Of a stretch of 44,312 bases of DNA, positions 1 through 44,312 are shown one piece after another. Made by a program: the position numbers and the translations under genes. The stretch is from the NCBI RefSeq assembly GCF_003857015.1, contig NZ_QGGF01000292.1, positions 1-44,312 on the forward strand. The letters run 5' to 3'. Position 1 is the stretch's first letter. Every line of letters begins with the position of its first letter. The notes beneath the pieces were generated by a model. That model had not been told where the DNA came from. It saw only the letters and a list, made by a program, of their open reading frames with translations, and did not search any database. The stretch comes from Micromonospora globispora. GTDB taxonomy: Bacteria; Actinomycetota; Actinomycetes; Mycobacteriales; Micromonosporaceae.

Positions 1-74
1 TCCCGACGGGCCTCGACCGCCAACCGGGTCGCACGCTCACGCAGCTCATCGTTGTACTTCTTCGGTGCGGGCAT
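1..74 (-). CDS. IS3-family transposase OrfA, N-terminal fragment
   Basis: Reading leftwards from an ATG at 74-72, the reverse strand encodes MPAPKKYNDELRERATRLAV and continues off the window edge. This is the usual start of the IS3-family OrfA helix-turn-helix protein, which binds the element ends and is normally fused to OrfB by programmed frameshifting. A strong ribosome binding site (GGGAGGAA, reverse strand of about 83-90) precedes the ATG. Only about 24 residues are visible, so intactness cannot be judged. The family call rests on the N-terminal pattern of charged residues and the NDELRERA motif. Confidence 0.75.
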   Translation of the reverse strand, partial: MPAPKKYNDELRERATRLAVEARR

Positions 75-126
75 CGCTGGTGTTCCTCCCAGGTTTCGAT
101 GTCTCCATCAAACCCGGTGCGGAACA
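1..126. mobile_element. Edge of an IS3-family insertion sequence
   Basis: The reverse-strand OrfA start and its leader occupy this segment. The boundary is set near 126 because the plus strand ends there in CA, as IS3-type ends do, and an unrelated transposase frame resumes at once. The other end lies outside the window, so target duplication and inverted repeats cannot be compared. The exact boundary is inferred to within about 10 bases. Confidence 0.55.
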
Positions 127-517
127 CTTTGACCTGGAACACACGTTCCGACTGTTCAAACAAACCCTCGGCTGGGCCCGACCGAAACTGCGTACTCCCG
201 ACGCCGCCGACCGCTGGACCTGGCTGATCATCGCCACCCACACCCAGCTCCGCCTCGCCCGACCCCTCGCCGCGGATCTACGCCGGCCCTGGGAACGCCC
301 CACCGCACCCGGCCGGCTCACCCCCGCCCGGGTCCGTCGAGGGTTTCGAAACCTCCGCGCGAAGACCGCCCTGCCCGCCGCTGCGCCGAAACCCACACGA
401 CCAGGTCCCGGACGCCCACCCGGATCCACCAACCACAGACCAGCACCCCGCCACGACGTCGGCAAAACCGCCAAACGCGACCTGAGCATCAACGCACGTA
501 AACGACGCACGGGTTAA
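127..517 (+). pseudogene. C-terminal remnant of a DDE transposase (IS701-like)
   Basis: The frame reads FDLEHTFRLFKQTLGW, then PKLRTPDAADRWTWL, then a basic proline-rich tail to a TAA at 515-517. The FxxEHxFRxxKQ block holds the last acidic residue of a DDE transposase active site, and the following segment is typical of the IS701-like actinobacterial transposases. About 130 residues remain; the N-terminal two thirds, with the first acidic residues, are missing. The frame begins abruptly at the IS3 edge, so the IS3 element probably inserted into or replaced the 5' part. It cannot encode an active enzyme. Confidence 0.7.
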
Positions 518-609
518 AGAACAAGCTGAGGATCATGTCGGGCATCAGGTGGGACGTGAGCGTCAAGCATGTCCCGTGACAGGACACAGGCCGGCTGCCG
601 GCTGCCGGC

Positions 610-638
610 TGTCGGGCTCCACTTGATGCGTTTCGGAT
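610..638. repeat. Left copy of a diverged inverted repeat around the ltrA-like gene
   Basis: The reverse complement of this 29-base segment matches 2037-2065 at 24 of 29 positions. Both copies adjoin tandem CCGGCTG-type units (three at 590-610; about two after 2065). The two copies bracket the frameshifted membrane gene. They could be ends of a decayed mobile unit or copies of a dispersed intergenic repeat. The rest of the gap 518-765 holds no gene I can support. Confidence 0.4.
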
Positions 639-765
639 CGATGTCACATGATCCGTGACCATGCCGGCTAAACGATCTTGAGGGAGAGCTCGGGACTTGG
701 CCATATAAGCGAAAGAGGACGGATACGCTAATACCTACCCAAGATCGGTAGGAGCAGGCGGTCCG

Positions 766-1964
766 GTGACGACGAGTGGCACAAACGGACTGCTTCGCAA
801 GCTCGAGGACGTCGCGCGAGCGTCGTTCCTGGAGCTGTTCTTCGATGTGGTGTTCGTCTTCGCGCTCCGCGCGCTCGCCCAGCAGCTACTCAATAACCTG
901 ACCTGGTCCGGCGCGTTCCAGGCACTGGTGCTGCTGCTGGCCATCGGATGGGTGTGGTCCCTCACCGCGCGGGTGACCGAACAGTTGAACCCGCGGCGGC
1001 CGCCGGTACAACTGCTGGTCCTCGCCACCATGGTGGGTGCCCTGGTGCTCTCCGCGGCGGTCCCCGAAGCGTTCGGCAAGACCGGCCTGATCTTCGCGGT
1101 CACCTACCTTGCCATCCAGATCGGCCGCAGCCTGGTCCTCGTGCTCCTGTTGCGGGGCCAGGAGCTGCAACATATTGCTCGAAGGGGGCGATCTGGCACG
1201 CCGCCACCGCGGTGCCCTGGCTGGCCGGGGCGGTCGCCTCAGGCACAGCACGTACGGCGCTGTGGACACTCGCGGTTGTCCTCATCTACACCGCACGACG
1301 GTTCAGCTACCCCCTGCCAGGACTCAGGCGCCTGGCCGGTGGGGACTTGCCGCCCAGCGGCGAGTACCTGGCCGACCGCCACCGGGCACTGTTCGTCATC
1401 GCCCTCGGCGAAGTAATCCTGGCCATCGGATCGAGCCTCACCGGTCGCGGCTTTGCCACCGAACAGACCGTGGCGTTCGTGGTGACATTCGCCGGCACGG
1501 CATTGATCTGGCGGATCTACATCTACCGCGCCGGAGAAGACATCGGGCCGGCCATCCAGGCCTCCGCCAACCCTGACCGGCTCGGCACCCTGGTGTCCTA
1601 CGCACACCTGGTCATGATCGCCGGCCTCGTCGTCACCTCGGTCGGCGCCCAACTGGTCATCGACGACCCGTTCGGCCATCCACGCGCGACCACGACCGTC
1701 ACCATCCTCGGCGGCACCGCGCTGTTCCTCGCCGGTCGGGCCCTTCTGCGGTACCTGGTGTACAGCCGCCTCTTCGGAACCCATCTCATCGGGCTGATCG
1801 CGCTCGCCTGCCTCCTGCCGCCGATGCTGCTCCTGCCACCGCTCGTCAACGCCTTCGCTACCGGCACAGTCCTCACCGGCATCGTCATCGCCGACAACAT
1901 TCGTGTACGACGGCACGCCGCACCGATCTCCCCACCCGGTCCCCACCGCCCCAGCAACACGTGA
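766..1964 (+). pseudogene. LtrA-type (low temperature requirement A) membrane protein, frameshifted
   Basis: Two overlapping frames together encode one protein of about 399 residues, the usual length for the LtrA family. The first (from a GTG at 766, with GGTAGGAG upstream) gives SFLELFFDVVFVFAL, the family's N-terminal signature, and several membrane helices. The second begins about IWHAATAVPWLAGAV and continues with ALGEVILAIGSSLTG and further helices to a TGA at 1962-1964. The frames meet at a run of five G at 1184-1188; one extra G there would restore a single frame. Either the gene is a recent pseudogene or a base was lost in sequencing. LtrA proteins are polytopic membrane proteins of unclear function. 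Confidence 0.75.
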
Positions 1965-2036
1965 CCAGGACCGCCGAGCGGCACTCTCTCCGTCAACGTC
2001 ACGATCGGCGGGAGCGTCGCGCATCGTGTGGAGCCA

Positions 2037-2065
2037 ATCCGTAACGCGTCAAGCGGAGTACGACA
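2037..2065. repeat. Right copy of a diverged inverted repeat
   Basis: This segment is inverted relative to 610-638 (24 of 29 matches) and runs into CTGCCGGCTGCCGG. It lies 72 bases after the stop of the frameshifted LtrA-type gene. Confidence 0.4.
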
Positions 2066-2458
2066 CTGCCGGCTGCCGGCGATGTGGTTCAAACTTTCTG
2101 TACGTCTTCAAGGCGGCCCTGAACGGGCCGCACGCGCCGCCGCCTGGGCGCGCGCCGGCCGCTGCCGCTGTCGCTCTGCAGCCGTCACGCCTGACGCCCG
2201 GCGGCTGGCGCGAAGAGCGGGAGAGCCCGGAGTGCCGCCGCAGAACAACAGTGCGTTGACGGGTGAGGTGGTGGGCCGGCAGCCGGCCGGGCCGCGCGGC
2301 CAAGAGCCCGCGCGGCGTAGGGAAGCGCACGCCCGGCCGCGTCGGCGAGCTGGCGGCGGTCGTGGGGTAGCGGCTACTGCGCCTCCGGCGGGGGCGCTCC
2401 GGCTCCAGGATGGCCGGGGCTCCGTCGGCGGGTCACGGTCCGTGGGTGGTTGCGGTAG

Positions 2459-2607
2459 GCCATCCCGCCTGCCATCGACCCGGGCGAGCCGAGCAGACCA
2501 CCGCCCGACCCGCCAGCGTCCGTACGAGCCGTCAAGGTCCGCTTGACGTGGCGGGCCGGGCGGTGGCCCGCTCCCCAGGAGGGCGGGTCGACGGCAGCCG
2601 GGATGGC
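2459..2607. repeat. Long imperfect inverted repeat with a perfect apical hairpin
   Basis: The left arm (2459-2515) pairs with the right arm (2549-2607). The outer parts (GCCATCCCG, then TCGACCCG) and the inner parts (CCACCGCCCG, CCCGCCA) match closely, and a block of about 15 bases in mid-arm does not. At the tip, GTCAAG-GTCCG-CTTGAC (2531-2547) forms a perfect 6-bp stem. The whole could fold as a cruciform or an RNA hairpin of about 150 bases. No open frame uses it. It may be a small non-autonomous element or a structured leader; its ends lack an obvious target duplication. Confidence 0.6.
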
Positions 2608-2761
2608 GGACAGTCGGCTGGCGCATCTCAGGGACCTGCCGAAGAAAGTGCGTACGTGTGTGCCACCAGGTGGGTGTGCTTTCGTGCGTTACGAGCCGTG
2701 ATACGGGTTTCACCCGGTTAAGGTAGTGGCGCGGTCGATGAGGTGAGATGGGGAGGGCTGG

Positions 2762-4600
2762 GTGGACTCGTACCCTGCGGTGGAGGCCCACGGCCTGATC
2801 GGTGATCTGCAGACCGCGGCGCTGGTGGCGATGGACGGGACGCTGGACTGGTTCTGCGCCCCACGCTTCGATTCGCCGAGCGTGTTCGGCGGCCTGCTCG
2901 ATCGACACAAGGGTGGGTACTTCAAGGTCTCGCCGGAGGGCGTCGACTACACGAGTAAGCAGTTGTACCTGCCCGGCACGCCGATCTTGATCACCCGCTT
3001 TCTCAGCGCGGACGGCGTAGGTGAGCTGGTGGATTTCATGCCCATCGCGGGGGATCAGCCTACCGACCGCCACCGCCTGGTGCGGATGCTGCGGATGGTC
3101 CGAGGCACGATGCGGTTCCGGATCGACTGCCAACCCCGCTTCAACTACGGGCGGGATCCGCACGAGGTCGACACCTACCCCGAGGGGTACGTTTTCCGCA
3201 GCCCTGCGCTCTCCCTTGCCGCGAGCCTCGTTCATTACCCCGAAACCCGGCCGCTCGAGCAAGGAGTCCTGCGTAAGGAGGGCGGCATGTGGACCGTCAC
3301 CACGCTGGGCGAGGGCGAGGCCGGGGCTGTGGTCCTGGAAACCGGAGTGTCGCCTGACCGGCCACGCACTTACACCCCCTGCGAGGTGCAGGAGCTGCTG
3401 GAGCAGACCCGTGACTTCTGGCGGCGTTGGCTGGCCCGCTCCCGCTACACCGGCCGGTGGCGGGAATCGGTCCATCGGTCCGCGATCACGCTCAAACTCA
3501 TGACGTACGCACCGACCGGCGCGCTGGTCGCCGCCCCCACCGCCGGGCTGCCGGAGCAGATCGGCGGCCAGCGCAACTGGGACTACCGCTACACCTGGAT
3601 CCGCGACTCGTCAATCTCCGTACACGCCCTGCTCGCCCTGGGCTTCACCGACGAAGCGTGGCAGTACATGCACTGGCTGGACGACCGGGTCCGGGAGGCC
3701 AGGGAACGGGAGGTGCCGCTGCAGTGCGTGTACCGCGTCGACGGCTCACCCGATCTCAGCGAGGAGACGCTCGACCACCTCGAGGGTTACCGCGGATCAG
3801 CACCCGTGCGCATTGGCAACGGCGCCGCGAACCAGCTGCAACTCGACATCTACGGCGAGGTACTCAACGCCCTTCACGAGGCCGACTGTCACGGTCTGCA
3901 GGGCACCCACGAGGGGTGGCTGAACACGGCAGGAACGATGGACTGGCTGTGCGACAACTGGGACCAGCCCGAAGACGGGATCTGGGAAACCCGCAGCGGC
4001 CCGCAGGACTTCACCTACGGGCGCCTGATGTCCTGGGTCGGCCTCGACCGAGCTGTCCGCCTCGCGCACCGACGCGGACGACCAGCCGACACGAGCCGGT
4101 GGGTGGGTACCCGGAACCAGATCTACGACCAGATCATGGCCCGTGGCTTCCACCCCGGACGCCGTGCCTTCGTGCAGCACTACACGACCGACGTCCTCGA
4201 CGCGTCACTGCTCGCCATGCCCTACGTCGGATTCGTGTCGCCAACCGACCCGATGTGGCGGTCAACACTGCGGGCCATGGACGCAGAATTGGTCTCCGAC
4301 AGCCTGGTCTACCGGTACGACCCGAGCGCCTCACCCGACGGCCTGCCCGGCCAGGAGAGCACCTTCACCATGTGCACCTTCTGGTACGTCCGGGCCCTCG
4401 CGCAGTCCGGACGGCTCGAAGACGCCAGGCTGACCTTCGAGAAGATGCTCACCTACAGCACCCCCCTCGGCCTCTACTCAGAGGAAATCGCGCCCACCGG
4501 CGAGCAGACCGGCAACTTCCCGCAGGCGTTCAGCCACCTCGCACTGATCAGCGCGGCCGTGGAACTCGACCGACTACTCGACCCCGGAGCCCGACTCTAG
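2762..4600 (+). CDS. Glycoside hydrolase family 15 protein (glucoamylase/trehalase-like)
   Basis: The 612-residue product is full length for bacterial GH15. The N-terminal beta-sandwich part begins YPAVEAHGLIGDLQTAALV and contains DGTLDWFCAPRFDSPSVF; the catalytic alpha/alpha barrel follows, with NWDYRYTWIRDSS, GNGAANQLQLDIYGEVL, and the C-terminal [20 protein letters not shown] motif. Such enzymes act on alpha-glucans or, in actinobacteria, on trehalose; which substrate applies here cannot be told. There is no signal peptide, so it is likely cytoplasmic. The GTG start has GGGAGG at about 2750. The last 56 codons (from 4430) recur at 5481, showing that this locus was rearranged. Confidence 0.9.
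   Translation: MDSYPAVEAHGLIGDLQTAALVAMDGTLDWFCAPRFDSPSVFGGLLDRHKGGYFKVSPEGVDYTSKQLYLPGTPILITRFLSADGVGELVDFMPIAGDQPTDRHRLVRMLRMVRGTMRFRIDCQPRFNYGRDPHEVDTYPEGYVFRSPALSLAASLVHYPETRPLEQGVLRKEGGMWTVTTLGEGEAGAVVLETGVSPDRPRTYTPCEVQELLEQTRDFWRRWLARSRYTGRWRESVHRSAITLKLMTYAPTGALVAAPTAGLPEQIGGQRNWDYRYTWIRDSSISVHALLALGFTDEAWQYMHWLDDRVREAREREVPLQCVYRVDGSPDLSEETLDHLEGYRGSAPVRIGNGAANQLQLDIYGEVLNALHEADCHGLQGTHEGWLNTAGTMDWLCDNWDQPEDGIWETRSGPQDFTYGRLMSWVGLDRAVRLAHRRGRPADTSRWVGTRNQIYDQIMARGFHPGRRAFVQHYTTDVLDASLLAMPYVGFVSPTDPMWRSTLRAMDAELVSDSLVYRYDPSASPDGLPGQESTFTMCTFWYVRALAQSGRLEDARLTFEKMLTYSTPLGLYSEEIAPTGEQTGNFPQAFSHLALISAAVELDRLLDPGARL
4427..4460. repeat. 34-bp perfect direct repeat (second copy 5478-5511)
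   Basis: A 34-base block starting AGGCTGACCTTCGAGAAG is identical at 4427-4460 and 5478-5511, 1051 bases apart. Beyond it the two copies stay homologous but diverged to the stop codon of the GH15 frame. The second copy starts exactly where the reverse-strand dehydrogenase fragment ends, which places a recombination breakpoint at its left edge. Confidence 0.85.
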
Positions 4601-4684
4601 GCTTGCTGACAAGCTCGTGCCCGACCCGTGCCCTGGAAGGCTTCTTGCGGGCTTCGGTCGCCATCCAGGGTGGCGGCCAGGGTC

Positions 4685-5165
4685 TGTCAATGAAGACGCG
4701 GTGCGAGACGATCAGCACTGCGCCCTGCTGGGCGGCTTCGTGGGCGCGCGATACGGCTTCCATCGCGCGTTGTCGTAGCGCGGTCAGGCTCTCCCCACCG
4801 GGTAAAGCCGAATCCGGATCACGAAGGCGCTCGCTGCGCCACGCTTGGTACTCGCTCGGGTAGTCGTCGGGGCTCAGGCCGAGTACGCAGTCGGGGGAGC
4901 GCCACTCGGCGTAGAGCGGATCCGGCGGTGCGATCGGTGCTCCAAGGATCTCGGACAGGATGCGGGCACTCATCGTTGCCCGTGGGAGCGGGCTGGTGAG
5001 GATCACATCCGGCTTGGTGCTCAGGTGGAGCAGCCGGCGGGCTGTGTTGACGACTTCGGTGATCCCTCGCGTCGTCAGCGGCGTACCGGGTCGGGCGTGG
5101 GCGTGGGGGCGGCAGAGCCCGTCGAGGCAGGTGCCGTGGCGCATCCAGAGAACCTGGTCCCTCAC
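4685..5165 (-). pseudogene. Histidine phosphatase (phosphoglycerate mutase-like), 3'-truncated
   Basis: From a GTG at 5165 the frame gives VLWMRHG, with the catalytic RHG histidine, then [24 protein letters not shown] (second phosphate-pocket arginine), YAEW and finally LIVSHRVFI with the second SH histidine. Family likeness stops at about 4685; the frame then runs through unrelated sequence to a stop at 4548-4550, inside the GH15 gene. The core active-site residues survive but the C-terminus is lost. The start overlaps the stop of the dehydrogenase fragment (GTGA at 5165-5162), showing that the two were once a translationally coupled pair. The substrate is unknown. Confidence 0.7.
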
Positions 5166-5484
5166 GACAGGTGCCAGCCGCCGTCGACGTTGAGCGCCTG
5201 TCCGGTGATGAACCCGGCTGCGGGGGAGAGTAGGAAGGCGACGGCGGCGGCCACATCGGCGGGCTGGCCACGACGCTTGATGCACTGCCGGTCGAGTTGG
5301 CGTCGCACCATTGCGGCGTGGTCGTTGACGACGGTGTGCTCGGCGGGGACTTCGATCGAGCCTGGGCGAACCGTGTTGATGGTGATGTTGTTCGGGCCGA
5401 GTTCACGGGCCAGACCCCGGACGAGGCCTTCGAACCCGTTCTTCGCCGCGATGTACCCGGTCAGATCGACGCGGCCGAGGCTGA
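5162..5484 (-). pseudogene. Short-chain dehydrogenase/reductase, 5'-truncated
   Basis: The fragment reads [40 protein letters not shown], then [20 protein letters not shown] to a TGA at 5164-5162. It has the YxxxK catalytic pair (YIAAK) and the C-terminal GQxLxVDGG motif of classical SDR enzymes. The N-terminal Rossmann fold with its TGxxxGIG nucleotide motif and the catalytic serine are missing: the frame runs backwards into the duplicated GH15 end at about 5484. It cannot bind NAD(P) and is a pseudogene. It was the upstream partner of the phosphatase fragment. Confidence 0.8.
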
Positions 5485-5645
5485 CCTTCGAGAAGATGCT
5501 CACCTACAGCAGCCAACTCGGCCTGTACTCGGAGGAGATCGCGCCGAGCGGGGAGCAGACCGGCAACTTCCCGCAGGCGTTCAGCCACCTCTCCCTCATC
5601 AGCACGGCGGTGAACCTGGACCGGCTACTGGACGCCCGCTCCTGA
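5478..5645 (+). pseudogene. Duplicated 3' end of a GH15 gene
   Basis: This 54-codon fragment reads [20 protein letters not shown], then [20 protein letters not shown], and ends DRLLDARS with a TGA at 5643-5645. It is homologous, with several substitutions, to the last 56 codons of the GH15 gene ending at 4600. The divergence shows that it is not a fresh duplicate: it is either the original end of the local gene or the end of a second paralog. It has no start and no 5' part. Confidence 0.85.
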
Positions 5646-5784
5646 CCGAACCGACCTCTGCGCAACGTGGCGGGTCAGGGTGGCTTCGCCGTGCCTTGCG
5701 GTCTTTGAGTGGTTGCGGTTGGCGGGCCACACCCCTGACCTGGGCACCTCCCCGCGTTGCGAGGGCGGAACCGCGCTGCCTGCC

Positions 5785-5864
5785 CAAGATCCGCGCAGTT
5801 TCCCCGAAGTTGGTGCCTGAACGCGTTCGGAGGGGCCTGTTTCCCTGAAGTTGTGCGGATCTTG
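5785..5864. repeat. Inverted pair of CAAGATCCGC-type intergenic repeat units
   Basis: CAAGATCCGC at 5785-5794 faces its exact complement GCGGATCTTG at 5855-5864. Next to each lies a related GTTTCCC[C/T]GAAGTTG block in direct orientation. From memory, repeats of this kind occur in many intergenic regions of Micromonospora-type genomes; a genome search would be needed to confirm that here. A role as an RNA hairpin or REP-like element is possible. Confidence 0.5.
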
Positions 5865-5990
5865 CCGTGCTGGCCCCGGTCATCCCGGCTGCGACGTCTG
5901 GGTAGTCGGCTGAGTCGTGTGGAGGCCGGTGTCCGGTTTGAGGGTGTGACCGGCGGCATCCCCTGGCCGGAATCGTGGCGGGGGTGGGGG

Positions 5991-6091
5991 CGTTACACAT
6001 CCCCGACGGCCGAGGTAGCAGCCCCGCCCCCGCGGGATCCTGCCGGATGGGTCTGGCCCGGAATGATGGCCGGCCGGTGGTCGTTACACAT
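5991..6091. repeat. 10-bp direct repeat CGTTACACAT, 91 bases apart
   Basis: CGTTACACAT occurs at 5991-6000 and 6082-6091 in the leader of the secreted lysozyme-like gene. Such AT-richer words stand out in this GC-rich leader. They may be regulator sites or part of two promoters; neither can be decided from sequence. Confidence 0.35.
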
Positions 6092-6242
6092 GGTCCCGGC
6101 GCCGCGAGCAGGCCCCCCGGCCCCGCGGTCGACCCGGATGAAGACTTTCCCCCCTTTTTGCTTTCTTGGGCGCCTGACGGTGCTTGCGCGCGGCCCTGAC
6201 CCCCGTCGGGCGTGCGCCGACCCCCGAATGGAGCTTTCCCCC

Positions 6243-6836
6243 ATGAACACGATCTTCCGTAAGAGCGTTCTTGGTGTTGCTGGTCTCGCGTTCGCCGGTG
6301 GTGTGTTCGCCGGTCCGCTGACCGCCCACGCCGCCACCCCGGTCGACGCCACGCCCGCCGCCGTGGCCGTGCAGGCCGACAAGCCGGCCGTGGACACCAG
6401 CAAGCTGATGCCGCATGGTGTGCAGGGCGCGCAGTCGCGTATCACCCTCAACGACGAGCAGACGGCGAATACGAAGGCGATCATCGCGGCGACGAAGAAG
6501 GCGGGTATGCCGGAGCGGGCCGCGGTCATCTCGGTCGCCACGTCGCTGCAGGAGTCGAAGCTGGAGAACCTGGGTCACCTGGGTGACCGCAACGACCACG
6601 ACTCGCTGGGCCTGTTCCAGCAGCGCCCGTCCTCGGGTTGGGGTACCCCGGAGCAGATCACCGACCCCGAGTACTCGACCATGGCCTTCCAGAAGGGTCT
6701 GAAGCAGGTCGACGGGTGGCAGGACATGCCCCTGACGCAGGCCGCGCAGACGGTGCAGGTGTCGGCCTACCCGGACGCCTACGCCCAGTGGGAGCAGCAG
6801 GCCGCTGACCTGGTCGCCCAGCACTGGAACAGCTGA
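6243..6836 (+). CDS. Secreted lysozyme-like (transglycosylase-type) protein
   Basis: The 197-residue product opens with a signal peptide: MNTIFRKS, a hydrophobic stretch, and a probable cleavage after AHA near residue 30. The mature part has a lysozyme-fold block, with AAVISVATSLQESKLENLGH (likely catalytic Glu in QESKL), then DSLGLFQQRPSSGWGTPEQI and a C-terminal AYPDAYAQWE. Similar actinobacterial proteins are annotated as cell-wall hydrolases, or loosely as heavy metal transporters; a role in peptidoglycan turnover is inferred. ATG 6243 is chosen because GGAG lies 9 bases upstream and the signal peptide starts there. A 14-bp terminator hairpin follows. Confidence 0.8.
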   Translation: MNTIFRKSVLGVAGLAFAGGVFAGPLTAHAATPVDATPAAVAVQADKPAVDTSKLMPHGVQGAQSRITLNDEQTANTKAIIAATKKAGMPERAAVISVATSLQESKLENLGHLGDRNDHDSLGLFQQRPSSGWGTPEQITDPEYSTMAFQKGLKQVDGWQDMPLTQAAQTVQVSAYPDAYAQWEQQAADLVAQHWNS

Positions 6837-6862
6837 CCCAACCGAACACCGTGAACCGACCA

Positions 6863-6894
6863 CTGGCCGGCACCCCACCAGGGGTGCCGGCCAG
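6863..6894 (+). terminator. Hairpin terminator after the lysozyme-like gene
   Basis: CTGGCCGGCACCCC pairs perfectly with GGGGTGCCGGCCAG around a 4-base loop (ACCA). It lies 27 bases after the stop codon. It has no T-tract, as is common in actinobacteria. Confidence 0.85.
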
Positions 6895-6927
6895 CGGCGT
6901 ATCCGACACCTGGCCTTCGAAGCAAGG

Positions 6928-6942
6928 GGCGTGATCCACGCC
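6928..6942. promoter_or_regulatory. Short palindrome upstream of the EACC1-caspase operon
   Basis: GGCGTG-ATC-CACGCC is a perfect 6-3-6 palindrome 133 bases before the operon start. It could be an operator or a chance feature of GC-rich DNA. No clear -35/-10 pair was found; TAGACA near 7047 is a weak -10 candidate. Confidence 0.3.
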
Positions 6943-7074
6943 ATGGTGGAGCCCGCCCGGACCCGGTCCCGCTTCGTCGCCTGATCGGTGCCGGACGCCC
7001 CGGTCCGCGACGGATTCGGAGCGCGTGGAGCCCGTGGTGTTGAATGTAGACAGTTGTGCTGCCGGAGGTGCCCT

Positions 7075-7518
7075 GTGCCAGAACTCTCCCTGCTGATCGA
7101 GCCGCAAACGGCGCTCCCCGCCGGCCGGATCGACGAGCTCACCGCGGGGCTCGCCGATGACCTCCGTACGGTGCGGGGCCTGCGCGTCGCGCACGCTCAG
7201 TCGCCGGCCGTCGACCACGGCAAGTCGCAGCAGGCCTGGGAGCTGGGGATGCTGGTGGTGGGTGGGCTCTTCTCGGCCACCACCATGCGTGCCCTGGCCC
7301 AGATCGCGGTCGCGTACGCAGACCGGATCAAGGCCCGCTCGATCAGGCTGCGCAACGGTGACCGGGAGTTCGTCATTACCGGGGAGACCCGGCTCGACCC
7401 GCGGGTGCTCCAGGAGTTGGCGCAGTTGCTGGGCGGTCCGCATGGCGGTCCCGACGCCACCACGACTCCCGCCCTACCCGCGCCTCGGGACCGCGGGAGC
7501 GACACCACCGGCAGCTGA
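7075..7518 (+). CDS. EACC1-type effector-associated constant component
   Basis: This small protein (147 residues) begins with a strand-helix segment (PELSLLIEPQTALPAGRIDE), then a hydrophobic helix region (ELGMLVVGGLFSATTMRALA, roughly residues 55-80), then SIRLRNGDREFVITGETRLD and a helix, with a disordered PAP-rich tail. This layout (a helix bundle followed by a beta hairpin ending LDP) matches effector-associated constant component 1, which in actinobacteria sits beside caspase or trypsin-like effectors of NTP-dependent conflict systems. The GTG start at 7075 has GGAGG 6-7 bases upstream. The stop lies 3 bases before the caspase fusion gene, so the two form an operon. The likely role is an adaptor or regulator of the caspase protein. 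Confidence 0.75.
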   Translation: MPELSLLIEPQTALPAGRIDELTAGLADDLRTVRGLRVAHAQSPAVDHGKSQQAWELGMLVVGGLFSATTMRALAQIAVAYADRIKARSIRLRNGDREFVITGETRLDPRVLQELAQLLGGPHGGPDATTTPALPAPRDRGSDTTGS

Positions 7519-7521
7519 GCC

Positions 7522-10500
7522 GTGGGCCAGCGACGGGCGCTGCTGATCGCCAACGACCGCTACATCGACCGGTCGTTGGCGGACCTTTACGCGCCCCGCG
7601 AGGAGGCCCGCGACCTGCGCAGCCTGCTGGCCGATCCGGACGTCGGCGCGTTCCACGAGACGTTGCTGCTGGAGAACGAGTCGAAGAGCTCCATCGAGCG
7701 AGCCATGGAGTCGATGCTCCGGGCGGCCGGGCCGGAGGACCTCGTCGTCCTCTACTTCTCCGGCCACGGTGTGCGCAGCAGCAAGCGGGGACGTCTCCAC
7801 CTGGCGGTGGCCAACACCGAGGTGGACCACCTCTCCTCGACCGCGATCTCCGCCTCCTTCGTCCGGGAGCTGCTCGACGAGTCCGACGCGGCCAGCTCGG
7901 TCATCCTGCTCGACTGCTGCTACAGCGGCGCGTTCGAGGGGCACGGCCTGAAGACGACGGACGACCTGGCCATCGACGGCGAGCTGAGCACCGGGTACGG
8001 CCGGTACGTCATCACCGCGACCAACTCGGTGGAGCGGGCCCGCGACGGAAGCCCGACCTCCGGGACTGCGTCCCGGCTGCGGTCGGCCTTCACCGAGACG
8101 ATCATCCAGGGGCTCGGCACGGGCGCCGCGGACATCACCGGGCAGGGCCGGATCACCCCGGACGACCTCTGGCGGTACGTGCACCTGGAGCTGCCGAAGC
8201 GCTCGGCGCAGACGCCGTGCCAGTTCGGCAGCGCCAGCGACGAGATCCACATCGCACTGTCCCGGGAGGGGCACCACCGGCAGCGGCGGCATCGGGACCA
8301 GCGGGAACCCCGCCTCGGCGACCTTCTGGGTCCGTTGGAGCCCGCCGACGACGTCAAGCTCTGCGCCACCGACTGGCGCCGGCGCGGACTGCTCAAGGTG
8401 CCGGTCGGCCGGGCGCAGCGGATCGACCAGCTCGCCGGTGAGCCGGTCTGGCTGGACCTGGCATCCTCGGACGGGCACCTGCTCCTGGTCGGCCGCGCCG
8501 GCACCGGCAAGACGACCCTGCTCCGCACCATCATCGGCGGCCTGGCGCTCACCCACTCCGACGACGAGGTGGCGTTCCACTGCCTGGAGTCGGGCGGGAA
8601 CTGGCTCGGGCCGATGCGCCGGCTGCCGCACGTCCGCGCGGTGCTCGGTGACGACGAGGTGGGCGAGGTGGGCAAGCTGCTCGACCGCTTGGAGCAGGAC
8701 GTCCTCGACCGCAAGCAGCTCTTCCGCCGGCACGAGCTGGAGTCGCCGTCGAGCCTGCGCGCCCGGCGGGCCGGCCTCGACGCCGGCCCCTGCCCGGACG
8801 TCTTCCTGGTGGTCGACCGCTGGCACGACTTCGCCACCCTGCTGCCCGACTTCACCTCCCGCGTGGTGGACCTCGCCAACAAGGGTCTCGGGTACGGGAT
8901 CCACGTCGTCATCCTCGAGCGCAGCTGGCGGGTGATCCCGGAGGATCTGCGTGAGCTGCCGCAGCTGCGGATCGAGACCCGGCTGTCCCAGCCACAGGAG
9001 TCGCTGGTCAGCCCCGACCAGGCGGCCCGCCTGCCGGTGAACATGCCGGGCTGGGCCATCCACGGCCGGCGTACCTTCCGCATCGCGCTTCCCTTCCTGT
9101 CCGGCGGCGAGGCCGAGGTGGAGACCGAGCCGGAGGCCGGGACGCCGGAGGCCGCCGCGTCAATGGTCTCCGTGATCGCCGAGGCATGGGGAACGACCTG
9201 GGTGACGGCCGAGCGCAGTCCCGCCCGTGCCGTCGCCGAGGAGCAGGTGGACGAAGCGGTCGCCGTGCTCGGTGTCCCGGACCGGGCGGCACTGTCGCGC
9301 CTCGAGGGGCGTCGGACCCCGCTCGGGCCCGACTACCTGCGGATGCCCGTCGGCGTCGACGCACGCGGGCGACCGGTGTTCCTCGACCTGAAGGAGCCGG
9401 CCCAGGGCGGCATGGGTCCGCACGGCCTGCTGGTGGGCGCGACCGGCTCCGGCAAGAGCGAGCTGCTCCGGACGATCGTCGTGGCCCTCGCCGCGCGCCA
9501 CTCGTCCGACGAGCTGAACATCGCCCTGGTCGACTTCAAGGGCGGCGCGACGTTCGGCCCGCTGACCGAGCTGCCGCACGTAAGCGCGCTGGTCACCAAC
9601 CTGTCGGAGGACTTGACGCTGGTCGACCGCCTGGCGCAGGCGCTCACCGGCGAGCTGCTCCGCCGCCAGGAGGTGCTGCGCGCCGGCAACCAGGCGAACC
9701 GGTGGGAGTACGAGCAGGCCCGGGCGGCCGGCGTCCCGCTGCCACCGCTGCCCACCCTGCTGGTCATCTGTGACGAGTTCGCGGAGCTGATGACGGTCAA
9801 CCCCGACTTCGTCGACGTGTTCCTGCAAATCGCCCGGGTCGGCCGCTCGCTCGGCGTGCACCTGCTGCTCGCCAGCCAGCGGCTGGAGGAGGGGAAGCTG
9901 CGCGGGCTGGACAGCGCCCTGTCGTACCGGATCGGACTGCGGACCTTCTCGGCGGTGGAGAGCCGGATCGCGCTCGGCGTGCCCGACGCCTACGAGCTGC
10001 CGAGTGCGCCGGGGCACGCGTACCTCAAGGCGGGCACGACGTTGACCCGGTTCCGGGCGACGTACGTCTCCGGGCCGCTCGCCCTCGACGAGGCCGACCC
10101 CGCTATCGCGGAGCCGGCGAAGCTGGCCGGGCGAAGCCTGCTCGACATCGTGGTGGAGGCGCTGCGCGGGCGGGCCCCGGCCGCTCACCCGATCTGGCTG
10201 CCGCCGCTGGGCGACCCGCCCAGCCTGGACGAACTCCTGCCGCCGCTGGCCCCGCATGCGACCCGGGGGTTCACCGTCAGCCAGGGTGGTGGCTCGCTGA
10301 CCGTGCCGGTCGGCCTGCTCGACAATCCGGTGGCGCAACGGCGGGAGCCGCTGCGGCTCGATCTGGCCGGGTCGGCCGGCCACGTCGCCGTCGTCGGTAC
10401 GGCGCGGTCCGGCAAGAGCACCCTGCTGTGCTCGCTGGTGGCCGCGCTGGCGTTGACCCACACGCCGCGCGAGGTGCAGTTCTTCTGCCTGGACCTGGGC

Positions 10501-11856
10501 GGCGGGACGCTGCGGAAACTGGCGGCGCTGCCGCACGTCTCCGGGGTGGCGGGTCGGCGTGACACCGAGGCGGTGCGGCGGACCGTGGCAGAGGTTTCCG
10601 CCGTCCTCGACGACCGCGAGGCCCGCTTCCCGGTGCACGGCGTCCACTCCATCGCCGACTATCGCCGGCGGCGCGCGGCCGGCGAGTTCGCCGACGACCC
10701 GTTCGGTGACGTGTTCCTCCTGGTCGACGGCTGGCAGACGGTGCGGCAGGAGGACGAGGAGCTGGCGGTGGCGATCAGCGGCATCGCGCAGCGGGGGCTC
10801 GCCTTCGGGGTGCACGTGATCCTCACCGCCTCCCGGTGGATGGACCTCCGCATCGGCCTGCGGGACCTGTTCGGCACCAAACTGGAGTTGCGGCTCGGCG
10901 ATCCGACCGACTCGGAGATCGACCGGCGAGCCGCGGCGCGGGTGCCGGTCTCGCCGGGGCGCGGACTGACCCCGGGGAAGCTGCACTTCCTGACCGCACT
11001 GTCCAGGGTGGACGGCCGGCACGGGGTCGACGATCTGGCGGAGGCGACCACCGCGCTGATTGACCGGGTGGCGCAGGCGTGGTCGGGGGAGCCGGCCCCG
11101 CCGGTGCGGCTGCTGCCGCTCCGGCTGTCGGTCACCGAGCTGGCCGAGCTGAGCGACCCGGCCGCGACGGGCCTGCCGATCGGCCTGGACGAGGCCGCCC
11201 TCGCTCCGGTCTACCTGGACCTGGACAGCGAACCGCACCTGACCGTCTTCGGTGACGCCGAGTGCGGCAAGAGCAACCTGCTCCGGCTGGTGATGCGCCA
11301 GCTCGTGGCCCGGCGTACGCCCGCGCAGGCCCGGCTGATGGTCGGCGACTACCGCCGGAGCCTGCTCGACGCGGTGCAGGGCGAGCACCTGTTGGGGTAC
11401 GCCCCCACGAGCCAGGTCTTCGCGCAGGGGCTGGCGTCGCTGCGGGAGGCGCTGGTGCAGCGGCTGCCGGGACCGGACGTGACCGCCGAGCAGCTGCGCA
11501 GCCGGAGCTGGTGGCAGGGCCCGGACGTCTACGTGCTGGTGGACGACTACGACCTGGTCGCCTCCAGCGGCAGCAACCCGCTCAACGCCCTGCACGAACT
11601 GCTGCCCCAGGCCCGGGACATCGGCCTGCACCTGATCATCGCCCGGCGGGTCGGCGGGGCCGCCCGGGCGCTCTACGAGCCGGTGCTGCAGCGGCTGCGG
11701 GAGGTGGACTCGCCGGGGCTGCTGATGTCCGGCAACCGGGAGGAGGGGGCGCTGCTGGGCGGGCTGCGGCCGCAGTCGATGCCGGCCGGCCGGGGCACCC
11801 TGGTATGCCGCCGCGACGGCGCCCGGGTGATTCAGACGGCCTGGTCGGAGCCCTGA
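7522..11856 (+). CDS. Caspase-like peptidase fused to four FtsK/EccC-type P-loop domains
   Basis: The product has 1444 residues. Residues 1 to about 250 form a caspase (C14) domain: MGQRRALLIANDRY, the catalytic His82 in YFSGHG and Cys133 in LLDCCYSG. Four P-loop domains follow, with Walker A motifs GRAGTGKT (324), GATGSGKS (639), GTARSGKS (959) and GDAECGKS (1244). The last three match EccC ATPase domains D1-D3 of type VII secretion: the 639 domain has VDFKGGATFG, Walker B LLVICDEFAEL (Asp751-Glu752) and SYRIGLRTFSAVESRIALGV. The 324 domain is an extra, D2-like copy. The other three domains lack the Walker B glutamate (VVDRW, LVDGW, LVDDY). The membrane helices of EccC are absent and no esx/ecc genes lie nearby, so secretion is unlikely; a cytoplasmic NTP-driven protease switch is inferred. 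Confidence 0.9.
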   Translation: MGQRRALLIANDRYIDRSLADLYAPREEARDLRSLLADPDVGAFHETLLLENESKSSIERAMESMLRAAGPEDLVVLYFSGHGVRSSKRGRLHLAVANTEVDHLSSTAISASFVRELLDESDAASSVILLDCCYSGAFEGHGLKTTDDLAIDGELSTGYGRYVITATNSVERARDGSPTSGTASRLRSAFTETIIQGLGTGAADITGQGRITPDDLWRYVHLELPKRSAQTPCQFGSASDEIHIALSREGHHRQRRHRDQREPRLGDLLGPLEPADDVKLCATDWRRRGLLKVPVGRAQRIDQLAGEPVWLDLASSDGHLLLVGRAGTGKTTLLRTIIGGLALTHSDDEVAFHCLESGGNWLGPMRRLPHVRAVLGDDEVGEVGKLLDRLEQDVLDRKQLFRRHELESPSSLRARRAGLDAGPCPDVFLVVDRWHDFATLLPDFTSRVVDLANKGLGYGIHVVILERSWRVIPEDLRELPQLRIETRLSQPQESLVSPDQAARLPVNMPGWAIHGRRTFRIALPFLSGGEAEVETEPEAGTPEAAASMVSVIAEAWGTTWVTAERSPARAVAEEQVDEAVAVLGVPDRAALSRLEGRRTPLGPDYLRMPVGVDARGRPVFLDLKEPAQGGMGPHGLLVGATGSGKSELLRTIVVALAARHSSDELNIALVDFKGGATFGPLTELPHVSALVTNLSEDLTLVDRLAQALTGELLRRQEVLRAGNQANRWEYEQARAAGVPLPPLPTLLVICDEFAELMTVNPDFVDVFLQIARVGRSLGVHLLLASQRLEEGKLRGLDSALSYRIGLRTFSAVESRIALGVPDAYELPSAPGHAYLKAGTTLTRFRATYVSGPLALDEADPAIAEPAKLAGRSLLDIVVEALRGRAPAAHPIWLPPLGDPPSLDELLPPLAPHATRGFTVSQGGGSLTVPVGLLDNPVAQRREPLRLDLAGSAGHVAVVGTARSGKSTLLCSLVAALALTHTPREVQFFCLDLGGGTLRKLAALPHVSGVAGRRDTEAVRRTVAEVSAVLDDREARFPVHGVHSIADYRRRRAAGEFADDPFGDVFLLVDGWQTVRQEDEELAVAISGIAQRGLAFGVHVILTASRWMDLRIGLRDLFGTKLELRLGDPTDSEIDRRAAARVPVSPGRGLTPGKLHFLTALSRVDGRHGVDDLAEATTALIDRVAQAWSGEPAPPVRLLPLRLSVTELAELSDPAATGLPIGLDEAALAPVYLDLDSEPHLTVFGDAECGKSNLLRLVMRQLVARRTPAQARLMVGDYRRSLLDAVQGEHLLGYAPTSQVFAQGLASLREALVQRLPGPDVTAEQLRSRSWWQGPDVYVLVDDYDLVASSGSNPLNALHELLPQARDIGLHLIIARRVGGAARALYEPVLQRLREVDSPGLLMSGNREEGALLGGLRPQSMPAGRGTLVCRRDGARVIQTAWSEP

Positions 11857-11871
11857 CCGGCGCCGGGGATC

Positions 11872-11918
11872 GTCAACTATCGGTTGACGTCAGCGGCGCG
11901 TCAACCTATGGTTGACGC
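11872..11918 (+). promoter_or_regulatory. Promoter embedded in two tandem operator palindromes
   Basis: Two 17-base palindromes, GTCAAC-TATCG-GTTGAC (11872-11888) and GTCAAC-CTATG-GTTGAC (11900-11916), stand 28 bases apart. The right half of the first supplies a -35 box TTGACG (11884-11889) and the second contains a -10 box TATGGT (11907-11912), 17 bases apart. Transcription would start at or next to the ATG at 11919, giving a leaderless mRNA. A dimeric repressor on both sites would block the promoter; the helix-turn-helix of the encoded protein is a candidate. Confidence 0.75.
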
Positions 11919-12644
11919 ATGACGGATCCCCTGCAGATCAGCAACCCGGTACGCCTCGACGAGCTGATCGAGGCCATCAAGAAGGTGCACCCCGACGCGC
12001 TCGACCAGCTCTCCGACGCGGTGATGGTGGCCGACCATCTCGGCGACGTCGCGGACCACCTGATCGGTCACTTCGTCGACCAGGCCCGCCGCTCCGGCGC
12101 GTCGTGGACCGAGATCGGCCGCAGCATGGGCGTCACCAAGCAGGCCGCCCAGAAGCGTTCCGCCGCCAAGGCCGAGACGGCGGCGGCGCTCGACCCCAAC
12201 GCCGGGTTCGGCCGCTTCACCGATCGGGCCCGGAACGTGGTGGTGTCCTCGCAGAACGAGGCCCGGGCCGCCGGCAACGCCGAGATCAGCCCCGAGCACC
12301 TGGTCCTGGGCCTGCTGGCCGAGCCGGAGGCGCTCGCCGCGAAGGCGATCGTGGCTCGGGGCGTACCCCTGGAGCGGGTGCGGGAGACGGTGGCCGCGGC
12401 CCTGCCTGCGGCGGTCGACCGGGTCCCCGACCTGATTCCCTACGACGCGCGCGGCAAGAAGGTCCTGGAGCTGACCTTCCGGGAGGCGCTGCGGCTCGGC
12501 CACAACTATGTCGGCACCGAGCACATCCTGCTCGCCCTGCTCGAGGAGGAGGACGGCAAGGGCGTCCTCGCCGATCTGGGCCTGGAGAAGGCGGCGGTGG
12601 AGGAAACCCTCGCCGCGGCGCTGGCCGAGGCCGCGCGGCGGTGA
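11919..12644 (+). CDS. HTH and Clp N-terminal (Clp_N) domain protein
   Basis: The 241-residue protein has an N-terminal helical region with a helix-turn-helix (SWTEIGRSMGVTKQAAQKRS, about residues 62-82), then two Clp_N-type repeats: FGRFTDRARNVVVSSQNEAR...ISPEHLVLGLLAEPEA and LTFREALRLGHNYVGTEHIL. Clp_N modules are the substrate- and adaptor-binding part of ClpC/ClpA; no AAA+ module follows, so it cannot unfold proteins itself. It may bind Clp substrates or mimic ClpC and also control its own promoter, since twin palindromes overlap that promoter. There is no Shine-Dalgarno, consistent with leaderless translation. It begins 62 bases after the caspase fusion gene on the same strand; a functional link is inferred only. 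Confidence 0.85.
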   Translation: MTDPLQISNPVRLDELIEAIKKVHPDALDQLSDAVMVADHLGDVADHLIGHFVDQARRSGASWTEIGRSMGVTKQAAQKRSAAKAETAAALDPNAGFGRFTDRARNVVVSSQNEARAAGNAEISPEHLVLGLLAEPEALAAKAIVARGVPLERVRETVAAALPAAVDRVPDLIPYDARGKKVLELTFREALRLGHNYVGTEHILLALLEEEDGKGVLADLGLEKAAVEETLAAALAEAARR

Positions 12645-12645
12645 C

Positions 12646-12682
12646 CCCCGGCGCGGGGGACCGAGGATCCCCCGCGCCGGGG
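12646..12682 (+). terminator. Strong hairpin terminator after the Clp_N gene
   Basis: CCCCGGCGCGGGGGA pairs perfectly with TCCCCCGCGCCGGGG around a 7-base loop, immediately after the stop codon at 12644. Confidence 0.85.
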
Positions 12683-12706
12683 ATCAGCGGTGCGCCTCCG
12701 CTCGGC

Positions 12707-12725
12707 AGAGTCCCTGGTGGACTCT
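12707..12725 (+). promoter_or_regulatory. Small leader hairpin before the short ORF
   Basis: AGAGTCC-CTGGT-GGACTCT is a perfect 7-bp stem with a 5-base loop, ending 19 bases before the ATG at 12745. It may stabilise or regulate the leader of the downstream pair. Confidence 0.35.
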
Positions 12726-12744
12726 CCCGGACAGGAGCGCACCG

Positions 12745-12828
12745 ATGACCGTCAGAACCTTTTTCCTCAGCACGCGTCAGGCCGCGATGGCGCTGACCGT
12801 CGCGGCCCGGACGCGGGAGGCGGCATGA
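12745..12828 (+). CDS. 27-residue short ORF overlapping the membrane protein gene
   Basis: From ATG 12745, with GGAG about 8 bases upstream, the frame encodes MTVRTFFLSTRQAAMALTVA and seven more residues. Its TGA overlaps the ATG of the next gene (ATGA at 12825-12828), the usual sign of translational coupling. It is too short to place in a family and could be a small protein, a leader peptide, or a chance frame. The upstream ribosome binding site and exact overlap favour real translation. Confidence 0.4.
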   Translation: MTVRTFFLSTRQAAMALTVAARTREAA

Positions 12829-13349
12829 CCACCGCCACCGTGACCGGTCCGGTCCCACGCTGGGCCCGCTGGGCGGCGCACGCCGTGCCGCTGCTCGTGC
12901 TCCCGTCCGGGCTGTGGCGCATCGCGCTGGGCGTCGGCATCCCGATCGGCTTCACCGGGGAGCTAGGTCGGCTCTACCACGCCCCCGGCTGGATCACCCC
13001 GTACGTCTTCGCGCTCACCCTCGCCGCCGAGGCGGTCGCCCTGCTCACGCTCGGGCTGGTCCGGCCGTGGGGAGAGGTGGTGCCCGGCTGGGTGCCCCGG
13101 TTGGGCGGCCGACGAATCCCGACGGCGCTCCCGGTCACCGTGGCGGCGATCGGCGCGCTGGCGTTGACCCTGATCGCCATCCCCACCGTGGCGCTGTGGA
13201 ACGGGCCGGAGAACATGGGCGACCCGGACGCGCCGCAGGGGCTGGCCGGTTGGATCATGACCGCCTGCTACGCCCCCCAGCTGGCCTGGCCGCCGCTGCT
13301 CGCCGCGGTCACGGTCGCGTACTGGCGACGCCGCCGAGGTCGCCGCTGA
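12825..13349 (+). CDS. Unknown membrane protein, four helices
   Basis: The 174-residue protein has four predicted membrane helices: about residues 16-42 (AAHAVPLLVLPSGLWRIALG), 60-80 (PYVFALTLAAEAVALLTLGL), 100-122 (PVTVAAIGALALTLIAIPTV) and 143-165 (MTACYAPQLAWPPLLAAVTV), and ends in a basic tail RRRRGRR. I do not recognise a functional family. It is coupled to the short ORF before it and shares a bidirectional terminator with the convergent gene at 13400. Confidence 0.75.
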   Translation: MTTATVTGPVPRWARWAAHAVPLLVLPSGLWRIALGVGIPIGFTGELGRLYHAPGWITPYVFALTLAAEAVALLTLGLVRPWGEVVPGWVPRLGGRRIPTALPVTVAAIGALALTLIAIPTVALWNGPENMGDPDAPQGLAGWIMTACYAPQLAWPPLLAAVTVAYWRRRRGRR

Positions 13350-13350
13350 A

Positions 13351-13393
13351 CGCCGGTCGGGTGCGCGGCACGGGGGCGCGTACCCGACCGGCG
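13351..13393. terminator. Bidirectional terminator between convergent genes
   Basis: CGCCGGTCGGGT (13351-13362) pairs perfectly with ACCCGACCGGCG (13382-13393). It sits between the stops of the membrane gene (13349) and of the reverse gene (13400). Confidence 0.8.
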
Positions 13394-13399
13394 ACGCGG

Positions 13400-13918
13400 T
13401 CAGGGCGCGGTGGGGAAGCCGTACCGGGCGGCGTGCTCCGGGTCGCTCGGGTCGACCTCGCGGATGCCGGCGTCGGCGAGGCGCTTGTTGACCTCATCCA
13501 GCCGCTCCCGCACCAGCCGGGCCTCCTCCTCGGTGACCCGACCGCGGTGCGGTTTGCCGGCGTGCTCGATGGTGCCGTAGTCGACCTTCTCCGCGCTGCG
13601 CCGCGTCTTCGGCGGCTTCACGCGCTCGGCGGTACGCAGCAGCTGCGCCATCGGCACGTCGGTGGCCATCGCGTCGAACTCGCTGGCGGTCAGCACGACC
13701 CGACGCGGCTCGCCGCCGCCGTGCCTGTCGTGGATCTCCACCACCGCCACGTCGAGCGCCGCGTCGTCGATGCTCTCCACCTCGATCGGGGTGGCGTCCA
13801 ACTGCACGGGCCCGGCCACCAGGTCAGGGTGCTCCAGCACGACGACGCGGACCACCTCGTCGTCCGGCTGCAGAACCGTGCCGCTGAAGTCGGAGACGTG
13901 GATCGTCTTCTTGCCCAT
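13400..13918 (-). CDS. Conserved hypothetical protein, 172 residues
   Basis: The sequence opens MGKKTIHVSDFSGTVLQPDD and VVRVVVLEHPDLVAGPVQLD, an alpha/beta-looking N-terminal half. A basic helical C-terminal half follows (AERVKPPKTRRSAEKVDYG, VTEEEARLVRERLDEVNKRL) and ends DPEHAARYGFPTAP. It has no signal peptide, membrane helix or catalytic motif I can name. The N-terminus is faintly like small nucleoid proteins of the Lsr2 kind, but the similarity is too weak to call. AGGAGAAG precedes the ATG. Codon use is like that of its neighbours, and it appears to be a single-gene unit. Confidence 0.7.
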   Translation of the reverse strand: MGKKTIHVSDFSGTVLQPDDEVVRVVVLEHPDLVAGPVQLDATPIEVESIDDAALDVAVVEIHDRHGGGEPRRVVLTASEFDAMATDVPMAQLLRTAERVKPPKTRRSAEKVDYGTIEHAGKPHRGRVTEEEARLVRERLDEVNKRLADAGIREVDPSDPEHAARYGFPTAP

Positions 13919-14045
13919 GCGCGGAGCTTCTCCTGTCGTAGGCCGTGATTTCGGACCAGGAGACGCTACCCGACACGTGTGCGAAAGCCCCGGCTGGAGC
14001 GTCCGGGTGTGTCGCCGCTTTCGTCCCGCGTACCTGCCGGGCGGA

Positions 14046-14234
14046 TCAGCGGGCGTTGAGGCCGCGCCGGGTGGAGGCGCCGGCCGGCAGCGCGTTCAGC
14101 TCGGCCCAGGAGAGCGGCGAGTCGGCCCGAGCCTCCCGGTAGGCGGGCTGCGCCGGGAACCGCCCGGCGGCCTCGACGGCCCGCCAGCTCCGCTCGGTGT
14201 CCTGCTGGTACCGGTCATTCGGCTGATTCGGCAT
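14046..14234 (-). CDS. Small hypothetical protein, 62 residues
   Basis: From ATG 14234 the frame reads MPNQPNDRYQQDTERSWRAV, AAGRFPAQPAYREARADSPL, SWAELNALPAGASTRR. It is hydrophilic, with no membrane segment or known motif. GGGACGG lies about 8 bases upstream of this ATG; an ATG two codons earlier (14240) is too close to it. It lies just downstream of the histidine kinase gene on the same strand and might be read from the same transcript. Confidence 0.5.
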   Translation of the reverse strand: MPNQPNDRYQQDTERSWRAVEAAGRFPAQPAYREARADSPLSWAELNALPAGASTRRGLNAR

Positions 14235-14298
14235 GACCATTACCGTCCCAGAGAAAGTTGTACATGTATGGAAATAGATATGACGCGGAATCGATGGC

Positions 14299-15327
14299 TC
14301 AGGTTCCCGCCGCCGGCAACCGAACCACGAACCGGCACCCATCGGCGATGTTCTGTACGTCTACCCGCCCGCCGTGCGCCTCAATCAGCCCGCGCACGAT
14401 CGCCAGCCCCAGACCGCCTGACCCCTCCCCGCCACCGTTGCCCGGCCGGGGAGTACGCGCCGGCTCGCCCCGGAACGCCACGTCGAAGAGGCGGGGCAGA
14501 TCGGACTCGGGGATGCCGCCACAGGTGTCCGCCACCGCCAGCCAGGCGCTGTCCGAGTCCCGGCCCGCCTCCACCCGGACGGTGCCGTCCTCCGGCGTGT
14601 AGCGGACCGCGTTCAGCAGCAGGTTGCCCACCACCCGGGCCAGCTCCGGCTCACTGGCGGTGACCGTCGGCCAGCCCGACTCGGCGGCGACCAGCCGGAT
14701 CCGCCGGGCCGCGGCCAGCGGCGCCGTGCCGGCCAGGGCGTCGGAGACCACATCGCCGAGCGGCACCGCCGACATGGACAGCCGCAACGCGCCCGCGTTG
14801 ATCCGGGACAGCTCGAACAGGTCGTCGACCAGCCGGGTCATCCGGTCGGTCTCCACCCGGATCCGGCGGTGGTACTCGTCGACCGTCTCCGGGTCGCGAA
14901 CCACCCGGTCCTCCAGCGCCTCGGCCATCGCCCGCAGCCCGGCCAGGGGCGTCCGCAGGTCGTGCGAGACCCAGGCGACCAGGTCCCGCCGGCCCTTCTC
15001 GATCCGCCGCTCGCGGTCCCGGGCCTGGTCCGCCCAGATTGCCGCGGCGGCCAGCCGCCGACCGAAGAGCCAGCCGACCGCGAGGCTCACCGCGGCCGCG
15101 GCGGAGACGGTGATCAGCACCACCTCCAGGTCGTGCGGGGAGAGGAACATCGCCTCGGCGATCACCGCGACGCCGGCCACCACCGCGGTCACCGTCATGG
15201 TCAGCAGCACGAAGATGTGCACGGTGATCGACCGGCCGCGCAGCAGCCGCAGCACCAGCGCGCCCACCAGCCCGACGCAGAGCGCCGCGGCGAGCGCCGC
15301 CCCGAAGATCAGCGCCAGGTCACGCAT
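14299..15327 (-). CDS. Membrane sensor histidine kinase
   Basis: This 342-residue kinase has an N-terminal membrane part of about three helices (residues 5-28, 36-60, 68-89) with almost no extracellular domain. A HisKA dimerisation domain follows, with phospho-acceptor His122 in WVSHDLRTPLAG. The ATPase domain has the N-box VVGNLLLNAVRYTPE, the G1 box DTCGGIP and the G2 box GGLGLAIVRGLIEAHGG. It would phosphorylate the response regulator encoded immediately upstream, whose gene it overlaps by 8 bases. The short sensor region suggests it senses a signal in or at the membrane; the signal is unknown. It acts in the cytoplasmic membrane. Confidence 0.92.
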   Translation of the reverse strand: MRDLALIFGAALAAALCVGLVGALVLRLLRGRSITVHIFVLLTMTVTAVVAGVAVIAEAMFLSPHDLEVVLITVSAAAAVSLAVGWLFGRRLAAAAIWADQARDRERRIEKGRRDLVAWVSHDLRTPLAGLRAMAEALEDRVVRDPETVDEYHRRIRVETDRMTRLVDDLFELSRINAGALRLSMSAVPLGDVVSDALAGTAPLAAARRIRLVAAESGWPTVTASEPELARVVGNLLLNAVRYTPEDGTVRVEAGRDSDSAWLAVADTCGGIPESDLPRLFDVAFRGEPARTPRPGNGGGEGSGGLGLAIVRGLIEAHGGRVDVQNIADGCRFVVRLPAAGT

Positions 15328-16015
15328 CGGCCGGCTCGTACCGGTAGCCGACGCCCCAGACCGTCACGATCCGTCGGGGGTTCGCCGGGTCGGCCTCGAT
15401 CTTCTCCCGCAGCCGGCGCACGTGGACGGTCACCGTCGACTGGTCGCCGAAGCTCCACCCCCAGACCCGGTCCAGCAGCTCCGCCCGGCGGAACGCCCGC
15501 GCCGGGTGGCGCATCAGGTGCGCCAGCAGGTCGAACTCGCGCAGGGTGAGGGTCAGCTCGCGGCCGTGCAGCCGGGCCACCCGGGACCCAATCTCCAGCT
15601 CCAGGCCGGCGTCGCGGAGCACCTCCGTCGGCGCGCCGACCGGCTCGCCGCCGGCCCGGCGCAGCACCGAGCGCACCCGTAGCACCAGCTCGCGCGGGGA
15701 GAAGGGCTTGCTCAGGTAGTCGTCCGCGCCCAGTTGCAGGCCGAGGATCCGGTCCGCCTCGTCGCCGCGTGCGGTCAGCATGATGATCGGTACGCCGTCC
15801 GGCCGCTCCCGCAGCCGCCGACAGACCTCCAGCCCGTCCAGCACCGGCAGCATCAGGTCGAGCACCACCAGGTGCGGCGGTCGCCGGGCCACGGCGGTGA
15901 GCGCGGCCGCCCCGTCGCCGACGTGGTCGACCTGGTAGCCGGCGTGCTCCAGGTACCGGCAGACGACGTCGCTGACCGTCCGGTCGTCGTCGACCACCAG
16001 CACCCGCTGCGCCAC
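15320..16015 (-). CDS. OmpR-family response regulator
   Basis: The 231-residue protein has a receiver domain (MAQRVLVVDDDRTVSDVV; phospho-acceptor Asp53 in VVLDLMLP; Lys103 in LSKPFS) and a C-terminal winged helix (LTLTLREFDLLAHLMRHPAR, STVTVHVRRLREKIE, VWGVGYRYEP). It is the transcriptional output of the kinase encoded next. The GTG start at 16015 has GGGGAGG about 6 bases upstream. The divergent gap 16016-16222 must hold its promoter; the target genes are not evident here. Confidence 0.94.
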   Translation of the reverse strand: MAQRVLVVDDDRTVSDVVCRYLEHAGYQVDHVGDGAAALTAVARRPPHLVVLDLMLPVLDGLEVCRRLRERPDGVPIIMLTARGDEADRILGLQLGADDYLSKPFSPRELVLRVRSVLRRAGGEPVGAPTEVLRDAGLELEIGSRVARLHGRELTLTLREFDLLAHLMRHPARAFRRAELLDRVWGWSFGDQSTVTVHVRRLREKIEADPANPRRIVTVWGVGYRYEPADA

Positions 16016-16222
16016 CGCGTACCTCCCCGTCGTCCGCCCAGCGTAACGACGGGCGGGCTTGTTGATCTATTGCGAGGTTCTTACGGACCGGCCGTGACGG
16101 CGTCAGCCTCCGGCCGATGCGGATCCCGCCGCAGCCGCTGATCCGGCCCGCCCGGTCGACCGGCCCGGCGTACCGTGATCGACGGCGCTCGCGGACGGTC
16201 GGCAGGTGAGGAGGTGGCCCCG

Positions 16223-16888
16223 GTGCTCGACCGGCGGTTGTACCTGCACCTGGCGAGCTGGCTGGGGCAGTGGCCGGCCGGTCCGGGGCTGCACGTGGTG
16301 AGCTCGAACCGGCGGCCGCGACCGGCCTGGGACGGCCGGCTTCGTCCCGCCGTCGCGGTCGCCGCTCCCGATTGCAGCATTCTGTCCGTCCCACCCGACC
16401 GGGTGGCGGCGGTGCGGGCCTTGGCGTGCGGTCGTCCGATCGAGGAGCTGCTGCCGTTCCTACCGGCAGCGGTCGGCAAGCCTGGTTGGCCCGCCCACGG
16501 CAGCGTCTTCCGCTGGAGCGTCGCCCCCGCCCGGTTGCCAGAGGTGGGGGAGTGGACCCCGCCCACCGACCCCGGGCTGCCGCCCTGGCTCCGCTTCTTC
16601 AGCCGCCCCGTGCTGGTGGTGCGGGACGCCGACGGGCGCTACCTGGCCGGGGCGGGGATCAAGCGGCACGACGCGTACGGCCACGAGCTGGCGGTCGGCA
16701 CCGTCCGAGAGGCGCGGGGGCGGGGGCTGGCCCGGCGGCTGGTCGCCCAGGCGGCCCGCCGGGTGCTCGACGAGGGTGCCGTTCCGACCTACCTGCACGC
16801 TTTCGACAACCCCGCCTCGGCCCGAGTGGCCGAGGCGGCCGGCTTCCCGGACCGGGGCTGGACGTCGTACGGGGTCTATCCGAGCTGA
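16223..16888 (+). CDS. GNAT-family N-acetyltransferase
   Basis: The C-terminal third has the acetyl-CoA binding motif: VGTVREARGRGLARRLVAQA (R/Q-x-x-G-x-G/A type), followed by FDNPASARVAEAAGFPDRGW, typical of GNAT enzymes. The N-terminal part (from LDRRLYLHLASWLGQW) is a poorly conserved substrate-binding region. GTG 16223 is preferred because AGGAGG (16209-16214) lies 8 bases upstream; frames opening at 16175 or 16214 have no properly spaced site. The product has 221 residues and its substrate cannot be predicted. It is divergent from the response regulator gene. Confidence 0.8.
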   Translation: MLDRRLYLHLASWLGQWPAGPGLHVVSSNRRPRPAWDGRLRPAVAVAAPDCSILSVPPDRVAAVRALACGRPIEELLPFLPAAVGKPGWPAHGSVFRWSVAPARLPEVGEWTPPTDPGLPPWLRFFSRPVLVVRDADGRYLAGAGIKRHDAYGHELAVGTVREARGRGLARRLVAQAARRVLDEGAVPTYLHAFDNPASARVAEAAGFPDRGWTSYGVYPS

Positions 16889-16934
16889 CCCGCGGCCGTT
16901 TAGCCGGCCGACGGGCCTGGGTAGGGGTGCCGGC

Positions 16935-18404
16935 ATGGCTGAGCACCGTGCACCGGATTTCGAGCCCGCGAAGCGTCCACGCGCCGTGGCCGCCGACGGC
17001 GGGGAGCCGCCGGGCGCGGACACGGTCGCCGAGCCGGCTCGCCGGCGGGACCGGACCCGCTTCCTCTACCTGGCGGTCATCGTGGCCGTGCTGGCCGGCA
17101 TCGCCGTCGGTCTGCTCTTCCCGGACTTCGGGGAGTCGCTGAAGCCGCTCGGCACCGGCTTCGTCAACCTGATCAAGATGATGATCGGGCCGGTGATCTT
17201 CTGCACGATCGTGCTCGGCGTCGGCTCGGTACGCAAGGCCGCCCAGGTGGGCAAGGTCGGCGGCCTGGCGCTCGCGTACTTCCTCACCATGTCGACGGTG
17301 GCGCTCGCGATCGGCCTGGTGGTGGGCAACCTCATCCACCCCGGCTCGGGCCTGCACCTCAACGACGCCCTCGCCGGGGCGGGGCAGAAGGCGGCCGGCG
17401 GCGAGTCCGAGGGGACGGTCGACTTCCTGCTCGGCATCATCCCGACCACGCTCTTCTCGGCGCTCACCGAGGGGGATGTGCTCCAGGCGCTCCTCATCGC
17501 CCTGCTGGTCGGGTTCGCCGTGCAGAGCCTGGGCCGCCGGGGCGAGCCGGTGATCAACGCGATCGCCGCGCTGCAGCGAGTGGTCTTCAAGGTGCTGGCG
17601 ATGATCATGTGGCTGGCCCCGATCGGCGCGTTCGGCGCGATCGCCGCCGTGGTCGGCGCCACCGGCGTGGACGCGCTGAAAAGCCTGGCCCAGGTCATGC
17701 TCGGCTTCTACGCCACCTGCCTGATCTTCGTCTTCGTGGTGCTCGGCGCGCTGCTCTGGTTCGTCGCTCGCATCTCGATCTTCAAGCTGCTGGGCTACCT
17801 CGGGCGGGAGTTCCTGCTGATCCTGTCGACCTCGTCGTCGGAGTCCGCGCTGCCCCGGCTGATCGCCAAGATGCAGCACGTCGGGGTGAGCCGCCCGGTC
17901 GTCGGCATCACGGTGCCGACCGGCTACTCGTTCAACCTCGACGGCACGGCGATCTACCTGACCATGGCGTCGCTGTTCATCGCCGACGCGCTGGGCAAGC
18001 CGATGTCGATCGGCGAGCAGATCGGCCTGCTGGCGTTCATGGTCATCGCCTCCAAGGGTGCCGCCGGCGTGACCGGCGCCGGCCTGGCCACCCTGGCCGG
18101 CGGCCTCCAGTCGCACCGGCCCGACCTGGTCGACGGCGTCGGCCTGATCGTCGGCATCGACCGGTTCATGTCCGAGGCCCGGGCGCTGACCAACTTCGCC
18201 GGCAACGCGGTCGCCACCGTGCTGGTCGGCACCTGGACCGGCGAGTTCGACCGGGACCGGGCGGCGGCGGTGCTGCGCGGGGACGACCCGTTCGACGAGG
18301 TCACCATGCTCGACGAGGAGGACGCGCACGGGGTGCCGGCCGACGAGACGGAGGCAGACGCCCGGCTGGCTGACCCGGAGGGGCGGGTGCCGGCACCACG
18401 CTGA
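16935..18404 (+). CDS. Dicarboxylate/amino acid:cation symporter (DctA/GltP type)
   Basis: The 489-residue protein has an extended hydrophilic N-terminus (about 40 residues), then eight membrane helices and two re-entrant loops. Family motifs are NLIKMMIGPVIFCTIVLGV, the serine-rich STSSSESALPRLIAKM loop, the GYSFNLDGTAIYLTMASLFI cation/substrate motif and GIDRFMSEARALTNFAGN. It imports C4-dicarboxylates or acidic amino acids with Na+ or H+. The C-terminal tail is acidic (MLDEEDAHGVPADETEADAR). ATG 16935 has GGGG about 7 bases upstream. It appears to be a single-gene unit closed by a terminator. Confidence 0.92.
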   Translation: MAEHRAPDFEPAKRPRAVAADGGEPPGADTVAEPARRRDRTRFLYLAVIVAVLAGIAVGLLFPDFGESLKPLGTGFVNLIKMMIGPVIFCTIVLGVGSVRKAAQVGKVGGLALAYFLTMSTVALAIGLVVGNLIHPGSGLHLNDALAGAGQKAAGGESEGTVDFLLGIIPTTLFSALTEGDVLQALLIALLVGFAVQSLGRRGEPVINAIAALQRVVFKVLAMIMWLAPIGAFGAIAAVVGATGVDALKSLAQVMLGFYATCLIFVFVVLGALLWFVARISIFKLLGYLGREFLLILSTSSSESALPRLIAKMQHVGVSRPVVGITVPTGYSFNLDGTAIYLTMASLFIADALGKPMSIGEQIGLLAFMVIASKGAAGVTGAGLATLAGGLQSHRPDLVDGVGLIVGIDRFMSEARALTNFAGNAVATVLVGTWTGEFDRDRAAAVLRGDDPFDEVTMLDEEDAHGVPADETEADARLADPEGRVPAPR

Positions 18405-18408
18405 CCGA

Positions 18409-18452
18409 GCCGCGCGGACCGTGGATCCGGGGTCGGATCCACGGTCCGCGGC
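18409..18452 (+). terminator. Hairpin terminator after the symporter gene
   Basis: The left arm GCCGCGCGGACCGTGGATCC pairs with GGATCCACGGTCCGCGGC around a GGGGTC loop, with one bulged CG step. Confidence 0.8.
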
Positions 18453-18652
18453 TTCTCCCCAGGTCCAACAGGGGTAACGCTAGGTGTCGATGAGCTCGCG
18501 GGCAAGATGCCCTCGGGCTATTTCGGCTCTCCGCCAGCGGCCCGGGTCCCCGGGACACGACCGTTCGACGTCGCCCGTACGCGGTTGGCCCGCCGGCCGG
18601 GTATGGTCGCCTCGGCGACGGGCGGCCGCCGCGGGAGCTCGGGAGGGTGGTC

Positions 18653-19015
18653 ATGCAGGTCGGTACGCGGGAGGTGGAGCCCGGGCGCTTCGTCCTGGCC
18701 CCCCTCGGCGACATCGACATGGCCAGCGTCCGCCGGGTGGAACAGGCGCTGCAGGCCGTCCTCGACCGACCCGGGGTGGTGGAGATCGTGGTCGATCTCG
18801 CCGAGGTTCCGTTCCTCGACTCGACCGGCGTCGCCGCCCTGCTCCGCGGCGCCGCCGAGGCGGTCGGCCGGGGCGCCAGCCTGCGGGTCGCCAACCCGCG
18901 ACCGCTGGTGGCCCGGGTGCTGCGGATCACCGCGGTGGACACCCTGCTCGGCCTGCCCGGCGGCGACGCCGACGGGACCTCCAGCGTCGAGCCGGGCTGG
19001 CGCCGGCTCCGCTGA
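18653..19015 (+). CDS. STAS-domain anti-sigma factor antagonist
   Basis: This is a single STAS domain of 120 residues: RFVLAPLGDIDMASVRRVEQ, VEIVVDLAEVPFLDSTGVAA. Ser57 in the FLDSTG loop is the site a partner kinase would phosphorylate. When dephosphorylated, such proteins bind anti-sigma kinases and release a stress-type sigma factor. The convergent neighbour, 6 bases beyond its stop, is an RsbU/SpoIIE-type PP2C phosphatase that could remove this phosphate. No anti-sigma kinase or sigma factor gene lies in the window. ATG 18653 is preferred to GTG 18647 because GGGAGG ends 7 bases upstream of it. Confidence 0.9.
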   Translation: MQVGTREVEPGRFVLAPLGDIDMASVRRVEQALQAVLDRPGVVEIVVDLAEVPFLDSTGVAALLRGAAEAVGRGASLRVANPRPLVARVLRITAVDTLLGLPGGDADGTSSVEPGWRRLR

Positions 19016-19021
19016 CCCTGC

Positions 19022-20221
19022 TCAGGGCTCGACCCGCGCCGCCGCCTCCCCGGACCACTCCACCAGCACCACCGTGGCGTCGTCCCAGGACGCGGTGCCC
19101 CGGTGCGCCGCCACCGCCCGGCTCAACCGGCGCAGCGTCTCCGGGGCGGGCAGGCCCGACCCGATGTGCCGCTCGGCCAGGTCGGCCAGCCGGGGCAGGC
19201 CGAACATCTCCCCGGCCGCGTTCCGGGCCTCGGTCACCCCGTCGGTGTGCAGCAGCAGCCGGTCGCCCGGCTCCAACCGGATCTCGGCCACCTCGCCGGG
19301 ACCACCGCCGGTCAGGCCGAGCGGGAGGCGCCGTCCACCGGTCAGCGCGCGTACCGCCCGGCCGCGGCGCAGCAGCACCGGGGCGGGATGCCCGGCGTTG
19401 ACGTAGCGCAGCCGGCCGCTGTCGATGTCGAAGGTGGCCAGCACGCCGGTGACGAACCGGCCGTCCGTCCACTGGCTGCGCAGGGCCGCGTCGACCGCCC
19501 CGGGCAGCTCGGGCAGGTCCGTGCCGGTACGCCGGGCCGCGCGGAGCGCGGAGATCGCCACGGAGGTGGTGAGCACCGCCGGCAGGCCGTGCCCGACCCC
19601 GTCCAGGATGGCGAGGGCCAGGGTCGTGCCGTCCAGCGCGTAGTCGAAGGCGTCCCCGCCCACCTCGTAGCAGGGCTCGAGGATGCCGCTGACCGCCACG
19701 GTGTCGGTGGCGAAGGTCAGCGGTGGCAGCAGATGCCAGAGCAGCTCCGCGGAGACCGCCATCGGTCGGCTCCGACGGACCGAATGGAGGCCGTCGCCGT
19801 AGGCCGTCTTGGCGGTGATCAGGTGGCCGACCAGCCCGGAGATCAGGCGGCAGCCGTCGCGGACCGCCTCGTCGTCGGGGTCGAGGTCGGCTGGCAGGAA
19901 GACCTCCAGCAGGCCCAGCCGGTCGGTGCCGTTCACCACCGGCACCCAGAGCCGGCCGTCCTGCCCGGCGCGCACCCGCACCTCGGTGTAGGCGCGGCCG
20001 GGCAGGCTGGCGTCGATCGGCAGCGGATCGGGCAGCGGCCGGCCGGGCTCGGGCAGCGGACGCAACATGTCCTGCTCGACGTCCACCAGGTAGGTGGTGA
20101 CCGTGACTCCGAGGTCGCGCAGCGCCGCGTTCACCCCGGTCGCCAGCGCGTCCGGCGGCTGCCGGTGCGACCGGGCGGTGAGGTCGGCCAGGGCGCGCAG
20201 CCAGGAATCGGTGGTGCTCAT
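19022..20221 (-). CDS. RsbU/SpoIIE-type PP2C protein phosphatase with a GAF-like sensor
   Basis: The 399-residue protein has an N-terminal GAF-like sensor region (residues 10-150; LWVPVVNGTDRLGLLEVFLP) and a C-terminal PP2C SpoIIE domain. That domain has PCYEVGGDAFDYALDGTTLA and LAILDGVGHGLPAVLTTSVA (metal-binding aspartates), FDIDSGRLRYVNAGHPAPVL, LLLHTDGVTEARN and SWDDATVVLVEW. Its likely substrate is a phosphorylated STAS antagonist; one is encoded convergently next door. Such phosphatases link a sensed signal to partner-switching control of a sigma factor. Confidence 0.92.
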   Translation of the reverse strand: MSTTDSWLRALADLTARSHRQPPDALATGVNAALRDLGVTVTTYLVDVEQDMLRPLPEPGRPLPDPLPIDASLPGRAYTEVRVRAGQDGRLWVPVVNGTDRLGLLEVFLPADLDPDDEAVRDGCRLISGLVGHLITAKTAYGDGLHSVRRSRPMAVSAELLWHLLPPLTFATDTVAVSGILEPCYEVGGDAFDYALDGTTLALAILDGVGHGLPAVLTTSVAISALRAARRTGTDLPELPGAVDAALRSQWTDGRFVTGVLATFDIDSGRLRYVNAGHPAPVLLRRGRAVRALTGGRRLPLGLTGGGPGEVAEIRLEPGDRLLLHTDGVTEARNAAGEMFGLPRLADLAERHIGSGLPAPETLRRLSRAVAAHRGTASWDDATVVLVEWSGEAAARVEP

Positions 20222-20263
20222 CCCCTGCGCTTACCCGCAATCAGGCCCGCTCAGACCAGCCGC

Positions 20264-21715
20264 TCAGTCGGCCAGGCCGAGCACCTCGGCCGCCGCCCGG
20301 CCGTTGGCGTGGCTGGCACCGTACGTGGTGACGAACGCGCGGGCGTTGGCCGGCCGCCAGCGCCCGGGCCAGCCCATCTCCACCACGGTCACCGGGTGCC
20401 GGGCGGCCAGCGCCTCGACCAGTTCGGGTCCGCCCGGTAGCCGGTGCAGGTGCCGCCCGACCAGCACGATCGGCCGGTCCCCGGCAAGCCGCCGCAGCGC
20501 CTCCGGGTCGGTCTCGCCGGCCACCGCCCGGACCTCCTCGGCGTCGGCCAGGTGCGGGCCCAGCCCCCACGGCACCCGCCCCTCAGCGATGGTGGAGGCG
20601 GCGTGCAGTTGGACGACGAGGGGCCGGGTCAATTCGGTCACGTCCCCCTCGACGCGGATCGCGCGGAGCGCGGCGGCGTACCCGAGTCGCTCGGTGACCG
20701 GGGTCGGCGGGCCGGCGGCCCGGGTCCAACCGGCGAGGTCGGCGGCCCGGCCGGCGGCCTCCTCGACCCGGGCCCGGTCCAGCCGGCCGTCGCTGAGCGC
20801 CTCGACGATCTCGGCGGCGACCTGCTCGACCAGGTCGGCGTCGACCTTGGCGCCGATGCAGAGCAGGTCCGCGCCGGCGGCGAGGGCCCGGACGGCGGCG
20901 GGGCCGACCCCGCCGGCGGCCAGCGCCGCGCCCTTCATCTCCAGAGCGTCGGTGATCACCGTGCCGGTGAAGCCGTACTCGACGCGGAGCAGGTCGACCA
21001 GGACCGCCCGACTGAAGGTGGCCGGGCCGTCCCCGGTCAGGGGCGGCACCCGGATGTGGGCCGTCATGATCGCCCGGACCCCGGCGTCGACGACCGCGGC
21101 GAACGGCGGCAGGTCCCGCTCGCGCAGCACGGCCGGCGACACGTCGACGGTGGGCAGTTCGTAGTGGGAGTCGGCGACGGTCGCGCCGTGGCCGGGGAAG
21201 TGCTTGGCGCAGGCCGCCACGCCGGCGGACTGGAGGCCGGCCACCGCGGCGGCCGAGTGGGCGGCCACCCGGGCCGGGTCGGCCCCGAACGAGCGGGTGC
21301 CGATGACCGGGTTTTCGTCCGCGGTGTTGACGTCCACGGTAGGGGCCAGGTCGATGGTGATGCCGAGGGCGGCCAGCTCGGCGCCGATGGCCGCGTAGAC
21401 CTGGCGGGTGAGCCCGAGGTCGTCGACCGCGCCCAGCGCCGCGTTGCCCGGGTACGGGCTGCCGGTGGCGTGGGCGAGCCGGGTGACGTCGCCACCCTCC
21501 TCGTCGATCGCGATGATGACGTCCGGGCGGCCGGCGCGCAGGGCCTCGGTGCTCGCCGCCACCTGGGCCGGGTCGTGGATGTTGGTGCCGAACAGGGTGT
21601 GCCCGGCGAGCCCGTCGGTCAGCAGGTCCACGGCCCAGTCGGGCGGGACCGGCCCCGGGTACGCGGCGAGCAGCGTGCCGAGCGCGAGCCGGCGGAGTCC
21701 TGGATCCAGCCCCAC
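20264..21715 (-). CDS. nagZ: Glycoside hydrolase family 3 beta-N-acetylhexosaminidase (NagZ type)
   Basis: The product has 483 residues. The TIM barrel carries DVIIAIDEEGGDVTRLAHAT, the KHFPGHG motif (171-177) with the NagZ Asp182-Ser-His184 acid/base dyad, and the nucleophile Asp256 in VITDALEMKG. A second alpha/beta domain of about 120 residues follows. NagZ removes GlcNAc from muropeptides during cell-wall recycling; there is no signal peptide, so it acts in the cytoplasm. The GTG start at 21715 has AAAGGGGAA upstream. It is divergent from a ROK regulator gene, with a palindromic site between them, so regulation by that protein is likely. Confidence 0.9.
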   Translation of the reverse strand: MGLDPGLRRLALGTLLAAYPGPVPPDWAVDLLTDGLAGHTLFGTNIHDPAQVAASTEALRAGRPDVIIAIDEEGGDVTRLAHATGSPYPGNAALGAVDDLGLTRQVYAAIGAELAALGITIDLAPTVDVNTADENPVIGTRSFGADPARVAAHSAAAVAGLQSAGVAACAKHFPGHGATVADSHYELPTVDVSPAVLRERDLPPFAAVVDAGVRAIMTAHIRVPPLTGDGPATFSRAVLVDLLRVEYGFTGTVITDALEMKGAALAAGGVGPAAVRALAAGADLLCIGAKVDADLVEQVAAEIVEALSDGRLDRARVEEAAGRAADLAGWTRAAGPPTPVTERLGYAAALRAIRVEGDVTELTRPLVVQLHAASTIAEGRVPWGLGPHLADAEEVRAVAGETDPEALRRLAGDRPIVLVGRHLHRLPGGPELVEALAARHPVTVVEMGWPGRWRPANARAFVTTYGASHANGRAAAEVLGLAD

Positions 21716-21858
21716 GTGTTTCCCCTTTCGGTGCCGGAACGGCACGAGTGTCGCACCGGAGGCGACGTCCCGGAGGGCGTCGCTGTCGGGTCGGCCGACG
21801 ACTCCGGTTCCGGGTGGCCGATACGCTAGCGGGCACCCGTCTGCAGGTCTTTTAGTTG

Positions 21859-21876
21859 TTAGCAAAGTTTACTGAA
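21859..21876. promoter_or_regulatory. Candidate ROK operator between nagZ and the ROK gene
   Basis: TTAGCAAAGTTTACTGAA is an imperfect palindrome (TTxRxAAA/GTTTxCTxAA) in an unusually AT-rich patch, 15 bases before the ROK ATG. ROK regulators often bind AT-rich palindromes of this length. Its place suggests autoregulation and control of the divergent nagZ. Confidence 0.6.
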
Positions 21877-21891
21877 AATAGAGGACGTGGC

Positions 21892-23067
21892 ATGAGTGCG
21901 ACCCGGCTGCCCGGTACCCCCCGCCTGTTGCGGGCGCTCAACGACCGCGCGGCGCTGGAACTCCTCCTCGAGCAGGGGCCGCTCACCCGGGCCCGGCTCG
22001 GCGAGCTGACGGGACTCTCCAAGGTCACCGCCTCCCAGCTGGTCGAACGGCTGGAGGAGCGGGGGCTGGTCACCCGGGTCGGCGAGCAGGCCGGCGGGCG
22101 GGGCCCGAACGCCCAGCTCTACGCCGTCCGGCCGGGCAGCGCCCACGTCGTCGGCGTGGACGTCGGCGCCGAGCGGGTGGTGGCGGCCTGCGCGGACATC
22201 ACCGGGGCGGTGATCGGCCGGGTCGAGCAGTCCACCCGGGACACCGACGACCCGGTGGGCGTGGTGCACAACGCCGTGGTGCAGGCGGCGAGCAGCGCCG
22301 GCGCGGAGCTGTCGAGTGTACGACGGGTGGTGCTGGGCACCCCCGGCCTGGTCGACCCGGGGACCGGGGACATCACCTTCGCGTTCAACCTGCCGCGCTG
22401 GCACAGCGGCCTGCTCGCCGCGCTCCGCGAGGACCTGCACACCCCGGTGGTCTTCGAGAACGACGTCAACCTCGCCGCGGTCGCCGAGGCGCAGTCCGGC
22501 GCCGCGCAGGGGGTTTCGGACTTCGTCCTGGTCTGGGTGGACGCCGGCGTCGGTCTGGCCATCATGCTCGGCCGCCGGCTGCACCACGGCAGCAGCGGCG
22601 CGGCCGGTGAGATCGGATACCTGCCGGTGCCCGGGGTGCCGATCCCGCGGGACGTCTCCAAGCGGGCCAAGCCGGCCTTCCAGCAGCTCGCCGGGGCGGA
22701 CGCGGTCCGCGCGCTGGCCGCCGAGCACGGTTTCACCGCCGACACCGCGGCCGACGCGGTGCGCGCCGCCATCGCCGCCGGTACCGAAGGTGGGCCGATG
22801 CTGGACGAGCTGGCCCGCCGGCTGGCCCTCGGCGTGGCCAGCACCTGCGTGGTCCTCGACCCGCCGCTGGTGGTGCTGGCCGGCGAGGTGGGGCGGGCCG
22901 GTGGGGTGGCGCTGGCCGAGCGGGTGCAGCACGAGGTCGCGGCGATCACGCTGGTCCGTCCGCGGGTGGTGCCGACCGGGCTCACCGAGGAGCCGATCCT
23001 GCGGGGCGCGCTGCGGACCGCGCTGGACGCGGTCCGCGACGAGGTCTTCGGCTCGACGGTCGGCTGA
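21892..23067 (+). CDS. ROK-family transcriptional regulator
   Basis: An N-terminal winged helix (residues 20-65: AALELLLEQGPLTRARLGEL, GLSKVTASQLVERLEERGLV) is followed by a ROK actin-fold domain (HVVGVDVGAERVVAACADIT, VVLGTPGLVDPGTGDITFAF, VVFENDVNLAAVAEAQSGAA, DAGVGLAIMLGRRLHHGSSG, GAAGEIGYLPV). The family's zinc motif CxCGxxGCxE, expected after GAAGEIGY, is absent; the segment reads VPGVPIPRDVSKRAKPAFQQ. ATG 21892 has GAGGA 7 bases upstream. It likely senses a sugar or cell-wall amino sugar and controls nagZ; the ligand is unknown. The product has 391 residues. Confidence 0.88.
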   Translation: MSATRLPGTPRLLRALNDRAALELLLEQGPLTRARLGELTGLSKVTASQLVERLEERGLVTRVGEQAGGRGPNAQLYAVRPGSAHVVGVDVGAERVVAACADITGAVIGRVEQSTRDTDDPVGVVHNAVVQAASSAGAELSSVRRVVLGTPGLVDPGTGDITFAFNLPRWHSGLLAALREDLHTPVVFENDVNLAAVAEAQSGAAQGVSDFVLVWVDAGVGLAIMLGRRLHHGSSGAAGEIGYLPVPGVPIPRDVSKRAKPAFQQLAGADAVRALAAEHGFTADTAADAVRAAIAAGTEGGPMLDELARRLALGVASTCVVLDPPLVVLAGEVGRAGGVALAERVQHEVAAITLVRPRVVPTGLTEEPILRGALRTALDAVRDEVFGSTVG

Positions 23068-23103
23068 GCGGCCGCGCGCCGATCCGCCTCCGTCTGCCAC
23101 CAC

Positions 23104-23120
23104 GTGAAGGAATGTTTCAC
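23104..23120. promoter_or_regulatory. Short inverted repeat GTGAA..TTCAC after the ROK gene
   Basis: GTGAAGGAATGTTTCAC (23104-23120) can form a small stem just before the shared terminator. It may be a regulator site or simply part of the 3' end region. Confidence 0.25.
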
Positions 23121-23124
23121 CAAA

Positions 23125-23160
23125 GGCCCGGGTGCTGCAAGGTCTTGCCGCACCCGGGCC
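23125..23160. terminator. Bidirectional terminator between the ROK gene and the ABC operon
   Basis: GGCCCGGGTGC (23125-23135) pairs with GCACCCGGGCC (23150-23160); inside, GCAAG-GT-CTTGC extends the stem to about 16 bp. It serves the convergent transcripts ending at 23067 and 23177. Confidence 0.85.
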
Positions 23161-23176
23161 CTCGGCCGTCGACCGG

Positions 23177-24187
23177 TCAGATCAAGTCGCGGCGGCGGAA
23201 CGCGGTGAACGCGGCCACCACCAGCACCGCCGTCAGGCCGAGCAGCACCACCAGCCCCGGCCGCCAGCTCATCGTGTAGAAGCCGTCGCAGAAGCCGGCC
23301 GTGTCGCCCCGGCAGGCATGGTTGTCCCAGAACCCGGCCTCACCGGTGAGCCACGCGGCCACGTAGCTGGAGATCATCCACCGGTCCGGACGGGCCGCGT
23401 CGAGGATCTGTAGCACCACCCGGGCGCCCCCCTCCCAGACCACCAGGTACGCCGCCACGGTGCCCAGCGCCGCCGCGGTGTGCCGGCCCAGCGTGGCGAG
23501 CGCGAACCCGAGCGTGGCGCCCAGCAGCACCAGCACCAGCCCGCGCCCGTACGTGGCGCCCAGCGACCGCCAGAACTCCCCGTCGAGCCGCCCCGGCATC
23601 CCCGCCCTCTCGGCGATCAGCCAGAACGCGGCCAGGTACGCCGCCGACGCCACCGCGGAGAGCACCAGCAGCGCGCCGAGCAGCGTGCCCAGCTTGGTGC
23701 CGAGCACCGCCAACCGACGCGGCCGCCACAGCAGCAGGTTGACCACCCCACCGGAGTTGAGATCCGCTCCGATGTAGGAGGCGCCGACCAGGAACCCGAA
23801 GAGGACCAGGAAGGCGATGAGGAAGTAGAGCAACGGTCGGGCCTCGGCGGAGAAGGTGAACACCCCGTTGAGGAAGTCCGACGCCACCGGCAACCGTTCC
23901 ATCTGCGCCGGGTCGATCTCGAGGCAGTCCGCGGGGACGTAGTCGCTCTCCTCGGGCGAGATCTCCCCGGCCTTGATCCGGAGGCACCGGTCGTGCGCCT
24001 CCTCCATGCTGCGCAGCTGCGCGGCCGCCTGGGCCTGGGCGTTGCTCTTCTCGGCGACGGTCGGCCGGTGCGACCCGGCCAGCGTGGTCGCCGCCGTGAC
24101 CGCGAACGCCAGGAGCAGCAGCACCACCATGAGCTGCACGAAGCGGCGTGCGCTCAGCCGCTCCACCTCGGCACGGACCAGGTTCAC
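23177..24187 (-). CDS. ABC-2 type transporter permease
   Basis: The 336-residue membrane protein has a first helix at about 17-38 (FVQLMVVLLLLAFAVTAATT), then a large extracytoplasmic loop with cysteines (DRCLRIKAGE, YVPADCLEIDP). Five more helices follow (about 117-138, 160-185, 205-230, 235-258, 308-330), ending FTAFRRRDLI. It is the membrane part of the exporter whose ATPase gene it overlaps (GTGA at 24187-24184). The substrate is unknown. Confidence 0.88.
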   Translation of the reverse strand: MNLVRAEVERLSARRFVQLMVVLLLLAFAVTAATTLAGSHRPTVAEKSNAQAQAAAQLRSMEEAHDRCLRIKAGEISPEESDYVPADCLEIDPAQMERLPVASDFLNGVFTFSAEARPLLYFLIAFLVLFGFLVGASYIGADLNSGGVVNLLLWRPRRLAVLGTKLGTLLGALLVLSAVASAAYLAAFWLIAERAGMPGRLDGEFWRSLGATYGRGLVLVLLGATLGFALATLGRHTAAALGTVAAYLVVWEGGARVVLQILDAARPDRWMISSYVAAWLTGEAGFWDNHACRGDTAGFCDGFYTMSWRPGLVVLLGLTAVLVVAAFTAFRRRDLI

Positions 24188-25197
24188 GCGTCCACCTCCC
24201 GGTTCTCCCGCGCGTTCAGCTCGATCAGCGCGCCGTCCGGCGCGGGCAGCGCCGAGTCGTCCACCTGGCGCGGCACCGTCGGATGCGGCATCGTCCCGGT
24301 CAGCTCCAGGAAGACGCTCTCCAGGTCCGGCCGGAGCGGGACCAGCTCGCGTACCCAGAGACCCTGCTCGCCCAGCGTTCGGGTGATCAGCTCCGGTTCG
24401 TCCACCCCGGCGACCACCAGGTGGTCGGGGTGATCGGTCACCGACAGCCCGCGCCCGCGCAGCAGCTCCGCCGCGCGCTCCGGCTCCGCCACCCGGACCT
24501 GGAACTCGTGCTGGTCGAAGCCCGCGAGCACCTCGTCCACCCGGCCCGCCGCCACCCGACGGCCCCGGGAAATGATCGTCACGTGGTCGCAGATCAGCTG
24601 GATCTCGGCCAGGATGTGGCTGGAGAGCAGCACGGTCACGCCGGTCGCGGCGAGCGACCGCATGAGGTCGCGCATCTCCCGGATGCCCGCCGGGTCCAGC
24701 CCGTTCGCCGGCTCGTCCAGGATCAGCAGCTCCGGGCTCTTGAGCAGCGCCGACGCCACCGCCAGCCGCTGCTTCATGCCGAGTGAGTAGCCCTTGACCC
24801 GCTCGTCGCCCCGGTCCCGCAGGCCGACCTGCTCCAGCACCTCGTCGACCCGGCTGGTCGGCACGCCGCCGGCCAGGGCGAGCAGCCGCAGCGTGCGGTG
24901 GGCGGTGAAGTTGCCGAAGAACTGCGGGCTCTCCACGATCGCGCCCACCCGGCCGGCGACCTCGGACAGCCGCGCCGGCGCCGGCGCCCCCAGCACGCTC
25001 ATCCGGCCGCCGTCGGCCCGCACCAGCCCGAGCAGTGCGCGCAGCGTGGTGGTCTTGCCCGAGCCGTTCGGCCCGAGGAAGCCGTGGATCTGCCCGGCCT
25101 CGACCAGCAGATCGAAGCCGTCGACGGCGACCCGGCGCCCCTGGCGCAGGGTGTGGAACGTCTTGCGGAGGCCGTCGATCTCGATGACCGCGCTCAT
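24184..25197 (-). CDS. ABC transporter ATP-binding protein
   Basis: The 337-residue ATPase has Walker A GPNGSGKTTTLRALLGLV, a Q-loop region VESPQFFGNFTAHRTLRLLA, a degenerate signature YSLGMKQRLAVASALL (SLGM in place of SGGQ), Walker B LLILDEPANGLDP and the H-loop SSHILAEI. The C-terminal 110 residues match the accessory region of antibiotic-type exporters (GVDEPELITRTLGEQGLWVR, LESVFLELTG). ATG 25197 has AGGAG about 9 bases upstream. It forms an operon with the permease and is divergent from another ABC ATPase gene at 25324. Confidence 0.9.
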   Translation of the reverse strand: MSAVIEIDGLRKTFHTLRQGRRVAVDGFDLLVEAGQIHGFLGPNGSGKTTTLRALLGLVRADGGRMSVLGAPAPARLSEVAGRVGAIVESPQFFGNFTAHRTLRLLALAGGVPTSRVDEVLEQVGLRDRGDERVKGYSLGMKQRLAVASALLKSPELLILDEPANGLDPAGIREMRDLMRSLAATGVTVLLSSHILAEIQLICDHVTIISRGRRVAAGRVDEVLAGFDQHEFQVRVAEPERAAELLRGRGLSVTDHPDHLVVAGVDEPELITRTLGEQGLWVRELVPLRPDLESVFLELTGTMPHPTVPRQVDDSALPAPDGALIELNARENREVDA

Positions 25198-25323
25198 CCG
25201 CGCGGCTCCTGACAGGGCATGGACCATCCTCCGGAATAGGTGACCAACGACACGGCGCCTCACCCTATGGCGGCAGCGCCGCCCGTGGGGGGCACCGCAC
25301 GCCGTGCGTGATTGGATGGACCG

Positions 25324-26166
25324 GTGACTGGTGACCTGATCCCCGGCGCCGCCGGCGCCCCTGCCGCCCCCTCGACCGTGGACGCGGATCTGGTGGTCAG
25401 CCTCGACGGGGTGGGCGTCAAGCGTTCCGGCACCGCGCTGCTGCACGACGTCGACTGGCGGGTCGAGCTGGACGAGCGCTGGGTGGTGCTCGGGCCGAAC
25501 GGTGCCGGAAAGACAACACTGCTCAACCTGGCCGCCGGTCGGCTGCACCCGACCACCGGCACCGCGCACGTGCTCGGCGAGCGGATCGGCCGCACCGACG
25601 TCAACGAGCTGCGGATGCGGATCGGCCTCTCCACCGCCGCGCTGGCCGAGCGGATCCCCGCCGACGAGCGGGTGAGCGACGTGGTGGTGACCGCGGCGTG
25701 GTCGGTGGTGGGCCGCTGGCGGGAGAGCTACGACCGCACCGACGAGGCGCGGGCCCGCGCCCTGCTCGGCCAGCTCGGCATCGGGCACCTCGCCGACCGC
25801 GGGTACGGGACGCTCTCGGAGGGGGAACGCAAGCGGGTGCAGATCGCCCGGGCGCTGATGACCGACCCCGAGCTGCTACTGCTCGACGAGCCGGCCGCGG
25901 GGCTCGACCTCGGCGGCCGTGAGGACCTGGTGACCCGGCTGGCCGATCTGGCGTACGACCCGGACGCCCCGGCCCTAGTCCTGGTCACCCACCACGTCGA
26001 GGAGATCCCGCCCGGCTTCACCCACGCGCTGCTGCTGCGGGAGGGCGGTGTGGTGGCACAGGGGCTGCTCGCCGACACCCTGACCGCCGACAACCTGTCG
26101 AAGACCTTCGGCCTCCCGCTGGTCGTGGAGCGTTCCGGCGACCGCTGGACCGCCCGCGCCGCCTGA
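25324..26166 (+). CDS. ABC transporter ATP-binding protein without a permease
   Basis: The 280-residue ATPase carries LLHDVDWRVELDERWVVLGP, Walker A GPNGAGKTTLLNLAAG, signature LSEGERKRVQIARALM, Walker B LLLLDEPAAGLDLGGRE and the H-loop VTHHVEEIP. It resembles soluble ModF/YlmA-type ATPases more than exporter ATPases. No permease gene accompanies it; it is followed 17 bases later by a ribokinase gene. Start choice is uncertain: GTG 25324 is taken, with a TTG at 25312 also possible. It could serve a remote permease or act as a soluble ABC protein. Confidence 0.85.
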   Translation: MTGDLIPGAAGAPAAPSTVDADLVVSLDGVGVKRSGTALLHDVDWRVELDERWVVLGPNGAGKTTLLNLAAGRLHPTTGTAHVLGERIGRTDVNELRMRIGLSTAALAERIPADERVSDVVVTAAWSVVGRWRESYDRTDEARARALLGQLGIGHLADRGYGTLSEGERKRVQIARALMTDPELLLLDEPAAGLDLGGREDLVTRLADLAYDPDAPALVLVTHHVEEIPPGFTHALLLREGGVVAQGLLADTLTADNLSKTFGLPLVVERSGDRWTARAA

Positions 26167-26183
26167 GGCGGAAAGGAGTCGTC

Positions 26184-27083
26184 ATGCCGCAGACCCGGGT
26201 TGTCGTGGTGGGCAGCGCCAACATGGACCTGATCGGCATGGCGCCCGCCCTGCCCCGGCCGGGCGAGACGGTGCTCGGCAGCGATTTCGTCATGCTCCCC
26301 GGCGGCAAGGGCGCCAACCAGGCGATCGCCGCGGCCCGCGCCGGCGCCTCCTGCGCCTTCCTCGGTGCGATCGGCTCGGACGCCTTCGGGGTCACCCTCA
26401 AGGCCCGGATCACCGCCGCCGGGGTGGACACCGGCCAGCTCCGGGTGGTCTACGGGGCCTCCGGGGTGGCCCTGGTGATGGTCAACGCCGACGGGGAGAA
26501 CGCGATCCTGGTGATCCCCGGCGCCAACGGCGCGTTCACCGGGCTCACCGAGGGCGAGCTGGCGGCCGTACGCGAGGCGGACGTGCTGGTCGCCCAGCTG
26601 GAGGTGCCGGTCGAGACGGTGACCGAGGCGGCGGTCGCCGCCCGCGCCGCCGGCACCCGGGTGGTCCTCAACGCGGCGCCGGCCCGGCAGGTGCCGGCCG
26701 ACCTGCTCGCCGCCGTGGACCTGTTGGTGGTGAACGAGGGCGAGGCGAACGCGCTCACCGGCCGCGGCCGGGACGACCCGGGGGCGCTGCTCGCCCTGGT
26801 GCCGCGCGCGGTGCTGACCCTCGGTGGCGAGGGCGCCTGGTACGTCGACCGGGACGGCGCCGCCGTGCACGTGCCGGCGGTGAAGGTGGACGTGGTCGAC
26901 TCCACCGCCGCGGGGGACGCCTTCACCGCCGCGCTCGCCGTGGCCTGGGGCGAGGGGCGGGACCTGCTCGAGGCGGTGCACTGGGCGGCGGCTGCCGGGG
27001 CGGCCTGCGTACGGCGACTCGGCGCCTCGGTGGCGCTGCCCCGCCGGTACGAGATCGACGAGCTGTACGCCCCACCCGCCTGA
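26184..27083 (+). CDS. rbsK: Ribokinase (PfkB family)
   Basis: The product has 299 residues. N-terminal VVVVGSANMDLI and LPGGKGANQAIAAARAGASC form the PfkB signature 1; C-terminal VVDSTAAGDAFTAALAVAWG is signature 2 with catalytic Asp in TAAGD. The sugar-contact segment NQAIAAARAG and the LTLGGEGAWYV nucleotide strand are in place. It phosphorylates ribose at O5. GGAAAGGAG lies just upstream of ATG 26184. It is convergent with the GlxA-type regulator gene, 7 bases away. Confidence 0.88.
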   Translation: MPQTRVVVVGSANMDLIGMAPALPRPGETVLGSDFVMLPGGKGANQAIAAARAGASCAFLGAIGSDAFGVTLKARITAAGVDTGQLRVVYGASGVALVMVNADGENAILVIPGANGAFTGLTEGELAAVREADVLVAQLEVPVETVTEAAVAARAAGTRVVLNAAPARQVPADLLAAVDLLVVNEGEANALTGRGRDDPGALLALVPRAVLTLGGEGAWYVDRDGAAVHVPAVKVDVVDSTAAGDAFTAALAVAWGEGRDLLEAVHWAAAAGAACVRRLGASVALPRRYEIDELYAPPA

Positions 27084-27090
27084 CCGGCCG

Positions 27091-28059
27091 CTACGCCGCG
27101 CCGGTCCGGAAGGCCCGCCGGTACGCCGACGGCGAGGTGCGCATGGCGCGTCCGAAGTGGTGCCGGTAGGTGACCGGGCTGTCGAAGCCGACCGCCGCGG
27201 CGATCTCCTCCACCCCGGCGTCGGTCGTCTCCAGCAGGGACAGGCTGGCCCGCACCCGCTGGTCGATCAGCCAGCGGATCGGGCTGGTCCCGGTGGCGCG
27301 GGCGAAGTGCCGCAGGTAGCTGCGGGCCGACATGTGCGCCTGCCGGGCCAGCGTCTCCACGGTCATCGGTTCGGCCAGGTGGGTCACCGCCCACGCCATG
27401 CTGGCGGCGATCCGGGCGTCGTCCGGGTCGACGCTCACCGGCGCCTCGATGAACTGCGCCTGCCCACCGTCCCGGTGCGGCGGGATCACCAGCCGGCGGG
27501 CCACCGCGTTCGCGATCGCCGCGCCGAAGTCGCGGCGGATCACGTGCACGCAGAGGTCGAGGCCGGCCGCGCTGCCTGCGCTGGTGAGGATGTCGCCGTC
27601 GTCGAGATAGAGCACGTCGGGGTCGACGGTCACGGCGGGGTGGCGCCGGGCCAGCAGGTCCGCGTACCGCCAGTGGGTGGTCGCCCGTCGGCCGTCGAGC
27701 AGGCCCGCGCCGGCCAGCGCGAACGCACCGGAGCAGATCGACATCAGCCGGGCGCCCCGGCGGTGCGCCCGGCGCAGGGCCGTGACCAGCTCCGGAGACG
27801 GGTCCGCGGCCACGTCCGGCACCCCGGGCAGGATCACCGTGCCGGCCTCGGCGAGGGTGTCCAGGCCGTACGGGGTGTGCAGGCTGGCGCCCCCGACGAC
27901 CGGCACCGGCCCGGGGAGTTCGGCGCAGACGGTCAGCCGGTACCAGTCGACGGCGAGCTCGGGGCGGGGCAGCCCGAACACCTCGGTCACGATCCCGGTC
28001 TCGAAGACCGACATGCCCGGGAAGGCGAGGACGGCGACGGACCGGTCGGCGGGGGCCAT
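27091..28059 (-). CDS. GlxA-type AraC regulator with a DJ-1/PfpI domain
   Basis: Residues 5-190 form a DJ-1/PfpI-like domain (SVAVLAFPGMSVFETGIVTE, nucleophile-elbow cysteine in LMSICSGAFALAGAGLLDG). Residues 215-320 form an AraC pair of helix-turn-helices (MTVETLARQAHMSARSYLRH and VEEIAAAVGFDSPVTYRHHF). Such proteins usually activate or repress a nearby gene in response to a small molecule. The divergent rhodanese gene, 71 bases away, is the obvious target. ATG 28059 is the first good start, at a PADRSVAVLAFPG N-terminus. Confidence 0.9.
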   Translation of the reverse strand: MAPADRSVAVLAFPGMSVFETGIVTEVFGLPRPELAVDWYRLTVCAELPGPVPVVGGASLHTPYGLDTLAEAGTVILPGVPDVAADPSPELVTALRRAHRRGARLMSICSGAFALAGAGLLDGRRATTHWRYADLLARRHPAVTVDPDVLYLDDGDILTSAGSAAGLDLCVHVIRRDFGAAIANAVARRLVIPPHRDGGQAQFIEAPVSVDPDDARIAASMAWAVTHLAEPMTVETLARQAHMSARSYLRHFARATGTSPIRWLIDQRVRASLSLLETTDAGVEEIAAAVGFDSPVTYRHHFGRAMRTSPSAYRRAFRTGAA

Positions 28060-28130
28060 GGCGGGATGTTAGCGGAGAACGTCGTTCCCGCCACTCCTCG
28101 ACGGCCGTCCCGGACCCGAGGATCGGAGAC

Positions 28131-28583
28131 ATGACGTTCTCCGTACCGCCGGCCGACCCGGCGACCGCCGCCGCCCACTTCCGCGCCCGCCTCAGCTTCG
28201 AGACCGACGTCAGCGACGTGCACGCCGCCCTGGAGGCGGCTACGCCCGGGCTGGTGGTCGTCGACTCCCGGGGCATCGCGGCATGGCGACAGGGTCACCT
28301 CCCGGGTGCCGTGCACCTGCCCACCATCGAGATCGCGAGTCGGGTCGGGGACCTGGTGCCGCCCGGTTCGGCCGTGGTGACGTACTGCTGGGGGCCCGGC
28401 TGCAACGGCGCCACACGGGCGGCGCTGGAGTTCGCCCGGCTCGGCTATCCGGTCAAGGAGATGATCGGCGGGTTCGAGTACTGGGCGCGGGAAGGGCTGC
28501 CGGTGGTCACCCCGGGCGGGATGGTCCGCCGGCAGGTGGACGAGCTCACCGCGCCCCGGTCCGCCGTCGTCTGCGACTGCTGA
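28131..28583 (+). CDS. Rhodanese-like sulfurtransferase
   Basis: This is a single rhodanese domain of 150 residues: LVVVDSRGIAAWRQGHLPGA, VHLPTIEI, and the active loop CNGATR with catalytic Cys91 and Arg96. The preceding CWGPG and the FARLGYPVKEMIGGFEYWAR stretch fit single-domain enzymes. It probably transfers sulfane sulfur or acts in redox signalling. The divergent GlxA-type regulator probably controls it; this gene pair is common in actinobacteria. Confidence 0.9.
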   Translation: MTFSVPPADPATAAAHFRARLSFETDVSDVHAALEAATPGLVVVDSRGIAAWRQGHLPGAVHLPTIEIASRVGDLVPPGSAVVTYCWGPGCNGATRAALEFARLGYPVKEMIGGFEYWAREGLPVVTPGGMVRRQVDELTAPRSAVVCDC

Positions 28584-28631
28584 CCGGCCGGGTGGGCGCG
28601 GTCCGTCGGGCGTCGCCGTACGCCCGGCAGC

Positions 28632-29402
28632 TCACTCGGTCGGCTCGTCGGTGAGCCGCTCGCCGCGACGCCGCAGCATGCCGAGACCCGGGATGCCGGC
28701 GACCGCGAGCTTGAGGTCCCGGGTGACGTCGAGCAGGTCGTGCAGGTCCGGGCCGACCCGGTCCAGCGTGGCGAGGATCGGCAGGATGTCCGCGGTCAGG
28801 TGCTCCTTGAGCTTGGGCAGCTCGTCGACGAGCCGGATCGCCGCCGTCACCTCCTCGTGGCTGAGCTGCTCGACGAACCGGGTCGCCATCGGTGCCGCCC
28901 GCCGCAGCGCCGGCTCGTACGCGGCCAGCAGCTCGGCGGCGGTGCCCGCGGCCTTTTCCGCCACGATGACGGTGCCGGCCGCCCGCCCGGCCACCGCGTC
29001 CGCCTCGGCGACCACCGTGCCGGCCGCCCGGGCCACCTGTTCCGCCTCCCCGACCACCACGCCGGCCGCGGCGGAGACCTGCTCGGCCTCGCCCACCACC
29101 ACGGCGGCCGCCGCGGCCACCTCGGTGGCGTTCTCGATCGCGGTGGTGGCGGCGGCGCTGATCACCGCCACCTCGTGGACCGCCGCCTCGGCGTCGGTGA
29201 GCACCCGGTCGGTCCGGTCCAGGGTGCCCTCGATCCGGTCCACCACCCCGTTGATCCGGTGCAGCAGCGCCTCCACCCCGTCGAGCACCGCGAAGGCGCG
29301 GGCCGGCACGGCGGCGAACGAGGCGGCCGAGCCGAACGCCTGGTCCAGAGCGGAACGGGTGCGCCCGACGACGTCGCCGGGGCGGGGGAGGGGAATCGCC
29401 AT
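28632..29402 (-). CDS. Alanine/valine-rich helical protein with internal repeats
   Basis: The 256-residue protein is almost wholly helical. Residues 90-150 contain short repeats built on AAGVVVGEAEQV (three clear copies, about 14 residues each), flanked by LDGVEALLHRINGVVDRIEG and a C-terminal PKLKEHLTADILPILATLDR segment. There is no signal peptide and no membrane helix. Such repeats suggest a long amphipathic helix or coiled coil that may coat a surface, as in phasin-like or apolipoprotein-like proteins. No family can be named. No good ribosome binding site precedes ATG 29402. Confidence 0.75.
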   Translation of the reverse strand: MAIPLPRPGDVVGRTRSALDQAFGSAASFAAVPARAFAVLDGVEALLHRINGVVDRIEGTLDRTDRVLTDAEAAVHEVAVISAAATTAIENATEVAAAAAVVVGEAEQVSAAAGVVVGEAEQVARAAGTVVAEADAVAGRAAGTVIVAEKAAGTAAELLAAYEPALRRAAPMATRFVEQLSHEEVTAAIRLVDELPKLKEHLTADILPILATLDRVGPDLHDLLDVTRDLKLAVAGIPGLGMLRRRGERLTDEPTE

Positions 29403-29491
29403 GTCAACCAGTGTGCGTCGGCTAGGCCAGCGCCGCCGGGCGGCGACGGGCGGTCCTCGTCACGTCCGCCCGGCGGCTCCGTCGACCCGGT

Positions 29492-29945
29492 TCAGCGCAC
29501 GCCCTCGAAGCTGACCTGCCGGTCGGTCTGCGCGGGCGCGCCCCACACCGCCTCGTCGTACGTCGTGTCCCCGGCCAGGTAGAGCAGGAACCACTCGGTG
29601 GGAGCCGCTTGCTGAGCAGCAACTGGGTGGCCCGGCTGATCGCGCCGCTGTCGCAGAAGAACGAGCCGCTGTCCATGAAGCCGCAGTGGAAGCCGCCCTT
29701 GATGATGCGGAGCTGCTTGGCCGGCGGCCCGCCGCGTAGATCGGCCGCTGGTGGTCGACCACCCGGCTGACCGCTGCCGGCGGCGGTGGCGGGTAGTAGA
29801 TGCGGGCCGAGAAGGACCGCCCGGCCGCGTTGACGGTGATGTCGACGTACCCGGGGGCGTGGGCGCCGGGGCCGGACGGGTCGGCCGGCGTCGCGACCGA
29901 GCTTGCGGCGCCGGTCGGGGTGGCGCCCCTGGCCGTCGGTTCGTC
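29492..29945 (-). pseudogene. Broken alpha/beta hydrolase-like gene
   Basis: Reverse-strand frames carry separate pieces of one protein: GYVDITVNAAGRSFSARIYY (about 29790-29850), then KQLRIIKGGFHCGFMDSG and FFCDSGAISRATQLLLSKRL, and finally EWFLLYLAGDTTYDEAVWGA and QVSFEGVR at the 3' end (29492). Each lies in a different frame or after a gap, and the part with the nucleophile motif is missing. The fragments resemble a secreted esterase or chlorophyllase-like hydrolase. The gene has a deletion and at least two frameshifts. The 5' limit is approximate. Confidence 0.55.
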
Positions 29946-30409
29946 AATAACCGGGACGTTGTGGCCGCGGCTGACTCCGCGCCGGTCCGCTGCGGGTCGC
30001 CCTCGCCCTCGCCGGGGCCGCCAGGCGCGGATGTCGTGGGCCGAGCAGGGCGCCCCGCGTCCCGTTGCCGTCGGTGACTGACGGTCGCCCTCACGGTCGG
30101 TGACGGTCGGCCGAGCCTGCGGTGGGAGGCTTCCCGCCTTTGCTCTGCTGCCCTCCCCGCAACACCCCGCTTGACCAGGGCGGACGCGTCCGGTGCCCGG
30201 CGTCGGGCGGTTGCGGCCGGTAACTGTTGCCTCCGCTGCAGCAGAGCAAAGGCGGCGGTGCGGGTGTGGTCGGTCTCGGCCGAGGGTGCGGAGAGTGAGG
30301 CGCCGTGGCGGCTGGCGGACCGGTGGCGCCGGTCGGCCACCCCGGCCCGGCCCGGCCCGCCCCAGCACCCGACGGCGCGGGCCCGGTCGGCGGCGTAGCG
30401 TCGGCGGGC
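29946..30409. other. Non-coding stretch with a long-spaced inverted repeat
   Basis: I see no gene here. It contains a 16-bp perfect inverted repeat (30135-30254) and the upstream region of the SnoaL-like gene at 30410. Long frames on both strands are low-complexity arginine/proline shadows. Confidence 0.4.
30135..30254. repeat. Inverted repeat CGCCTTTGCTCTGCTG, arms 88 bases apart
   Basis: CGCCTTTGCTCTGCTG (30135-30150) and its exact complement (30239-30254) bracket an 88-base non-coding core. From memory, TTTGCTCTGC-type blocks occur repeatedly in Micromonospora intergenic DNA, so this may be a dispersed mini-element. No terminal target duplication is evident. Confidence 0.55.
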
Positions 30410-30817
30410 ATGGGGGAGAGCGAGCAGGAGCGCAACATCGAGGTCGTCCGGCGGTACCTGCGGACGTTCGTCACCAGGGACCTGGGCGAGCTGCGGAAGG
30501 TGGTCGCCGAGGACGTGCGGATCTACGGCTCCGGTGTCGAGGTACAGGGGCGGCACTACCCCGAGCAGGCCGTCTCCTCGCCCGGGCTGACCGTGCTCGA
30601 CCAGGAGATCCTCGAGATGTTCGCGGCCGAGGACCGGGTGGTCGTCTCAATGGCGCAGACGTATCGGCGGGACGCGACGGGTGCCACCGCGGTGCAGAGT
30701 GCCTGCAAGATGTACCGGCTGGCCGGCGGCAGGATCGTCCAGTTCTGGGGCGAGCAGGACCTCTACGGCCTGCTGCGCGGCCTGGCGATGCTGTCCGACG
30801 CGCCGATCGAGTTCTGA
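30410..30817 (+). CDS. SnoaL-like (NTF2-fold) protein
   Basis: This 135-residue protein has the helix-rich start NIEVVRRYLRTFVTRDLGEL, then the strands ISVDDVRIYG-like VVAEDVRIYGSGVEVQG, VVVSMAQTYRR, ACKMYRLAGGRIVQFWGEQD and [11 protein letters not shown], the usual cone-shaped NTF2/SnoaL layout. Enzymes with this fold include ketosteroid isomerases and polyketide cyclases; no clear catalytic pair could be set here. ATG 30410 has only weak ribosome binding support. Its 3' end overlaps the reverse gene at 30763 by 55 bases. Confidence 0.75.
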   Translation: MGESEQERNIEVVRRYLRTFVTRDLGELRKVVAEDVRIYGSGVEVQGRHYPEQAVSSPGLTVLDQEILEMFAAEDRVVVSMAQTYRRDATGATAVQSACKMYRLAGGRIVQFWGEQDLYGLLRGLAMLSDAPIEF

Positions 30818-31284
30818 CGCCGCCGCGGCGCCTGCCCGCTCTCCATCGCCCGCTGCACCGCCCGGTAGATCTGCCCGAAACGCAGCGCGTCACCGGTGCG
30901 GAGCAGGCGTACCGGCTGGCCGCGCCAGCGGGCCCACATCTCCAGCTGCCGGCTGCCCCGGGCGTACGACCGGTCGAGGTGCTCGAAGAGGAAGTCGGCG
31001 AGCGGCCCGACCCCGAGCCCGACCAGCACCGAGGCGCCGACGATGGCGAGCGTCACGACCGGCGAGCGGTGCAGCCAGATCGCCAGTCCGACGCCGAGCA
31101 CGGCGGCCACCAGCGGCCCGGCGAGTGCGGCTCCGATGGCCCCCCGCCCGGCTAGCACCCGCCAGGAGCGGCTGCCCCGGCGGTGCCACACCATGCTGAT
31201 TTCCGCGAGCGGGAACGTCCGACCGTCCACCCGTACGGCGGTGGAGGTGACCTGCACCGACTTGTCGTCGTAGTACGTGATCAT
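30763..31284 (-). CDS. Small membrane protein (DUF6232-like)
   Basis: The N-terminus [20 protein letters not shown] and [20 protein letters not shown] form a small beta-rich cap, as in the DUF6232 family. Two helices follow at about residues 47-70 ([20 protein letters not shown]) and 74-95 ([20 protein letters not shown]). The C-terminal third is cytoplasmic ([20 protein letters not shown]). The product has 173 residues. No function is known. It overlaps the convergent SnoaL-like gene. Confidence 0.75.
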
Positions 31285-31329
31285 GGCCTGACTCCCGGTG
31301 GCGGGGCGGACACCAGACTACTTACCCCA

Positions 31330-31343
31330 ACGACCCGGGTCGT
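31330..31343. promoter_or_regulatory. Perfect 14-bp palindrome upstream of the hydratase gene
   Basis: ACGACCCGGGTCGT is a perfect palindrome 39 bases before the GTG start. A -10-like TAAGGT begins at its right edge (31343-31348). A regulator bound here would sit on the promoter. Confidence 0.5.
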
Positions 31344-31382
31344 AAGGTTGGCACGCGACTTCGACGAGGAAGTGAGGGCAGC

Positions 31383-32156
31383 GTGAGCGAGTTCGTTCGG
31401 CTGGAAACCAAGGACGGCATCGGCACCATCCGCCTGGCGCGGCCGCCGATGAACGCGCTCAACACCCAGGTGCAGGAGGAGCTGCGCGCCGCCGCGGCCG
31501 CCGCCACCGCCGACAACCAGGTGCGAGCGGTCATCGTGTACGGCGGGGAGAAGGTCTTCGCCGCCGGCGCGGACATCAAGGAGATGGCCGACATGTCCTA
31601 CGTGGACATGGCGGAGCGGGCGGCCGACCTCTCCAGCGCGCTGGGCGCGATCGCGCGGATCCCGAAGCCGGTGGTCGCCGCGATCACCGGGTACGCCCTC
31701 GGCGGCGGCTGCGAGCTCGCCCTCGCCTGCGACTGGCGGATCGTGGCCGAGGACGCCAAGCTCGGCCAGCCCGAGATCAAGCTCGGCATCATCCCCGGCG
31801 CCGGCGGCACCCAGCGGCTGGCCCGACTCGTCGGCCCGGCGCGGGCCAAGGACCTGATCATGTCGGGCCGGATGGTGGACGCCCAGGAGGCGCTGCGGAT
31901 CGGCCTGGCCGACCGGGTCGTCCCGGCCGCCGAGGTCTACGACGCCGCGGTCGCCCTGGTGCAGCCGTACCTGACCGGCCCCGTGCAGGCCCTGCGGGCG
32001 GCCAAGCTGGCCGTGGACGCCGGCCTGGACATGGACCTCAACTCGGGTTTGGCCTGGGAGAGTCAGCTCTTCGCGGCGCTCTTCGCCACCGACGACCGGC
32101 GCGAGGGCATGGCCGCGTTCGTGGAGAAGCGCAAGCCGGACTTCACCGGCCGCTGA
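31383..32156 (+). CDS. Enoyl-CoA hydratase/isomerase
   Basis: The 257-residue protein is a complete crotonase-fold enzyme. The oxyanion hole comes from [10 protein letters not shown] and TGYALGGGC; the two catalytic glutamates of hydratases are both present, Glu111 in [12 protein letters not shown] and Glu131 in [19 protein letters not shown], with the expected 20-residue spacing. It hydrates 2-trans-enoyl-CoA in fatty-acid or amino-acid degradation. The GTG start at 31383 follows GAGGAAGTGAGGG. A palindrome lies at the promoter and a strong terminator follows. Confidence 0.92.
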
Positions 32157-32162
32157 GACCGG

Positions 32163-32195
32163 TCGGGTCGGCGGCGCACCACGCCGCCGACCCGA
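32163..32195 (+). terminator. Hairpin terminator after the hydratase gene
   Basis: TCGGGTCGGCGGCG pairs perfectly with CGCCGCCGACCCGA around a 5-base loop, 7 bases after the stop. Confidence 0.85.
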
Positions 32196-32201
32196 GAGCG
32201 G

Positions 32202-32230
32202 TTCACATTCTTCCTACCGGCCAGTAGCGT
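32202..32230 (+). promoter_or_regulatory. Promoter with an overlapping TetR-like operator for the ThDP enzyme gene
   Basis: TTCACA (32202-32207) and TAGCGT (32225-32230) are 17 bases apart, a good vegetative promoter spacing. Between and into the -10 lies CTACCGGCCAGTAG (32214-32227), a palindrome with 12 of 14 matches of the kind bound by TetR-family acyl-CoA regulators. No TetR gene lies nearby. Confidence 0.55.
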
Positions 32231-32262
32231 GTGACTCCGCATCTGTGACGAGGGGAGCGGCG

Positions 32263-33885
32263 ATGACGGAACGGGTCGAGGGCCACGGCGGAGAGCTCGC
32301 GCTGGCGGCGCTGCGCGCGCACGGCGTACGGGAGATGTTCACCCTCTCCGGCGGGCACGTCTTCCCGCTCTACGACGCCGCGCACAAGACGGACTTCCCG
32401 ATCTACGACGTGCGGCACGAGCAGTCCGCCGTGTTCGCGGCCGAGGCGGTGGCCAAGCTCCAGCGCCGGCCCGGTCTGGCCGTGCTCACCGCCGGCCCTG
32501 GTGTCACCAACGGCGTCTCCGGGCTGACCAGCGCCTTCTTCAACGCCTCCCCGGTGCTGGTGTTGGGCGGCCGGGCGCCGCAGTTCCGCTGGGGCTCCGG
32601 CAGCCTCCAGGAGATGGACCACCTGCCGCTGGTCGCCCCGGTCACCAAGCACGCCGAGACGGTGTTCAGCGCCGACGACATCCCGCGGGCCGTGACGGCG
32701 GCCCTCACCGCCGCGCTCACCCCGCACCGCGGCCCCGTCTTCCTCGACTTCCCGCTCGAGGCGGTCTTCTCGGTCGGCGACGCCGAGCTGCCGCAGGTCT
32801 CCCCGGTCGCGCCGACCGAGGCCGACCCGGACGAGGTCGCCCGGGCCGCCGGCCTGATCGCGGCCGCCAGCCGGCCGGTCATCATCGCCGGCTCCGACGT
32901 GTACGCCGGGGACGCGATCGACGCCCTGCGGGCCGCCGCCGAGGCGTTGCAGGTACCGGTCTTCACCAACGGCATGGGCCGTGGCGCGCTGCCGCCCGAG
33001 CACCCGCTCGCCTTCGCCAAGGCCCGCCGGGTCGGCCTCAAGAACGCCGACGTGGTGGTGGTCATCGGCACCCCGCTGGACTTCCGGCTCGGCTTCGGCG
33101 ACTTCGGCGACGCCCAGGTGGTGCACATCGTGGACGCGCCCAGCCAGCGCGCCGGGCACGTGCAGCCAGCCGCCAGCCCCGCCGGTGACCTGCGACTCAT
33201 CCTCACCGCGCTGGCCGAGCACCCCGGCGACCGGGCCGACCACGCCGACTGGGTCGCCCAGCTGCGGGTCGCCGAGGACGCCGCGAAGGCCCGCGACGCC
33301 GAGGAGATGGCCGCCGACAGCGACCCGATCCGGCCCGCCCGGGTCTACGGCGAGCTGCGCAAGGTCCTCGCCGCCGACGCGATCACCGTCGGCGACGGTG
33401 GCGACTTCGTCTCGTACGCCGGCCGCTACCTGGAGCCGGCGCAGCCCGGCACCTGGCTCGACCCCGGCCCGTACGGCTGCCTCGGCACCGGCATGGGCTA
33501 CGCGATGGGGGCCCGGGTCAGCCACCCCGACCGGCAGATCTGCGTCCTGATGGGCGACGGCGCCGCCGGCTTCTCGCTGATGGACGTGGAGTCCCTGGTC
33601 CGGCAGCAGCTGCCGGTCGTCATCGTGGTCGGCAACAACGGCATCTGGGGGCTGGAGAAGCACCCGATGCGCGCCATGTACGGCTACGACGTCGCGGCCG
33701 ACCTCCAGCCGGGCCTGCGCTACGACAAGGTGGCCGAGGCGCTCGGCGGTGCGGGCGAGACCGTGGAGAAGGCGGCCGATCTCGGTCCCGCCCTGACCCG
33801 GGCGTTCGACGCCGGCGTGCCGTACCTGGTCAACGTGCTGACCGACCCGGCCGACGCGTACCCCCGCTCGTCCAACCTGGCCTGA
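32263..33885 (+). CDS. Thiamin diphosphate-dependent enzyme (acetolactate synthase/2-hydroxyacyl-CoA lyase type)
   Basis: The 540-residue protein has the full three-domain layout. The PYR domain has Glu53 in VRHEQSAVFAAEAVAKL, the cofactor-activating glutamate; the middle domain (SRPVIIAGSDVYAGDAIDAL) follows; the PP domain has the ThDP motif GDGAAGFSLMDVESLV...VGNN. Overall it is closer to 2-hydroxyacyl-CoA lyases and oxalyl-CoA decarboxylases than to biosynthetic acetolactate synthases, and no regulatory ilvN subunit lies next to it. ATG 32263 has GAGGGGAG upstream. Its neighbour, an enoyl-CoA hydratase, makes an acyl-CoA role plausible. Confidence 0.85.
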   Translation: MTERVEGHGGELALAALRAHGVREMFTLSGGHVFPLYDAAHKTDFPIYDVRHEQSAVFAAEAVAKLQRRPGLAVLTAGPGVTNGVSGLTSAFFNASPVLVLGGRAPQFRWGSGSLQEMDHLPLVAPVTKHAETVFSADDIPRAVTAALTAALTPHRGPVFLDFPLEAVFSVGDAELPQVSPVAPTEADPDEVARAAGLIAAASRPVIIAGSDVYAGDAIDALRAAAEALQVPVFTNGMGRGALPPEHPLAFAKARRVGLKNADVVVVIGTPLDFRLGFGDFGDAQVVHIVDAPSQRAGHVQPAASPAGDLRLILTALAEHPGDRADHADWVAQLRVAEDAAKARDAEEMAADSDPIRPARVYGELRKVLAADAITVGDGGDFVSYAGRYLEPAQPGTWLDPGPYGCLGTGMGYAMGARVSHPDRQICVLMGDGAAGFSLMDVESLVRQQLPVVIVVGNNGIWGLEKHPMRAMYGYDVAADLQPGLRYDKVAEALGGAGETVEKAADLGPALTRAFDAGVPYLVNVLTDPADAYPRSSNLA

Positions 33886-33899
33886 TCCGCGAACCTCCA

Positions 33900-33929
33900 C
33901 CGCCGCCGCCGGCTGACCGGCGGCGGCGG
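33900..33929 (+). terminator. Hairpin terminator after the ThDP enzyme gene
   Basis: CCGCCGCCGCCGG-CTGA-CCGGCGGCGGCGG is a perfect 13-bp stem with a 4-base loop, followed by CCGCGTCTTTC. Confidence 0.88.
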
Positions 33930-33964
33930 CCGCGTCTTTCTGCCCGCAGGTAAATCAGCGGAAT

Positions 33965-34001
33965 GTCAGCGGCTGTCGACGTAACGTCAGCGCCGTCGCT
34001 C
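33965..34001 (+). promoter_or_regulatory. SARP-like tandem heptamer repeats before drrA
   Basis: GTCAGCG (33965), GTCGACG (33975), GTCAGCG (33986) and GTCGCTC (33995) lie on one strand at steps of 10, 11 and 9 bases. SARP regulators typically bind direct heptamer repeats spaced by about one helical turn near the -35 region. A SARP gene converges on this operon from 39041. The spacing and place suit SARP control of the exporter. Confidence 0.5.
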
Positions 34002-34037
34002 ATCGTGGGGTGACCAGCGAGAACGACGGGAGTTCCC

Positions 34038-35012
34038 ATGACGTACGCGATCCGCGCGGAGGGACTGGTGCGGCGCTTCGGCGCCACCACGGCCCTCGCC
34101 GGAGTCGATCTGGCCGTGCCCGCCGGGACGGTCTTCGGTCTGCTCGGACCCAACGGGGCGGGCAAGACCACGGCGGTACGGGTGCTCGCCACCCTGCTGG
34201 CTGCCGACGAGGGGCACGCCACGGTGGGCGGGTACGACGTCCGCCGGGATGCCCACCGGGTGCGCCAGCTGATCGGCCTCACCGGCCAGTACGCGTCGGT
34301 CGACGAGACCCTCACCGGCACGGAGAATCTGCTGCTGATCGGCCGGCTGCTCGGCATGGGCCGGGCCGACGCCCGGGCCCGCGCCCGGCAACTGCTCGCC
34401 GACTTCCACCTCACCGACGCCGCGGACCGGGCGGCGAAGACCTACTCGGGTGGCATGCGGCGCCGCCTCGACCTGGCCGCCAGCCTGGTCGGCCGGCCGC
34501 AGGTGCTCTTCCTCGACGAGCCGACCACCGGGCTCGACCCGCGAAGCCGCAACGAGCTGTGGGACATCGTCCGCGGCCTGGTCGCCGACGGGGTGACCGT
34601 GCTGCTGACCACGCAGTACCTGGAGGAGGCCGACCAGTTGGCCGGCGAGATCGCGGTGGTCGACCACGGCCGGGTCATCGCGCAGGGCACGCCGGAGGAG
34701 CTGAAGGCCAAGACCGGCGGTCAGATCCTCACCGTCCGCCCGGTCGACCCGACGGACCTGCCGACCGTGGTGTCCATCACTCACGAGGTCGCGGGCGTGG
34801 CCCCGGAGGTGGCCCAGACGGCCGTCTCCGTGCCGGTCAACGACCCGGGCGTGCTGCCGGCCGTCGTTCGCCGGCTGGATCAGGCAGAGATCGTCGTGGC
34901 CGAGCTGGCCCTGCGCGGCTCCAGCCTCGACGAGGTCTTCCTCTCCCTCACCGGGCACCGGGCCGAGCAGGACACCCGGGCCGCCGACGCGCGCGAAAGG
35001 ACCCTGGCATGA
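34038..35012 (+). CDS. DrrA-type antibiotic exporter ATPase
   Basis: The product has 324 residues. Walker A GPNGAGKTTAVRVLATLL, Q-loop LTGQYASVDETLTGTENLLL, signature YSGGMRRRLDLAASL, Walker B LFLDEPTTGLDPRSRNELWD, and the TTQYLEEADQLAGEI H-loop segment with Gln in place of His (as in DrrA) are all present. The C-terminal extension (PEELKAKTGGQILTVRP, LRGSSLDEVFLSLTGHRA) is typical of daunorubicin-type exporters. It powers the permease DrrB, with which it overlaps by ATGA. The exported compound is unknown. Confidence 0.92.
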   Translation: MTYAIRAEGLVRRFGATTALAGVDLAVPAGTVFGLLGPNGAGKTTAVRVLATLLAADEGHATVGGYDVRRDAHRVRQLIGLTGQYASVDETLTGTENLLLIGRLLGMGRADARARARQLLADFHLTDAADRAAKTYSGGMRRRLDLAASLVGRPQVLFLDEPTTGLDPRSRNELWDIVRGLVADGVTVLLTTQYLEEADQLAGEIAVVDHGRVIAQGTPEELKAKTGGQILTVRPVDPTDLPTVVSITHEVAGVAPEVAQTAVSVPVNDPGVLPAVVRRLDQAEIVVAELALRGSSLDEVFLSLTGHRAEQDTRAADARERTLA

Positions 35013-35824
35013 CCGCCGCCACCGCCACCGCGACCGCTGCCCTCGCGCCGGCCCGCCGGCTCGGCCTCGCCGCCGGTCTGCGGCACACCCTCACCCTCGC
35101 CTGGCGCAGCCTGGTGCAGATCAAGCACAACCCGATGGAACTGCTCGACCTGAGCATCCAGCCGGTGATGTTCGTGCTGCTCTTCACGTACGTCTTCGGC
35201 GGTGCGATCTCCGGATCCCCGGGCGACTACCTGAAGTTCGCGCTGCCCGGGATCATCGTGCAGAACGCGTTCTTCGCCACCATGACCACCGGCTTCGGCC
35301 TCAACACCGACCTCACCAAGGGCGTCTTCGACCGGCTCCGGGCACTGCCGATCGCCCGCTGGTCCCCGCTGGCCGGCCGGATCCTCGCCGACACGGTCAA
35401 GCAGGCCTGGTCGGTGTCGCTGCTGGTCGGCGTCGGCGCGATCCTCGGCTTCCGGCTCGGCAACGGTGTGCTCGGCCTGCTCGGCGCGTTCGCCCTGCTG
35501 CTCGCCTTCTCGCTGGCCGCCTCGTGGATCTCGGTGCTGGTCGGGGTGCTGGTCAGCGAGCCGGACAAGGTGCAGATCTTCGGCTTCATGGTGATCTTCC
35601 CGCTGACCTTCACCAGCAACGCGTTCGTACCTACCGAGACCATGCCGTCCTGGCTCCAGCGCTGGGTCGAGGTCAACCCGGTCACCATCCTGGCCGACGC
35701 GCTGCGCGGCCTGCTGGTCGGTGGCCCGGTCGCCGGGCCGGCCGCGCAGGCGCTGATCTGGGCCGCCGGCATCCTCGCGGTGTTCGCCCCGCTCGCCGTG
35801 CGGGCGCTCAAGCGTCGAGTGTGA
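35009..35824 (+). CDS. DrrB-type ABC-2 exporter permease
   Basis: The 271-residue protein has six membrane helices. DrrB-family landmarks are SLVQIKHNPMELLDLSIQPV, MFVLLFTYVFGGAISGSPGD, YLKFALPGIIVQNAFFATMT, GLNTDLTKGVFDRLRALPIA and the late FPLTFTSNAFVPTETMPSWL and WVEVNPVTILADALRGLLVG. It forms the membrane pore with the preceding ATPase. Its last 17 bases overlap the stop of the convergent SARP gene (35808), so the two transcripts meet tail to tail with no terminator between. Confidence 0.9.
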   Translation: MTAATATATAALAPARRLGLAAGLRHTLTLAWRSLVQIKHNPMELLDLSIQPVMFVLLFTYVFGGAISGSPGDYLKFALPGIIVQNAFFATMTTGFGLNTDLTKGVFDRLRALPIARWSPLAGRILADTVKQAWSVSLLVGVGAILGFRLGNGVLGLLGAFALLLAFSLAASWISVLVGVLVSEPDKVQIFGFMVIFPLTFTSNAFVPTETMPSWLQRWVEVNPVTILADALRGLLVGGPVAGPAAQALIWAAGILAVFAPLAVRALKRRV

Positions 35825-38800
35825 CCCGGATCAGGTCCCGCACCGTGTTCAGCCGGCTGTCCCGGCCGCTCGCGTACGCCTCGGCGAACCTCGCCTCGCC
35901 GAGCGTCGCGCGGGCGGCCCGGGCCACCCGCAGCGCGTCCAGCGCGCTCTGGTCGTCGCCGCCCCGGATGCCGTCCGCCCCACCGAGCAGCCTGGCGGCG
36001 TCGGCCGGCCCCCCGGCCCGCAGCACCAGGTCGGCGTAGCCCACCACCGCGATCGCCACGACCGGGGCGTCCATCGACGTGACGGCCAGGTCCAGGGCGC
36101 GGTCGAGGTGCTGCCGGGCAGCGGAAAGTTGGCCCATCCCGACCGCGACGTGGCCGAGGCCGGTGGCGATCATCGCCCGCCACTGGGATGCCACCGATCG
36201 GCGACCGACCAGGCGCTGCGCCCGTTCCGCCCAGGTCGCCGCGGCCGTCCAGTCCGCCTGGTCCCGCAGGATCTCGCAGTACGCCGCGGCCACCGCGGCC
36301 AGCGCCTCCTCGGTACCGACCCGCTCGGCCTCCCGCTGCGCCTCGGCGAGCACGTCGAGCGCGTGCTCCTGTTTGCCCAGCAGCCAGTACTCGTGCGCCA
36401 GGCGGGCCCGCATCTGCGGCAGGTCCTCGGCGGCGCCGAGGTCACGTACCTGGTCGACCGCCCGGGACAGGTGCTGCACGGCGGTCTCGTGGTCGCCCTG
36501 CCGGGTGACCAGGTCGGCGAGGGAGAAGAGGGTGGTCGACAGTCCCCAGCGGTCGCCGACCGCGCCGAACAGGTCGAGGGCGGCCTGGAAATCGCCCAGC
36601 GCGTTCCGGGCGGGCCGGCCGGCGTTGAGTTCCATGTGCGCGTGCATCAGCCGAGCCACCGCCGCCACCCACGGATCGGTGTCCGCGAAGAATCCCGCCA
36701 GCGCGTGCAATCCGGCCTGCTGGTGGCGTACGTCCCCGACCGTCGACATCGGACCCATCAGGCGGAGGAACGCCGACGGCTGGTCCAGCCGCCCGGTCAC
36801 CTCGGTGGCGCGGGCCAGCCACCGCTGGCTCAGCAACAGGTCGGCCCGGGAGCTGAGCACATTCATCGACCCGATCCCGTACGCGGTGGCCAGCGGCACG
36901 CTCGGCGGCGCCGCCACCCCTTCGGCCAGGGTGAGTACCTCCTCGGCCAGGTCGGCGCCGTCGGCGCGTTGCCCGCGCAGCCACCAGTACCAGCCGAGCG
37001 CCGCGGCGAACCGGACCGCCGTGCCGACGTCACCGGTGCCGATCGCCCAGCGCAGCGCGGCGTGCGTGTTGTCCTGTTCGGCGCCCAGCCGGGCGAGCCA
37101 GCGCAGCTGGTCCCGGCCACGCAACTCCGGATCGGCCCGTTCGGCCAGGGCGAGGAACTCGGCGGCGTGCGCCCGGCGGAGCTGGTCGGCCTCGCCCGCC
37201 TCCACCAGCCGGTCCAGCCCGTACTCCCGGATGGTCTCCAGCATCCGGTACCGCGGCTCGCCGTCGCCGGCCACCAGCACCAGGGACTTCTCGACCAGCG
37301 CGGCGAGCCGGTCGAGGACGTCCGCGCGGTCGAGGTCCCCGCCGGCGCAGACCCGCTCCAGGGTTTCCAGTGTGGCCCCGCCGGCGAAGACCGACATCCG
37401 CCGCCACAGTGCCCGCTCACCCCGGTCGAGGAGTTCCCAGCTCCAGTCCACCACCGCCCGCAGCGTCTGATGCCGGGGCAGGGCGGTGCGACTGCCCCCG
37501 GTGAGCAACCGGAACCGGTCGTCCAACCGGGCGGCGACCTGGCCGGCGGTCATCGCCCGCAGCCGGGCGGCCGCCAGCTCGATGGCGAGCGGCATCCCGT
37601 CGAGCGCCCGGCAGATCCGGACCACCGCCCCGACGGACGCGACGTCGACGGTGAAGTCGGGGCGGACCGCGGCGGCCCGGTCGGCGAGCAGCCGCACCGC
37701 CGGGTACGCCAGCGCGGTCGACGGGTCGGCGTCCGCCGGGGGCAGGGCCAGCGAGCCGACCGGGCAGATGGTCTCCCCGGTGATGGCCAGTGGTTCCCGG
37801 CTCGTGGCCAGCACCCGCAGCTCGGGACAGGCGGCCAGCAGGCGGTCGACCAGCGCGGCGGCGGCGTCGAGCAGGTGCTCGCAGTTGTCCAGCACGAGCA
37901 GGCTGCTTCGCTGGGCCAGCGCGCCGACCAACCGGCCGATCGGATCGCTCGCCTCGCCGGCGGGGACCCGGCCCCGGACGAAGAGCGCGCGCTCGCGCAG
38001 ACCGAGGGCGGTGAGCACGGTCTGCGGCACCTCGGCGGGGTCGGTGACCGGGGCCAGCTCGACGAGGCAGACGCCGTCCGGGAAGCGGTGCAGCGCGGCC
38101 CGGCCGGACTCCACCGCGAGCCGGGTCTTGCCCGCTCCACCGGGCCCGGTCAGGGTGACCAGTCGGGCGTGGTCGAGCAGCTCGCCGACCCGGTCGAGCG
38201 CCTCCTCCCGGCCCACGAAGCTGGTCAGCCCGGCAGGCAGGTTCGTGCGCGCGGTCCGGGGAGTGCTCCGGTCGGGGTGCGGCCGCACGGCGGGCGGCGG
38301 GACCGGGTCCGGCCGGTCGCCGCGCAGCAGCGCGAGGTGCAGCGCGGCCAGCTCGGGACCGGGGTCCGTGCCGAGCGTATCGGCGAGGGTGGTGCGGAGC
38401 CGGTCGTACTCGGCGAGGGCCTCGGCGGAGCGGCCGTCGCGGTGCAGCGCCCGGATCAGCTGCCCGGCGAGGCGCTCCCGCAGCGGGTGGGCGGCGACCA
38501 GTTCCCGCAGCCCGGGCACCAGCCCGGCCGGATCCTCCCGGGTCAGCCGCAGCTCGGTCACCTCCTCGGTCGCGGCCAGCCGCAGCTCCTCCCAACGGGC
38601 CACTGGCGCCCGGGCGAAGTCGGTATCGGCGACGTCGGCCAGCGCCGGCCCGCGCCAGAGCGCGAGCACCTCGGTCAGCCGCTCGTACGCCCGCTCCGGG
38701 TCGTCGGCGAGCAGCGCCCGGCCGGTGGTGACGCCCCGCTCGAAGCGGTGCGCGTCGACCGCGTCCGGGTCCACGACCAGCTGGTACCTGCCGGGGTGCG

Positions 38801-39041
38801 CCTCGACCGGCAGCCCCGGTACGGCCCGGCGTAGCCGGGACACCAGCGCCTGCAGTGCGTTCGCCTCGCCGGTCGGCGCCTCGCCCGCCCAGACGCCGTC
38901 GACCAGACGGCGGATCGCAACGGGTCGGCCGGCGTCGAGCGCGAGCAGGATCAGCAGTCGGCGCAGCCGGGCACCACCGACCTCGACCGGCGTCCCGGTG
39001 TCGGTGTGGACCTCCAGCGGCCCGAGCAGGTTGATCCGCAC
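35808..39041 (-). CDS. Large SARP/AfsR-type transcriptional regulator
   Basis: The product has 1077 residues. The N-terminal OmpR-like winged helix (1-90: INLLGPLEVHTDTGTPVEVG, NALQALVSRLRRAVPG) is followed by a bacterial transcriptional activation domain (about 95-245: AHRFERGVTTGRALLADDPE, LIRALHRDGRSAEALAEYDR). An NB-ARC/STAND ATPase comes next (Walker A GPGGAGKTRLAVESG from residue 299; LLVLDNCEHLLDAAAALVDR), then TPR-like helical repeats to the C-terminus. Such proteins activate nearby biosynthesis or resistance genes by binding direct repeats. The drrAB operon has suitable repeats. The GTG start is at 39041. Confidence 0.92.
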   Translation of the reverse strand: MRINLLGPLEVHTDTGTPVEVGGARLRRLLILLALDAGRPVAIRRLVDGVWAGEAPTGEANALQALVSRLRRAVPGLPVEAHPGRYQLVVDPDAVDAHRFERGVTTGRALLADDPERAYERLTEVLALWRGPALADVADTDFARAPVARWEELRLAATEEVTELRLTREDPAGLVPGLRELVAAHPLRERLAGQLIRALHRDGRSAEALAEYDRLRTTLADTLGTDPGPELAALHLALLRGDRPDPVPPPAVRPHPDRSTPRTARTNLPAGLTSFVGREEALDRVGELLDHARLVTLTGPGGAGKTRLAVESGRAALHRFPDGVCLVELAPVTDPAEVPQTVLTALGLRERALFVRGRVPAGEASDPIGRLVGALAQRSSLLVLDNCEHLLDAAAALVDRLLAACPELRVLATSREPLAITGETICPVGSLALPPADADPSTALAYPAVRLLADRAAAVRPDFTVDVASVGAVVRICRALDGMPLAIELAAARLRAMTAGQVAARLDDRFRLLTGGSRTALPRHQTLRAVVDWSWELLDRGERALWRRMSVFAGGATLETLERVCAGGDLDRADVLDRLAALVEKSLVLVAGDGEPRYRMLETIREYGLDRLVEAGEADQLRRAHAAEFLALAERADPELRGRDQLRWLARLGAEQDNTHAALRWAIGTGDVGTAVRFAAALGWYWWLRGQRADGADLAEEVLTLAEGVAAPPSVPLATAYGIGSMNVLSSRADLLLSQRWLARATEVTGRLDQPSAFLRLMGPMSTVGDVRHQQAGLHALAGFFADTDPWVAAVARLMHAHMELNAGRPARNALGDFQAALDLFGAVGDRWGLSTTLFSLADLVTRQGDHETAVQHLSRAVDQVRDLGAAEDLPQMRARLAHEYWLLGKQEHALDVLAEAQREAERVGTEEALAAVAAAYCEILRDQADWTAAATWAERAQRLVGRRSVASQWRAMIATGLGHVAVGMGQLSAARQHLDRALDLAVTSMDAPVVAIAVVGYADLVLRAGGPADAARLLGGADGIRGGDDQSALDALRVARAARATLGEARFAEAYASGRDSRLNTVRDLIRVTLDA

Positions 39042-39131
39042 GGCCTTGATTCTGCCGTCCCGACGCCCGTACCAGGGTGGTCCCCTCCCCGGGGGCGGGT
39101 CAGGGCGGTCAGCCGACGGCTGCGGCGCCGG

Positions 39132-39563
39132 TCAGCCCTCGGGCCGGTCCTGCTCGCGCGCCGACCCGCTCTCCCGGCGGCGCAGCTCCTCCTCGCGGCG
39201 GCGCAGGTCCTCCTCCCAGCGGCTGAGGAGCTCCTGGTCCTGCCGGCGGGAACGCTCGGCGAGGGACTGCAGAAATGCCGGGTCGTCGTCCGGCGCGACC
39301 TGCCGCTGCCGGCGGTCCTGCTCGGAGAAGCCGTTCCCCATCGGCCACGCGGTGCGCGACCGGCGCGGGCCGGTCTCCCGCCCGGCGGCGAACCAGGCGA
39401 TGGACCCGATCAGCGGGAAGAACAGGATGATCAGCACCCAGGCGATCCGGGGCAGCGCGCGGATCTCACCCTCCTCGGCGGAGAGGCAGCTGATCAGTGC
39501 GCAGACGGCGAGGAAGACCTCGGCCAGAAAGAGAAGCCCGTACAGGCGAACCATGCGGGACAT
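39132..39563 (-). CDS. PLDc_N-type small membrane protein
   Basis: This 143-residue protein has two membrane helices near its N-terminus (RLYGLLFLAEVFLAVCALIS and RIAWVLIILFFPLIGSIAWF). The pair, with the PRIAWVLIILFFPLIG block, is the PLDc_N domain seen before some phospholipase D-like enzymes. No catalytic HKD motif follows; the C-terminal half is a charged, arginine/glutamate-rich likely coiled coil (RWEEDLRRREEELRRRE). It may be a membrane anchor. The ATG at 39563 is chosen as the first start before the first helix; ribosome binding support is weak. Confidence 0.75.
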   Translation of the reverse strand: MSRMVRLYGLLFLAEVFLAVCALISCLSAEEGEIRALPRIAWVLIILFFPLIGSIAWFAAGRETGPRRSRTAWPMGNGFSEQDRRQRQVAPDDDPAFLQSLAERSRRQDQELLSRWEEDLRRREEELRRRESGSAREQDRPEG

Positions 39564-39582
39564 GATGGACCATCGGGGATGT

Positions 39583-39882
39583 TCAGCGCAGCCCCGCAAC
39601 CACCAGCAGCACCCCGAGCAGCGCCAGACCGGCGGCGGTCACCGCGGTCATCGGTAACGCCAGATGCTCCCCGCGTCGCGGTCCGGTGCCGGTGGCCCGG
39701 TACCAGTTCAGGGCGAGCATGGCGAGCCACGCCACCACCGCCGCACCGCCCAGCAGTCCGGCGGCCAGGTTGCCGGCGGAGGCGAGCCGGACCAGCAGCA
39801 CGGTGACGCCGGTGAGCGCCAGCAGGGTGCGCCGCCAGGCCAGCCGGGTGCGTTCCGAGGGAAGCCCGGGGTCGCGGGTCAC
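39583..39882 (-). CDS. DUF202 membrane protein (second of a pair)
   Basis: The 99-residue protein has the DUF202 start LPSERTRLAWRRTLLALTGV and three membrane helices (about 16-34, 42-60, 76-96). The GTG start overlaps the TGA of the preceding DUF202 gene (GTGA at 39882-39879), showing translational coupling. The function is unknown; the pair may form a small heteromeric membrane complex. Confidence 0.8.
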   Translation of the reverse strand: MTRDPGLPSERTRLAWRRTLLALTGVTVLLVRLASAGNLAAGLLGGAAVVAWLAMLALNWYRATGTGPRRGEHLALPMTAVTAAGLALLGVLLVVAGLR

Positions 39883-40265
39883 CCGACCCCCCGGACCAGC
39901 ACCGCGATCATCAGCAGCAGTGCGCCGATGGCCACGGCGAGGGCCAGTACGGCCGGGAAGCGCGAAGCCGGCAGTTCCTCCCCGAGCCGGATGGCCCGCT
40001 CGGTACGCGCCCAGTGGTCCACTGCGCGGATGGCGACGGCCCCGCCGAGCAGCAGCAGCGCGACGGCGATCACCTCGCGCAGATGGGCCAGCGGCAGCCG
40101 CGGCAGGAACTGCGCCGCGGCCAGACCACCGGCGATCAGGGCAAGGCCGGTACGCAGCCAGGCCAGGAACGTCCGCTCGTTGGCCAGCGAGAACCGGTAG
40201 TCCGGGGCGTGCCCCACCGACCGCAGCTCCCGCGGGTCGAACCAGCGCCTGATCGTCTCCCACAC
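39879..40265 (-). CDS. DUF202 (YidH-type) membrane protein
   Basis: The 128-residue protein contains the DUF202 signature YRFSLANERTFLAWLRTGLA with a following GGLAAAQFLP. Three helices lie at about residues 36-55, 64-82 and 104-126. Its start is GTG 40265. It is the first gene of a coupled pair; the second gene also codes for DUF202. Confidence 0.85.
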   Translation of the reverse strand: MWETIRRWFDPRELRSVGHAPDYRFSLANERTFLAWLRTGLALIAGGLAAAQFLPRLPLAHLREVIAVALLLLGGAVAIRAVDHWARTERAIRLGEELPASRFPAVLALAVAIGALLLMIAVLVRGVG

Positions 40266-40306
40266 GTCATCGATTATCCGCTTTGTTCGGTGCCTAGCCT
40301 GGGAGG

Positions 40307-41104
40307 ATGACCGATCTTGACGCCCGCACGTTGCGCGAGGCCTACGACACCCAGATCCGCCCGGAGATCCCGGAGCCGCTGCCGGCGGGGGTGACCGTGG
40401 AACGGGACGGCCCGCTGGTCCGCATCCTCGGGCTGGACCAGCGCGGCTTCATCACGTACCGCACGCTGGACGGCCTGGCCGGGGCGGAGTTGGACGCGCT
40501 GATCGCCCGGCAGGTGGAGTTCTTCCGGCAGCGCGGCGAGGGGGTGGAGTGGAAGCTGAACGGCCACGACCAGCCGGCCGACCTGGCGGACCGGTTGCGC
40601 GCGGCCGGGTTCGTCCCCGAGGACCAGGAGACCGTCGTGGTCGGTCCGGTCGCGGCGCTGGCCGGCGCCGTGCCCGTCCTGCCCGACGGGGTACGCCTGC
40701 GCGAGGTGACCGCCCGGGAGGACCTGGAGCGGATCGCCGCGATGGAGGAGGCGGTCTGGCACGACGACCGCAGCCACCTGGTGACCGGGCTGGCGAAGGA
40801 GATCGAGGCCGACCCGCAGTCGATCACGGTCGTGGTGGCCGAGGCGGGCGACACGGTGGTCAGCGCCGGTTGGGTCCGCTACATCGCCAACACCGGGTTC
40901 GCCACCCTCTGGGGCGGCTCGACCCTGCCGGAGTGGCGGCGGAAGGGCGTCTACCGGGCACTGGTCGCGTACCGGGCGCGCCTGGCGGAGCAGCGCGGCA
41001 AGACCCTGCTCCAGGTGGACTGCTCGCCGGACAGCCGGCCGATTCTGGAGCGGCTCGGGCTCGTAGCGGTCACCACGACCACCCCGTACGTCTACACTCC
41101 GTGA
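40307..41104 (+). CDS. GNAT-family N-acetyltransferase with an N-terminal extension
   Basis: The 265-residue protein has a variable N-terminal domain (1-120, LRAAGFVPEDQETVVVGPV) and a C-terminal GNAT domain. The acetyl-CoA loop is WGGSTLPEWRRKGVYRALVA, followed by DCSPDSRPILERLGLVAVTT. Some two-domain GNAT proteins act on peptides or antibiotics; the substrate is unknown here. ATG 40307 starts at the first plausible codon. The stop overlaps the start region of the next gene (GTGA at 41101). Confidence 0.8.
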   Translation: MTDLDARTLREAYDTQIRPEIPEPLPAGVTVERDGPLVRILGLDQRGFITYRTLDGLAGAELDALIARQVEFFRQRGEGVEWKLNGHDQPADLADRLRAAGFVPEDQETVVVGPVAALAGAVPVLPDGVRLREVTAREDLERIAAMEEAVWHDDRSHLVTGLAKEIEADPQSITVVVAEAGDTVVSAGWVRYIANTGFATLWGGSTLPEWRRKGVYRALVAYRARLAEQRGKTLLQVDCSPDSRPILERLGLVAVTTTTPYVYTP

Positions 41105-41106
41105 TC

Positions 41107-41514
41107 ATGGAGCAGCGGCTGACGGCGGAGGAACAGCTCACCCTCAAGACGGGGGCGTTCGGCGCCGTCTTCCTGGTGTCGAACGCGCAGCCGGGGATGC
41201 TGGCGATGGTTCGGGAGAGCTTCGCCGCGTCCGGGGCGCTGGGCGACGCCAGCGGGGTGGTGAAGGAGGCGCTGACCACCGGTCCGCTGCCGACGCTGCC
41301 CCGGGACTCCGCGCTGGAGATCGAGTCGGTGGTGCTGCCGGCGCTGAGCCGGGCGCTGGAGATCCTCCGGGAGAAGGCTCCGCAGGAACTGGACGCGTAC
41401 CGGTCGGTGGTGCTGGGCGCGGCGGACCGGGTGGCCCAGGCGCACCGCGGGGTGGCGCCGGCCGAGGCGGCGGTGATCGACCGGATCAGGACGGCGCTGG
41501 CCGAGCCGGCGTGA
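41107..41514 (+). CDS. Hypothetical helical protein, 135 residues
   Basis: The protein MEQRLTAEEQLTLKTGAFGA, VFLVSNAQPGMLAMVRESFA, PQELDAYRSVVLGAADRVAQ is helical throughout, with no membrane helix or catalytic motif I can identify. GTG 41101, which overlaps the preceding stop (GTGA), is an alternative start adding two residues. It lies in an operon with the GNAT gene; a joint function cannot be inferred. Confidence 0.7.
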   Translation: MEQRLTAEEQLTLKTGAFGAVFLVSNAQPGMLAMVRESFAASGALGDASGVVKEALTTGPLPTLPRDSALEIESVVLPALSRALEILREKAPQELDAYRSVVLGAADRVAQAHRGVAPAEAAVIDRIRTALAEPA

Positions 41515-41671
41515 GGGCCTCGACCGACCAGAGCGCGTGGACGCTGGTCCGGACGCAGCGGTCGCGGACCCGTCCGCAGGCGCACCGGTAGGTGTCGGCG
41601 GCCGGCCGGCGGCAGGCGCGGGCGTCTGGCGCCGAGCGGCTCGTCGCCCGGCTATGGCGCTTTTCCGACAT
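41486..41671 (-). CDS. Small cysteine-containing protein, 61 residues
   Basis: From ATG 41671 the reverse frame reads MSEKRHSRATSRSAPDARAC, RRPAADTYRCACGRVRDRCV, RTSVHALWSVEALTPARPAP. The C-x-C-G-x5-C cluster may bind a metal, as in zinc ribbons. A strong GGGAGGT lies 7 bases upstream of the ATG, which favours real translation despite the small size. The 3' end overlaps the end of the plus-strand gene at 41514 by 29 bases. No family is recognised. Confidence 0.55.
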   Translation of the reverse strand: MSEKRHSRATSRSAPDARACRRPAADTYRCACGRVRDRCVRTSVHALWSVEALTPARPAPS

Positions 41672-41890
41672 ATACGCCACCTCCCGCTTTGGGAGCTTAC
41701 CCAGCTCCGCGCCCGTCGGTGAGCTGTGTCACTCTGAGTGCCTGAGGAGGCGATGCTACTTGCGGGTAACGTTGCGCCGTGGGCAACTGCACAGCAGCCC
41801 GCGGTTGACCGAACGTTAAGTCACGCGGGAGGCTGCGCCCGAGACCGGGCGAGTGATCGCATCACCAAACAGGAGGGTCGTCGAAGCGCG

Positions 41891-42670
41891 ATGAACATCG
41901 TCGTACTCGTCAAGCAGGTGCCCGATTCGGGCGCGGACCGCAACCTGCGTTCTGACGACAACACCGTCGACCGCGGTTCGGCGAACAACGTCATCAACGA
42001 GATGGACGAGTACGCCATCGAAGAGGCGTTGAAGATCAAGGAGGCGCACGGCGGCGAGGTCACCGTCCTGACCATGGGTCCGGACCGGGCGACCGAGTCG
42101 ATCCGCAAGGCGCTCTCGATGGGCCCGGACAAGGCCGTGCACGTGGTGGACGACGCCCTGCACGGGTCCTGCGCCGTCGCCACCTCGAAGGTGCTGGCCG
42201 CCGCGCTCAGCCAGCTCAACGCGGACCTGGTGATCTGCGGCGCCGAGTCGACCGACGGTCGGGTCCAGGTCATGCCGCACATGATCGCCGAGCGGCTGGG
42301 TGTCGCCGCGCTGACCGGCGCGCGCAAGCTCACCGTCGACGGCTCCACGCTGACCGTCGAGCGGCAGACCGAGGAGGGCTACGAGGTGGTCACCGCCTCA
42401 ACTCCGGCCGTGGTCTCCGTCTGGGACACCATCAACGAGCCGCGCTACCCCTCCTTCAAGGGCATCATGGCCGCCAAGAAGAAGCCGGTGCAGACGTTCT
42501 CCCTGGCCGACCTCGGCGTCGCCCCGACCGAGGTGGGCTTCGACGGCGCGACCAGCGCCGTGCTGGAGCACACCAAGCGGCCGCCGCGTTCCGGCGGCGC
42601 CAAGATCACCGACGAGGGCGAGGGCGGCGTCAAGCTGGTCGAGTTCCTCGCCACCGAGAAGTTCGTGTGA
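41891..42670 (+). CDS. etfB: Electron transfer flavoprotein beta subunit
   Basis: The 259-residue protein starts MNIVVLVKQVPDSGADRNLR and contains the EtfB signature: VINEMDEYAIEEALKIKEAH, VTVLTMGPDRATESIRKALS and ICGAESTDGRVQVMPHMIAE, then PRYPSFKGIMAAKKKPVQTF. With EtfA it carries electrons from acyl-CoA dehydrogenases to the ETF-quinone oxidoreductase. An AGGAGGG lies upstream of ATG 41891 at a longer than usual spacing. The region 41672-41890 must hold its promoter; GTAACGTTGCG and TTGACC words occur in it. Confidence 0.94.
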   Translation: MNIVVLVKQVPDSGADRNLRSDDNTVDRGSANNVINEMDEYAIEEALKIKEAHGGEVTVLTMGPDRATESIRKALSMGPDKAVHVVDDALHGSCAVATSKVLAAALSQLNADLVICGAESTDGRVQVMPHMIAERLGVAALTGARKLTVDGSTLTVERQTEEGYEVVTASTPAVVSVWDTINEPRYPSFKGIMAAKKKPVQTFSLADLGVAPTEVGFDGATSAVLEHTKRPPRSGGAKITDEGEGGVKLVEFLATEKFV

Positions 42671-42681
42671 GAGGTCTGGAC

Positions 42682-43641
42682 ATGTCTGAGGTTCTCGTCG
42701 TCGTCGAAGCCACCCGGGAATTCGGCGTCAAGAAGGTCACCCTGGAGATGCTCACCCTCGCCCGCGAGCTGGGCACGCCCAGCGCGGTCGTGCTCGGTGG
42801 CGCCGGCGCCGCCGAGGCGCTGAGCGCCAAGCTGGGCGAATACGGCGCGGAGAAGATCTACGCCGCCGAGGGCGAGGAGATCGACGGCTACCTGGTGGCC
42901 CCGAAGGCCACCGTGGTGGCCGGGCTGGTGCAGCGGGTGCAGCCGGCCGCCGTGCTGCTCGCCTCGTCGCAGGAGGGCAAGGAGATCGCCGCCCGCCTCG
43001 CCGTCAAGCTGGACAACGGCATCCTGACCGACGTGGTGGCACTCTCCGCCGACGGCACCGCGACCCAGGTTGCCTTCGCCGGCTCCACCATCGTCAAGTC
43101 CAAGGTCACCAAGGGCCTGCCGCTGGTCACCGTCCGGCCGAACTCGGTCAACCCGACCCCGGCCGCGGCCAGCCCGGCCGTCGAGCAGCTCACCGTCACC
43201 GTGGGCGACACCGACAAGCTGGCCAAGGTCGTCGACCGGGTCGCCGAGCAGAAGGGCTCCCGCCCGGAGCTCACCGAGGCGTCGGTCGTCGTCTCCGGTG
43301 GTCGTGGTGTCGGCAACGCCGACAACTTCAAGCTGGTCGAGGAGCTGGCCGACCTGCTCGGCGGCGCCGTGGGCGCGTCCCGCGCGGCCGTCGACTCCGG
43401 CTTCTACCCGCACCAGTTCCAGGTCGGCCAGACCGGCAAGACGGTCTCCCCGCAGCTCTACGTCGCGCTGGGCATCTCCGGCGCGATCCAGCACCGGGCC
43501 GGCATGCAGACCTCGAAGACCATCGTCGCGGTGAACAAGGACGCCGAGGCGCCGATCTTCGAGCTGGCCGACTTCGGTGTGGTCGGCGACCTGTTCAAGG
43601 TCGTGCCGCAGGCCGCCGAGGAGATCCGCAAGCGCAAGTGA
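42682..43641 (+). CDS. etfA: Electron transfer flavoprotein alpha subunit
   Basis: The 319-residue protein has an N-terminal domain ([20 protein letters not shown]) and the C-terminal FAD-binding domain: [100 protein letters not shown]. It binds FAD and pairs with EtfB encoded 11 bases upstream. A 19-bp hairpin terminates the operon. Confidence 0.95.
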
Positions 43642-43655
43642 CCCGACCGGGCTCA

Positions 43656-43697
43656 CAAGAGAGCCGCCATCCGGTGTCCCGGATGGCGGCTCTCTTG
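43656..43697 (+). terminator. 19-bp terminator after etfA
   Basis: CAAGAGAGCCGCCATCCGG pairs perfectly with CCGGATGGCGGCTCTCTTG around a TGTC loop, 14 bases after the stop. Confidence 0.92.
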
Positions 43698-43731
43698 CTG
43701 TTGCGCCCCTTCCCGTGACGGTGGGAAGGGA

Positions 43732-43774
43732 GCTGATCGGCGGGCCGGGGAGCTGAGCCGGCCCGCCGATCAGC
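43732..43774 (-). terminator. 17-bp terminator for the reverse anti-sigma fragment
   Basis: GCTGATCGGCGGGCCGG pairs perfectly with CCGGCCCGCCGATCAGC around a 9-base loop. The stop of the anti-sigma fragment (43772-43770) lies in the right arm. Confidence 0.8.
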
Positions 43775-44126
43775 CCGTCAGGGTGCCCCTCAGCAGACTG
43801 TCGCCGGAGTGGGCGGGCTTGTTGTCGAACTGCTCGGCGGAGACGTCGACCACCGAGTACGTCCGGAGGTCCACGTTCGGAGGCAGCGGCAGCAACTCGT
43901 CCCCCGAGCCCCTGCCGAGCGTACCGACCGAGAACATCCGCATCGTCTGCGGATCGATAAGCCAGACCTCGTAATACCCCGGAACCGTCGGGAGATTCGC
44001 CACGTGCAGGTGCAACTGGTTGTCTCCCAGTACCCGGGCCGCGCCGTTGGCGTCCTTCGGCGTCTTCCCGTACGCCGACAGCTCGGCGCTGGCCAGTACC
44101 GCCGGCTGCGGCGTGGGCCGCTCGTC
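43770..44126 (-). pseudogene. Anti-sigma-K (RskA-type) factor, C-terminal fragment
   Basis: The open frame reads PTPQPAVLASAELSAYGKTP, AARVLGDNQLHLHVANLPTV, GYYEVWLIDPQTMRMFSVGT, VDLRTYSVVDVSAEQFDNKP. This is the extracytoplasmic RskA domain of anti-sigma-K factors (GYYEVWLIDP is the hallmark). The zinc-binding N-terminal sigma-binding domain and membrane helix are missing: an in-frame TGA lies at 44129-44127, and beyond it the sequence is unrelated up to the IS5 end. It is a remnant without its sigma factor. Confidence 0.75.
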
Positions 44127-44187
44127 TCATCGAACCGAAGACCCGGCACTACCGGGACAACGTCGTCGTCACCGCCGTACCGGAGCT

Positions 44188-44312
44188 AGAGCCTGTGTCG
44201 AAGTCGGTCACAGCCACTCGCTGATCGCGGCGATGTGCACGGTGGCTTCGTAGCGCACGGCGAGCTTGTCGAATCGGGTGGCCACGGCGCGGTTGCGCTT
44301 GAGCCGGTTGAT
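44188..44312. mobile_element. Edge of an IS5-family insertion sequence
   Basis: The IS end is placed at about 44188-44190, where GAGCCTGTGTCGAAGT begins, an inverted-repeat-like terminus of such elements. The transposase C-terminus lies just inside it. The other end is outside the window. The boundary is accurate to a few bases at best. Confidence 0.55.
44208..44312 (-). CDS. IS5-family transposase, C-terminal fragment
   Basis: The reverse frame entering from the window edge reads INRLKRNRAVATRFDKLAVR, YEATVHIAAISEWL and stops at TGA 44210-44208. The NRLKRxRAVATRxDK block is the conserved C-terminus of IS5-type DDE transposases and contains part of the last active-site helix. Only 34 residues are visible, so activity cannot be judged. 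Confidence 0.8.
   Translation of the reverse strand: MNRLKRNRAVATRFDKLAVRYEATVHIAAISEWL

Follow-up and report, generated by a model that had tools for sequence, protein, structure and literature searches.

The clpC2 gene of Micromonospora globispora and the association of its twin operators with a helix-turn-helix

The clpC2 locus

The window (the whole 44,312-nucleotide stretch of M. globispora DNA analysed here) carries at 11919-12644 a gene that is clpC2, a typical member of an actinobacterial family already described, preceded by two copies of an inverted repeat that contain its promoter. Upstream on the same strand is a caspase-EccC fusion gene (7522-11856), whose stop codon lies 62 bases before the clpC2 start; its caspase is of the EACC1-associated type (NF047832), and the EccC-like part is a type VII secretion protein with three ATPases (TIGR03924/TIGR03925). 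The interval 6988-11856 also takes in an EACC1-like gene, a weak match, ahead of the fusion. The features of the clpC2 locus are:

11872..11888, no strand assigned: upstream operator GTCAAC-N5-GTTGAC, the right half of which provides the -35 box
11884..11889, plus strand: -35 box TTGACG (promoter scan)
11900..11916, no strand assigned: downstream operator GTCAAC-N5-GTTGAC, the spacer of which provides the -10 box
11907..11912, plus strand: -10 box TATGGT, 17 bases 3' of the -35 box
11919..12644, plus strand: clpC2, 241 aa, with a probable leaderless start at 11919 (PDB matches 9P2P, 8B9O, 8AD9 and 8ADA, all ClpC2)
11919..12134, plus strand: N-terminal dimerisation domain as in 8ADA, residues 1-72 (phmmer E 3.9e-32)
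12105..12170, plus strand: putative helix-turn-helix, residues 63-84 (helices 63-70 and 74-84 of the predicted model)
12138-12170, plus strand: candidate recognition helix, residues 74-84 (predicted model)
12252..12404, plus strand: first Clp_N stretch (PF02861, E 1.2e-10)
12477..12623, plus strand: second Clp_N stretch (PF02861, E 7.5e-13)

An earlier note on this DNA had described the two palindromes, the promoter boxes with their 17-base gap and the position of the ATG, and the window sequence and the promoter scan agree with it base for base. Both palindromes have the longer form CGTCAAC-N5-GTTGACG. The A of the ATG (11919-11921) is the seventh base past the -10 box, a position compatible with a leaderless start. 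GTCAAC-N5-GTTGAC is matched twice in the window versus 0 times in 100 shuffles, and the two sites at clpC2 are the only exact N5 sites in the whole 6.67 Mb genome, where the backwards pattern is found once.

Residues 1-72 of the protein match 8ADA, the N-terminal domain of Rv2667 ClpC2, which is without homology to ClpC1, and the remainder matches the N-terminal domains of ClpC2 and ClpC1 (8AD9 and 9P2P among the matches). A full-length predicted model (mean pLDDT 82, with residues 84-96 below 50) contains helices 63-70 and 74-84, which we read as a helix-turn-helix (HTH); a prediction of the N-terminal domain alone was weak (mean pLDDT 65) and was left out in favour of the full-length model. 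Six residues of the candidate recognition helix (Q75, A76, A77, Q78, K79, R80) are invariant across 43 aligned sequences. Clp_N was the sole family found for the 241-aa protein in a Pfam search, which returned no HTH family and no AAA+ ATPase or protease domain, and the best 50 matches listed by a fold search were nearly all N-domains of ClpC or other Hsp100 proteins and are uninformative on the HTH. The 8ADA-like N-terminus, the C-terminal Clp_N pair lacking AAA+ and the operator doubled over the -35 and -10 boxes before the ORF are those of ClpC2; of a ClpC/ClpA unfoldase, which is defined by AAA+ ATPase domains, only Clp_N is present. The combination of an HTH with Clp_N modules noted earlier is borne out by two PF02861 stretches and by the predicted model. 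The tie that had been proposed between proteolysis and autoregulation holds for autoregulation, which is published for clpC2; the link to proteolysis is indirect, because neither an ATPase nor a protease domain is present in the protein, which mimics the domain of ClpC1 that binds drugs and substrates.

Conservation and census of the operator

The layout is conserved in the closest relatives, for which we took the best 80 of 543 confirmed in genome contigs, an uneven sample since it holds the closest ones. Palindromes ahead of homologs had been named beforehand as a check, and two sites matching at least 10 of 12 bases precede clpC2 in 80/80 of these best 80 of 543, with no homolog there lacking them; both are perfect in 58, the upstream site having 11-12 and the downstream site 10-12 of the 12 bases in every case. 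Among the same best 80 of 543 the sites are 28 bp apart in 53 loci and 29 bp apart in 27, the spacer between the -35 and -10 boxes is 17 in 53 and 18 in 27, the second site ends 2 nt before the ATG in 76 and 3 nt before it in 4, and the -35 box is TTGACG, TTGACA or TTGACT in all 80. A TA at the -10 position occurs in the downstream spacer of 79/80 and in the upstream spacer of 2/80 (best 80 of 543), and this asymmetry within otherwise symmetric repeats speaks independently for the promoter and for the direction in which it reads. The near-symmetric twin of the window also holds a minus-strand -35/-10 pair (11876-11904) that scores equal to the forward pair (9 of 12), which we treat as a by-product of the twin symmetry, given the forward-sense TA in only 2/80 upstream spacers. 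The suggestion that clpC2 represses itself through twin operators and starts leaderless is thus supported by analogy, the same being published for clpC2 (PMC10030653) and the layout being kept in 80/80 of the best of 543.

A genome search for the N-terminal domain and Clp_N led to a second locus in M. globispora (G000:C144:32300-33240, L103), where the HTH has a gene of its own (78 aa), which overlaps the start of a second gene that codes for two Clp_N stretches. Right ahead of the ATG of the HTH gene are two GTCAAC-N4-GTTGAC sites, and the genome has no other exact N4 sites; read from its sequence, the locus is a ClpC2 split over two genes, its operators having a 4-base rather than a 5-base spacer. 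A wider regulon was also considered for this genome. Allowing at most one mismatch gave 17 N5 and 9 N4 sites versus 11 and 4 for the backwards pattern, and judged from these counts nothing stands out beyond the two loci with exact twins.

To the census across genomes, a twin-site search contributed matches in 33 of 296 genomes of the phylum (backwards pattern, 1) and a search for a site followed by an ATG contributed matches in 101 of 246 genomes of the class (backwards pattern, 6 matches). Loci L106-L245 were drawn from the matches listed and examined, leaving out listed places in G393 and G502 and, from the twin-site results, G050:C105, G197, G256 and G287; the second M. globispora locus and sites with an inexact ATG-side operator (e.g. 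L107, L124, L125, L129) also stand outside the 140 distinct sites obtained. Among these matches listed, 119 of the 140 are paired, 27-29 bp upstream, with another site that has an equal spacer and matches at least 10 of 12 bases, and 105 of the 119 lead into an operon with a ClpC2-type HTH: the next gene is a fused HTH-Clp_N gene in 52 (all N5), an HTH gene that a Clp_N gene follows in 37 (all N4) and an HTH gene beside which no Clp_N gene was seen in 12 (11 N4, 1 N5); in 4 (all N5) the HTH is in a later frame of the operon, three of these being operons with a small membrane protein and the fourth a ClpC2 read from a different start. The 14 others comprise 4 sites at the outer edge of such arrays, read in the outward direction, 2 that face an HTH gene on the opposite strand (L179, confirmed; L196, judged from the few bases beyond the operator) and 8 that precede non-HTH genes, namely six beta-lactamase-family serine hydrolases, one alpha/beta hydrolase and one protein with a PEP-utiliser mobile domain (Pfam was run on one of the six serine hydrolases and on both single cases). 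No twin site among the matches listed leads to Clp_N without an HTH (0/119). Sites without a twin number 21 among the matches listed (1 before an HTH and Clp_N gene pair, 6 with an HTH in a later frame, 14 with neither), and we take most of them as chance or alternative reads. Viral contigs contain at least 120 stretches matching the twin-site pattern, which we judge to be mostly chance, the pattern having two wide gaps and the collection being very large.

The spacer follows the HTH. For the 105 HTH twin sites among the matches listed, N5 goes with Gln at the position of Gln78 in 56/57 and N4 with His in 48/48, the exception being L106, which combines N5 with His. In a tree of 102 HTH sequences the N4 and N5 groups split with support 100/100 and each includes genes with Clp_N partners; the tree was built from 62 columns, it places L106, whose branch is very long, with the N4 group, and the N4/N5 division is a single deep split and so does not represent many independent cases.

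Where Clp_N is not the neighbour, the HTH gene is followed by a serine hydrolase with a 4-base overlap (L188, L189, L190, L212), by an ABC transporter (L138, L139, and L107, where the ATG-side site is imperfect), by a GNAT-like gene after an N5 operator (L106/L260), or by no evident partner (L108, L146, L159, L214, L244). In three genomes (L252, L253, L254) the first gene after the N5 operator codes for a small membrane protein with the ending WLPSRD(G/E)..., and an overlapping gene of ~190 aa with an HTH comes next. Clp_N was found only in open frames of at least 828 aa, or not at all, in 11 of the 14 genomes with an HTH lacking a Clp_N neighbour; one of these 11 (G307) is 72% complete and has no Clp_N match at all, and the other 3 of the 14 (G268, G470, G355) have smaller Clp_N proteins. 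Six genomes (L177, L178, L180, L184, L186, L187) carry an N4 twin operator directly on the beta-lactamase-family serine hydrolase, and elsewhere an HTH and Clp_N gene pair with N4 twins, of which the ATG-side one matches 11/12 bases; from this arrangement, hydrolase and distant pair look like a small two-locus regulon of one genus.

Three further loci were observed beside these. The arrangement of the HTH and GNAT-type genes at L106 resembles a toxin-antitoxin pair. At L117 (L259:2192-2611) N5 twins precede a 140-aa protein in which ClpC2-like first residues are joined to a PEP-utiliser mobile domain, and a normal ClpC2 is present in that genome as well, at L208. Mycobacteriophage Myrna gp251 (L383:1468-2175), with a counterpart in phage Phabba, is a protein of ~235 aa without an ATPase that resembles a free ClpC1-type N-terminal domain, has a Clp_N ~51% identical to that of the window protein, and is a possible decoy.

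Operator reading and the ligand pocket

ClpC2 is reported to be a repressor of its own gene (Taylor et al., 2023; PMC10030653). The operator CGTCAAC-n5-GTTGACG lies there 1-2 nt ahead of the clpC2 ORF, over putative -35 and -10 boxes, with a second upstream copy in many of the actinobacteria analysed, and the positions of operator and promoter suggest leaderless clpC2 transcripts. In EMSA, reporter and knockout experiments on the proteins of M. smegmatis and Mtb, mycobacterial ClpC2 binds the operator and represses its own promoter; Mtb ClpC2 dimerises via its N-terminal domain, and cyclomarin A, which ClpC2 soaks up, relieves repression (PMC10030653). A later report describes induction by a cyclomarin and none by ecumicin or ilamycin (PMC12913811, 2026).

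Taylor et al. assign DNA reading to Clp_N, through a helix that carries two arginines, R188 and R192 in the window protein, the N-terminus merely dimerising. The assignment comes from the conserved, positive character of the arginine helix and from a double mutant with weaker DNA binding and clpC2 mRNA raised 2.0-fold, and cyclomarin binds beside this region and hinders DNA binding (PMC10030653); the arginines are also kept in our alignment (R188 in 43/43, R192 in 42/43 sequences). However, the same twin operators are borne by HTH genes without a Clp_N neighbour (the 12/119 among the matches listed), 11 of 14 genomes of this kind show no small Clp_N protein, and spacing tracks the HTH clade rather than the presence of Clp_N. 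In this set the operator is thus found with an HTH where Clp_N is missing and never the other way round, so that the census points to the HTH as reader. Moreover, ClpC1 has a similar charge pattern and binds DNA with little sequence specificity, and the dimer mutant R57A gives a greater rise in mRNA (4.6-fold) than the arginine double mutant (PMC10030653). Because ClpC1 itself binds with so little specificity, the arginine mutant may act via non-specific contacts; an HTH model must explain its effect in this way or by a changed conformation. Reading by Clp_N is in our view improbable, and the sequence comparison suggests, as a point new relative to the published model, that the operator goes with the HTH. 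The N-terminal crystal covers residues 4-72 after proteolysis, and the text of PMC10030653 does not use the term helix-turn-helix; with the recognition helix predicted at 74-84, that helix is missing from the crystal, and the comparison suggests that the part which reads DNA was not in the crystallised fragment.

Two other explanations concern the role of ClpC2 itself. Some other regulator might read the palindromes, with ClpC2 downstream by chance, and binding by the window protein is indeed a prediction; yet EMSA shows mycobacterial ClpC2 binding to this very sequence, the protein represses its own promoter (PMC10030653), and both of the exact N5 sites of the genome are at clpC2, which makes this explanation very improbable. 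Alternatively, ClpC2 might be a functional partner of the caspase-EccC gene. The earlier note was right that clpC2 directly follows the fusion gene, on the same strand and with a gap of 62 bases, but the caspase gene did not prove a meaningful neighbour: an EccC-like gene is upstream of clpC2 in only 2/80 loci (best 80 of 543, 6 of them with less than 3 kb of upstream DNA), and clpC2 has a promoter of its own. A partnership is hardly credible, and the caspase-EccC gene appears to be an incidental neighbour.

The reading we hold to be highly probable is that clpC2 encodes an autorepressor, that its HTH reads the twin operators and that its Clp_N pair is a decoy sensor. ClpC2 would dimerise through its N-terminal domain and place the adjoining HTH (residues 63-84) on each GTCAAC-N5-GTTGAC palindrome, two dimers on two sites covering the -35 and -10 boxes and switching the leaderless promoter off. 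The C-terminal Clp_N pair would act as a copy of the ClpC1 N-terminal domain; filled with a peptide antibiotic that targets ClpC1, or possibly with unfolded protein, it would take the repressor off the DNA, and the derepressed gene would yield more decoy protein. We infer the operation of the published mechanism in M. globispora, the HTH as reader and the nature of the ligand from the comparisons given here.

The pocket bears on the ligand. Cyclomarin contacts in Mtb ClpC2 are Phe96, Phe172, Glu181 and Gln94 (PMC10030653). In the 43 aligned sequences, which include the window protein, Phe97 and Glu184 are kept in 43/43, the position of Mtb Gln94 (Ala95 here) has Gln in 25, Ala in 9 and others in 9, and that of Mtb Phe172 (Tyr175 here) has Tyr in 25 and Phe in 18; M. 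globispora ClpC1 has Phe at the position matching Tyr175. The F80Y substitution weakens the effect of cyclomarin on ClpC1. This mutant of ClpC1, in which Tyr occupies the corresponding position, has been crystallised with cyclomarin A (3WDE, a fold-search match). Tyr175 in place of Phe172 raises the prospect that the natural ligand of the window ClpC2 may be other than cyclomarin.

More broadly, we think it rather likely that ClpC2 is one branch of a family of actinobacterial leaderless self-repressors with twin operators, in which the HTH reads GTCAAC/GTTGAC, its clade sets the spacing and the partner is exchangeable (fused Clp_N, Clp_N in a second gene, beta-lactamase-family serine hydrolase, ABC transporter, small membrane protein). 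As Clp_N does for ClpC1, some of these partners may act as decoys for antibiotic targets or guard them.

Comparison with known systems

The published operator and autorepression features of clpC2 make the feature in the window one more clpC2, so that the reading is right and already known. As one more family member the gene alone adds little, and the comparison matters more: it is a cheap test of a published mechanism, that of a drug-sensing repressor relevant to ClpC1-directed antibiotics. Added here are evidence on the DNA-reading domain, the wider family and the presence in M. globispora itself of a two-gene version. For the two-gene N4 version and for the operator at HTH-only genes we found no report in the open-licence literature, which is weak evidence of absence.

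The nearest known system is mycobacterial ClpC2 (Rv2667 and its M. smegmatis counterpart), which the window gene equals in domain order, operator sequence, doubling of the operator and overlap with the -35 and -10 boxes, as well as in the 2-nt gap to the ATG and the probable leaderless start; it differs at the cyclomarin contact, Phe172 in Mtb being Tyr175 here. RelI antitoxins have an HTH region akin to that of ClpC2 by HHpred, and the HTH in ClpC2 is remarked on there (PMC13284704); the window protein matches the corresponding entry 9SDC at E 0.00064. Unlike the window gene, RelI codes for 85 aa and has the RelS toxin as partner, and PMC13284704 reports no inverted repeats upstream of it. 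With the N-terminal domain of ClpC1 the window protein shares the Clp_N fold and its pocket for peptide antibiotics; ClpC1 is an AAA+ unfoldase and the large Clp_N genes of the M. globispora genome have no exact operators, whereas the window protein lacks the ATPase domain and carries the predicted HTH.
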